Source of the DNA: Geobacteraceae bacterium
GTDB lineage: Bacteria; Desulfobacterota; Desulfuromonadia; Geobacterales; DSM-12255
Assembly: GCA_013377075.1 (NCBI GenBank)
Contig: JACABD010000005.1
Location: 58,544-104,169, forward strand
DNA: 45,626 bases
Direction of reading: 5' to 3'
The position numbers and the translations under genes are program-made. Position 1 is the first letter of the stretch; each line of letters starts with the position of its first letter. Below, piece after piece: positions 1-45,626 of this stretch. The notes beneath the pieces are model-generated. The model was given only the letters and a program-made list of their open reading frames with translations, was not told the DNA's origin and ran no database searches.

Positions 1-2
1 TT

Positions 3-479
3 GATGGCAACACCAGAGAACTTGTCCATCAGTTCAAATACAGCAGACGGGTTCTGTTGCGCAAACCACTTGCCCTTCTGGCAACAGCCCATCTACAAGG
101 CTTTGCAGAAGAGTTCAGTCCGGATCTGATTATCCCGGTACCGCTCCATCTAAAAAGACTTAAGGAGAGAGGCTTCAATCAGGCGGTTTTGCTGGGAGAA
201 ATTTTCGCAAAAAGATGGGGCGTCCAGCTCTCAAGAAACAATCTGCAACGGATCAGGTGGACTGAACCCCAGGTCAATCTAGGTGCTGCCGAGAGGGCGG
301 CAAATGTGAAAGGTGCTTTTGCTCTGATTGATGGAGCGGAGATTCACAACAGGAGAATCTTCCTCGTCGATGATGTTTACACCACAGGAAGTACGGCAAA
401 GGAGTGCAGCCGCGTGCTGAAAAAAGCCGGTTCAGCTGAAATTGCGGTCATTACGGTTGCACGAGGTGTTGCTCCATGA
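3..479 (+). CDS. ComF family phosphoribosyltransferase-like protein (5' partial)
   Basis: The reading frame is open to the left edge, so the true start and the N-terminal zinc-finger part lie outside the window; the TTG at 57 is internal. Upstream of it the frame reads DGNTRELVHQFKYSRR, the usual ComF stretch before the phosphoribosyltransferase (PRTase) domain. The PRTase core follows, with the PRPP-binding loop LVDDVYTTGST about 40 residues from the C-terminus. ComF proteins act in DNA uptake in competent bacteria, but most homologues outside those species have no tested role. The gene ends 33 bases before the PspC gene on the same strand and may be cotranscribed with it. Family assignment is firm; function is inferred only from the family. 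Confidence 0.85.
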   Translation, partial: DGNTRELVHQFKYSRRVLLRKPLALLATAHLQGFAEEFSPDLIIPVPLHLKRLKERGFNQAVLLGEIFAKRWGVQLSRNNLQRIRWTEPQVNLGAAERAANVKGAFALIDGAEIHNRRIFLVDDVYTTGSTAKECSRVLKKAGSAEIAVITVARGVAP

Positions 480-512
480 TAAATCTGAGGAGAGAAACAA
501 GGAGGAATTGGG

Positions 513-710
513 ATGGAACGTAAACTCGCACGGTCCAGAAAAGACAAGATGCTAGGCGGCGTCTGTGGCGGTTTTGCAGAATATTTTTGCTGGGCTTCGT
601 GGATGGTCCGCTTCGCCTACGTACTAATCAGTATCCTCAGCGCGGCATTTCCGGGGATTCTGATCTACATTCTGCTCTGGATTTTCATGCCGCTGAAGGC
701 TGAAGAGTAG
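513..710 (+). CDS. PspC domain protein
   Basis: This 65-residue protein is essentially one PspC domain. A short basic N-terminus (MERKLARSRKDKMLGGVCGG) leads into the GGVCGGFAEYF signature, followed by a hydrophobic segment around residues 35-58 that should span the inner membrane. PspC proteins belong to the phage-shock/envelope-stress response, but single-domain copies like this one are widespread and mostly uncharacterised. A strong ribosome binding site (AAGGAGG at about 499-505) supports the ATG at 513. No pspA, pspB or pspF gene is visible nearby. The gene converges on the ATPase gene, leaving only 8 bases between the two stops, with no room for a terminator. Confidence 0.85.
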   Translation: MERKLARSRKDKMLGGVCGGFAEYFCWASWMVRFAYVLISILSAAFPGILIYILLWIFMPLKAEE

Positions 711-718
711 CGCCTCCC

Positions 719-2659
719 CTACTTCATGCAGACTCTCCTGATCTCATGAATGTCTGTCAGCCCCTGCATCACCTTGAGAATGCCGTCCTGCTTCAGAGTT
801 GTCATGCCGCCGCCAATGGCCTGGTTGCGGATAACATCTGTTGACGCTTTTGTCTTGATGGACTCCTTTACCCCCTCATTGGTCACAAGAAGCTCATGAA
901 TCCCCAGTCGCCCCCTGTAGCCTGAAGAGTTGCAATGGTCGCACCCCTTCCCCCTGGCAAGTGTAACGCTGCTTCGCTCGACTCCGGCCGACTCAAACTC
1001 TTTTGCACCATACTCCATGACAAGCTCATCCCAGCCCCTGTCATCGGGCGTATACTTCTCCTTGCATTTATCACAGAGCCGTCTGGCAAGCCGCTGTGCA
1101 AGGATGCAGAGCAGCGAATCAGCGAAGCCGAAGGGATCAATCCCCATGTCGAGGAGTCTGGTCAATGTCTCCGGAGCGCTGTTGGTATGCAGTGTCGAAA
1201 GGACAAGGTGCCCGGTTAGGGACGCCTCCACGGCAATGGAAGCGGTCTCTTCGTCCCGCATCTCGCCGACCATTATCACATCCGGATCAAGCCTCAAAAA
1301 CGAGCGGAGAGCCGTGGCAAAGGTGAGCCCTATCCTTGGATTCACCTGTACCTGCCGCAGCCCCGGCTGGGTTATCTCCACCGGATCTTCTGCCGTCCAG
1401 ATCTTTATTTTCGGAGTATTGATGGTTGCTATTGCCGAGTGCAATGTGGTTGTCTTCCCCGAACCGGTTGGCCCAACAACAAGGATAAGTCCGTAGGGCT
1501 GCCGGATAGCGCTTTCGAACTCAAGCATATTTCTCCCGGTTAGGCCCAGATTCTTGAACTCCACCGGCTCGGAGTTATTGAGAATCCTTAAGACAACATC
1601 CTCCAGACCGCCCGCAGTCGGCATTGTGGCAAGCCTCAGCTCAATATCGGCGGGGCCGAACTTTTTGAAATTTATCTTTCCGTCCTGTGGCTTGCGCTTT
1701 TCCGATATATCAAGATCAGCCATGATCTTCAGGCGCGACGGGATGGAAAACTTGTACCTGTAAGGGAGTTTTTCATATATCTCGCAGCAGCCGTCGATCC
1801 GCATCCTGACAATAATGTCCTCTTTCCCCTGGGAAGGCTCTATGTGTATGTCGGAAGCCCTCTTTGTCCAGGCGTCATAGATGATCTTGTTTACCAGCTT
1901 TGCAAGGAGACTGTCCGTTTCGGCAACAAACTGCTCTTTTTCGCCCCCCGGCTCAAAGGGCTCAATCTCTCCGGCGACCAGCTCCTTTATCGTATCCGGC
2001 ATATTTTCTCGTCTGCTTCTGCCGGCTGCCAAAGGGGCTTCGGTGACAATGGACTCTTGGAACAGCTTCTGGTTTTTGACTATTTCGTCTTCAGGAGCTA
2101 TTACCGTTTCGACTTTCAGATTCAGATAGTTTTCAACTTTGAGCAGCTGTTTTTCATCCAGGGGTCTGGAGATCGCAATGGTGACATTCCTGCCATCGAA
2201 AGCGACTGGAACAAGTTTTTTATCTCCAGTTGAAAACGAGATGATCGTATTGGCAAGGCCGGTCTTTATCTTCGGCAGAGTACCGCTGAGCTGCATGAAA
2301 GGGATTCCTGAATAGATAGAAATCGCCTTGGCAAGAGAGGTATGGTTGAGAAAGTCCAGGTTCAGCAGGACCTTGAAAAGCGAGATCCGTTCAGAAAGGC
2401 TCATCTCATAGGCCAGATCAAGCTCTTCCTTACTCAAAAACCTGTAATTGATCAGGACTTCGATAAACTTCTGCCTGATATCGTACTGGTCAAGAGCCAG
2501 TTGAAGCGTCGATTCCTTCAGATAGCCAAGAGCGATCAGAATAGAGCCGAGTCTGTCATCATCCCCCTGGGCTATCTGCCTGACAAGCGCCTCTTTGAGC
2601 TGATCCTCGGTTATAGCCCTGCTCTCTAGCAGTATTTCACCAAGCAGCTTATCTCTCAT
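719..2659 (-). CDS. GspE/PulE/PilB-type secretion or pilus assembly ATPase
   Basis: A 646-residue ATPase of the type II secretion/type IV pilus family, a cytoplasmic hexamer that powers pseudopilus or pilus assembly. The N-terminal 200 residues look like MshEN-type repeats (GEILLESRAITEDQLKEAL near the start), which in some relatives bind c-di-GMP. The motor half carries the Walker A GPTGSGKTT at 396-404, the RASDIHIEP segment at 267-275, the Walker B-type DPDVIMVGEMRD at 458-469, and a zinc tetracysteine (C529, C532, C573, C576). It is the last gene of the signalling operon, 33 bases after the STAS gene, with an AGGGGGG-type ribosome binding site. No inner-membrane platform or pilin gene lies in the window, so which machine it drives cannot be told. 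A canonical pilB or gspE would normally sit next to pilC or gspF. Confidence 0.88.
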   Translation of the reverse strand: MRDKLLGEILLESRAITEDQLKEALVRQIAQGDDDRLGSILIALGYLKESTLQLALDQYDIRQKFIEVLINYRFLSKEELDLAYEMSLSERISLFKVLLNLDFLNHTSLAKAISIYSGIPFMQLSGTLPKIKTGLANTIISFSTGDKKLVPVAFDGRNVTIAISRPLDEKQLLKVENYLNLKVETVIAPEDEIVKNQKLFQESIVTEAPLAAGRSRRENMPDTIKELVAGEIEPFEPGGEKEQFVAETDSLLAKLVNKIIYDAWTKRASDIHIEPSQGKEDIIVRMRIDGCCEIYEKLPYRYKFSIPSRLKIMADLDISEKRKPQDGKINFKKFGPADIELRLATMPTAGGLEDVVLRILNNSEPVEFKNLGLTGRNMLEFESAIRQPYGLILVVGPTGSGKTTTLHSAIATINTPKIKIWTAEDPVEITQPGLRQVQVNPRIGLTFATALRSFLRLDPDVIMVGEMRDEETASIAVEASLTGHLVLSTLHTNSAPETLTRLLDMGIDPFGFADSLLCILAQRLARRLCDKCKEKYTPDDRGWDELVMEYGAKEFESAGVERSSVTLARGKGCDHCNSSGYRGRLGIHELLVTNEGVKESIKTKASTDVIRNQAIGGGMTTLKQDGILKVMQGLTDIHEIRRVCMK

Positions 2660-2692
2660 CGTCCCCCCTCTACTGAAGCAAAAACTATCTTT

Positions 2693-3067
2693 CTACAGTA
2701 CAGTTGCTTCAGGGTTGTCATCACTCAGCAGAGTGAGCATATAGTCAAAAGCGTTCATTCTTGTTGCCATAACAGCAATCTTCTGATCAGCCCTGGTCAT
2801 GGTAAAGAGCTTCTGGACATTATCACTCAGACCGCAACAGACCAGTTTGCCTGATAGTGCAGCAAGTTCTCGGGATGTGGTGATGCAGAGCCCAAGACCT
2901 GAGCTGTCGACAAAATCGACCCTGGACAGATCAAAAACGATGTGGAGATATCTCTTCTCCACAAGCTTCTGCACCTGACCTTTCAGTTCTTCAATGCTGC
3001 TTGCGACAAGACTCCCTGCGAGTTTGAGGAAGATTATCTCGCTGTCAACTTCAACCCTGATCTCCAT
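2693..3067 (-). CDS. STAS domain anti-sigma factor antagonist (RsbV/SpoIIAA-like)
   Basis: This 124-residue single-domain protein has the STAS fold pattern and the conserved FDLSRVDFVDSSGLGL segment (residues 45-60). Ser56 in DSSG matches the serine that RsbW/SpoIIAB kinases phosphorylate. In partner switching, the unphosphorylated antagonist binds the anti-sigma kinase and releases its target; the kinase inactivates it and a PP2C phosphatase reactivates it. Both partners are encoded immediately upstream in the same operon (RsbW-like, 10 bases away; RsbU-like before that), so the switch is complete apart from the final target. The start at 3067 has an AAGGGGGG ribosome binding site. No sigma factor gene is adjacent, so the output may be a distant sigma factor or another protein. 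Confidence 0.88.
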   Translation of the reverse strand: MEIRVEVDSEIIFLKLAGSLVASSIEELKGQVQKLVEKRYLHIVFDLSRVDFVDSSGLGLCITTSRELAALSGKLVCCGLSDNVQKLFTMTRADQKIAVMATRMNAFDYMLTLLSDDNPEATVL

Positions 3068-3077
3068 ACGCCCCCCT

Positions 3078-3500
3078 TTAGACAGATTTACCGATGATTT
3101 TCGTCACAACTGTTATGTTTCTGTTGCCTTCATTTCTGTAGGTGAACTCATCAGACAGCTGAATTATGATTGCCAGCCCGTAGCCACCTTCCGGCAGCTC
3201 ATTTCTCTCGTCAAAGTCCGGCATCCGCGCCTTTACAGAGGTCGGATCAAACAGCACACCATCTGTGTCAAGGGTAAAGACGGCCTTCTCATTCTCAACT
3301 TTTAGCTCACATTCGATGTTGCTGCAGTGACCATGCTCTATGGCATTATTAATCAGCTCGCTCACGGCCTGGCAAAACTCGTCAACTTTCTCCTCACTGA
3401 CCGCACTTAAAAGACCGTCAAGTGTCGACTTGACCTTCGTTCGTACGGTTTCGGCGCTTTTGAACTCCGGCTTTATCGATATCTGAAACTTTTCCGTCAT
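3078..3500 (-). CDS. RsbW-like anti-sigma regulatory kinase (HATPase_c_2)
   Basis: A 140-residue GHKL-type ATPase of the RsbW/SpoIIAB class. The N-box is visible as SELINNAIEHGH and the ATP-lid/G-box region as ELPEGGYGLAIIIQLSDEF. It lacks the dimerisation and phosphoacceptor parts of sensor kinases, as expected for a serine kinase that acts on a STAS antagonist. Its start overlaps the stop of the upstream phosphatase gene by 4 bases (3497-3500), which indicates translational coupling, and the STAS gene follows 10 bases later. The order RsbU-RsbW-STAS is that of a partner-switching cassette. What it sequesters when the antagonist is phosphorylated cannot be read from the window. Confidence 0.87.
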   Translation of the reverse strand: MTEKFQISIKPEFKSAETVRTKVKSTLDGLLSAVSEEKVDEFCQAVSELINNAIEHGHCSNIECELKVENEKAVFTLDTDGVLFDPTSVKARMPDFDERNELPEGGYGLAIIIQLSDEFTYRNEGNRNITVVTKIIGKSV

Positions 3501-4678
3501 CCGTTTGCACCGCCTGAAGAAGTATCAAAATCAATTGAAAAAGCAAGAAGTGTCAAATCATCATCAAATGTACCGTTACAGAACGATTCAGACACGCTCA
3601 GCACTTTTTCAAGAATTTCCTCGGGAGTAAAAGATGCATCTACTGCTGAAAAGATCTCTTCCGGGCAGTAAAGCCCTTCAGCGTTTCTAACCTCTATAAG
3701 CCCGTCCGTATAAAGGAGAATCTTGTCCCCCTTGTTAACCCGGTACTCCCTGACATCCCAGAAGTCCTCAAACTCCCAGCCGATGGGCGGCCCGGTTGCG
3801 TCTATGCCCGTCATGCCGGCCTGGCTGTACAGATATACCGGGTTATGTCCGGCTGAAGCGGCTTTAAGGAGCCCTCTCTCCCGGTCGCAGACAATATAAA
3901 CCATGGTAAGATACATACCGCTGTCAGAAAGCATCTTTACCAGGGTTTGATTTGCCTCAGCCATGATTGCCCCGGGGTCGTCCTTCCCCTTGCCTATGCT
4001 CATGAACAGTCCTTTGCAGACTGCCATGAACAGGGCTGCCGAGATGCTGTGCCCGGAGATGTCGGCTATGAGAAAATGCGCCTTGTCCCCATCCAGCCAG
4101 CCATCGAAAAAATCCCCGCCGATCTCGTTTGAAGGCCTGTAGCAGACCGCCGTAGTGTAACCAGGGAGATTTATTTTTTCAGGCAGAATGCTGCCGAGAA
4201 GTCGATGAGCCAGTGCACGCTCTTTTTCCAGAGTGGCGTTTTTGACAGCAAGCTCTTTGCCGAATTTCTCCAGCAGATCCCTGCCGGATTTGAGTTCGAG
4301 ATGGTTTTTCACCCGGGCCTTTACAATCGGCGGGCTGACAGGCTTCATCAGATAATCAATCGCACCAACTTCCAGCCCCCTGGTTTCGTCCTCCTCCTCC
4401 CCCATCGCAGTGACAAAGATGACAGGTATTCCTGCCGTGACCGGATCTGCCTTGAGGATAGAACATGTCTCATAACCATCCAGTTCCGGCATCATCACAT
4501 CAAGGAGAATAATATCAGGCAGTTCCCTGTGCGCAATCTCGATCCCGGCTGTTCCTGAGGTTGCAAAGAATATACGGTACTCTGAATGAAAGATCTCATT
4601 CAAGACCTGAATATTAGCAATGGTGTCATCAACAATAAGTATTTTCTGGGCATCTTCTTTCAAAATGCTACTCCCCAT
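3497..4678 (-). CDS. Response regulator with SpoIIE/RsbU-type PP2C phosphatase output
   Basis: A 393-residue two-domain protein. Residues 10-125 form a receiver domain with the acidic pair D17/D18, phosphoacceptor D60 in LLDVMMPELDG, T90 and K112. A short coiled-coil linker (about 130-165) leads to a PP2C/SpoIIE phosphatase domain with metal-binding motifs GGDFFD (187-192), DISGH (206-210), TDGLIE (324-329) and DDDLT (372-376). It should dephosphorylate the STAS antagonist encoded two genes downstream when its receiver is phosphorylated, most simply by the hybrid kinase just upstream. Its start lies 11 bases inside the kinase gene (4668-4678), and its stop overlaps the RsbW-like start, so the three genes are coupled in translation. 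Confidence 0.9.
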   Translation of the reverse strand: MGSSILKEDAQKILIVDDTIANIQVLNEIFHSEYRIFFATSGTAGIEIAHRELPDIILLDVMMPELDGYETCSILKADPVTAGIPVIFVTAMGEEEDETRGLEVGAIDYLMKPVSPPIVKARVKNHLELKSGRDLLEKFGKELAVKNATLEKERALAHRLLGSILPEKINLPGYTTAVCYRPSNEIGGDFFDGWLDGDKAHFLIADISGHSISAALFMAVCKGLFMSIGKGKDDPGAIMAEANQTLVKMLSDSGMYLTMVYIVCDRERGLLKAASAGHNPVYLYSQAGMTGIDATGPPIGWEFEDFWDVREYRVNKGDKILLYTDGLIEVRNAEGLYCPEEIFSAVDASFTPEEILEKVLSVSESFCNGTFDDDLTLLAFSIDFDTSSGGANG

Positions 4679-7600
4679 TGACTGTTATATTCAAAATTTC
4701 GGCAAGATTATTCAGAATATCCTTTGCATCTTTGAAATTCAGGCTTTCCACTGCTCGCTCCATTTTCTGTAGGTAAAAATCAAACACGTCGGAAGCAAGC
4801 AGCTGCTTCAGCTTTCTGAATGTCGTACAGGCCTCCAGATTATTATTCTCCAGTTCTCCGGAAAGAGCCCTCAATAGTGCGGCAATTATTTCCGGATCAG
4901 CACTGTCAGCATTTCTGACTGCGGTCGCAGACAGATCCCTCTCCTGCGACAAATCATTAACGAAGCTGATCTGCTGTTTAAAACAATCAAGCTTAGCTGT
5001 AAGTTCATCTAAAAGCTGGGTTAAGTCCTCACTACTCTCTTTTGCCAGTGCGCTTTCAATCGCCGCTGCACAGACACCTGCATCTTCTGCCCCGATAGTA
5101 CGGGCCAGTCCTTTAAGCGTATGAGCCACCCTTCTGGCAAGAACAGAGTCACCTTTTCTGACAGCGTCTCTGATTATCTCATCATCTCTTGAATGAAGCC
5201 GCCGGAACTCCCTGATCACCGACAGCAGGAGCTCCCTGTTCCCCAGCCTCTGCATTGCCCTGTTAAGCTTTATCCCGGGTGTATCCTCAGAGAACTCCTT
5301 TTTCACCTCAGCGGCAGTGGCAACCGCCTGGGGAACGCCACTATCCGGTCTTAACCAGCGATGCAGCGTTGAAAAGAGCTCACCCACATCCACAGGCTTT
5401 GTCACATGGTCATTCATACCGGCAGCAAGACAGAGATCCCTGTCAGAGGTCATTGCACTTGCGGTCATGGCGATGATCGGCAGGTCCCTGTATTTCGAAG
5501 CCCCGCGTAGCAGTTTTGCCGCTTCAAAGCCATCCATAACCGGCATCTGCAGATCCATAAGGACGAGATCATAAGAAACTACGGCCGATGAGACCATCTG
5601 CACCGCTTCAGCTCCGTTGGAAGCAATATCAAGAATTACTCCCCACCTTTCCAGAATACCCTTTGCCACTTCCTGATTTATAAGGTTGTCTTCGGCCAGA
5701 AGTATATGCTTCCCCTTGAAATACCCTTCAACAGCAATCACTTCACTCTTTTCAGCTTCCTGCCTTGCAATGGCACCGATTGCCTCCATAATCGACTGGA
5801 GCAGCCTTGTCGGGACAGACGGTTTGATTACAACGGACTCAACCTGGCCGCATAAACTCTCAAAACCTGTAAATTTGTGGTCGCTGGTAAAGAGCACCGA
5901 AGGGATTCCCGCCAGAGGTTTTATGCAGCTTGCACTGAAAAAGGGCTCAGTCACAGTTTCACTATTTATTGAGACATCGTATATGACAAGATCGTAGAGT
6001 GGCTCGCTTATGGCCATTGCCTCCGCAGGTGCCATGGAGCTCACCTTCATGCCGAATGAAGAAAGCATCAGGGCTGTTGCCCTGCTCCCCATGCTTTCCT
6101 CGCAGACATGAAGAACCCTGAGCCCTTTCAGTTGGGTGAAGTTCTCCAAAAGGGGCTCATCATGACCATCCTCAATGGAAAACTCGGCTGAAAAGCTGAA
6201 TATACTTCCTCTGCCAGGCTCGGATTCGACTGAAATTTCCCCACCCATCAACTCGACAAGCTGCTTGCTGATTGTAAGCCCCAACCCTGTACCGCCGAAG
6301 CGCCTGGTTGTAGAAGGGTCAGCTTGAGTAAATGCTCCAAAAAGGCGCTCTTTCTGTTCGGGAGTCATTCCGATGCCGGAATCCTGAATCGAGAAGTGAA
6401 TACGGAATTTATGGGCAGTAACAGCATCAGCGCCAATCGCGACCAGAACCTCCCCGCTCTCGGTAAACTTGATCGCATTGCTTACAAGATTGAGTAAAAT
6501 CTGACCAAGTCTGACAGGATCACCATTTAAAAAATCAGGCGTTTCCGGAGTAACGGTAATCACAAGATCGACTTTTTTATCACCGATATGCACAGGAGCT
6601 ATATCGATCACCTTTGTCAGAACTTCGCTGAGGAGAAATGGAATACACTCCATCTGCAGGCGACCAGCCTCAATTTTTGAAAAGTCGAGAATATCATTAA
6701 TGATTTTCAGGAGCGACTTGGCAGCACCTTCCGCTTTCCCCAGATAACTCTTCTGTTTCTCGGAAAGCTCGGACTGCTGCACAAGATAAAGCATACCGAT
6801 AACCGCATTCATCGGCGTCCTGATCTCATGGCTCATATTCGCCAGGAAGGCGCTCTTTGCGGTTGTTGCCGCCTCAGCCTCAGCCTTGGCTCTCTGAAGT
6901 TCCTCATAAACCTTCTTCTGATTGGTAATATCCTCCTTGACAGCTATGAAGTTTGTAATTTCACCATTAGCATTACGCACCGGCGAGATCGATGCTGACT
7001 CCCAGTAAAGCTCTCCGCTTTTATTTTTATTGCAGAACTCTCCGTGCCATTCATAACCGCCATTTATGATATCCCAAAGAGACTTGTAGAATTCAGGGGG
7101 CTGAATCCCTGATTTAAGAACCCGGGGATTTTGTCCTAGCACTTCATCGGATCCGTAACCAGTGATCTTGGTAAAATATGGGTTCACATATTCGATCGCC
7201 CCATTAAGGTCCGTTATAACTATTGACATAGGAGACTGCTCAACCGCCTGGGAGAGCTTTCTGACAAGCTCCTCGGCCTCGCGGTGCTCCTCTTTCAATC
7301 TGATGGAGACAACCGAATATGCCATATTTTCAGCCAGTTCAGTTAATAGAACAACCTCCTCTTCATCAAAAGCCTCCTCTCCGATGTTCAGAATCTCAAG
7401 CGCGCCGATAACAACGCCATCACCCCATACAGGTATGACCAGAGTAGAAGCTTTTACTTCAGAGCCATCATCACTGATCCCCTGCATGGAACGTTCTATG
7501 ACGATTGTTTCGTTTTCTATGGCTCTGCGTGATGAGGAACTTGCATAATTTTCTTTCATTTGCTGCAGAGAGAAAGTTGAATCCAAATCATTCAGGCAGT

Positions 7601-8789
7601 ATCCGGCAACCGTCGAGCAAACTTCATTTTCCATACAGACAACCGAAGCGGACTTGTAGCCACCGACTTCGACCAGATGCCGACAGATGGCGTTGTAAAG
7701 AGTCATCTCCTCTGTAAACTGCATGAGGAGCTCATGGCTCTTGCCAAGCACCATGAGTGTGCGATTGAGACGACGAAGCTCACTCTCTGCCTTTGCAAGC
7801 TGCTCAACTTCACTCATGATGAGAGCAGTGCTCGTGGCAACTTTTCGGCGAAGTGCAATATTCCATAAGACAATGGCAAGTATCAGGATGACACCGAAGC
7901 AGCTGACTACTGCTATCCAGATGGTACGACTCTGGAAGATACTCGGTTCAAAACCGTGCAGCCACTTGTCGCTGATCTCCTTTCGCTCCTTATCCTGAAT
8001 ACAGGCAAGCGCTTTAGTGAGAATGCTGTTTAGTTCACTCCAGTCGTTTCGTGATGAAAAGCAGAAGTTATAAAGATATTCGGCATCGCCGGCTATCATA
8101 AGATTGGTGATTTTTTCCTGATCAATATAGTATGTAGCTCTTGCCACCTCCATGACAGCCGCATACGCCTCACCGAATGAAACTGCTTCAAGGGCCGAGA
8201 TCTCATCCTTTGCGGGGACCAGCTTGACTTCAGGGTATTTATTCTGAATGTATTTATAGACTGCCGTCCCTTCAACAGCGACAACCTTCATCCCTGACAT
8301 GGCAGAGAGACTGCGTGACCCGGTTTCAAGATCCTTTTTTACAATAATTTTATTATGCAGCTGGATATAAGGTGGGGTGAAATCGAGATAAGATGATCTA
8401 TCCAGAGTAATGGTTCCTGTGACAATTATATCTACATTTCTGTTTCTGGTCTCTTCTATCAGCTTCTGCCATGATGGGTAATAAACAAGATTGAAGCGTA
8501 TGCCGAGCAGTTTTTCCACCCGTCTGATATAGTCAATGCTGAGCCCCTGGAACCCATCCCCCTTCTCGCCAATCATAACAAGGGGCGGAGTTTCCCGAAT
8601 ACCTATCTTCAGTCCGGGGTGCGTATCAAGCCACTGCTGTTCCTCCTGCGTCAGCTTGACGGAAGGATTTGCAAAAGCCTGGGCGTCAATTGTGTGAGTG
8701 CCGACCAGAACGGCAAGGAGAAGGATGATGACCACCCCGCACCTTCTCAGATACCGACAAAACAGTAATGACAATGACAACACCCTCAT
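4668..8789 (-). CDS. Hybrid sensor histidine kinase with periplasmic PBPb, GAF, PAS, two receiver domains and Hpt
   Basis: A 1373-residue kinase from the ATG at 8789, which follows a GGGGGTGG ribosome binding site. The open frame runs on to 8882, but that extra 31-residue piece looks non-coding. In order: signal/transmembrane segment (about 16-35), family-3 solute-binding domain in the periplasm (45-280), transmembrane segment (290-312), GAF (355-500), PAS (515-625), HisKA with H654 in FLANMSHEIRTP, HATPase (NLVSNAIKF 767-775, DSGIGM 803-808, GGTGLGL 832-838), a degenerate receiver (890-1010) lacking the acidic pocket, a complete receiver (D1079 in LVLMDLQMP) and an Hpt domain (H1223 in RVAHTLKGLAR). 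This is a BvgS/EvgS-like phosphorelay kinase, probably sensing a small solute. It heads the operon and overlaps the response-regulator phosphatase gene by 11 bases, so that protein is the likely phosphoryl acceptor. Confidence 0.9.
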   Translation of the reverse strand: MRVLSLSLLFCRYLRRCGVVIILLLAVLVGTHTIDAQAFANPSVKLTQEEQQWLDTHPGLKIGIRETPPLVMIGEKGDGFQGLSIDYIRRVEKLLGIRFNLVYYPSWQKLIEETRNRNVDIIVTGTITLDRSSYLDFTPPYIQLHNKIIVKKDLETGSRSLSAMSGMKVVAVEGTAVYKYIQNKYPEVKLVPAKDEISALEAVSFGEAYAAVMEVARATYYIDQEKITNLMIAGDAEYLYNFCFSSRNDWSELNSILTKALACIQDKERKEISDKWLHGFEPSIFQSRTIWIAVVSCFGVILILAIVLWNIALRRKVATSTALIMSEVEQLAKAESELRRLNRTLMVLGKSHELLMQFTEEMTLYNAICRHLVEVGGYKSASVVCMENEVCSTVAGYCLNDLDSTFSLQQMKENYASSSSRRAIENETIVIERSMQGISDDGSEVKASTLVIPVWGDGVVIGALEILNIGEEAFDEEEVVLLTELAENMAYSVVSIRLKEEHREAEELVRKLSQAVEQSPMSIVITDLNGAIEYVNPYFTKITGYGSDEVLGQNPRVLKSGIQPPEFYKSLWDIINGGYEWHGEFCNKNKSGELYWESASISPVRNANGEITNFIAVKEDITNQKKVYEELQRAKAEAEAATTAKSAFLANMSHEIRTPMNAVIGMLYLVQQSELSEKQKSYLGKAEGAAKSLLKIINDILDFSKIEAGRLQMECIPFLLSEVLTKVIDIAPVHIGDKKVDLVITVTPETPDFLNGDPVRLGQILLNLVSNAIKFTESGEVLVAIGADAVTAHKFRIHFSIQDSGIGMTPEQKERLFGAFTQADPSTTRRFGGTGLGLTISKQLVELMGGEISVESEPGRGSIFSFSAEFSIEDGHDEPLLENFTQLKGLRVLHVCEESMGSRATALMLSSFGMKVSSMAPAEAMAISEPLYDLVIYDVSINSETVTEPFFSASCIKPLAGIPSVLFTSDHKFTGFESLCGQVESVVIKPSVPTRLLQSIMEAIGAIARQEAEKSEVIAVEGYFKGKHILLAEDNLINQEVAKGILERWGVILDIASNGAEAVQMVSSAVVSYDLVLMDLQMPVMDGFEAAKLLRGASKYRDLPIIAMTASAMTSDRDLCLAAGMNDHVTKPVDVGELFSTLHRWLRPDSGVPQAVATAAEVKKEFSEDTPGIKLNRAMQRLGNRELLLSVIREFRRLHSRDDEIIRDAVRKGDSVLARRVAHTLKGLARTIGAEDAGVCAAAIESALAKESSEDLTQLLDELTAKLDCFKQQISFVNDLSQERDLSATAVRNADSADPEIIAALLRALSGELENNNLEACTTFRKLKQLLASDVFDFYLQKMERAVESLNFKDAKDILNNLAEILNITVNGE

Positions 8790-8890
8790 CACCACCCCCG
8801 AAAATTTAAAAGTGCACATATTAAATCTATCATGCTTGTCCTCTAACACAACACGACCTAGCAACAAAAACACCACAACCAATCTTTAAC

Positions 8891-8919
8891 TTGTAAAACG
8901 GCATTTGATTTGTTATGCT
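8891..8919 (+). promoter_or_regulatory. Candidate sigma70-type promoter for the membrane protein gene at 8965
   Basis: TTGTAA at 8891-8896 and TATGCT at 8914-8919 are separated by 17 bases, each matching 4 of 6 consensus positions. It lies in the divergent gap between the hybrid kinase and the small membrane protein, about 45 bases before the latter's start. Only a pattern match. Confidence 0.3.
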
Positions 8920-8964
8920 TCGCGAGCTCAATAGAGGAATTAATCGCTTGTAATTACGGAGAAA

Positions 8965-9438
8965 ATGATGGCCACAGGTTTTGATTTCAAGAAGTTACGA
9001 AGGCTTATAATGATTTACGCTGTAGTGCAGGTTTTGCTCGTAGTTCTACTTGTTTTTGTCGCATTACAGTTTCAGGCAGGGCTTGGGCCGCTATTCTGGA
9101 AAAGTGTAATCATCACCCTGATAATCCAGCTTATCAATTTCTACCCCATATATCTCTTTGCCAACAGGGAAGCAAAGCGTGAAATTGAGGCTCTGGCCCC
9201 GTCGCTCACCCAGGCAGAGTTCAAATCACAACGTCAAAAAAGGCTTATCGGCGAAGTCATAAAAATGTCAGTCTTTGCCTTTTTCCTCATTTTCGCCTGG
9301 ACAGTCAAGCCAGCCCCAACTATTACAGGGACAAGATTCGTCTACAGCCTTATCTTCTTCAATTTTATCCTCACCTACCTGACCTATTTCCAGTGCTTCA
9401 ATTTTGTCGCAAAAAGAGAGATGAAAGCGAAAAGCTGA
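8965..9438 (+). CDS. Uncharacterised small membrane protein
   Basis: I do not recognise this 157-residue protein. It shows four hydrophobic stretches, at about 14-36, 43-63, 93-110 and 121-142, so it is probably a four-pass inner-membrane protein. A charged loop sits between the second and third segments (REAKREIEALAPSLTQAEF) and the C-terminus is basic (KREMKAKS). There are two possible starts: ATG at 8965 and ATG at 8968. The GGAG at 8958-8961 is better spaced from the second. It stands alone between the divergent kinase gene and the pseudouridine synthase, and is followed by a long hairpin (9578-9614). Nothing in the context suggests a role. Confidence 0.75.
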   Translation: MMATGFDFKKLRRLIMIYAVVQVLLVVLLVFVALQFQAGLGPLFWKSVIITLIIQLINFYPIYLFANREAKREIEALAPSLTQAEFKSQRQKRLIGEVIKMSVFAFFLIFAWTVKPAPTITGTRFVYSLIFFNFILTYLTYFQCFNFVAKREMKAKS

Positions 9439-9491
9439 TGCAGACAGTCGACTTATAAAGTGATCACCTGATATAATAACACTGTCTGTTG

Positions 9492-9520
9492 TTGACAGAT
9501 ATTTTTTCGCACAGTAATGT
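9492..9520 (+). promoter_or_regulatory. Candidate promoter in the gap before the pseudouridine synthase gene
   Basis: TTGACA at 9492-9497 is followed after 17 bases by a weak TAATGT. A second TTGACA lies at 9535-9540 but has no well-spaced -10 box. The rest of the 204-base gap (9439-9642) is AT-rich apart from the hairpin at 9578-9614. A transcript starting here would pass through that hairpin before reaching the gene. Confidence 0.25.
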
Positions 9521-9577
9521 GAGTGAAAGATTATTTGACAGGTGTAATGATGTTATAAATAAGCTGACAGCCTTATT

Positions 9578-9614
9578 AAAGCCGCTTTACCGGTAAAATC
9601 CGGTGAGCGGCTTT
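9578..9614 (+). terminator. Hairpin, terminator-like, or leader structure of the next gene
   Basis: A 9-base outer stem AAAGCCGCT/AGCGGCTTT (9578-9586 with 9606-9614) encloses an inner stem ACCGG/CCGGT with loop TAAAAT. A T-rich stretch (GTTTGCTTGTG) follows. It could end the transcript of the membrane protein gene. It also sits 12 bases before the ribosome binding site of the pseudouridine synthase, so a leader role cannot be excluded. Confidence 0.6.
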
Positions 9615-9642
9615 GTTTGCTTGTGTAAGGAGAAAAACCAAC

Positions 9643-10386
9643 ATGTCTGCTGTCAAGCGCCCGGCGACCAAACATCACCCCAAAGGGCTTACCATCCTTC
9701 ACGAAGACAGTAATATCATCGTGGTAGAAAAACCGTGTGGGCTCCTTTCTATCGGTACTGATCGGGACAAGTCGAGAACTGTTCACACCATTCTCAACGA
9801 TTACGTCCGCAAGGGTGATCCCCGCTCCAGAAACCGGGCCTACATCGTCCATCGCCTGGATCGGGAGACCTCAGGCATCCTGATCCTTGCCAGGAGCGAG
9901 TCTGCCAAGATCTATCTGCAGGAGCACTGGCAGGATACGGACAAACGCTATCTGACCATCGTACATGGCAACCTTGCGGCAAAAACAGGCACCATAAGCA
10001 GCTATCTGGCCGAAAACAGCGCCCTCAGGGTCTATTCTACCGACGATCCGGCAATGGGAAAGTTGTCCCACACTGAGTACAGAGTGCTAAAAGAAGCCAA
10101 AGGGCTCAGCCTGCTGGAAATCCGGCTTCTTACCGGACGCAAGCACCAGATACGTGTGCACCTGTCGGAAAAGGGGCACCCAGTGGTGGGGGACAGTAAA
10201 TACGGCAAGGATAAAGAGTCTAAAGGCATTCTGGCGCTGCATGCACGCTCACTCTCATTCACCCACCCTGTAAGCGGCAGACGGCTCTGTTTTGAAACCA
10301 CCATACCGGCACATTTCACCCGCCTGATTGGAAACATCGAAAACCTGGAGGATCTGCCTTGCGAGGGGCAACCGGACCAGAAATGA
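9643..10386 (+). CDS. RluA family pseudouridine synthase
   Basis: A 247-residue enzyme that converts specific uridines in rRNA or tRNA to pseudouridine. The RluA-family catalytic segment is clear as IVHRLDRETSGILILARS, where the Asp of HRLD is the nucleophile, together with the C-terminal GRKHQIRVHLSEKGHPVVGD block. An S4 RNA-binding domain is absent, as in RluA rather than RluC/RluD. The frame could open at TTG 9613, but ATG 9643 has a good TAAGGAG site at 9626-9632 with 10-base spacing, and the extra residues lie inside the hairpin. The gene converges on the helicase gene. The exact target uridine cannot be told from sequence. Confidence 0.88.
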   Translation: MSAVKRPATKHHPKGLTILHEDSNIIVVEKPCGLLSIGTDRDKSRTVHTILNDYVRKGDPRSRNRAYIVHRLDRETSGILILARSESAKIYLQEHWQDTDKRYLTIVHGNLAAKTGTISSYLAENSALRVYSTDDPAMGKLSHTEYRVLKEAKGLSLLEIRLLTGRKHQIRVHLSEKGHPVVGDSKYGKDKESKGILALHARSLSFTHPVSGRRLCFETTIPAHFTRLIGNIENLEDLPCEGQPDQK

Positions 10387-10469
10387 CTGCTTGAATGTGG
10401 TTGAAATAGGTAGTATCAGCGAATAAATGAATGTGGCATCATTACAACAGGATCAATTCAGTTCTGTAG

Positions 10470-13004
10470 CTACTTCAGACCGAAGTAAAACCTCTGTAAT
10501 CCATCGAGCATCTCCTGCTTCCCAGTTGCTGTCACCTGCAGATCAGGCAATGATTTAAGGAAGATTCTGCCGTACCCCTTGCTTAACACCCGCCGGTCGA
10601 GTATCAGCACCCCGCCCCGGTCGTCACGGCTTCGTATCAGTCTGCCGAACCCCTGTTTGAACTTTATCACCGCCTGGGGCACGGTGTACTCCATGAAAGG
10701 GTCCTTGCCTGCTGCGCTTATGTATTCGCTTCTTGCCTCCAGAATCGGCTCGGTGGGCACCCTGAAGGGGAGCCGGGTGATTATTACCAGCCCGAGTGCA
10801 TCCCCCTGAACATCAACCCCTTCCCAGAACGAGTCAGTTCCGAACAAAACCCCGCCAGTTGTACTCCTGAAACGCGACAGCAGTTGATGCCGCCCGCTCT
10901 CACCCTGACGCATCGGCGATAGCCCTATGGCTTCGAGCCGCGACGCAATCCTGTTGTAAACCTTCCGCAGCAGGTCATAGGAGGTAAAGAGAACAAAGGC
11001 GCCACCCATTGATATGGAAAGGCTTTCGAAAATCAGCTCTGCTGCAGCCGGTTCGAAATCTCTTGATGTCGGCTCGGGTATATCTGACGGGACACCGGCA
11101 AAAACCTGCTCTGCGTAGTTGAACGGGGAGGCAAGCAGAAGTTCGCTGACCCTTGCCTGGGGCAGAAGAGGGATACCGATCCGGCTTCCCATGTAGTCGA
11201 ATTTTCCGCCGACAGTCAGGGTGGCAGAGGTCAGGATCACCGTCCTGATTTTATCGAAAAGGGCATTTTTCATCGATGCTGCAACATCCAGCGGTGAGCT
11301 GCAGAGCTTGAGAAAGACTCCTTTGCCACCTCTTTTCACCTCGAACCAGCGGCAGATGAACTCACTGTGACCTACAAAAGCGGTTATCGCCTCAACTGAA
11401 CCCTCAAGCCGCCCCAGCACCCCCTTTATGTCGAGAATCTGACCGGACAGCTTTTCTGCCGGGCCTTCAGGAAGGGAGCGCAGCATCTTGTGCAGCTTTG
11501 CCAGAGAGGAGGCATAAGCACTGAGCCCCTTTGCAAGGGAGCTTATCCTCTCAAGCGACTCCTCCCAGAAATCACTTGCGTAAACAGATGGCGTCAGCCT
11601 CAGCTTCTGCTCCCCCTTGCCTGCATCAGCAGGTTTGAGATGGCCACCGAGCGCAAAGGCAATCCCGTCCATCTCCCTGTTGACAAGGTCGGTCAGCCTT
11701 GAGTGCGAAAGGAGAAGATCCTCCTCAAGCAGCTTTGTTAACGGCTCAATAATCTCTTCAAAAGCATCGGGAAGCTCTCGTAGAAGCGATGCTGCCAGCT
11801 TTGGCAGAAGGCCCCGGTCAGGGCGCCTTGGGTGCTGGAGCTTGCCAAGGAGCTTCAGCAGACCGTGCCGGGTCACCTGGCTTGACAGGCTGCCGGTTGC
11901 CACATCCTCAAGATGATGTGCCTCATCGATTATCAATCTCTGATATGGCGGCAGAATTGCTGTAGAGTTCGATCCGGACTGCTGGCGAAGAGCCAGATCG
12001 GACATGAGAAGGGCATGGTTCACCACGAGAATATCGGCGCTGGAGGCGTTTCTGCGTGAAGAGTAGTAATAGCAGCGGCTGTAATTACGGCATTTCGTTC
12101 TTGAGCACTGATCCCCTTCGCAGCGAAGCTCTTCCCAGACCTCATCCTTCGGAATGAAGCCCAGATCGTCAATGCTCCCCGATGGAGTTGAGTCGCTCCA
12201 CTCGATAATCGCCTGAAGCTCGCTCTTTTCATCAGCAAAAAGTCCGGGCTCTTCCCTGTGGGCGTTCAGCTTTCTGAGACAGAGATAGTTGCCGCGCCCT
12301 TTTATCAGCACCGCCTTGAAACTGAGCCCGCCATGTTTCTGCAAAAAGGGAATATCCTTGCCGGTCAGCTGCTCCTGCAGGTTTATGGTATTGGTGGAGA
12401 CAACAACCCTCTCCTTGTTACGCTTTGCCCAGAGCGCCGCAGGCAGTAGGTAGGCCAGGGATTTACCCGTACCTGTGCCAGCCTCGATCAGCGCAACCCT
12501 GTCCCGGTTGAACGCCTCGGCAACGGCAAAGGACATCCTGGTCTGCTCGCCACGGTGCTCGTATCCGTGAAGATTGGCGGCCATTACACCATCGGGTGCA
12601 AAGAAGACGTCGATTTCCGCCAGGGAGAGATATTCGAGTTTTTTATGGGAAAAAGGGGTTACGGCCTGATAACAATCGGTTGCATCGTTATTGACAATAT
12701 AGAAGCCAACCCCCTGATTACCGAGAGTAGCGGCAATATTCAGATCTGCCATTGAAGGGGTCAGATCACCTGAGGGGTGATTATGAATGACGACATCACC
12801 AAATGATGCTGTCACCATGATAGCGGCAACGGCATCCTTGTTCCCCCTTGCCAGTGGCTCTACCGAAACCACCAGCCTGGATTCATCGGTCTTGCCGAGG
12901 AAAAAGACCTCATTCCCCTTACAGGCCGCTATTTCGACACGAATTGCTTCAACTGCCTGTGAAGAGACAAGCTGTCTGATGCTGCTGGAAACCGCCATAT
13001 TCAT
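10470..13004 (-). CDS. dinG: DinG/XPD-type helicase with N-terminal RadC-like JAMM domain (fusion)
   Basis: An 844-residue protein with two parts. Residues 20-130 carry a complete RadC/MPN JAMM metal site: E32, then H74-x-H76-x10-D87 within IHNHPSGDLTPSMADL. From about 150 onward it is a DinG-type superfamily 2 helicase. It has Walker A EAGTGTGKS (174-182), four clustered cysteines of an XPD-type [4Fe-4S] site (CEGDQCSRTKCRNYSRC) with IIDEAHHLED after it, and the C-terminal motifs FWEGVDVQGDALGLVIITR and QGFGRLIRSRDDRGGVLI. DinG unwinds damaged DNA, R-loops and similar structures 5' to 3'. The role of the JAMM domain is unknown; free-standing RadC is not required for repair in the species tested. 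There is no frameshift between the parts. A second ATG at 12998 is an equally good start. Confidence 0.88.
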   Translation of the reverse strand: MNMAVSSSIRQLVSSQAVEAIRVEIAACKGNEVFFLGKTDESRLVVSVEPLARGNKDAVAAIMVTASFGDVVIHNHPSGDLTPSMADLNIAATLGNQGVGFYIVNNDATDCYQAVTPFSHKKLEYLSLAEIDVFFAPDGVMAANLHGYEHRGEQTRMSFAVAEAFNRDRVALIEAGTGTGKSLAYLLPAALWAKRNKERVVVSTNTINLQEQLTGKDIPFLQKHGGLSFKAVLIKGRGNYLCLRKLNAHREEPGLFADEKSELQAIIEWSDSTPSGSIDDLGFIPKDEVWEELRCEGDQCSRTKCRNYSRCYYYSSRRNASSADILVVNHALLMSDLALRQQSGSNSTAILPPYQRLIIDEAHHLEDVATGSLSSQVTRHGLLKLLGKLQHPRRPDRGLLPKLAASLLRELPDAFEEIIEPLTKLLEEDLLLSHSRLTDLVNREMDGIAFALGGHLKPADAGKGEQKLRLTPSVYASDFWEESLERISSLAKGLSAYASSLAKLHKMLRSLPEGPAEKLSGQILDIKGVLGRLEGSVEAITAFVGHSEFICRWFEVKRGGKGVFLKLCSSPLDVAASMKNALFDKIRTVILTSATLTVGGKFDYMGSRIGIPLLPQARVSELLLASPFNYAEQVFAGVPSDIPEPTSRDFEPAAAELIFESLSISMGGAFVLFTSYDLLRKVYNRIASRLEAIGLSPMRQGESGRHQLLSRFRSTTGGVLFGTDSFWEGVDVQGDALGLVIITRLPFRVPTEPILEARSEYISAAGKDPFMEYTVPQAVIKFKQGFGRLIRSRDDRGGVLILDRRVLSKGYGRIFLKSLPDLQVTATGKQEMLDGLQRFYFGLK

Positions 13005-13165
13005 TTACACCCGACCTGAACATACGCAAACAAGTTCCATGAATTCTCGATGGAACCGGAATTGCATAAAATTAATTTATTGTCATTTTTTCCATTGTCA
13101 GTAAATGCAATGCCACGATTACAGAGCTGTTACACCCTCTTCCCTTTAAACAAAAGAGTGGTCAA

Positions 13166-13918
13166 ATGCCTGATTATCCGTCAGAAAACGCATCTTTTCT
13201 TCGCAAAGGTGACATTGTCAATATCGGCATTGATCTGCCGGACAAGACTTTTGCCGAAGATGTTGCGACTGTAGTTGCAACCGAAAGCGGAGAGATCCTT
13301 CTCAGCCTCTGCGGAAGTGGCTTTCCGTCGCACATGCCCATCAGGAAAGGCTCAAAGGTTCTGATCACAAGCGGCGACGACAGATCCATCTTCCATAGCA
13401 CAGCACGCCTTAACAGCCATCCGGTTGACAGCACCCTGAGTATTGAATACCCGAAAGAAGTCAAAGTCAGAGCACGACGCGAGCAGATGCGCAGTGACGT
13501 CCTGATCCCGGTTCATTACTATAAGCCGACTGACCAGAACTTGGGTAGAGTTATTTCGGAGTGGGAAAACCTGAAAAAATGCGCTGAGTGGTGCTGCGAG
13601 CAATTCCAGTCGGCTATGGTTGAACACAACAGCCGCGTCAACCTGAGTGGCAGCGGCCTCAGGTTCAAGATCCGCGACTGCCTTTCATACGGCACTTTGC
13701 TGCACTTGAAAATTGAACTCCCCGATTTAGCCCACATTCATGGGGTAGGGTCAATCGTCAGGACTAAAGAGCTTGTCCCGGAATTATCGCACATTGAGTA
13801 CTACTCTACTTCAATGATATTCAGGATGATCGACAGCAATGACCGCCTGAAACTAATCCGTCACATAATCGATGAACAGCACCGGCGGATCGATGAACTC
13901 CCCACCAGATACCTTTAA
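13166..13918 (+). CDS. PilZ domain c-di-GMP-binding protein (YcgR-like layout)
   Basis: A 250-residue protein with an N-terminal beta-rich domain (about 1-95, resembling YcgR-N/PilZN) followed by a PilZ domain. Both c-di-GMP-binding motifs are intact: RxxxR as R105-EQM-R109 at the domain start, and NxSxxG as N159-LSGSG164. Such proteins bind c-di-GMP and then alter flagellar motor, pilus or exopolysaccharide function. No flagellar gene is near, so the target is open. The ribosome binding site is weak (GAGTGG). The stop overlaps the stop of the convergent MBL-fold gene by 3 bases. The C-terminal tail after the PilZ domain is charged and probably helical. Confidence 0.82.
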   Translation: MPDYPSENASFLRKGDIVNIGIDLPDKTFAEDVATVVATESGEILLSLCGSGFPSHMPIRKGSKVLITSGDDRSIFHSTARLNSHPVDSTLSIEYPKEVKVRARREQMRSDVLIPVHYYKPTDQNLGRVISEWENLKKCAEWCCEQFQSAMVEHNSRVNLSGSGLRFKIRDCLSYGTLLHLKIELPDLAHIHGVGSIVRTKELVPELSHIEYYSTSMIFRMIDSNDRLKLIRHIIDEQHRRIDELPTRYL

Positions 13919-14754
13919 AGAGTCTCATTTATTTCAAGAGTAAATCCTACCATTGCCGACTGGAACTGCCGTGCAAACTCCCTTGACAGCCGGGCAGCGG
14001 CGGCAAAGCCAGTGCAGTGGGAGACAGCGAGCTTTCTGATGCCATAACCCTTTATCGCTTTGATAGTCATTTCCAGCTGATTCTGATCGCAAAAGCCGAG
14101 ATGAGTTCCGCCGATAATCCCATAGATATCCCGTCGGCCGCTTTTTTGAATAATCCATTCAAGAGTATTTATCAGTCCGGCATGGCAGCAGCCAAGAAGG
14201 ATAACAAGCCCTTTTTGCGTTTCGATCACCATTGACTGGTCATCGGGAGTTGCATCAATCACCGGATTTGTCGAGCCGCAGAAAAGCCCCTGATCCCCCT
14301 TTTCATAGGGTGTCAGACGGGGAACCTCACCGGTGAGAAAGACGCCGCCTGCAATCTGCCGATACTCCGCAGAAAGATCGAACTTCGCCCCGCATGCCTC
14401 ATAATCGTCCCTGGAGAGTTTGAGGCCGACAGGATAGGATTCACCACTGTCCCGCCTGGCAAACCTTTCAGTAAAAACTCCCGGATGGGCCAGGACCGTT
14501 CTTGAGCCAATCCGCTGCAACAGCGGAACCAGCCCACCTGAATGATCAAAATGACCATGGGAAATCACGACAGAGCCGACCATTGTGAGGTCCTTGTTCA
14601 TCCGGTCAGCATTATGAAGCAGCGTATGCCCCTGACCGGTATCAAAGAGAATCGATTCGCCCCCCTCCCTCTCAACCAGAGCAGAAAAGCCGTGCTCACC
14701 AAGCGTTCCGGAGATCGGACCGACGCTGTTATCGCAGAGAACCGTTATCCTCAT
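13915..14754 (-). CDS. MBL-fold metallo-hydrolase
   Basis: A 279-residue metallo-beta-lactamase-fold protein. The metal-binding motif is complete as [10 protein letters not shown] (H66, H68, D70, H71), with further ligands likely in [18 protein letters not shown] and SHCTGF. The arrangement resembles the COG1237 group, often labelled as a dihydropterin-modifying or 'RFA-P synthase-like' hydrolase, but biochemical assignments in that group are weak, so I give only the fold. Its start at 14754 overlaps the stop of the DUF2892 gene by 4 bases, so the two form one operon read from 14975. No signal peptide is visible, so the protein is probably cytoplasmic. Confidence 0.85.
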
Positions 14755-14975
14755 TTATCGCAGCAGCTCTTCGGGAATCTCGGCACGCCCAGCTTCGCAA
14801 GAATATTGAACATGGGGCAGAACTGGGTAAAGCCCGACTGGAAGAGGTTCAGACCGACAAAACCGGTGAACCAGAGCCAGTTAGGAGAGTGAAAATGCGC
14901 CAAGAGAAGCGAGAGCATGATAAATGTTCCGGCAACGATCCTGACAACCCTCTCGATGTAAAACTCTTCTTTCAT
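14751..14975 (-). CDS. DUF2892 (YgaP-type membrane) protein
   Basis: A 74-residue protein matching the DUF2892 pattern: an N-terminal [11 protein letters not shown]-like segment ([19 protein letters not shown]), a second hydrophobic stretch, then [23 protein letters not shown]. This is the membrane half of YgaP, which in that protein is fused to a rhodanese domain; here it is free-standing. Two transmembrane helices are expected. Cysteines near the C-terminus (FCP and SCC) could bind a metal or carry sulfane sulfur, though that is only inference. It precedes, and overlaps by 4 bases, the MBL-fold hydrolase gene. MBL-fold and DUF2892/rhodanese genes often occur together in sulfur-handling operons. 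Confidence 0.82.
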
Positions 14976-15086
14976 AAATCCTCCCGACTACTTTATTTTT
15001 CCGCATATATAAAATATCATATATCAAAAATGCCCGCAATTTAAATTCCGTATTGCAATTTCACCATAAATACAGGTAGATGTTTG

Positions 15087-15092
15087 TATAAT
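15087..15092 (+). promoter_or_regulatory. Candidate -10 box upstream of proA
   Basis: A perfect TATAAT lies 20 bases before the proA start codon, in an AT-rich divergent gap (14976-15112). No convincing -35 element is present 16-18 bases upstream. The leader would be only about 14 bases. Confidence 0.3.
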
Positions 15093-15112
15093 CAATCGAT
15101 GGAGAGACCTTT

Positions 15113-16369
15113 ATGAACATTGCCAACGAAGTTGCAAAAATAGCTGAAAACGCCCGCCAGGCCTCATTTACCATGTCAAAGCTGTCATCCGGCGCCAAAG
15201 ATCGCCTACTCCTGTCCATGGCAGACGCGCTCATCTCGGGGACAGAACTGCTCGTCAGCGAAAACGCCAAAGATCTTGAAGCAGGCAGCGCCAAAGGGCT
15301 CTCAACCGCCATGCTTGACCGCCTCATGCTCAATGAAGCCCGCATCAAGGGGATTGCCGATGCGCTGCGCGAAGTTGCCACCCTCCCCGATCCGGTCGGC
15401 GGCGTGGATAAAATGTGGCTACGGCCTAACGGCCTCCAGGTTGGAAAGATGCGCATACCGCTTGGCGTAATCGGCATCATCTATGAGGCAAGACCAAACG
15501 TAACCGCCGATGCAGCCGCTCTCTGCCTGAAAGCGGGGAATGCCGTCATCCTGCGCGGCGGCTCCGAAGCGATCCACTCAAACCGCGCCATCGCCGCCAT
15601 TCTCTGTGGAGAAATGGCCAAGGCCGGTATTCCTGAAGGGGCGCTCTCCCTCATCCCCTTCACCGAGCGGGAAGGGGTACTGGAGATGCTCAAGCAGGAG
15701 GAGTTGATCGATCTCATCATCCCCCGTGGTGGCGAGAGCCTGATCCGCTTTGTGGTAGAGAACTCCAGAATCCCGGTAATCAAGCACTACAAAGGGGTCT
15801 GCCACCTTTTCGTTGACGAATCGGCTGATATCCCCATGGCCGGAAAGATCATCATCAATGCCAAGACCCAGCGACCGGGCGTCTGCAATGCCCTTGAAAC
15901 CCTCCTTGTCCACCGGGAGATCGCCGGGACATTTCTGCCACGGATTGCCGATGCTCTCAAAGCACTCAATGTTGAGATTCGTGGTGACGAGACGGTCTGC
16001 ACACATATCCCCGAGGCTATTGCCGCGACTGAGGAGGACTGGCATGCCGAGTACCTCGACCTGATTCTGGCGGTCAAGGTTGTCGACAGCATGGATGAAG
16101 CCATAGACCATATCAACCGCTACGGCTCCCTCCACACCGAGGTTATCGTCACCAGCGACTACACAAATTCACAGCGTTTCATCCGCGAAGTCAACTCAAG
16201 CACCGTCATGGTCAACGCCTCGACCCGCTTTGCCGACGGCGGTCAACTCGGCCTCGGCGCGGAGATCGGCATCTCCACAACCAAGCTCCACTCCTTCGGT
16301 CCCATGGGTCTTGAGGATCTGACAACTACCAAGTTTATTGTTTTTGGTAATGGTCAGGTACGGGAGTAA
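15113..16369 (+). CDS. proA: Glutamate-5-semialdehyde dehydrogenase (gamma-glutamyl phosphate reductase)
   Basis: A 418-residue enzyme of the aldehyde dehydrogenase superfamily that reduces gamma-glutamyl phosphate to glutamate-5-semialdehyde with NADPH, the second step of proline synthesis. The length is typical. The catalytic cysteine is C258 in [15 protein letters not shown]; other ProA signatures are [13 protein letters not shown] and [16 protein letters not shown] at 15101-15106 supports the ATG at 15113. The gene starts divergently from the DUF2892-MBL operon and ends at a strong bidirectional terminator. proB, usually adjacent in Geobacter relatives, is not next to it. In those relatives nadD follows proA directly, whereas here the nuo locus lies between them. 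Confidence 0.95.
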
Positions 16370-16394
16370 GGAGGCGACCTCCCTTGTAATATTC

Positions 16395-16449
16395 TAAATT
16401 AAAATGCCGTGAAGTCAGGTTAGAAAGGGCTTCACGGCGTTTTAATTTA
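16395..16449. terminator. Bidirectional rho-independent terminator after proA
   Basis: A 20-base stem with a single G-T wobble (16395-16414 with 16430-16449) and a 15-base loop. The GC core is GCCGTGAAG/CTTCACGGC, flanked by AT-rich arms that supply a T-tract on either strand (GCGTTTTAATTTA on the plus strand). It lies 25 bases after the proA stop. Confidence 0.85.
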
Positions 16450-16483
16450 AAATTGCAAGGGTGATTCAGCACACATAATACCC

Positions 16484-16516
16484 CCTGTCCCCCTCTTGAC
16501 TTAAGAGGGGGACAGG
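16484..16516. repeat. Short interspersed palindrome, single-hairpin form
   Basis: A 14-base perfect stem CCTGTCCCCCTCTT/AAGAGGGGGACAGG around a GACTT loop. The C-run, TTGAC and G-run arrangement matches the arms of the two larger repeats at 19405-19482 and 21264-21338. It lies between the proA terminator and the candidate nuo promoter. Confidence 0.7.
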
Positions 16517-16575
16517 ATAGCCATCTCCGTAGGATTGAACTCAACTTTGCAGGTATATGGAAAGCCTCCTCCCGG

Positions 16576-16603
16576 TTGACAAGCGGCCATTCCACGGTAC
16601 ATT
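16576..16603 (+). promoter_or_regulatory. Candidate sigma70 promoter of the nuo operon
   Basis: A perfect TTGACA (16576-16581) is followed after 16 bases by TACATT (16598-16603, 4 of 6 matches). It lies 36 bases upstream of the nuoA start and downstream of the proA terminator. The remaining part of the 270-base gap (16370-16639) holds the terminator at 16395-16449 and the palindrome at 16484-16516. Confidence 0.5.
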
Positions 16604-16639
16604 TAAGAGCATCCTGCAACGATTCGGGAGAGACCTGAC

Positions 16640-17020
16640 ATGACCACCACGGCTGAACTTTTCCCCCTGATTCTCTACACAATAATCACAGTCGTCATCG
16701 TTGCAGTGCTGCTGTTGGCTGCCGGTTGGCTCGGCACCGGCGGCAGCAGCGCCAACAAGTCTCTCCCCTATGAATCGGGAATCATCCCCTCCGGATCTGC
16801 CCGTCTCGCCACCACCGTACCCTTTTACCTTATCGCAATTTTTTTCATAGTCTTTGATGTGGAGTCGGCCTTTATCTTCACCTGGGCCGTTGCCTGGAAG
16901 GAGCTTGGATTGCCGGGGCTGATTCATATTACTTTCTTTATTGTTGCCCTATTGTCCGGCCTGGTATGGATCTGGATCAAAGGTGGATTAGATTGGGGCC
17001 CATCAAGAGAGCGGAAATGA
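16640..17020 (+). CDS. nuoA: NADH-quinone oxidoreductase subunit A
   Basis: A 126-residue membrane subunit of complex I, helping to join the peripheral arm and membrane arm. Three transmembrane helices are visible, at about 12-34, 62-84 and 91-113. The conserved segments are [15 protein letters not shown] and the acidic [19 protein letters not shown]. The Cys-loop form seen in some species (YECG) is replaced by YESG here. GGGAGAG at 16626-16632 fits the ATG at 16640. It is the first gene of the nuo operon, preceded by a candidate promoter at 16576-16603. Its stop overlaps the nuoBCD start by 4 bases (17017-17020). Confidence 0.95.
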
Positions 17021-19392
17021 CCGAAAACAGCAATACCGACAACATACTCCTTACCAACCTGGATGACCTCATCAACTGGGGGCGCGCCAACTCGCTCTGG
17101 CCGATGTTCTTTGGGCTCTCCTGCTGTTTTGTCGAGATGATGACCTCTTTTACCTCCCGCTATGACGTCTCCCGCTTTGGCGCCGAGGTGCTGCGCGGCA
17201 CCCCCCGTGAGGCCGATCTGATGGTAATTGCCGGTACGGTATTCCGGAAGATGGCACCCTCAATTCTCCGTCTTTACGAGCAGATGGCCGAGCCGAAATG
17301 GGTCATGGCCATGGGGAGCTGCGCCAACTCGGGCGGCATGTACGATGTCTACAGCGTTGTCCAGGGGGTGAACCAGATACTCCCCGTTGATGTCTACATC
17401 CCGGGCTGTCCGCCACGGCCGGAGGCGTTCATGCAGGGGCTGATGCTGCTCCAGGAGAAGATCCGCACCAGTGAGCGCCCGTCCCGTCCGGTGCTCCACC
17501 TCCATGGAGGCTCCCAGGGGACAACCGGCAGGGTTCTGGTGAACGGCATTGACAAAAGCTGCGACACCCGCGGCAGCGGCATGCAGGGGACATCAATCCG
17601 TGGCGCTGCCGCAGGCCACCCGAGTCCGTGGCTGTCCCGCTCCGACGAAATCTGGAGGCCACCAGCGCAGAAACATGACTATGAGGACTTCGGCCTTGCT
17701 TGTGAGCTGGAGGCGGCTTTCTCCGATCAGGTCAGCCTGGAAACAAACGCCACTGATATGCTCACCTACCGGGTTCCGCAGCATCTGCTCCAAGGCGTGG
17801 TCAGACACCTGAAGAGCCGCGCCAATGACCCGTTCAGAAGACTTGAGGATATCGCTGCCGTGGACAACTCCTGCCGCCGCAGGCGTGAGGAGTTCAGCGA
17901 CTTTACCGTCAACTATCATCTCCTCAACTTCGACCGCCCCGGCCATATCCGGCTGAAAGTCGACCTTGACGGCAGTGCGCCTTCGGCGCCGACAATAACC
18001 GGCATCTTCCCGGCAGCCTCCTGGTACGAGCGTGAAGTATTTGACATGTACGGCATCGGCTTTACCGGGCATAAAAATCTGCGCCGCATCCTCATGCCCC
18101 ACGACTGGCAGGGGCATCCACTACGAAAAGATCACCCCTTCAGGGCAACGGAGATGGCCCCCTATACTGTCGATGACGCCAGAAAGCATGATGCTCTTCC
18201 GGCAGAAAGTTTCTTCCCTGAGTCGACAGCAGAGACCCTGATCCTCAACCTCGGCCCACAGCATCCCGGCACCCACGGCATCATCCGCTGCATCCTCAAG
18301 CTCTCCGGCGAGGAGATCACTGACATCGACTTTGATATCGGCTATCACCACCGCGGCGCGGAAAAGATTGCCGAGCGCCAGAACTGGCACCAGTTCATTC
18401 CCTATACGGACAGGATCGACTACCTGGCCGGTGTACAGAACAATCTGGCTTACCTCAACTCGGTGGAACGGCTCTGCTCCATCAAGGTTCCCGAACGGGC
18501 AGAAGTGATCCGGGTCATGCTTAGTGAGCTGTTCCGCATCGCCAGCCACCTTGTCTGGCTCGGCACCTTTACCGCCGACATCGGCGCCATGACACCGGTT
18601 TTCTACACCTTCACTGACCGTGAAAAGATCTTTGACATTGTTGAGCTAATCACCGGCGGGCGGATGCACCCGGCCTGGTTCAGGATCGGCGGGGTTGCCG
18701 ACGATCTGCCTGATGGGTGGGACAAGTCGGTGCAGGAGCTTCTCAACTGGCTGCCACCCAGGCTGAAGGAATACCATGACCTGCTGGACAAAAACCCGAT
18801 CCTCATTGCCCGTCTCAAAGGGGTCGGCGCAATTTCAAAAGAAGACGCTTTCGAGTGGGGGCTGTCAGGTCCCAACCTGCGGGCTTGTGGAGTCGAATGG
18901 GATCTGCGCCGGAAAATACCGTACTGCGGCTATGACCGCTTCGATTTTGACATCCCGATTGCCCAGCATGGCGACTGCCTCGCCCGCTACCAGGTGCGGA
19001 TGGAGGAAATTCAGCAGTCCCTGAAGATTGTTCAGCAGTGCCTTCATAATATGCCACAGGGGCGCTGGATCAGCGAAGACTGCCGTTTTGTCCTGCCCAA
19101 AAAAAGAGATTCACTCAACGACATCGAGTCGCTGATTCACCATTTTGTCAACACCACCCGGGGAATGAGCCCGCCAAGCGGTGAAAACTATTCGGCAATC
19201 GAGGCACCCAAGGGTGAGAACGGCTACTTTGCCGTCTCCGACGGTCTCAGCACCCCTTACCGCCTGCGGATAAAGACGCCGAGTTTTCCCCATATCCAGG
19301 CACTGCCTGTCATGACCAGGGGGTGGCTGTTGGGGGATTTTCTGGCGATTCTGGGATCGATCGATTTTGTACTGGCAGATCTGGACAGGTAA
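17017..19392 (+). CDS. nuoBCD: NADH-quinone oxidoreductase subunit B/C/D fusion
   Basis: One uninterrupted frame of 791 residues encodes three peripheral-arm subunits. Residues 1-165 are NuoB, with all four N2 [4Fe-4S] ligands: C36-C37 in [10 protein letters not shown]102 in GSCANSGG and C131 in PGCPPRPE. A linker rich in Gly/Ser (about 165-210) leads to NuoC (210-380, including [13 protein letters not shown] and HPLRKDHPF). NuoD then runs from about 405 to the end, starting at [14 protein letters not shown], with GYHHRGAEK and the usual C-terminus [10 protein letters not shown]. The frame opens at 16966, but the ATG at 17017 overlaps the nuoA stop as ATGA and begins at the NuoB homology. NuoCD fusions are common in enterobacteria; a three-way BCD fusion is less so. 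A 116-base gap holding a repeat follows. Confidence 0.95.
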
Positions 19393-19404
19393 AAGTGTAA
19401 CACT

Positions 19405-19482
19405 AACCCCTCCCCCGCCTCCCCTTGACATGGGAGGAGCCTTTAAAGCTTCCCCCCTGTCAAGGGGGGATTGAGGGGGGTT
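19405..19482. repeat. Cloverleaf-like palindromic repeat between nuoBCD and nuoE
   Basis: The outer ends pair (AACCCC with GGGGTT). Inside are two small hairpins: CCTCCCCTTGACATGGGAGG, and CCCCCCTGTCAAGGGGGG in opposite orientation. It shares layout and core sequence with 21264-21338, and each arm matches the palindrome at 16484-16516. This resembles REP/MITE-type short interspersed repeats. It fills most of the 116-base gap before nuoE. Confidence 0.75.
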
Positions 19483-19508
19483 GGTTTTAGATCTTGAAAA
19501 GGTGATAC

Positions 19509-19982
19509 GTGATTCCTGACACACTGAAAACCAAACTCAAACGCCGCGTTGCTGCTGCCATAACAAACCGTGAAGCGGCCATTGACGTGATGAAGTCGCT
19601 GCAGGCCCATTACGGTTGGCTGACTGACGAGGCCGTTCAGGAGGCGGCAGAGATCGTCGGTCTCTCCACCCTGCAGATCGAGGAGCTGGCGACCTTTTAC
19701 GAAATGATCTATCGCCGTCCGGTGGGCAGAAGGGTCATTCATGCCTGCGATTCCATCTCCTGCTGGGCCATGGGAGGGGAGGCGCTCCTTGCCCATCTGA
19801 GCGGGCATCTTGAGATCAAGGTCGGCGAGACCACGGCTGACGGAGCTTTTACCCTGCTCCCCTGCTGCTGCCTCGGCAACTGCGGTGAGGCGCCGACCAT
19901 GATGATCGGCGACACTATATACGGCAGGGTGACCCTGGAAAGCGCCCTTGAGATTCTGAAGCGTGAGCGGGGAGAGATATAG
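19509..19982 (+). CDS. nuoE: NADH-quinone oxidoreductase subunit E
   Basis: A 157-residue thioredoxin-fold [2Fe-2S] subunit of the NADH dehydrogenase module (cluster N1a). The ligands are visible as C80-x4-C85 (CDSISC) and C121-x3-C125 (CLGNC). The helical N-terminal half has the usual segment ATFYEMIYRRPVGRRVIHAC. Translation starts at GTG 19509, supported by AAGGTG at 19498-19503. Only 2 bases separate its stop from the nuoF start. It follows the repeat element at 19405-19482. Confidence 0.95.
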   Translation: MIPDTLKTKLKRRVAAAITNREAAIDVMKSLQAHYGWLTDEAVQEAAEIVGLSTLQIEELATFYEMIYRRPVGRRVIHACDSISCWAMGGEALLAHLSGHLEIKVGETTADGAFTLLPCCCLGNCGEAPTMMIGDTIYGRVTLESALEILKRERGEI

Positions 19983-19984
19983 GG

Positions 19985-21253
19985 ATGGAGCAGATTCTCT
20001 TTCGCCATAACCGCCCCGGCCGGGTGGTGACCTTTGAGGAATACCGCAGCGAAGGTGGGTTCAGCGCCCTGAAAAAGGGTCTGACCACCATGTCGCCAGA
20101 TGGGGTGCAGCAGACGGTGATCGACTCCGGCATGCGCGGCCGGGGCGGCGCTGGGTTTCCCACCGGGAAGAAATGGTCCTTCGTGCCGAGAAATCTGCCC
20201 GGGCCACGCTGGCTCATCTGCAACTGCGACGAGATGGAGCCCGGTACCTACAAGGACAGGATACTCCTTGAGTCCAACCCCTACTCGCTGGTTGAGGGGA
20301 TCATCCTTGCCTGCTACGCCATTGGCGTGCGCCACGCCTTCATCTTTATCCGCCGCGGTTACGAACAGGCTGCCGCCAACCTGAAGAATGCTGTAGCAGA
20401 AGCCCATGGTGCCGGTTTTCTCGGTGAAAATATCTTCGGCAGCGGTTTTTCCTGCGATGTCGACATCCATCTCTCCGCCGGCCGCTACATCTGCGGCGAA
20501 GAGACCGCCCTGATGAATTCCCTGGAGGGACGGCGGGCCAATCCCCGCGCAAAACCGCCGTTCCCGGCGATCAAGGGGCTCTGGGGCGGACCGACGGTGG
20601 TCAATAACGTCGAGAGCCTTGCCAATGTCCCCTACATCATCGCCCATGGGGCTGAGTGGTTCAAAGGGACCGCTGCCACGGCTGAAGCGTCGGGGATGAA
20701 ACTCTTCTGTGTAAGCGGCCATGTGGCCAATCCGGGCTGTTTCGAACTTCCACTCGGGACAAGGCTTGGAGAGATCATTTACGGGCCCTGCGGAGGTATG
20801 CGCCACGGGAGCAGCTTCAAGGCCTGCCTGCCTGGAGGGGCGTCCACCCCTTATCTGACTGCCGAACAGCTGGACGTGGCAATGGATTTCGATCCGGTAG
20901 CAAAAGAGGGTTCCCGTCTCGGCACCGGCGGCATTGTCGTATTCGATCAGCATACCTGCATGGTCGGGGCAACCCTCAATCTGGTCCGATTTTACGCCCG
21001 TGAATCATGCGGCTGGTGCACCCCCTGCCGGGAAGGGTTACCCTATGTGGTGCATCTCCTGGAAAAGATCGAAGCCGGTCAGGGGCGCGAGGAGCATATC
21101 CAGATTCTAAAGGAACATGTACAGCGGCTCAACTATGCCTTCTGCGCCCTTGCACCCGGTGCAATGGGGCCGGTGGACGGGCTGCTCAGGCATTTTGAGG
21201 ATGAGGTGAGGGAGCATATAACCAAGAGTAGATGTCCATTTGGGGGCAGTTAA
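19985..21253 (+). CDS. nuoF: NADH-quinone oxidoreductase subunit F
   Basis: A 422-residue flavoprotein that binds NADH and FMN and carries cluster N3, the entry point for electrons. The NADH/FMN site is visible as RGRGGAGFPTGKKW (51-64) with GRYICGEETALMNSLEG further on. The N3 ligands are C342, C345 and C348 in SCGWCTPCREG, plus C387 in FCALAPGAMGP. It lacks the N-terminal thioredoxin-like and C-terminal ferredoxin extensions of HydB/HndC-type bifurcating subunits, which supports a role in complex I. It starts 2 bases after nuoE. A repeat element fills the 114-base gap to nuoG. Confidence 0.96.
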   Translation: MEQILFRHNRPGRVVTFEEYRSEGGFSALKKGLTTMSPDGVQQTVIDSGMRGRGGAGFPTGKKWSFVPRNLPGPRWLICNCDEMEPGTYKDRILLESNPYSLVEGIILACYAIGVRHAFIFIRRGYEQAAANLKNAVAEAHGAGFLGENIFGSGFSCDVDIHLSAGRYICGEETALMNSLEGRRANPRAKPPFPAIKGLWGGPTVVNNVESLANVPYIIAHGAEWFKGTAATAEASGMKLFCVSGHVANPGCFELPLGTRLGEIIYGPCGGMRHGSSFKACLPGGASTPYLTAEQLDVAMDFDPVAKEGSRLGTGGIVVFDQHTCMVGATLNLVRFYARESCGWCTPCREGLPYVVHLLEKIEAGQGREEHIQILKEHVQRLNYAFCALAPGAMGPVDGLLRHFEDEVREHITKSRCPFGGS

Positions 21254-21263
21254 ACCTGAAACC

Positions 21264-21338
21264 AACCCCCCTCAATCCCCCCTTGACAGGGGGGAGGATT
21301 TGAAGTCTCCCTTGTCAAGGGGAGATTTAGAGGGGTTT
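21264..21338. repeat. Cloverleaf-like palindromic repeat between nuoF and nuoG
   Basis: The outer ends AACCCC/GGGGTT pair. Two hairpins lie inside: CCCCCCTTGACAGGGGGG, and CTCCCTTGTCAAGGGGAG inverted. It has the same design and near-identical core as 19405-19482. It fills most of the gap before nuoG and, being GC-rich, could affect transcript stability or partial termination. Confidence 0.75.
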
Positions 21339-21367
21339 GCAGTGGGAATTTATTATAAGAGTTAAAT

Positions 21368-23164
21368 ATGCCAAAACTGATAATTGACGACATAACGGTG
21401 GAGGTTGCCGAAGGGGTGACGGTGCTGGAAGCAGCGCAGTCGGTGGATATCCCCATCCCCCACTTCTGCTGGCATCCGGCCCTCGGCAAGGCCGGGGCAT
21501 GCCGGGTCTGCGCCGTCAAGCTGCTGGACGGGCCGATAAAGGGGATCCAGATGTCCTGCATGCTCCCGGCACAGGACGGCATGGTGGTATCCACCGTTGA
21601 CCCCGAAGCGGTTGCCATGCGCCAGCAGGTGATCGAATGGCTGATGATCAACCACCCCCACGACTGCCCGGTCTGCGACGAGGGTGGGCAGTGCCAGCTG
21701 CAGGACTACACCATTGCCTGCGGCCACGGTCTGCGCCGCTATGATGGCAAAAAACGGACCCATCTCAACCAGGATCTCGGCCCGAACATCGAACATGAGA
21801 TGAACCGCTGCATTCAGTGTTACCGCTGCGCCCGCTTCTATCAGGAGTTTGCAGGGGGCACGGATTTCGGTGTCATGGGGAGCGCCTCCAGGGTCTACTT
21901 TGGCCGTTTCGAGGATGGCGAGCTCCAGTCGCCTTTCTCCGGCAATCTGGTCGATATCTGCCCCACCGGCGTCTTTACCGACAAAACAGCCCGCTTCCGT
22001 GCCCGCTACTGGGACTTTGACATGGCACCATCCATCTGCCCGGAGTGTTCACTCGGCTGCAACACCACGCCAGTTGCCCGCTACCGGGAACTGCTGAAAA
22101 TAAGTGCCCGACACAATGATGCTGTCAACGGCTGGTTCATCTGTGACCGGGGCCGCTTTGCCGACAAAAAGGTCAACTCCTTTGACAGGCCGAGAGTTCC
22201 GCTGGTTAACGGCAGCAGCTCCGGCTGGGGGGATGCCGTTGATGCAGTTGCCAAAAAAGCAGCAGAGTTTGCACCTGGCAGCATTGCTGTTGTGGCATCT
22301 TCAAGACTGGCAAATGAGGGGGCTGCCCTCCTTCCCGATCTCGCCAGAGCACTGTCAGGCGCTAAACTCTGCTTCTTCAGCAATGAAGTAATCTGCAGAG
22401 CCTCTATAACTGCCGCGTCACAGATTACCCCCCACATGGCGGCCTCCTTGGATGATGTTGCCTCTGCTGACTGCATCGTCATCTACGAGTGCGACCTGCG
22501 GCAGGAGGCGCCGATGATGCTCCTTGCGGTGCGGCAGGCCTGGCGCAAAGGTGCACCGGTGTTCCTTGTTGGCAAGGGGGCTCCTCTGGAGCAGGCTGCC
22601 GCGGTTTCAGTCGAAGCAGTTGACCTGGATATCATCGTAGAGGCACCGATCGGCATCTTTGACAGGCCGGTGATTATCTTCAGTACGATGAGAAGCAGCG
22701 CCGCAGAAATCAAGAACCTGATGGCGGCCGAAGCGAAATTCGCCCCGCTTTTCGATGGGCCAAACGGTATGGGGATGGCGAAACTTGCCGCGGCAAACTC
22801 GACCATCTCCCTGGAGAGCGCCGTCAAATCCGGACTGATAAAGGGGATCATCACTATCGAATGCGTCATAGCTGATGAGCTCAGGGGGGAAATCCCCATA
22901 ATAGCCGCCCTTGACTGGCAAATGAACAGCTCCGTTAAAAATGCCGGGGTCTTCCTGCCGACAACGGCCTGGGTGGAAATGAACGGCACTTTTGTCAACA
23001 ATGAGGGGAGAGCTCAGCAGTTCAAAAAGGTCATGGCGCCGGGAATACCGGTGAGTGCAACCCTAGAGTCGGGACACCCGCCAAGAATCCACAGCCTTGA
23101 TGTGCCGGGTGGGGAGCCGAAGCCAGCATGGGAAGTTATCACTGAGATTATGAAGAGACTATGA
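21368..23164 (+). CDS. nuoG: NADH-quinone oxidoreductase subunit G
   Basis: A 598-residue iron-sulfur subunit, short for NuoG (many are 700-900). The N-terminal ligand sets are all visible: N1b (C34, C45, C48, C64), N5 (HDCPVCDEGGQC, with C100, C103, C109), N4 (C148, C151, C154, C198) and N7 (C224, C227, C231, C259 in CPECSLGC...WFIC). The rest is a reduced molybdopterin-oxidoreductase-like domain (about 270-598) with no cofactor motif that I can see; it ends with the familiar ATAWVEMNGTFVNNEGR-type segment (LPTTAWVEMNGTFVNNEGRA). Its stop overlaps the nuoH start by 4 bases. The N7 cluster is absent from many bacteria. Confidence 0.93.
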   Translation: MPKLIIDDITVEVAEGVTVLEAAQSVDIPIPHFCWHPALGKAGACRVCAVKLLDGPIKGIQMSCMLPAQDGMVVSTVDPEAVAMRQQVIEWLMINHPHDCPVCDEGGQCQLQDYTIACGHGLRRYDGKKRTHLNQDLGPNIEHEMNRCIQCYRCARFYQEFAGGTDFGVMGSASRVYFGRFEDGELQSPFSGNLVDICPTGVFTDKTARFRARYWDFDMAPSICPECSLGCNTTPVARYRELLKISARHNDAVNGWFICDRGRFADKKVNSFDRPRVPLVNGSSSGWGDAVDAVAKKAAEFAPGSIAVVASSRLANEGAALLPDLARALSGAKLCFFSNEVICRASITAASQITPHMAASLDDVASADCIVIYECDLRQEAPMMLLAVRQAWRKGAPVFLVGKGAPLEQAAAVSVEAVDLDIIVEAPIGIFDRPVIIFSTMRSSAAEIKNLMAAEAKFAPLFDGPNGMGMAKLAAANSTISLESAVKSGLIKGIITIECVIADELRGEIPIIAALDWQMNSSVKNAGVFLPTTAWVEMNGTFVNNEGRAQQFKKVMAPGIPVSATLESGHPPRIHSLDVPGGEPKPAWEVITEIMKRL

Positions 23165-24153
23165 CACCAGACTTGATTCTCATAGCCGTTACAGCAGCCA
23201 AGATCGCCATCGTCCTGTTCGCGATCCTCACCCTGGCCGCCTATCTGGTCTTTGCCGAGCGGCGGGTTCTTGGCTGGATTCAGGACAGGAAGGGACCAAA
23301 CCGCGTCGGCCCGTTCGGCCTTCTACAGCCGCTAGCCGACCTGATAAAGCTTTTGACAAAGGAGGATTTCAGACCACCGGCAGGTGATAAATGGCTCTTC
23401 TATCTCGCCCCGGCAATGGCGGCGATCCCGGCGATCATGACCTTTGCCATCATCCCGTTCGGCGCACCGGTCACGCTCTTCGGCACTGAAATCGCCATGC
23501 AGGTGATCGACCTCAATGTGGGACTGCTCCTCTTCATGGCACTTTCGTCAATTGCTGTCTACGGCGTGGCTCTGGGCGGCTGGGCATCCAACTCCAAATA
23601 CGCACTGCTCGGCAGTATTCGCGGCCTTGCCCAGCTGATCTCCTATGAACTCTCCATGGGGCTGTCGCTGGTGCCGATAATCATGCTGGCCCGCTCCTTG
23701 AAACTCTCCGAAATCGTCAATGCCCAGAGCGGTTGCTGGTTTATAGTGTATCAGCCGCTGGCATTTCTGATTTTTCTCATCAGCATCCTTGCGGAGTGCA
23801 AACGGATCCCTTTCGACCTGCCGGAAGCTGAAGGTGAGCTGGTGGCAGGCTTTCACACCGAATATTCGGGGATGCGTTTCGGCCTCTTTTTTGTCGGCGA
23901 ATATATCAACATCATCGTTCTCGGCGGGCTGGCAACAACATTTTTCCTCGGCGGCTGGCACGGCCCCGTTCTGCCACCGGTTGTCTGGTTTACGATGAAA
24001 ACCCTCTCTTTCGCCTTTTTCTTCATCTGGCTGCGGGGGACTGCACCGCGGCTGCGCTACGACCAGCTGATGCAGCTCGGCTGGAAGGTTCTGACACCGC
24101 TGGCGCTGGTTAATATTCTGGTTACGGCCTGGTGGCTGGTGCTGAAGGGATAA
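23161..24153 (+). CDS. nuoH: NADH-quinone oxidoreductase subunit H
   Basis: A 330-residue membrane subunit with about eight transmembrane helices, lying at the joint between the arms and forming much of the quinone chamber and the first proton path. Conserved segments are FAERRVLGWIQDRKGPNRVGPFG (loop 1), YELSMGLSLVP, and the acidic quinone-site loop FDLPEAEGELVAGFHTEYSG. It starts within the nuoG stop (ATGA at 23161-23164). One base separates its stop from the nuoI start, so the pair should be translated together. Confidence 0.96.
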   Translation: MTPDLILIAVTAAKIAIVLFAILTLAAYLVFAERRVLGWIQDRKGPNRVGPFGLLQPLADLIKLLTKEDFRPPAGDKWLFYLAPAMAAIPAIMTFAIIPFGAPVTLFGTEIAMQVIDLNVGLLLFMALSSIAVYGVALGGWASNSKYALLGSIRGLAQLISYELSMGLSLVPIIMLARSLKLSEIVNAQSGCWFIVYQPLAFLIFLISILAECKRIPFDLPEAEGELVAGFHTEYSGMRFGLFFVGEYINIIVLGGLATTFFLGGWHGPVLPPVVWFTMKTLSFAFFFIWLRGTAPRLRYDQLMQLGWKVLTPLALVNILVTAWWLVLKG

Positions 24154-24154
24154 C

Positions 24155-24685
24155 ATGACGATTTTCACCGACATAAAAGCGATCCTGCTTGGACTCTGGA
24201 CCACCTGGAAGCATATGCTGCGCAGGCCGGTGACGATCCAGTATCCGGAAGAGAAACGTCAGCCATCGCCCCGCTACCGTGCAAGGATCGTCCTGACCCG
24301 GGATCCGGACGGTGGTGAGCGCTGCGTCGCCTGCTATCTCTGCTCTGCCGCCTGTCCGGTGGACTGCATCTCCATGCAGTCGGGAGAGCGGGAAAACGGC
24401 CGCCGTTTTGCTGTCTGGTTCAGGATCAACTTTTCCCGCTGCATCTTCTGCGGCCTCTGCGCCGAAGCCTGCCCCACCCTGGCGATCCAGATGACGCCCG
24501 ATTACGAGATCTGCAAGCGTGACATCATGGATCTCCTTTACGAGAAGGAGGATCTGCTCATCGATGGTTGCGGCAAGGATGAGAGCTACAATTTTTATCA
24601 ACATGCCGGTATTGGCGTTGCCCAGAGGCGTGGTGAAGGTGCGGAAGAAAAAGCGCCGGTGGATGTGCGGGGGCTTGTGCCATGA
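24155..24685 (+). CDS. nuoI: NADH-quinone oxidoreductase subunit I
   Basis: A 176-residue 8Fe ferredoxin subunit carrying clusters N6a and N6b, relaying electrons from NuoG to NuoB. Both binding motifs are complete: CVACYLCSAACPVDCI and CIFCGLCAEACPTLAI. An amphipathic N-terminal helix (ILLGLWTTWKHML) anchors it at the membrane. The stop overlaps the nuoJ start by 4 bases (24682-24685). Confidence 0.96.
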   Translation: MTIFTDIKAILLGLWTTWKHMLRRPVTIQYPEEKRQPSPRYRARIVLTRDPDGGERCVACYLCSAACPVDCISMQSGERENGRRFAVWFRINFSRCIFCGLCAEACPTLAIQMTPDYEICKRDIMDLLYEKEDLLIDGCGKDESYNFYQHAGIGVAQRRGEGAEEKAPVDVRGLVP

Positions 24686-25176
24686 CCATGAACATCCTTT
24701 TCTACATACTTGCTGCAGTGATGATCGTCGCCACCCTGCTTGCCATCACCGAGAAGCATCCGGTCCATGCCATCGTCTATCTGGTCACTTCGTTCTTCGC
24801 CATGGCCGGGATCTTCTACCTCCTCTGTGCCCCGCTGGTTGCCATGTTCGAGGTAATCATCTATGCCGGAGCGGTCATGGTACTCTTCATGTTCGTCATC
24901 ATGATGCTCGATCTCGGCCATCCTGAAGAAGCACAGCGACCTGCCTTCATCACCTGGCTCGTGCCGCTGATCCTGACTTCGCTCGTGCTCTCCTCTGTTG
25001 TCAGTGCGGCTGTTTTCCGTACTTTTCCGGGTGGAAGCAACGTTGAAATAACTGCCAGAGCCTTTGCGACCGTACTGTTCGGCAGATACGGTGTCGCCAT
25101 AGAAATCATCTCCATGCAGCTTCTCTTTGCGGTTGTCGGAGCACTCTATCTGGGAAGAAAAGGGGGGGGGAAATGA
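24682..25176 (+). CDS. nuoJ: NADH-quinone oxidoreductase subunit J
   Basis: A 164-residue membrane subunit with five predicted helices. The key segment YAGAVMVLFMFVIMML is helix 3, where a pi-bulge lies in known structures; HPVHAIVYLVTSFFAMAG precedes it. The gene ends in a run of nine G (25162-25170) that codes for Gly-Gly-Gly and also stands where the nuoK ribosome binding site should be. Its stop overlaps the nuoK start by 4 bases. Confidence 0.94.
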   Translation: MTMNILFYILAAVMIVATLLAITEKHPVHAIVYLVTSFFAMAGIFYLLCAPLVAMFEVIIYAGAVMVLFMFVIMMLDLGHPEEAQRPAFITWLVPLILTSLVLSSVVSAAVFRTFPGGSNVEITARAFATVLFGRYGVAIEIISMQLLFAVVGALYLGRKGGGK

Positions 25177-25484
25177 CTGTCCCTTTGATCCAGATAATTA
25201 TCCTTGCCGGAATCATCTTTTCGCTCGGACTGATCTGCACCCTGGTCTGGCGGAGCAACGTCATCATGCTGCTGGTCGGTATCGAGATCATGCTCAATGG
25301 GGCCATGCTCGTTTTTGTCGGCGGATCGTACCGCTGGGGGGCTCCTGACGGCCAGATTTTCGCCCTGATGATCATTGCCATGACCTCAGCCGAAGTTTCG
25401 CTGGCGCTGGCAATGGTCGTTTATCTGCAGCGGCGTCATAAAACGGTGAATGTGGACGATTTCCACGAACTGAAGGATCAATGA
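25173..25484 (+). CDS. nuoK: NADH-quinone oxidoreductase subunit K
   Basis: A 103-residue membrane subunit with three helices, homologous to MrpC. The two buried glutamates of the family are present, in LVGIEIMLNGAMLVFVG and in AMTSAEVSLALAMVVYLQRR. They form part of the charged axis that links quinone chemistry to the antiporter-like subunits. Start and stop both overlap the neighbouring nuo genes by 4 bases (25173-25176 and 25481-25484). Confidence 0.95.
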   Translation: MTVPLIQIIILAGIIFSLGLICTLVWRSNVIMLLVGIEIMLNGAMLVFVGGSYRWGAPDGQIFALMIIAMTSAEVSLALAMVVYLQRRHKTVNVDDFHELKDQ

Positions 25485-27376
25485 AACTCTATCTGGAACT
25501 GATAATTCTATTGCCACTCTTTGGAGCACTGATCAATGCGCTCTGCGGAAGACATCTGCCCCGGCGTCTGAGCGAGTGGCTGGCCTGTGCCGCTATCGGG
25601 GGAAGCTTTGCCGCAGCACTTGCGGCCTTCAGCAGCTACAGCAGCCCGGTCAGGATCGAAATTGCCTCCTGGCTTGCCGACTTCGATTTCAGCGCGCCGT
25701 TGGCACTGTATCTTGATCCCCTGTCCCTGTCGCTGACGTTGATGATCACCTTTGTCTGCGGCCTGATACATCTCTATTCCGTGGCCTATATGGCTGAAGA
25801 TCCCTGTTACGTCCGCTATTTTGCCCTGCTGAACCTGTTTGTCGCCGCCATGCTTCTGCTGGTGCTGGCAGAAAACCTGCCACTTCTCTATATGGGGTGG
25901 GAAGGGGTCGGTTTCTGTTCCTATGCCCTGATAGGCTTCTGGTACAAAGAAGTGAAAAACGCCGATGCAGGCCGCAAGGCGTTCATTGTTACCAGGGTCG
26001 GAGATGTTGCCTTCGGCATTGCCATTGTCTGGCTGTTCATGCTCTGCAGCACCGAATCCATCGTCGACCTGAACAGCATGGGTGGATCGATCCCCCCATG
26101 GAAGCTGACCGCAATCGGCCTGCTGCTCCTTTTCGGTGCGGCCGGGAAATCGGCCCAGGCTCCGCTCATGGTCTGGCTGCCGGATGCAATGGCCGGACCG
26201 ACACCGGTCTCGGCACAGATTCACGCCGCCACCATGGTGACTGCCGGTGTCTACCTGCTGATGCGGCTCTTCCCGCTGATCTGTCTTTCCCCGACAGTTC
26301 TTGCTGCCATTGCGATCACCGGCACTTTAACAGCACTTTATGGTGCCAGCTGTGCCCTGGTACAGCGCGATCTCAAGCGGGTGTTGGCCTACTCGACGAT
26401 CAGCCAGATCGGTTTCATGATGCTCGGGGTCGGCGCAGGTGGGATTACCGCCGCTACCTTCCATCTACTGATTCATGCTTTTTTCAAGGCACTGCTCTTT
26501 TTGGCTGCCGGCTGCGTTATCACCGCCATGCACCATGAACAGGACATCTACCGGATGGGAGGGCTGCGAAAAACTGCACCGCTGACGTTCTACGGATTCC
26601 TTGCCGGGGCGCTCTGCCTGGCAGGATTTCCGCTGACCGGCGGATTCTTCAGCAAGGACGGCATTCTCACTGCTGTCTGGGAACAGGGTGGGACACTCTA
26701 TTCTGCGCTTTACACAATCGGCCTGCTGACCGCCTATATCACCGCACTCTATACATTCCGTACCCTGCTGCTGGTATTTGGAGGCGATTGCCGATCGGAG
26801 CACAAAACTGCACCTGTACCACCCCTGATGAACTTTATTCTGTTGCCGCTGGCACTCGTCGCCCTGGCAGGCGGTCTGCTCAACCTGCCGACAGTCTTCG
26901 GTAGCGGCCTGCTTTCCGGATTCCTTGCCCCCCTGATCGTCGGGCCGGTAATAGATCCTTCCCATTCGACGGAACTGGCCCTTCTCCTTGCCTCATCAGC
27001 TGCAGCTTTTACCGGCATAGGCCTGGCCTGGCTGAGATATGGTGGCGGGCGGCGCCAGCTTCGTCTCAATGAGGCAGAACAGCCACTGGGCGGACTGTCA
27101 GCCTTTCTGTTCCACGGTTGGTATCTGGACGATCTCTACGCTCTGCTGTTCATACACCCCTTCATCCGGTTATCACAATTCTTCTGGAAGAGGGTCGATG
27201 AGCAGGTCATAGACGGCTCCATGGACCGGTTCGCCGGGCTTCTCGGGCGATGGGGGATGCTACTCGGGAGTTTGACCTGCGGGCGTGTTTCTCTCTATCT
27301 GCTCAGTTTTGCCGCCGGAGCCGCGCTACTGGTCGGCTGGCTGGCGTGGCTGATGTTTTCTGCAGGGGGAGGGTAA
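25481..27376 (+). CDS. nuoL: NADH-quinone oxidoreductase subunit L
   Basis: A 631-residue antiporter-like proton-pumping subunit with about sixteen helices. The essential glutamate lies in LPLLYMGWEGVGFCSYALIG, and the broken-helix lysine in GAAGKSAQAPLMVWLPDAMA. The pattern GPTPVSAQIHAATMVTAGVYL marks the NuoL/MrpA family. The C-terminal part (from about 540) carries the long lateral helix and ends in a hydrophobic anchor, so the protein is a full NuoL rather than a truncated relative. It overlaps nuoK by 4 bases. Five bases separate its stop from the nuoM start. Confidence 0.96.
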   Translation: MKLYLELIILLPLFGALINALCGRHLPRRLSEWLACAAIGGSFAAALAAFSSYSSPVRIEIASWLADFDFSAPLALYLDPLSLSLTLMITFVCGLIHLYSVAYMAEDPCYVRYFALLNLFVAAMLLLVLAENLPLLYMGWEGVGFCSYALIGFWYKEVKNADAGRKAFIVTRVGDVAFGIAIVWLFMLCSTESIVDLNSMGGSIPPWKLTAIGLLLLFGAAGKSAQAPLMVWLPDAMAGPTPVSAQIHAATMVTAGVYLLMRLFPLICLSPTVLAAIAITGTLTALYGASCALVQRDLKRVLAYSTISQIGFMMLGVGAGGITAATFHLLIHAFFKALLFLAAGCVITAMHHEQDIYRMGGLRKTAPLTFYGFLAGALCLAGFPLTGGFFSKDGILTAVWEQGGTLYSALYTIGLLTAYITALYTFRTLLLVFGGDCRSEHKTAPVPPLMNFILLPLALVALAGGLLNLPTVFGSGLLSGFLAPLIVGPVIDPSHSTELALLLASSAAAFTGIGLAWLRYGGGRRQLRLNEAEQPLGGLSAFLFHGWYLDDLYALLFIHPFIRLSQFFWKRVDEQVIDGSMDRFAGLLGRWGMLLGSLTCGRVSLYLLSFAAGAALLVGWLAWLMFSAGGG

Positions 27377-27381
27377 CTGTT

Positions 27382-28869
27382 ATGAATGACTCTCTGCTGC
27401 TGACAACACTGCTCTTTTTTCCTCTCATAGGGGGGCTGCTGCTTATCCCGTTTCTGGGAAGACCGGTACTGGCGCGGCAGATTGCTCTGGCTGTCGGCAC
27501 CGTGGAGCTGCTGCTCGCTTCTTTCTGCTGGCTTTCAGCGACAGCACCACCCCCTGCCGGAGCTCCTGCCGGTTTCTTCCTCTTCAGCTCCCGTGACTGG
27601 ATACCTGATTTCGGCGTCCGCCTCATCCTCGGCATGGACGGCATCAGCCTGCTGCTGGTCATCCTGACTGCCCTGGTGACTCTGGTTGCCATGCTGGTTT
27701 CGTGGCGCTCCATAACGAAGCGGGTTGCCCTCCATTATCTGCTGCTGCTGGTAATGGAGACCGGCATCATCGGTGTGTTCCTCTCCCTTGACCTGTTCCT
27801 GTTTTACCTGTTCTGGGAGGTGATGCTGATCCCGATGTTCTTCCTCATCGGCATCTGGGGCCATGGTCGCAACATTTATTCAGCAGTGAAGTTTTTTCTC
27901 TTCACTCTGGCCGGATCGCTGCTGATGCTGCTGGCGATCATCGGTATTTATCTATTGCACGGTGACCAGACCGGCTGTTACAGTTTCGCCCTGAATGAAC
28001 TGGTGAAGACCACGCTGCCCTACAGCACCAGCCTCTGGCTCTATAGTGCGTTCCTGCTGGCCTTTGCAGTCAAGTTCCCACTGCTGCCGCTCCATACCTG
28101 GCTTCCTGACGCCCATACCGATGCGCCGACTGCAGGCAGTGTCATTCTGGCAGGTCTGCTTCTCAAAACCGGTGCCTATGGACTGATCCGTTTCGGTTAT
28201 CCGCTCTTCCCCGAAGCAGCGCGGGCCTGCGGGCCGCTGCTCATGACCCTGGCGGTAGTCGGCATCCTTTATGCTTCCTGGGTCGCCTATGCCCAAACAG
28301 ACATGAAACGGCTGATTGCCTATTCCAGCATCGCCCATATGGGGTTTGTCGCCCTGGGTATAGCTGTCTGGCGACCGGTCGCCCTTTCCGGGGCACTGCT
28401 GCAGATGGTGAATCACGGCCTTACTACCACTGCCCTGTTTGCCCTTGTCGGTATGCTGGACGAACGGGCCCACAGCCGGGAAATAGCTGTTTTCGGCGGT
28501 CTCTGGGGTAAAATCCCGCGGTTCTCTTTTTTCCTCCTCTTCTTTGCCATGGCTTCTGCCGGTATGCCGGGACTCAACAATTTCGTCGGCGAATTCCTGA
28601 TCCTTGCGGGCAGTTTCAGGATAACGCCACTTTCGGCCTGTCTGGCTTTTCTCGGAATCATCCTGCCGCTGGTCTATACCGTCCGCTTTCTGCAGGAGGT
28701 CCTCTTCCAGACGGAACGGCAACCGCTGCTGCTGGCGGATATAAACTGGCGCGAGGGGGGATTTCTCGGCCTTTTGGCGCTGGCTGATATTTACCTGGGT
28801 CTACACCCGGAACCGCTGCTGGCCATGGTCAGGCTGCCGGTCGCCCTGCTGATCGGAGTTGTCCCGTGA
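27382..28869 (+). CDS. nuoM: NADH-quinone oxidoreductase subunit M
   Basis: A 495-residue antiporter-like subunit with about fourteen helices. Conserved features are the glutamate in YLFWEVMLIPMFFLIGIWG, and FAVKFPLLPLHTWLPDAHTD with the trans-membrane lysine. An open frame begins at 27250, but that extension overlaps nuoL out of frame. The ATG at 27382 has a GGGGGAGGG ribosome binding site at 27364-27373 and starts at the homology (MNDSLLLTTLLFFPLIGG). Its TGA overlaps the GTG of nuoN by 4 bases. Confidence 0.95.
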   Translation: MNDSLLLTTLLFFPLIGGLLLIPFLGRPVLARQIALAVGTVELLLASFCWLSATAPPPAGAPAGFFLFSSRDWIPDFGVRLILGMDGISLLLVILTALVTLVAMLVSWRSITKRVALHYLLLLVMETGIIGVFLSLDLFLFYLFWEVMLIPMFFLIGIWGHGRNIYSAVKFFLFTLAGSLLMLLAIIGIYLLHGDQTGCYSFALNELVKTTLPYSTSLWLYSAFLLAFAVKFPLLPLHTWLPDAHTDAPTAGSVILAGLLLKTGAYGLIRFGYPLFPEAARACGPLLMTLAVVGILYASWVAYAQTDMKRLIAYSSIAHMGFVALGIAVWRPVALSGALLQMVNHGLTTTALFALVGMLDERAHSREIAVFGGLWGKIPRFSFFLLFFAMASAGMPGLNNFVGEFLILAGSFRITPLSACLAFLGIILPLVYTVRFLQEVLFQTERQPLLLADINWREGGFLGLLALADIYLGLHPEPLLAMVRLPVALLIGVVP

Positions 28870-30236
28870 ACCTGAATGAACTCTGGACATTGCTGCCGCT
28901 GCTGATACTTGCCTGCGGTGCATTGGTGGTGCTGCTGCTTGGTGCTGTTGAGCCGGGTCGGCACACTACCTGGACAGGAGTTGTCTGCTGCTGCGGCGCG
29001 GCTCTCTGGGCAGTACAGACCCCGCCCCTGGTCTCCGTATCTTTCGGGATGTCCGACACACCCCTTGTCCGGTCATTTATTCTGTTTTTCTGTCTACTGG
29101 CGGCAGCGGTGCTGATTGTCTCTCTTGAGTACAACGAGCAGCGCGGCATTCATGGTGAAGAATACCCTGCGACAATTCTCTTTGTGACTTTCGGTATGGT
29201 CGCTATGGCAGGTGCAACCAACCTGCTTGTGCTTTTCCTCGGGCTGGAGACAATGACATTCGGCTTTTACATCCTGGTGGCCATAGATCTAAAGCGTGGC
29301 ACGGCAAGTGAAGCCGGGCTGAAATACCTGCTCCTTGGTGCCGTTTCGACCGGCTTTCTTGCATTCGGTCTGGCACTGCTTTACTTTACCTCCGGCACCC
29401 TGGAGAGCGCCGCATTGTTGAAACAGTGCAGCGGAGAACCTCTTGCCGTTCTCGGCTGGGGTTTTGTACTCATAGGCATCGCATTCAAGCTCTCCCTTGT
29501 TCCGGCACACTTCTGGACACCGGACATTTATCAGGGTGCACCGGCACCTGTTGTTGCCTTCCTCTCCGGCGGCTCTAAATGTGCGACAATCCTTTTTGCA
29601 GTGACCCTGCTCTCTACCATTGGCAACTACTCTGCGCTACGCACGCCGCTGCTGGCCCTTGCCCTTCTCTCCATGATTCTCGGCAATCTTGCGGCGCTGT
29701 TGCAAAAGAGTATCCGCCGAATGCTCGCCTACTCGTCAATCGCACAGATGGGTTATGTGGCACTGGCCCTACTCGCCGGCGGCGCAGGGGGCTTCAAAGC
29801 TGCCCTCTTTTATGCCTTCACCTACGCCTTGATGAGTTTGACGGCATTTGGTGCTATTGCTGTTTTTGAGAGGTCCGGAATTACGGATCAACTGGAGGAT
29901 TACAGGGGGGGGGGCTGCAAAGAGCCGTTTGCTGCAGCAGTGCTGGCATTATCAATGTTTGCCCTTGCAGGGATCCCGCCAACGGCTGGTTTTACCGGCA
30001 AGTTCATGATCTTTGCAGCAGCGCTCCGAAGCGGCGAGACAGCAGCGGCAGTCATCGGCATTCTGACCGCTGCCGCCTCTGCCTACTATTACCTGAGGGT
30101 GGTGGTGAATCTCTACATGCTCAAGCCGGAGAAGGCAGGCCGGATTGAAATCAGCCTTGCCGAAAAGCTTGTATTATCTACGGCAGCTATTCTGCTCGTC
30201 ATCTTCGGACTTTTCCCAATGTTGCTTGATCTTTAG
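28866..30236 (+). CDS. nuoN: NADH-quinone oxidoreductase subunit N
   Basis: A 456-residue antiporter-like subunit, the last gene of the operon. The glutamate of the first half lies in LFLGLETMTFGFYILVAID, and the lysine in GIAFKLSLVPAHFWTPDIYQG. It starts at GTG 28866 inside the nuoM stop (GTGA). A run of ten G at 29905-29914 is in the coding frame (YRGGGC); slippage there would truncate the protein. No hairpin terminator is visible in the 71-base gap before nadD, so read-through into nadD is possible. Confidence 0.95.
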   Translation: MNLNELWTLLPLLILACGALVVLLLGAVEPGRHTTWTGVVCCCGAALWAVQTPPLVSVSFGMSDTPLVRSFILFFCLLAAAVLIVSLEYNEQRGIHGEEYPATILFVTFGMVAMAGATNLLVLFLGLETMTFGFYILVAIDLKRGTASEAGLKYLLLGAVSTGFLAFGLALLYFTSGTLESAALLKQCSGEPLAVLGWGFVLIGIAFKLSLVPAHFWTPDIYQGAPAPVVAFLSGGSKCATILFAVTLLSTIGNYSALRTPLLALALLSMILGNLAALLQKSIRRMLAYSSIAQMGYVALALLAGGAGGFKAALFYAFTYALMSLTAFGAIAVFERSGITDQLEDYRGGGCKEPFAAAVLALSMFALAGIPPTAGFTGKFMIFAAALRSGETAAAVIGILTAAASAYYYLRVVVNLYMLKPEKAGRIEISLAEKLVLSTAAILLVIFGLFPMLLDL

Positions 30237-30307
30237 GAAATATCGGGCTATTAACTCAGTCTATATTTCAGCAGAGATAAACTCTTGTATTCAGGACGCA
30301 ACAGACA

Positions 30308-30952
30308 ATGAACATCGGCTTACTAGGCGGCACATTCAACCCTATCCACAACGCTCACCTGCGTATCGCCGAGGCGGCGCGGGATCGGCTCGGCCTTGAC
30401 AAAATCCTTTTCATCCCGGCTGCGACGCCGCCCCACAAGGAACTTGACGGGGAGATCTCCTTTAAGCACAGATGCAGCATGGTTGCGCTGGCGATCGCTG
30501 ACAATCCGCATTTTGCCGTCTCCGACATCGAACAGCAGCGCGGCGGCAGGTCATACACCGTTGACACCCTCTTTGAACTGAAGAATCTCTACCCCGATGA
30601 CCAGCTTTATTTCATCATCGGCAGCGACTCATTTCTCGACATCGCCTCTTGGTACAAGGTCGTCGAAATCTTCAATCTCTGCAACATCGTCGTCATCGAA
30701 CGCCCCGAAGCACTCATCGCCGACCCCATAAGCCCGCTTCCTGTTGCCATAAGGTCTGAATTCTGTTATGTTCATGAGGAATTGCGCCTGACCCACCGGT
30801 CAGGCTTTTCAGTTTTCTTTGTTCCTGACACCCAGCTCGACATCTCGTCCAGCAGCCTGCGCAGCATGATCCGCGAGAATAAATCGACCCGCTATCTGCT
30901 CCCTGACAGTGTCGCAAAGTATATTTCAGAAAAAAGGATTTATCTAAAATGA
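30308..30952 (+). CDS. nadD: Nicotinate-nucleotide adenylyltransferase
   Basis: A 214-residue enzyme that adenylates nicotinate mononucleotide to deamido-NAD, the second-last step of NAD synthesis. The nucleotidyltransferase signature is GLLGGTFNPIHNAHLRIAEA, in which the usual HxGH reads HNAH (Gly to Ala, as also seen in some relatives). The C-terminal motif ISSSSLRSMIRENKSTRYLLP holds the second nucleotide-binding segment. It starts 71 bases after nuoN without a clear ribosome binding site; AGGAC at about 30294 is the best. Its stop overlaps rsfS by 4 bases. Confidence 0.94.
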   Translation: MNIGLLGGTFNPIHNAHLRIAEAARDRLGLDKILFIPAATPPHKELDGEISFKHRCSMVALAIADNPHFAVSDIEQQRGGRSYTVDTLFELKNLYPDDQLYFIIGSDSFLDIASWYKVVEIFNLCNIVVIERPEALIADPISPLPVAIRSEFCYVHEELRLTHRSGFSVFFVPDTQLDISSSSLRSMIRENKSTRYLLPDSVAKYISEKRIYLK

Positions 30953-31335
30953 CCGTAAAACCTACTATCTCCACAGATGACCGCGCCATCCAGTGCGCCG
31001 CCCTTGCCCTTGATAAAAAGGCATACAATGTAAAAGTTCTCGATATCAGAGGGATTTCAACCATAGCCGACTACCTTGTCATTGCCACCGGAACTTCCGA
31101 CAAGCAGGTTGTTGCCATCGCCGACTCTGTCCGCAGCGGCCTGAAAAAGTACGGCAAGATGATCGACATGGAAGGGGCAAAAGAGGGGAAATGGGTCGTC
31201 ATGGATTACGGCGACGTGCTTGTCCATGTTTTCCTCGAAGAGTTCCGCCGCTATTATGACCTTGATGATCTCTGGAGCGCAGCGAAAGTGACCGAAATTC
31301 CGGCCGAATACCTCTGGGAAGGCAAAGGGGAGTGA
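30949..31335 (+). CDS. rsfS: Ribosomal silencing factor RsfS (Iojap family)
   Basis: A 128-residue protein of the Iojap/RsfS family, which binds uL14 on the large ribosomal subunit and blocks subunit joining when nutrients are short. The signature is clear: KAYNVKVLDIRGISTIADYLVIATGTSDKQV, split over residues 24-54, then EGAKEGKWVVMDYGDVLVHVF and the C-terminal YDLDDLWS. It overlaps nadD and rlmH by 4 bases on each side, the order typical of many bacteria. Confidence 0.95.
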   Translation: MTVKPTISTDDRAIQCAALALDKKAYNVKVLDIRGISTIADYLVIATGTSDKQVVAIADSVRSGLKKYGKMIDMEGAKEGKWVVMDYGDVLVHVFLEEFRRYYDLDDLWSAAKVTEIPAEYLWEGKGE

Positions 31336-31793
31336 AACTCCGTCTCGTATGGGTCGGCAGAACCCAGGAGTCATGGGTGAAAGCTGGCATCGACGAGTAT
31401 GCGGGGCGGGTAAAGCGCTACGCCCCGTTTGAAATAGCTGAAGTAAAGGAAGAGAAAGGGGCAACGCCAGAGCTGCAACGGCAGCGCGAAGGGGAGCGAA
31501 TCGAAAAGCTCCTGCCGAAAAACGGCAAGCTGATCCTCCTCGACGAGGCCGGCGAGCAGCAGACCTCCCCAGAATTCGCCCGGATGATTGAAAAATTTAG
31601 GGACAGCAGCACACCGGAGCTGCTCTTTGTCATCGGCGGCGCCTACGGCTTCTCCGAAGCGCTCCGCAGCCGCGCAGACCGCACCATCTCCCTCTCAAAA
31701 ATGACCTTCACCCACCAGATGATCCGCCCCATCTTTCTTGAACAGCTCTACCGGGCATTTACCATCATGAACGGTGAGGGGTATCATCATTAG
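31332..31793 (+). CDS. rlmH: 23S rRNA (pseudouridine(1915)-N(3))-methyltransferase
   Basis: A 153-residue SPOUT-class methyltransferase that uses SAM to methylate pseudouridine 1915 of 23S rRNA. The SAM knot is seen in LLFVIGGAYGFSEALR, and the conserved C-terminus is LEQLYRAFTIMNGEGYHH. It starts with GTG at 31332, inside the rsfS stop (GTGA). Fifty-one bases separate it from gpmI. Confidence 0.95.
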   Translation: MKLRLVWVGRTQESWVKAGIDEYAGRVKRYAPFEIAEVKEEKGATPELQRQREGERIEKLLPKNGKLILLDEAGEQQTSPEFARMIEKFRDSSTPELLFVIGGAYGFSEALRSRADRTISLSKMTFTHQMIRPIFLEQLYRAFTIMNGEGYHH

Positions 31794-31844
31794 CTACAGA
31801 TTGAAAGCAGACCAAACCTTATAGACTCTTGGCAGGAGACAAAA

Positions 31845-33374
31845 ATGTCAAAAAACCCACTCATCCTCATGATCCTCGACGGCTGGGGCATCAACCCGAA
31901 TAAAGAGAACAACGCCATTGCCTTGGCACAGACACCCAACCTTGACCGACTGCTTGCCACCTACCCCCATACTCAGATCAAGACCTCCGGCATGGCTGTG
32001 GGGCTCCCTGAGGGGCAGATGGGGAACTCCGAAGTTGGTCACCTCAACCTTGGCGCCGGACGGGTTGTCTATCAGGATCTAACGCGTATTACCAAGGCGA
32101 TTGATGATGGCGAACTGGCACAAAATCCGGTTCTTTGTGACTGTATCGCCAAAGCAAAGGCCGGAAGTGGCCGCCTCCACCTTGCCGGGCTCCTCTCCGA
32201 CGGCGGCGTCCACTCCCACAACAGCCACCTCTACGGGTTGATCGAGATGGCAAAGGCGCAAGGGATTAACGAGATATTCATCCATTGCCTCATGGATGGC
32301 CGCGATACGCCACCAAAGAGTGGTGCGGAGTATATAGAGCAACTGGAGCAGGAGATTGCGCGGCTTGGCGCAGGGAAGATCGCCACGGTCATCGGTCGCT
32401 ACTACGCCATGGACAGGGACAACCGTTGGGATCGGGTGGAGAAGGCTTACATGGCCATGGTCTGTGGCAAGGGTGTTGAAGCGGCTTCAGCGGCTGATGC
32501 GGTGCAGGCGAGCTATCAGTCCGACCTGACAGACGAGTTCATTCTGCCGACAGTAATCGCGGGGGCTGACGGGCGAATTCAGGATGGCGACGGCGTTATT
32601 TTCTTCAACTTCCGCTCCGACCGGGCACGGGAGATAACCAGGGCACTGGCGCTGTCCGATTTTGACGGTTTCACCCGTACTTCCGCGCCTGCTCTTTCTT
32701 CATACGTTTGCATGACCGAATACGACGCCACCTTTGGCCTCCCCATCGCCTTTGGTCCTGAATCCCTCACCAACATCCTCGGCGAACTGCTGGCAAATTC
32801 AGGCAAAAAGCAGCTGCGCATTGCCGAAACCGAGAAGTATGCCCATGTGACCTTCTTCTTTAACGGCGGCGTTGAAGAGCCGTTTGACGGTGAAGACCGG
32901 GCGCTGATCCCCTCCCCCAAGGAGGTGGCGACCTACGACCAGAAACCGGAGATGAGCGCTATTCTGGTGACAGATGAGCTGCTGAAGCGGCTGGATGAGG
33001 ATAAGTATGACGTCATCATCCTCAACCTCGCCAACTGCGACATGGTCGGTCATACAGGCAGACTGGATGCGGCCATCAAGGCTGTGGAGGCAGTTGATGC
33101 CTGCGTCGGCAGAATAACAGCGAAGATTATTGAAAAGGGCGGATCAGCCCTGATTACCGCCGATCACGGCAATGCCGAACAGATGAGCGACGGGTGCGGC
33201 GGAGCGTTCACTGCCCACACCACCAATCCGGTCTGGCTGCTGCTGGTGGATGAGGCGCGCAAGGGGGCAATCCTGCGCGAAGGTGGCCGTCTGGCCGATA
33301 TTGCCCCGACCATGCTGGAGATCCTCGGGCTGGCCAAACCGAAAGAGATGACAGGTAACAGCCTGCTGGTTTGA
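31845..33374 (+). CDS. gpmI: 2,3-bisphosphoglycerate-independent phosphoglycerate mutase
   Basis: A 509-residue manganese-dependent enzyme interconverting 3- and 2-phosphoglycerate in glycolysis/gluconeogenesis. The phosphoserine nucleophile is S62 in [17 protein letters not shown]. Metal-binding segments are MILDGWG (first Asp) and [10 protein letters not shown] near the C-terminus, with [13 protein letters not shown] in between. CAGGAG about 10 bases upstream supports the ATG. The length is standard. The gene ends 86 bases before the cytochrome start; the frame of the cytochrome is open into the gpmI stop, but that extension is not used in my reading. Confidence 0.96.
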
Positions 33375-33460
33375 CTTCCACCCTTTTGCAGCTACTCTTA
33401 ATACTGTTTTGGCAGAATTCAGCAGTAGCTATTGTCAGGGGCTGCACCTTTGGGGGAAAG

Positions 33461-34120
33461 ATGAAAACGTTACTTTTACTGGCGGTTTTTGCGACATTTT
33501 TTTCAGCACGAAGTGCAATTGCAGCTGACGGCACGATTGACCCATACAGCGGCAAGCCGTGCTACAAATGCCACAGGAGCAAAACCGTTGGCGAGAACCT
33601 GCACGGAGCCCTTGCAGGGAACGCCTGCGCCCCCTGCCACAAGCTTTCAAACGGTAGTCATCAGCAAAATCACAGCTACAGCGAGGTGAAAGTCAAAACC
33701 TCCGCACTCTGTTATGAATGCCACGCTGATTTTTCAAAAGTGGTCAGCGTCCATGGCCCCATTGCTGAAAACGACTGCCTCTCCTGCCACAGTCCGCACT
33801 CTTCGGCTTACAAATATCTGTTAAAAGTCTCCGTTGACGACCTCTGCTTCAAATGCCACGAGCAGAGCGACTTGACAGGCGAAAATGCTACCCCGAAAAC
33901 AGCCTTCCGCAACAAGACTGAAAACCTCCACCTGCTCCATATCAAAAAGGGAAAAGTCACCTGTCTGTCATGCCATTCACCCCACAAAAGCAGCCAGAGC
34001 CACCTGATTTTAGACCGCAACACAAAGGGAAAAGAGACCCCGGAAATCCTCTACCGCACCAGTGGCAGCGGCGGCAGCTGCACCTCAAGCTGCCATGACA
34101 GGCTTGAATACTCCAGATAA
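33461..34120 (+). CDS. Periplasmic multihaem cytochrome c, doubled CXXCH type
   Basis: A 219-residue preprotein from the ATG at 33461, which has a GGGGGAAAG ribosome binding site and begins a signal peptide (MKTLLLLAVFATFFSARSAIA, cleavage near 21-23). Six CXXCH haem sites follow, at C34, C56, C84, C106, C129 and C168; a seventh possible site is C207-TSS-C211-H212, with three residues between the cysteines. The paired spacing (CYECH then CLSCHSPH, repeated) is that of doubled-CXXCH proteins, which carry electrons in the periplasm of metal-reducing bacteria. It follows gpmI, with no quinol oxidase or outer-membrane porin gene nearby, so its partners are unknown. It converges on ybaK with 5 bases between stops. 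Confidence 0.88.
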   Translation: MKTLLLLAVFATFFSARSAIAADGTIDPYSGKPCYKCHRSKTVGENLHGALAGNACAPCHKLSNGSHQQNHSYSEVKVKTSALCYECHADFSKVVSVHGPIAENDCLSCHSPHSSAYKYLLKVSVDDLCFKCHEQSDLTGENATPKTAFRNKTENLHLLHIKKGKVTCLSCHSPHKSSQSHLILDRNTKGKETPEILYRTSGSGGSCTSSCHDRLEYSR

Positions 34121-34125
34121 CTAAC

Positions 34126-34614
34126 TTAACCGCTTATGGCAACAGTTACCAGAGTCGGCCTAAGCACCCTGACTGCTTCGCCAGGATCCATGCCTACAAG
34201 AAATCCCCTCTTGCCTCCATTCAGATAGATCTTAGCCAAGGAGAGAATACTCTCCTCCATGTAGACCGGGAGCGGTTTCTTCGTGCCGAACGGCGAAGTG
34301 CCGCCGACCATGTAGCCGGTATGCCTGTTTGCCGTATCGGGTGAACAAGGGGTTATCAGCTTGACACCCATGCTCCGGGCAAGCTCCTTTGTCGAGACCT
34401 GACAATCGCCATGCATGAGGATGATGATCGGATTCTTTTTCTCGTCTTCCATGACCAGGGTTTTTACCACCGAATGCTCGTCAACCCCCAGTTCACGGGC
34501 TGAGACAGCAGTACCACCCTTCTCTTCATACTGATAGAGGTGCTCAGAGAACTCGACCTTTTCCGCCCGCAAATGCCTTATCGCCGTGGTAACCGGCATC
34601 TTTTCCTTTGCCAT
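34126..34614 (-). CDS. ybaK: Cys-tRNA(Pro)/Cys-tRNA(Cys) deacylase, YbaK/EbsC family
   Basis: A 162-residue editing protein of the INS superfamily that removes cysteine mischarged on tRNA(Pro). The family pattern is complete: TAIRHLRAEKVEFSEHLYQY near the N-terminus, SVVKTLVMEDEKK holding the catalytic lysine region, and GGTSPFGTKKPLPVYMEESI with the GGxSPxG loop. It is transcribed away from the AmrS gene, with only 22 bases between the two starts, so their promoters must overlap one another or the coding sequence. Confidence 0.93.
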   Translation of the reverse strand: MAKEKMPVTTAIRHLRAEKVEFSEHLYQYEEKGGTAVSARELGVDEHSVVKTLVMEDEKKNPIIILMHGDCQVSTKELARSMGVKLITPCSPDTANRHTGYMVGGTSPFGTKKPLPVYMEESILSLAKIYLNGGKRGFLVGMDPGEAVRVLRPTLVTVAISG

Positions 34615-34636
34615 AACCTGAAATCCCTTTACACTT

Positions 34637-35650
34637 ATGATTATGAAAGAAGCTCTTTTTTACGAAAAAACCGGCAGCAGCGTCAGATGCCATCTCTGCC
34701 GCTTTCACTGCACCATTGCCGATGGCAAACGAGGCATCTGCAACGTCCGTGAGAACCGGAGTGGCATCCTCTACTCACTGGTTTTCGGAAAAGTAGTTGC
34801 CGAAAACATCGATCCGGTGGAGAAAAAGCCCCTCTTTCACTTCATGCCAGGGAGCAAAACCTTCTCCATTGCCACAGCCGGATGCAACTTTCACTGCCTA
34901 CAGTGCCAGAACTGGAACATATCACAGACACCAAAAGATGCAAATATCCCCGGCATAGACCGCTCCCCTGCAGAGGTAGTGCACCACGCCTTGAATAGCG
35001 GCTGCAGCTCGATTTCATACACCTACACCGAGCCGACAATCTTCTACGAATTCGCCCTTGAAACTGCAACCCTGGCAAAAGCCAACGGTCTCGGCAATAT
35101 CTTCGTGTCCAACGGCTACATCTGTAAAGCGCCGCTGGAGCTGATCGCGCCGGTTCTTAATGCTGCGAACATAGATTTGAAGGGGCTTGACGAGAAGAAG
35201 TACCCTCAACTTTTTGGAGGGCGGTTATCCGAAGTTCTCGACGCCATCGTGGAGTACAAGCGGCTCGGGATCTGGCTGGAGCTTACAACCCTTGTCATTC
35301 CGGGGGTGAACGACTCTGACGAAGAGCTGCTGAAAATCGCCATGTTCATAAAAGAGTATCTCGGCAATGACACGCCGTGGCACCTGAGCAGATTCTACCC
35401 GACATACAAAATGGTGGACATTTCGCCGACACCTGCAAAAACGCTGATAAGGGGGGCTGAGCTCGGCAGAAGCGCCGGACTGAGACATGTCTACATCGGC
35501 AATCTGTCAGTAAGCGGAGGGGAAAACAGTTTCTGCCATGATTGCCAGAGGGTTCTCATTGTCAGAGAAGGATTCAGCGTCGTTGAAAATAGCCTGGCAG
35601 ATGGCTGCTGCCCTCATTGCGGAGCCAGAGCAGCCGGGGTCTGGGGTTGA
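34637..35650 (+). CDS. amrS: AmmeMemoRadiSam system radical SAM enzyme
   Basis: A 337-residue radical SAM protein of the AmrS group. The [4Fe-4S]-SAM motif is C83-x3-C87-x2-C90 in AGCNFHCLQCQNW. It also has N-terminal cysteines (C18, C21, C25, C35: CHLCRFHC...GIC) and a C-terminal zinc-like pair set (FCHDC and CCPHCG). In most genomes such genes occur with AMMECR1 and Memo homologues, but neither is near here. The modification it makes is not established. No clear ribosome binding site precedes either ATG (34637 or 34643). A strong hairpin terminator follows at 35675-35716. Confidence 0.9.
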   Translation: MIMKEALFYEKTGSSVRCHLCRFHCTIADGKRGICNVRENRSGILYSLVFGKVVAENIDPVEKKPLFHFMPGSKTFSIATAGCNFHCLQCQNWNISQTPKDANIPGIDRSPAEVVHHALNSGCSSISYTYTEPTIFYEFALETATLAKANGLGNIFVSNGYICKAPLELIAPVLNAANIDLKGLDEKKYPQLFGGRLSEVLDAIVEYKRLGIWLELTTLVIPGVNDSDEELLKIAMFIKEYLGNDTPWHLSRFYPTYKMVDISPTPAKTLIRGAELGRSAGLRHVYIGNLSVSGGENSFCHDCQRVLIVREGFSVVENSLADGCCPHCGARAAGVWG

Positions 35651-35674
35651 AAGGTGTGGCTACAGTTATGTTAT

Positions 35675-35716
35675 CGTCAGTTGGCAGCTATCGTAGTAGG
35701 TAGCTGCCAACTGACG
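35675..35716. terminator. Bidirectional terminator between amrS and speA
   Basis: A perfect 16-base stem CGTCAGTTGGCAGCTA/TAGCTGCCAACTGACG around a 10-base loop, followed on the plus strand by TTTATT. It lies in the 83-base gap between two convergent genes, 24 bases after the amrS stop and 17 before the speA stop. Confidence 0.85.
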
Positions 35717-35733
35717 TTTATTCTCCGAGTGAT

Positions 35734-37644
35734 CTACTCTCCCAGATAGGTATAACCGAGGAGCGTCCTGTCCAGCAGCTCGATAAAATGGCTGCTCTCC
35801 TCGATGGAGACTTTTTTCTGAGCTACCCCCTTCTCCAGGTGCTCACGCACCCTCTTGAGGATCTCAGGCCCCTTGTACTGCACGTATTTAAGACTCTCCC
35901 AGCAGGCATCGCCGTTGATGACCGTATCGATCATGTAGCCGGTCCGCTTGTTGAAAGTGATATGCACCGCATTGGTGTCGCCGAAAAGGTTGTGCAGATC
36001 GCCGAGGATCTCCTGATAGGCACCGATGAGGAAGAAACCGATGTAGTAATCCTCATCCTTTTTCATCTTGTGCAGCGGCAGCGCCTTGGCCCTGCCGTTC
36101 TCACCGACAAAGCTGGTAATCTCTCCATCGGAATCGCAGGTGATGTCAGCAATTGATGCAAGAACATCGGGCTTCTGATTGAGCCTCTGAATCGGCATGA
36201 TCGGGAAGAGCTGGTCAATGGCCCATGAGTCGGGGATGGACTGAAAGAGTGAAAAATTTGCAAAATAGGTCTGGCGAAGACTCAGCTGGAAATTCTGCAA
36301 CTCCTCAGGTATCGGCTTAATCTTCTCGACAATGCTGTTGATCTTCTTGATGATCTTGCCGTAGAGCCATTCTGCCATGGCCCTGTCCTTAAGGGTCAGG
36401 TAGCCGAGATTAAAGAGGCTGACAGCCTCCTGGATCAGCTGCTGGGTATCGTGGTAATCCTCGCGCAGGGAGTAGCGGTCGATGCTCTTGTGAATATCCA
36501 CCAGCTTGCGCACCGTCGGTGCCAGCTTTTCGGCAGTGGCAATCTCCTCCTCGAAATCCGGAGTCAGCTTCTGGGTATTGGTATTGAGCACATTGGTCAC
36601 CAGCACCGAATAGTGGGCAACCGTAGCCCGCCCGGATTCGGAGATAATGTTGGGGCACTCCACCCCGGCGTCGTCACAGATATTCTTGATCTGGTAGACG
36701 ACGTCGTTGGCATACTCTTCCACGGAGTAGTTGACCGATGAGAAGTAGCTCGACTTGGAGCCGTCATAATCGACCCCCAGGCCTCCGCCGATATCGACAT
36801 AATCAATGCCGACCCCCATTTTGCGCAGTTCGGCATAGACCCGTGCCCCCTCAATCAGAGCGGTCTTGATCTTGTCGATCTTGGTGATCTGGCTGCCGAT
36901 ATGGAAATGAATCAGCTTCACATTGTCGATCAACCCGTTCTCTTCAAGGAGATCGATGGCGCCGATGATCTCCGACATGCGCAGACCAAATTTGGCATCC
37001 TCGCCGCCTGAAGTTGCCCACTTACCAGTCCCTTTGGAGGAGAGCTTTACACGGATACCAAGCTTCGGGCAGATGCCGGTCTTCTTGACAAGTTCAACCA
37101 CCTTCTCAAGTTCAAAAAGCTTCTCGATGACCAGAGTAATGTCATAGCCGATCTTGGACGCATAGAGGACCGTCTCGATATACTCGGTATCCTTGTAGCC
37201 GTTGCAGATAATGGAGAGGTTATTGCCGCTGGAGATGGCGATACCGGCCACCAATTCCGGTTTGGAACCGACTTCAAGGCCGATGTTGTAGCGCTTGCCG
37301 TAGTGGGCGATGGCCTCGACCACCTGGCGCTGCTGATTAACCTTGATCGGGAAGAAAGTCTGATACTTGGAAGGATAGTCATTCTCGGCAATGGCGTTCT
37401 TGAAAGCCCGGTTAATGCTGGCAATCCGTCCCTGGAGCACGTCCATGAAACGGAGCAGGATAGGCGGCTTGATCTTCCGCTTGATCAGGTCATCCATCAG
37501 CGCCCGCAGGTCAATTGATGCGCTTGAACTGGAAGATGGGTGAACGCAGACATTCCCCTTCTTGTTTATGGAAAAAAGGTCCGCACCCCAGTTATCGAGG
37601 TTGTAGATCTTGGCTGAGTCATTGATGTTCCAGCGATCTGACAT
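35734..37644 (-). CDS. speA: Biosynthetic arginine decarboxylase
   Basis: A 636-residue PLP enzyme that decarboxylates arginine to agmatine, the first step of putrescine/spermidine synthesis by the agmatine route. The PLP lysine is K101 in FFPIKVNQQRQVVEA. Other family segments are DIGGGLGVDYDGSKS, NIISESGRATVAHYS and the C-terminal ING DACWESLKYVQY block with the active-site cysteine. The length is normal for SpeA. No agmatinase gene is adjacent. A candidate promoter lies at 37689-37718. Confidence 0.95.
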   Translation of the reverse strand: MSDRWNINDSAKIYNLDNWGADLFSINKKGNVCVHPSSSSSASIDLRALMDDLIKRKIKPPILLRFMDVLQGRIASINRAFKNAIAENDYPSKYQTFFPIKVNQQRQVVEAIAHYGKRYNIGLEVGSKPELVAGIAISSGNNLSIICNGYKDTEYIETVLYASKIGYDITLVIEKLFELEKVVELVKKTGICPKLGIRVKLSSKGTGKWATSGGEDAKFGLRMSEIIGAIDLLEENGLIDNVKLIHFHIGSQITKIDKIKTALIEGARVYAELRKMGVGIDYVDIGGGLGVDYDGSKSSYFSSVNYSVEEYANDVVYQIKNICDDAGVECPNIISESGRATVAHYSVLVTNVLNTNTQKLTPDFEEEIATAEKLAPTVRKLVDIHKSIDRYSLREDYHDTQQLIQEAVSLFNLGYLTLKDRAMAEWLYGKIIKKINSIVEKIKPIPEELQNFQLSLRQTYFANFSLFQSIPDSWAIDQLFPIMPIQRLNQKPDVLASIADITCDSDGEITSFVGENGRAKALPLHKMKKDEDYYIGFFLIGAYQEILGDLHNLFGDTNAVHITFNKRTGYMIDTVINGDACWESLKYVQYKGPEILKRVREHLEKGVAQKKVSIEESSHFIELLDRTLLGYTYLGE

Positions 37645-37688
37645 ATGATCTCCCTATGCGTCCGCTACAGATGCAGCATCGCTCCGGT

Positions 37689-37718
37689 AAAATACAAAAC
37701 GGTATATAATACGGTCAA
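37689..37718 (-). promoter_or_regulatory. Candidate sigma70-type promoter of speA
   Basis: Read on the minus strand, TTGACC (37713-37718) and TATTTT (37689-37694) are 18 bases apart and lie about 45 bases upstream of the speA start. The match is moderate and the spacing slightly long. Confidence 0.3.
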
Positions 37719-37830
37719 ATAGCCGTCAGCACAATAGCAGAGTTGCATAATTCATTAAAAATATCGGCTGGATGGCCGGAGATGGGGATATTTGACAGAG
37801 AGAGGATAGGGATTGCGAATGACCAGCCCC

Positions 37831-37850
37831 GGGCGAAAAATATTTCGCCC
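37831..37850. terminator. Hairpin downstream of the GNAT-like gene
   Basis: An 8-base stem GGGCGAAA/TTTCGCCC with a 4-base loop lies 26 bases after the GNAT stop, within the 231-base gap (37645-37875). On the plus strand it is followed by AAGCATTTTT; on the minus strand, the relevant one, no T-run follows. It may be a weak terminator. Confidence 0.4.
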
Positions 37851-37875
37851 AAGCATTTTTCGACCTGACAGGGGG

Positions 37876-38496
37876 TCAAATCATATCCGACACCGAAGGG
37901 CGGTCAAAATGGGTAAGAAAGAGATGGTCACTCCCCCTGAAGAACGGCTTAAAACCTGCCTTCATGTAACCTTTGCGCAGTTTGCTGGCAACCGCTTTCT
38001 GCTGCAAATCGGATAAAGCCGGTGGCAGCAACCCTCCGGCAATACAGTCAGGATCACCGGCATTCATCGGCCACGGTTTCAGCGCTACAATATCCCGCTC
38101 GCTAAACCGCTCGGCAATGGCCAGAGCCAGCAAACCGCCCAGCCCCTGACCACGGTACTCCGGCATAAGGACAATTGACTTGATCAGCACGACATTGCCG
38201 TAATCCATCAGTTCATCGGCAATAGCCGGATTCAGTTCATCATCCTCAAACAGCTCCTCGTAAAGACCAGACAGATCGCTTGAATGGTTGTCGAAGACAT
38301 CAATCAACGACCACTCGCCGTCATTGACGATCTGATCCATCCGGACCTCAAAAGCCCTGGCAATGCCTATTGTTTTCTGCTCTTCGCCGTAGATGATGTC
38401 GATTTCGATATTAGAGCCATAGTGAAGCGGGTCGTCCCGGTGGATGGGGGTGCGGGTTTTTGTGGAGAGGGAGATGAATTGCGGATCAATCTGCAT
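37876..38496 (-). CDS. GNAT-like N-acetyltransferase
   Basis: A 206-residue protein. The acetyl-CoA-binding motif A of the GNAT fold is visible in the middle as SIVLMPEYRGQGLGGLLALAIAERF (split at the R/Q-x-x-G-x-G/A loop RGQGLGG). The N-terminal half (about 1-100) is acidic and not recognisable. The substrate is unknown. It starts 18 bases after the RhuM-family gene with a strong GAGGAG site (38502-38509), so the two are probably cotranscribed. It could be a cargo gene of the accessory region or the last host gene before it. Confidence 0.7.
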   Translation of the reverse strand: MQIDPQFISLSTKTRTPIHRDDPLHYGSNIEIDIIYGEEQKTIGIARAFEVRMDQIVNDGEWSLIDVFDNHSSDLSGLYEELFEDDELNPAIADELMDYGNVVLIKSIVLMPEYRGQGLGGLLALAIAERFSERDIVALKPWPMNAGDPDCIAGGLLPPALSDLQQKAVASKLRKGYMKAGFKPFFRGSDHLFLTHFDRPSVSDMI

Positions 38497-38514
38497 GAGT
38501 ACTCTCCTCGTTTA

Positions 38515-39546
38515 TTAACTTTTGCCCTCTTCCAGCAGCTTCTTGATATGACGATCAAAGTCAGACTCGAACAGCCGATCCTGCACTATCCGGTATTTAT
38601 CAAATTCGCTCTCTGCAAATGCTTTAGCAATCTCCTGGGTGACCTTCCCCGGATGGTCGAGAATCTCCCGCTCGTTGAAGCGCAGAAAGGCATTTAGCCT
38701 GCCCGCCCAGTCCTCCATAGTCATGGGGATACCCCGCTCGGCCTGATCCTCGGCATAGTCCAGGTACATGGTGACAAAGCGGTCCAGCGACTTCAGTTCC
38801 TTCTCCGTCAGATAATTCTTGGCAACAGCGACATCCGGCTTGAGGATCTTGCCATCAGGCGAGTTTTTCCAGCTGGTCAGCCCCATATGCTCCTTATCGC
38901 TATCAGCCCGCTTGACAATAAGCTCAGCAGCAGTATGTCCATGAATGGCGAAATGGAGCTTGTTCTGCACCGCGGCGAAAAAAGTTTTGGTAGTCTCGGC
39001 ATCCGCGCTGTAGTCCATTGCCGTGGCATAAATATCGGTGATCTTCTGGTAGAACTTCCGTTCACTGGCACGGATCTCGCGAATTTCTGCCAACAGGTTG
39101 TCGAAATACTCCTTGCTAAAAAAGGAGCCGTTTTTCAGCCGTTCCTTGTCCAGCACATAGCCACGAATGGCAAAGTCGCGCAGAACACCAGTAGCCCACT
39201 GCCGAAACTGGACGGCACGCGCCGAGTTCACCCGGAAACCGACGGCAATGATGGCGTCAAGGTTGTAGAAATCCACATTCCTCGCCACATCCCGATTGCC
39301 TTCTTTTTGAACTGTTCGGAAATTCCGAATAGTTGAGTCTTTGGCTATTTCTCCCTGAGCATAAAGGTTGGCCAGGTGCTCATTGATCGTCGGCACAGAA
39401 ACCTCGAACAGCACAGCCATCAGCTTTTGCGTCAGCCAGACCGTCTCATCCTCGACGCGCACCTCGATGGTGCTTTCGCCAGCCTGTCTGGTGAAGATAA
39501 GGAACTCAGCTGTGCTGTTGCGGATTTGGAGTTTTTTGTCTTTCAT
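38515..39546 (-). CDS. RhuM family protein
   Basis: A 343-residue protein of the RhuM family, first noted in Salmonella pathogenicity island 3 and common in genomic islands. The N-terminal half has the conserved pattern VWLTQKLMAVLFEVSVPTIN and VDFYNLDAIIAVGFRVNSAR, then FRQWATGVLRDFAIRGYVLD, resembling KilA/Bro-type DNA-binding modules. The C-terminal part (about 170-330) is the RhuM-specific helical domain. Its biochemical activity is not established. AGGA about 7 bases before the ATG supports the start. It lies 138 bases downstream of the large NTPase gene on the same strand and 18 bases before the GNAT-like gene. Confidence 0.85.
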   Translation of the reverse strand: MKDKKLQIRNSTAEFLIFTRQAGESTIEVRVEDETVWLTQKLMAVLFEVSVPTINEHLANLYAQGEIAKDSTIRNFRTVQKEGNRDVARNVDFYNLDAIIAVGFRVNSARAVQFRQWATGVLRDFAIRGYVLDKERLKNGSFFSKEYFDNLLAEIREIRASERKFYQKITDIYATAMDYSADAETTKTFFAAVQNKLHFAIHGHTAAELIVKRADSDKEHMGLTSWKNSPDGKILKPDVAVAKNYLTEKELKSLDRFVTMYLDYAEDQAERGIPMTMEDWAGRLNAFLRFNEREILDHPGKVTQEIAKAFAESEFDKYRIVQDRLFESDFDRHIKKLLEEGKS

Positions 39547-39684
39547 GGGATTCCTATATTTAGCTGAGTGTGGACTTTTGGAGAGACAACCTTTTCTCTG
39601 TGAACTGCCGAATTATGTGCCTTAAAGTCAGATTCTTCCCGCCGTGCTTAATGACACCTTATTAATTGCATGACAGAAGCTTGT

Positions 39685-42600
39685 CTAACTCTCATCCCGA
39701 CTCTCGCGTTTAAACCGTACTTCTCCATCTTCTAACCACGCGGCACCAAATGTTCTTCTCCATTTTCCATTTCGCTCATCCAACCGAGCTGTACGTTCCC
39801 CAATAAAGATCCAAGTGTACTCAAGCCCCTCTGATTGGCACCATGAGTCAAAACTTTCTTTGTCTAATATGATCGGTTCCCCACGGTCTTCAAGTTGTCT
39901 CAGAAATACTTTCCCATCTGGCAGTTGCCAAACAGTGGTATCTCTCGGGTTCGGTATATCCAGCCTTAAAGCTTCTCGTAAGCGTGGGTGAGGAAGTAAG
40001 TAACGAACATAATCGTCAATAGAGCGGTCCGTATCGTTGCCAATACTTCCAGACACTAACGGTGAAGCCAGTTTGACATCGCAATAATCCGAAGACTTCC
40101 AGAACGGAATTGTATCAAGAGATAACAACTTGATCTCGTGGGCAAAATATCCTTCTGCTTCAGTCTTTAAACTCCATCCAATAACACCCCCGCTTTGATT
40201 CCCGAGAAATCCATCCACAACTTGTTGTCGTTCTCCAGCGTTATGCGCAACAAGCGAAATAAATGATTGAATTTGACGTCGGAAAGGATCCATTAAGGAG
40301 TTGCCCTTTCGTTCCTCGTTAACCGATTCAGACCACTCAGCAACAAGCCATAAGCGGTCGTTCAATTTCCCTGTTAACCAAGGCGCTGGGTTTTCGAAGT
40401 GATCCTCAAGGAACGGCCATTTTACAAGTTTTGAGTCTTCCACTTCGTTAATAGTCAAATATGGTGGTCCAATAAATACCGATGATGTTATTTTCGTTTC
40501 GCTTCTTGGCGACAGAATCGTAGGATCTATATATTCCCGCCTCCAGACATCCTGCCGTGCTTTGTATGGTCTTGTTCCCTTACCATATTCGTCTTTGACC
40601 CAAAAGTTGTCAGCTAGTCGCGCCAAGAATTCTTCCAGCGCAATCCACTGATATTTTTCACTGATTCGCTCTATTGTCGGGCGATTTCTGTCTCCGCTGT
40701 ATGGTTCATTGGGAAAACGTGATTTAGTCCATCCAAGACCGTACGCACGTCTGGCTATCCAGAATCCAGCTGGTTCAGGGGCACGGTTTTTGGGACGTTC
40801 AAATTGTCTGTGGATTTTAGGCGCAAACTCAAGAGGGTAGGCAGCTTTGAGTGTTTCAGGAAGGCTATCTACGAATGACTTCTCGAGTTTTCTAATCGTA
40901 TCTTTGGTGGTCTCTTTTGGCTCACTCGAACTCATCAAAATACTGAATGGTGCCTCCGTAATGTTAACAGAAAGTACCGCCTCTTTGCGTTCAGCCTCCA
41001 CAGCTAGCAGAAGTTCATCAAGTTTGGCCTCGATATCCTCATTTACACTGCGCACATTTTTTTCAAAAGCTTGAGCTCTTTCATCCTGCGTCAAAGGAGG
41101 TGGTGCATCCAGAGAAGTTTCCGTGAAGGCTCTTACAGCGGAGCTGATCACTGACTTGAAAAAATCGTGGGGACGTTGACAGGACCATGCAATAGAGTTG
41201 TCCCCCGCTACCGTTGCAATCTGCTTTATGTCGTCTTCATCACAATCTAATGCAGGTGGATTACTCCCAAAAGGAGGAACCACCTCAGTAAGATTAAAAC
41301 TAATTGGCACAAGATCTCGCTCTGATGCACGTTCAATAATAGAGCAGGCTAAATCCCGAATTGACAAATGAATGGGCGGCCTTGCCCCGTTGAAAAATGC
41401 TTTAATGACAGCCTCTGCTGTAGCCTTTATTCTCACATCTACCGGATCGAGACACATGGCACCGTAACCAGCACTCAGGAGACGCTCCTTAACATAAGGA
41501 TCATCGATTGTATTAAATTTCTCCATTAATACAAGAAAGAGTGTCGGATGTCCTATCAGCAGATTCACGAGACCTTTTGTCGCCCTGTCGCGGAGTGTAC
41601 GGTGTGTAACAGCCAATAGACAGGCAAGAATAATCCCTGCAAGCCGAGTCACTTCCAGATCTGCTCTCTTAGCATCAACATTCAGAGCCCAATCTGTAAT
41701 TTCCATGGCCCGATCGACTAATTTTGACTGTTCATGTGTAAACCATTGCGACCATGCCGCATCACGGTCTGGCAACGACATTTCCAGAAATCGATCAACT
41801 ATATAGTCTGCATTCCATTTATGACCTGGGACACACGAAGTTGACAATAAGATAGCAAGCTTCTCTTGGGGATCCTCCTCCCACAGCCTATCGAGAATTT
41901 CTTTTGTCTGCAGTGTAAAAGCAGATCCAGAACGTTCACGAATGGAGGAGTGAAACACTTTACTAAAATCATTTGGATAGAACTCCGCATCCGAACTACC
42001 AAAGAAGCTTTGTAAGTGCCAAAGTTCTTTACTGTGTTTTTCGGCAACAGCAGCCCACAATGCCCCCAGCACGCCAGCCCAACGTGAACTGGGCCGGACC
42101 AAGTGAACACCATCGCTTTTTCGGATAGAACGGTTTATCAAGAATGAAAACGGCCCAGACAATACAAATGCAGAGTCGATATGCTGGCAATCACCGATAA
42201 GCCATTCAGCAATCAAGTTATCTTGCAGTCGCTGAAAGGAGAAGCGGATAACTTCGTTGGGTTTTGACCACGTACCAACAGCCCCACCTTCCACGTCACG
42301 TCGCAGAATATCAGAACCTTCAAGCACCTCCAACCAAGTCCGGTCTGTGAGCGGGTATGCTTTAAAAGCAGAATTCACCGCATCCAACGCATCGGGAAGT
42401 GATACTTTGTCTTCTTTACGTGCGACCATGATTCCAGCAAGGTCCATGAGCACAGCACGCAAAATATCATGAACCCCTTGCTGACTATCAAAACGTGTGC
42501 CTAATGACTTTGCTTTTGTCGCAAGCACAAAATCAAATATGTCTCTTGCTCCGTGAAGCCCCCGTGGGAAGACATTGATTCCTGCCTTTGCCATTGATCG

Positions 42601-44229
42601 GCAGACAGAGGTCATAAATAATGGATTGAAAAACTCCGCATCCAAAACAGGGGCAGTTGGACGGGCGATCCCTTTTTCGTCCATGAACTTCCGGAGCGCG
42701 GCCTCACGCTCCTCCATTGTACTGAAACCATCAACGGTAACACTAACGAGTTTGCCAAGCGGTGCGCTATCACCTGATAGCTCACCGTTATCATCTGAAT
42801 ATGGATGCAAATTGGCAATTAGCTCCGGTGGAACTACATAATTCAAGTATTCTTCACGACAACTAAGTACCAAAAAGACACGATCATGCATATTGACTTC
42901 TTGTATGAAACTGGACAGGTGGTTTTGCCAAACTTCAATTCCACGTCCTTCATTTAACGCATCAATGACCAACATTGCGCGTGTTCCGGCAGATTCTGCC
43001 ATAAGGTTAAGAGCAGTCAGCAATTCATGAAAAGACCAGGTTTCAAGTTCGAGTCGTTTACGAATTGAAACACGTGGATCGTCGTCTAGAATATGTTGGC
43101 CAAGTATATGGATTACCGGTGCCCCTTTATTCCATGCAGTTTCAACTCCACGAGCAAGAATGTGCGACTTGCCAGCACCTGCCCTGCCCACGAATAATGC
43201 TGTGCGCGACAAATCAATGTTTAGTAAACCAGCCCAATGGCCTGCAAAGACCTCTGGGCGAATCAAATAGTTTACCTTAGATATTTCCCATATCCGATCT
43301 CTTAGAGAATCGGTATCGGAGCTATTCTCACCTCGAATTTTGTTATTAAGTGACCGGGTTAGATCAGAAAGGCGACGTGTCATTGAATACCATGACGTAT
43401 TCCATTCGTTAATTGGCCAAGATTGTTCAATCGGCCAATTAACTGCCTCTCTCTGTGCAAGGAATGATTTCAGCGTATCTTCCACGACAATGATGTCTGC
43501 ATTGTTTATTTCGAGATTTTCGATCAAAGAAGCTGCTGCACGGGGGTTAGATTGTCGAGCCAAATCAAAAATTGTTTGAAGGTGCTGACAAATATTATCT
43601 CGTCGGTAAATGGCATCAAATGGCATTAAAGCTTTCGTATCAACATGTTCTCCAGGGCTGTATCTGGCTTGAAGATCGTTAATTGTTCGAACTAAATGCC
43701 GATTCATCCACTCACGTGAAAAGATCTTTCCACTGAAAAAATATTTTATCAGGTGCTCTGCTTCCGGCTTCAGAAGTCGAGATTCAATTTCAAAAGCGGT
43801 CCAGGATTCAAACTCTATAGCGATTCCATTTGATGCTAATTTTTCCCACTGATTGACATACGAATCCCATTTTCCCCAAACACCTTCAGTGGAGCCTCCG
43901 CGTGCATTCCGCTTTCCCGTAAAATCACAGGCGATGGCAATTACGTACCGTTCAAGTTCTGGATGTTGTTTTAATGCGGTTTTTACAGAGTTATCAATCT
44001 TGATCCAGTCGATCTTGTCTCTGGATGAATAGTATTTGGCTTGATACCCAACTTTTCGTCCGGAAGGCAGGATGCGAAGCGCTTCGACTCCACCGTCGCC
44101 ACCAGAGCCATCAATTCGACGGCACTCACCACCCCCTTTGTCAAGATTTGCTAAATGACAGATCAACTGTTCGAAGATGCTGCGTTGCCCTTCAATGCTA
44201 TCTCCTCTAATGTTGTCAAAATTGATCAT
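39685..44229 (-). CDS. Avs-like STAND NTPase with N-terminal PD-(D/E)XK (Mrr-like) nuclease
   Basis: A 1514-residue protein. Residues 1-150 match a restriction-type nuclease: helix glutamate in EGQRSIFEQL, then D45-GGVE49 and Q63-A-K65 (GYQAKYY). A STAND NTPase follows, with Walker A VGRAGAGKS (347-355), Walker B LVIDALNE (420-427, the DALNE form common in Avs proteins) and the sensor-like LSCREEYL near 460. The remaining 900 or so residues are helical and probably form the target-sensing repeats; near 1300 is ERISEKYQWIALEEFLARL. The layout fits the antiviral Avs/AVAST family, which assembles on phage terminase or portal proteins and then activates its nuclease. Subtype (2, 3 or 4) cannot be fixed by eye. 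The gene is AT-richer than the nuo genes. Its start has a TGAGGAA site. Confidence 0.8.
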   Translation of the reverse strand: MINFDNIRGDSIEGQRSIFEQLICHLANLDKGGGECRRIDGSGGDGGVEALRILPSGRKVGYQAKYYSSRDKIDWIKIDNSVKTALKQHPELERYVIAIACDFTGKRNARGGSTEGVWGKWDSYVNQWEKLASNGIAIEFESWTAFEIESRLLKPEAEHLIKYFFSGKIFSREWMNRHLVRTINDLQARYSPGEHVDTKALMPFDAIYRRDNICQHLQTIFDLARQSNPRAAASLIENLEINNADIIVVEDTLKSFLAQREAVNWPIEQSWPINEWNTSWYSMTRRLSDLTRSLNNKIRGENSSDTDSLRDRIWEISKVNYLIRPEVFAGHWAGLLNIDLSRTALFVGRAGAGKSHILARGVETAWNKGAPVIHILGQHILDDDPRVSIRKRLELETWSFHELLTALNLMAESAGTRAMLVIDALNEGRGIEVWQNHLSSFIQEVNMHDRVFLVLSCREEYLNYVVPPELIANLHPYSDDNGELSGDSAPLGKLVSVTVDGFSTMEEREAALRKFMDEKGIARPTAPVLDAEFFNPLFMTSVCRSMAKAGINVFPRGLHGARDIFDFVLATKAKSLGTRFDSQQGVHDILRAVLMDLAGIMVARKEDKVSLPDALDAVNSAFKAYPLTDRTWLEVLEGSDILRRDVEGGAVGTWSKPNEVIRFSFQRLQDNLIAEWLIGDCQHIDSAFVLSGPFSFLINRSIRKSDGVHLVRPSSRWAGVLGALWAAVAEKHSKELWHLQSFFGSSDAEFYPNDFSKVFHSSIRERSGSAFTLQTKEILDRLWEEDPQEKLAILLSTSCVPGHKWNADYIVDRFLEMSLPDRDAAWSQWFTHEQSKLVDRAMEITDWALNVDAKRADLEVTRLAGIILACLLAVTHRTLRDRATKGLVNLLIGHPTLFLVLMEKFNTIDDPYVKERLLSAGYGAMCLDPVDVRIKATAEAVIKAFFNGARPPIHLSIRDLACSIIERASERDLVPISFNLTEVVPPFGSNPPALDCDEDDIKQIATVAGDNSIAWSCQRPHDFFKSVISSAVRAFTETSLDAPPPLTQDERAQAFEKNVRSVNEDIEAKLDELLLAVEAERKEAVLSVNITEAPFSILMSSSEPKETTKDTIRKLEKSFVDSLPETLKAAYPLEFAPKIHRQFERPKNRAPEPAGFWIARRAYGLGWTKSRFPNEPYSGDRNRPTIERISEKYQWIALEEFLARLADNFWVKDEYGKGTRPYKARQDVWRREYIDPTILSPRSETKITSSVFIGPPYLTINEVEDSKLVKWPFLEDHFENPAPWLTGKLNDRLWLVAEWSESVNEERKGNSLMDPFRRQIQSFISLVAHNAGERQQVVDGFLGNQSGGVIGWSLKTEAEGYFAHEIKLLSLDTIPFWKSSDYCDVKLASPLVSGSIGNDTDRSIDDYVRYLLPHPRLREALRLDIPNPRDTTVWQLPDGKVFLRQLEDRGEPIILDKESFDSWCQSEGLEYTWIFIGERTARLDERNGKWRRTFGAAWLEDGEVRFKRESRDES

Positions 44230-44411
44230 AGTAGATTCCTCAAGTTCCCCAGCAAATCTTTAGTGCACTGGCCAAATACTGTTGCCAGACATGATTTCCT
44301 CACTCATCAAAGCAGACCCGCACAACTTCCGCCTTAAACCTCTCCGCTAGCGGTTGTACGACTTCATTGTCTTTGGTATAAATTGGGATAGATCAATTTT
44401 TCAGTTCTAAA

Positions 44412-44436
44412 AAAGGCCTCCTTTACAGGGAGGCCT
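44412..44436 (-). terminator. Rho-independent terminator after the TIR/NDT-like gene
   Basis: A 9-base stem AAGGCCTCC/GGAGGCCTT with a 7-base loop, followed on the minus strand by TTTTTAGAA. It lies 50 bases after the stop of the gene at 44486 and separates that operon from the Avs-like gene. The remainder of the 256-base gap (44230-44485) shows no gene and no convincing promoter, although one for the Avs-like gene should be there. Confidence 0.82.
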
Positions 44437-44485
44437 TCGCGACAACTCTACTATTTATTCACATCTTCACCACACACCCATTTCA

Positions 44486-45109
44486 TCATCCCCTCAAGTT
44501 ATTCCTGATCCACTCTGAAGCAAAGATTGCGAAGTCATTGAATCCAAGTTCGTCCTCTCTTATTCCGGCAATTCTACAAATTTCAGGAAGCTTGTCCCTG
44601 AAAAGCCTGTATCGCTCCACCACTACAGCGCCACCAGGAACAGTAGTCCGCTTGGAGGCATTTCTAAGCCAGTCGGTTGCAACCTTTATAGCTTTTTCAG
44701 GATTATTGTCATGCTGCTTGATATCTTGCCCTGCTATATCTGAGATGAAGATCTGATACCTGTATCGATCTACATCCAGAATTAAACAGGATTTTTTCTT
44801 TTGGTCGCTGTTGCCGTATTTCCTTGCGCCCAGGAAAATCCCTAACTCCAGCGGCATGTTGAAGCGGGGGAGGTTGGTGGTTTTACACAACTCGGTTCTG
44901 CTGATATCGTGAATACCGTACTTGCACTGCGAAATAATCCGTGAAATCTTTTCTATTCTGACCTCACCGCCATCGACCTCCTCCAGGGCACATCTTGCCC
45001 TGAAGTTACAGTCAAACACTGCAAATACAATAGCGCGAAAGGTTTCGAAATACTCCTTGTCGAATGGGCAATTAATAAAAACATTGCTCGCATATTCCTT
45101 TACAGCCAT
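44486..45109 (-). CDS. Uncharacterised protein with TIR/nucleoside deoxyribosyltransferase-like pattern
   Basis: A 207-residue protein I cannot name. The pattern suggests a Rossmann-like fold of the TIR or nucleoside 2-deoxyribosyltransferase type: strand 1 is NVFINCPFDKEY (9-20), a later strand-loop is YGIHDISR (64-71), and the putative catalytic glutamate lies in FNMPLELGIFLGA (83-95, E86 or E88). Other striking segments are GGEVRIEKISRIISQC and FISDIAGQDIKQHD. TIR-type enzymes cleave NAD or related nucleotides and are frequent defence effectors, but that is inference here. Its ATG overlaps the stop of the small basic protein gene as TAATG, so the two are translationally coupled. A terminator follows at 44412-44436. 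No signal peptide or membrane segment is seen. Confidence 0.72.
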   Translation of the reverse strand: MAVKEYASNVFINCPFDKEYFETFRAIVFAVFDCNFRARCALEEVDGGEVRIEKISRIISQCKYGIHDISRTELCKTTNLPRFNMPLELGIFLGARKYGNSDQKKKSCLILDVDRYRYQIFISDIAGQDIKQHDNNPEKAIKVATDWLRNASKRTTVPGGAVVVERYRLFRDKLPEICRIAGIREDELGFNDFAIFASEWIRNNLRG

Positions 45110-45375
45110 TACTTTTTGCCAGACTTACTGACGCTCAATATTGCAGAACGCGCCGCAGTACGGGAAATTGTGCCAGCTTTAGCCGGTGACTTTACCTGAC
45201 TTGCTTTTTGAGTTAAAGCTGATGCAGCAGATCTTGCCACTCCAGAAGATGTGCCCCTACCTTGCGAAAGCGCACTACCAGCAGCAGTCTTGGATTTTGC
45301 TGAACTGCATGAACTGTTGAGAGTCTTTGCTGCACTTGAAGCTGCATTAGTCCCTGTAACTTTGAGTTTTTGCAT
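45109..45375 (-). CDS. Small, highly basic Ser/Ala/Lys-rich protein
   Basis: An 88-residue protein of unknown function. It has no Asp or Glu and no Phe, Tyr, Trp or His; Ser, Ala and Lys make up well over half of it. Three loosely repeated units are visible: TAAGSALSQ (30-38), RSAASALTQ (48-56) and RTAARSAIL (72-80). This composition resembles histone-H1-like tails and suggests a disordered, nucleic-acid-binding protein. It is a real gene by context: a near-consensus promoter (45413-45440), an AAGGAG site (45383-45388) with 7-base spacing, and TAATG coupling to the next gene. It could neutralise, target or be a substrate of the enzyme-like protein that follows; the sequence does not decide. 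Confidence 0.72.
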   Translation of the reverse strand: MQKLKVTGTNAASSAAKTLNSSCSSAKSKTAAGSALSQGRGTSSGVARSAASALTQKASQVKSPAKAGTISRTAARSAILSVSKSGKK

Positions 45376-45412
45376 TTTGTATCTCCTTAGACATCAGTCA
45401 GCCAACGACAGG

Positions 45413-45440
45413 ATTATACAGTTATTCTCAACGGATTCAA
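45413..45440 (-). promoter_or_regulatory. Promoter of the small basic protein/TIR-like operon
   Basis: On the minus strand, TTGAAT (45435-45440) and a perfect TATAAT (45413-45418) are separated by 16 bases. The start of transcription would fall near 45406, giving a leader of about 30 bases with AAGGAG at 45383-45388. The ACGGTA sites at 45449-45487 begin 9 bases upstream of the -35 box. Confidence 0.65.
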
Positions 45441-45448
45441 GACATTAC

Positions 45449-45487
45449 ACGGTAAAGCGCCAGCCTGACACAACGGTACTTTACCGT
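45449..45487. promoter_or_regulatory. Cluster of ACGGTA half-sites, candidate operator
   Basis: ACGGTAAAG at 45449-45457 is inversely repeated as CTTTACCGT at 45479-45487. The right arm is also part of a perfect 6-3-6 palindrome ACGGTA-CTT-TACCGT (45473-45487). It lies between the stop of the Xre-type gene and the promoter of the next operon. No T-run follows, so a regulator-binding site is more likely than a terminator. Confidence 0.5.
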
Positions 45488-45501
45488 AACCGGCGTGCCT
45501 C

Positions 45502-45626
45502 TTAATATTCTTGATACCCTTCCTCCCCTTCCGCAACCCGCAAAGCAGCCGCCTCCTCCTCCGGCTCAAAAACCACCCGCACCCGCGCATGGAGGACATG
45601 GGCAACCCGACGGAGCATGCTCAGGG
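45502..45626 (-). CDS. Xre-type regulator or antitoxin, C-terminal fragment (cut by window edge)
   Basis: The frame is open to the right edge and gives only the last 40 residues: LSMLRRVAHVLHARVRVVFE, then an acidic tail ending in EGYQEY. The part LRRVAHVLHARVRVVFEPE matches the end of the helix-turn-helix domain and first strand of many Xre/HigA-type antitoxins and solitary regulators. The DNA-binding helices and any toxin partner lie outside the window. The gene has no ATG start within the window. Its stop is 61 bases upstream of the -35 box of the next operon, so it could regulate that operon through the ACGGTA sites. Confidence 0.65.
   Translation of the reverse strand, partial: LSMLRRVAHVLHARVRVVFEPEEEAAALRVAEGEEGYQEY

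Follow-up and report, generated by a model that had tools for sequence, protein, structure and literature searches.

The gene at positions 39685..44229 (minus strand) of the window, as we call the whole 45,626-nucleotide stretch of Geobacteraceae DNA analyzed here, encodes a 1514-residue STAND NTPase which, judged by sequence, is a distant member, of a known kind, of the Avs2 family along its whole length. The locus is best read as that of an Avs2 with a nuclease head, acquired by horizontal transfer and standing alone, whose target would be a packaging protein of phages and most probably the large terminase. We give a probability of about 0.85 to the mechanism that this implies: an NLR-like receptor of the Avs2 family that would work alone, sense phage (most likely through the large terminase), form a multimer and cut DNA. 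The C-terminal helical-repeat and strand-rich part would bind the large subunit of the terminase in tailed phages; ligand binding and the ATP of the central STAND NTPase would together lead the subunits to assemble into a multimer; the multimer would bring the N-terminal PD-(D/E)XK nuclease heads together, and the resulting cutting of DNA would abort the infection and sacrifice the cell. The analysis itself gives the family membership, the predicted folds, the intact motifs and the closest relatives of solved structure; the ligand, the multimer formation and the DNA cutting we infer from those relatives.

The avs2 gene, delimited by its open reading frame and by PADLOC, NCBIfam and PDB matches, is one intact frame with an ATG start and no internal stop, and a genome search found a single copy. 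Its product matches the PADLOC Avs2 model PDLC02161 from end to end (1024 bits, residues 3-1512) and, with scores of 408-862 bits, five more Avs2 models, of which PDLC02164 scores highest. The NCBIfam Avs2 equivalog NF041813 covers residues 183-1245 with 503.8 bits, about half of its cut-off of 1000 bits; the protein thus lies outside the strict NCBI equivalog set, and our claim is limited to divergent membership in the Avs2 family taken more widely. The proteins of Methylobacter (513), Vibrio harveyi (687) and Burkholderia glumae (734) also score under this cut-off, and those of Rhodothermus (1424) and Escherichia coli (1687), both named Avs2 by NCBI, score above it. In the PDB, the window protein matches E. 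coli Avs2 (9o4e, E=5e-70), whose gene is L041:5506-9960 or one nearly identical to it. A nine-member family profile that includes the window protein matches chain residues 165-1480 of 9o4e with 890 bits, and has no match to it before chain residue 165; this comparison is one of sequences, 9o4e being absent among the fold-search matches listed.

The preliminary description of this DNA had recognized a nuclease-headed STAND NTPase of the Avs type, which the profiles, the structural model and the fold matches bear out, but it had also held that the C-terminal part did not fix a subtype. This was wrong, since the 1024-bit match to PDLC02161 and the 890-bit profile match to 9o4e make the protein an Avs2 over its whole length. 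In the search of Avs profiles that it had proposed, Avs2 proved to be the best match, at full length. Membership in Avs4 was rejected on an NCBIfam Avs4 score of 18 bits over residues 47-167 (cut-off 1500); the sole Avs4 match in PADLOC is a local one, of 14.4 bits, over the nuclease head. Avs3 membership was likewise rejected at the profile level, with no Avs3 model among the PADLOC or NCBIfam matches. Neither for the whole protein nor for the head did Pfam give a usable match, its P-loop matches being sub-threshold.

The Mrr-like PD-(D/E)XK nuclease head (residues 1-165, 43735..44229, minus strand) was recognized by motif, profile and fold. Its nuclease residues, D45-x3-E49...Q63-x-K65, are those that the preliminary description had picked out, and they are conserved in Mrr-type heads. 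In ten aligned heads, which for the most part share about 30% identity with that of the window protein, E49, Q63 and K65 are invariant, D45 is present in 9/10, and all four are kept together in nine; 11 of the 134 ungapped columns are invariant. The conservation of the nuclease and NTPase motif residues exceeds chance. Residues 1-165 are modelled in the order helix-strand-strand-strand-helix-strand that is typical of PD-(D/E)XK (pLDDT mostly 80-90), and the active-site residues lie on this alpha-beta-beta-beta-alpha-beta core; the model therefore contains, in its N-terminal ~165 residues, the nuclease fold on which the earlier proposal depended. Pfam nuclease models gave no match to the head at E<=1 and a PDB search with the head alone gave none; the link to Avs4 is seen only with the family profile (8dgf residues 12-107, E=0.0013) and with the fold. 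The head of the Rhodothermus Avs2 matches the NCBI Avs4 model at 1.2e-8. When residues 1-644 were modelled (mean pLDDT 73.9), the first fold match was Avs4 8dgf (Foldseek E 2e-9; VIA-align Z 13.3, aligned from 1 to 644), with a large rmsd of 14.9 A that fits a different placement of the domains. An Avs2-like protein on a viral contig (L039:5872-10173) has an Mrr-like head in which N replaces the catalytic D (NPGVE...QAKF) and whose nuclease is perhaps inactive or altered.

The central STAND NTPase (residues 336-640, 42310..43224, minus strand), defined by invariant columns and by the model, contains R458 and the Walker A (G348-R-A-G-A-G-K354-S355, residues 348-355) and DALNE Walker B (D423-A-L-N-E427, residues 423-427) motifs, both of which had been correctly located before. 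K354, D423 and E427 are present in every relative that aligns there, as in an intact STAND NTPase, and the modelled domain matches the NTPases of Avs4, NLRC4 and NOD2 (Z 11-13).

The sensor (residues 641-1514, 39688..42309, minus strand), defined by its model and fold matches, was modelled with moderate confidence (m33abb5769d99, residues 620-1514, mean pLDDT 67.9) as a helical repeat (~700-1040 and 1150-1210) and, after it, a C-terminal domain rich in strands (~1280-1514). Its best fold match in VIA-align is Avs3 with the terminase of phage PhiV-1 (8dgc, Z 13.5 over 432 residues; next entry 9.2), which Foldseek also places at rank 1 (E=2.9e-5; next unrelated entry 1e-2); the match is at the level of domain arrangement, with an rmsd of 8.4 A. 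Helical repeats give middling Z values by default. The Avs3 match stands clear of the other entries and reaches into the strand-rich domain, which in a model of this quality favors terminase as the ligand, and the large terminase would be the most likely one. Terminases of the families PF03354 and PF20454, searched for as ligands from resident prophages, are absent from the genome, so no self-ligand would come from these two families.

In the literature, Avs1-4 are described as nucleases that are triggered by large terminase, portal or Ksap1 (PMC12931631). EcAvs2 is described as sensing via its C-terminal part, with an ATP-dependent assembly that activates the N-terminal effector; the same paper gives the large terminase as the target of Avs1-3, and reports that a Klebsiella Avs2 binds both terminase and Ksap1 (PMC12724215). 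For an Alcaligenes Avs2, a response to the lambda portal is reported (PMC13141931), and Avs2 ligands are therefore not fixed.

It is thus possible, if somewhat unlikely, that the same receptor has a ligand other than the large terminase, be it portal, a Ksap1-like protein or a phage protein new to Avs systems. Terminase, Ksap1 and portal are, after all, all reported triggers among Avs2 relatives, and divergence from the Mrr-type plasmid relatives is uneven: identity is 28-33% in the NTPase, 25-34% in residues 641-1003 and 29-39% in 1151-1250, compared with 12-18% in 166-335, 14-20% in 1004-1150 and 14-21% in 1251-1514, so that the C-terminal region counts among the most diverged. Outside the window and Methylobacter pair, the C-terminal 260 residues share 8-21% identity with relatives; given this divergence and a score at half of the NCBI Avs2 cut-off, the ligand could differ. 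The closest solved sensor fold is nevertheless that of Avs3 with terminase and not that of Avs4 with portal, in a model of moderate confidence. A more far-reaching proposal places the window protein in a deep Avs2 branch with its Methylobacter relative and has the diverged C-terminal 260 residues of this branch recognize a phage protein new to Avs sensing; it strikes us as improbable.

A further alternative concerns what the head does. In E. coli Avs2, as solved, the N-terminus is another one, helix-rich and without the nuclease motifs of the window head, and hence the Avs2 core does not need an Mrr-like head; moreover, N stands at the D45 position in the relative L039. One could therefore imagine a head that is a nuclease by fold and not by activity, or that acts on a substrate other than DNA, in a receptor that kills by another route. 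We consider this quite unlikely, because nine of the ten Mrr-type heads retain the full set of D45, E49, Q63 and K65, and because the head closest to this one belongs to Avs4, a reported nuclease (PMC12931631). A STAND regulator without any role in defense would accord with the fact that Pfam yields sub-threshold P-loop matches alone, but it is very improbable in view of the Avs2 profiles that dominate the matches, the terminator-like hairpin that parts avs2 from the upstream gene, and the integrases, transposases and restriction genes that adjoin the relatives on plasmids.

The genomic setting also speaks to the origin of the gene. The right end of the window is the end of the contig, ~1.4 kb upstream of the avs2 start. 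The GC profile falls to ~0.46 across avs2 from ~0.55 around it, and a match of any kind was found in 5/97 related genomes, the source genome counted in; both are as expected for a mobile defense gene. Between the upstream gene and avs2, sequence and RNA folding reveal an intrinsic-terminator-like hairpin (44409..44437, minus strand; -17.2 kcal/mol, z -3.2), and its position 5' of avs2 means that the gene is probably its own transcription unit. Near the Methylobacter gene (L002) and the plasmid relatives there is no conserved partner gene, as for a system of a single gene, and several of the plasmid relatives adjoin integrases, transposases, restriction and toxin-antitoxin genes. The setting of Avs2 and its relatives fits the horizontal transfer of a single-gene defense system. 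P0002 was rejected as a partner of Avs2: the P0002 relatives examined sit elsewhere without Avs2, and the Avs2 relatives occur without P0002.

Several other genes of the window deserve mention in their own right. Immediately downstream of avs2 and on its strand is a RhuM-family gene (38515-39546, minus strand; PADLOC candidate PDC-S05) with homologs in phage records from human faecal samples, the best at 59-63% identity. A small basic 88-residue reading frame (45109-45375, minus strand) is directly followed by the gene of a 207-residue protein (44486-45109, minus strand) that has a weak CAP12/Pycsar TIR-like match of 15.3 bits, under the cut-off. Comparable pairs of a small basic reading frame and a homolog occur at L047 (56 and 211 residues) and in the same-genus genome G002 (L043; 99 and 231 residues), and the two genes are possibly an undescribed two-gene unit. 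Farther away, a DinG-type helicase of 844 residues (10470-13004, minus strand) matches the PADLOC type IV DinG models with 439 bits.

A comparison of heads across the family suggests that they have been swapped on the Avs2 chassis, since the distribution of nuclease-type and other heads on the core tree needs at least two changes on its starred branches. Mrr-like heads are common to the window protein and the related plasmid-borne Avs2 proteins, and in a genome of the same taxonomic family (G004) the Avs2 homolog bears a DUF4062 head. In two genomes of the same order, Avs2 homologs (L004:235-4629 and L005:187-4176, both minus strand) form a branch separate from the window protein; the head of the former is DUF4062 instead of a nuclease, an uncharacterized effector, and that of the latter is cut by the locus end. 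By eye, the segment that encodes the N-terminus of 9o4e (L041:5506-6000) is without a PD-(D/E)XK motif, though the literature summarizes Avs1-4 as nuclease effectors. The pairing of a nuclease head with an Avs2 core is not new: it is already catalogued, in that the PADLOC models start at the head and the Rhodothermus Avs2 named by NCBI has the same architecture. With the present protein, Avs2 gains a deep branch that is nuclease-headed. The protein also offers a clear example of a single sensor and NTPase chassis under different heads, Mrr-like here, helix-rich in E. coli and, in one genome of its taxonomic family, DUF4062. Its ligand, if determined, would show how far terminase recognition reaches across very diverged Avs2 sensors.

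Among known proteins, the sole close relative found is an Avs2-like protein of a Methylobacter MAG (L002:5989-10458), 60% identical from end to end, with the same head and sensor, and the sister of the window protein in the tree (100/100). Its contig stops just past the gene, which lies beside housekeeping genes; upstream are pyruvate kinase, 6-phosphofructokinase and queG-like genes and, unlike in the window, no P0002-like gene. Searches of viral contigs returned no relatives with a single-sequence query and ten with the family alignment. The Rhodothermus marinus Avs2 (WP_144295528.1) shares the architecture of Mrr-like head and Avs2 core, but it is only ~25% identical overall and lies on a separate tree branch. 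E. coli Avs2 (L041:5506-9960, a gene that E. coli genomes annotate as avs2) resembles the window protein in its NTPase, its whole sensor part and its length class, the NTPases being ~30% identical and the last 260 residues 16%, whereas the N-terminal ~165 residues are unrelated. Portal-bound Avs4 (8dgf) is related in the arrangement of its nuclease head and NTPase, and its sensor has no sequence match in the window protein. Terminase-bound Avs3 (8dgc), ~500 residues longer and undetected in all the sequence-profile searches made, nonetheless provides the closest solved fold for the sensor half.
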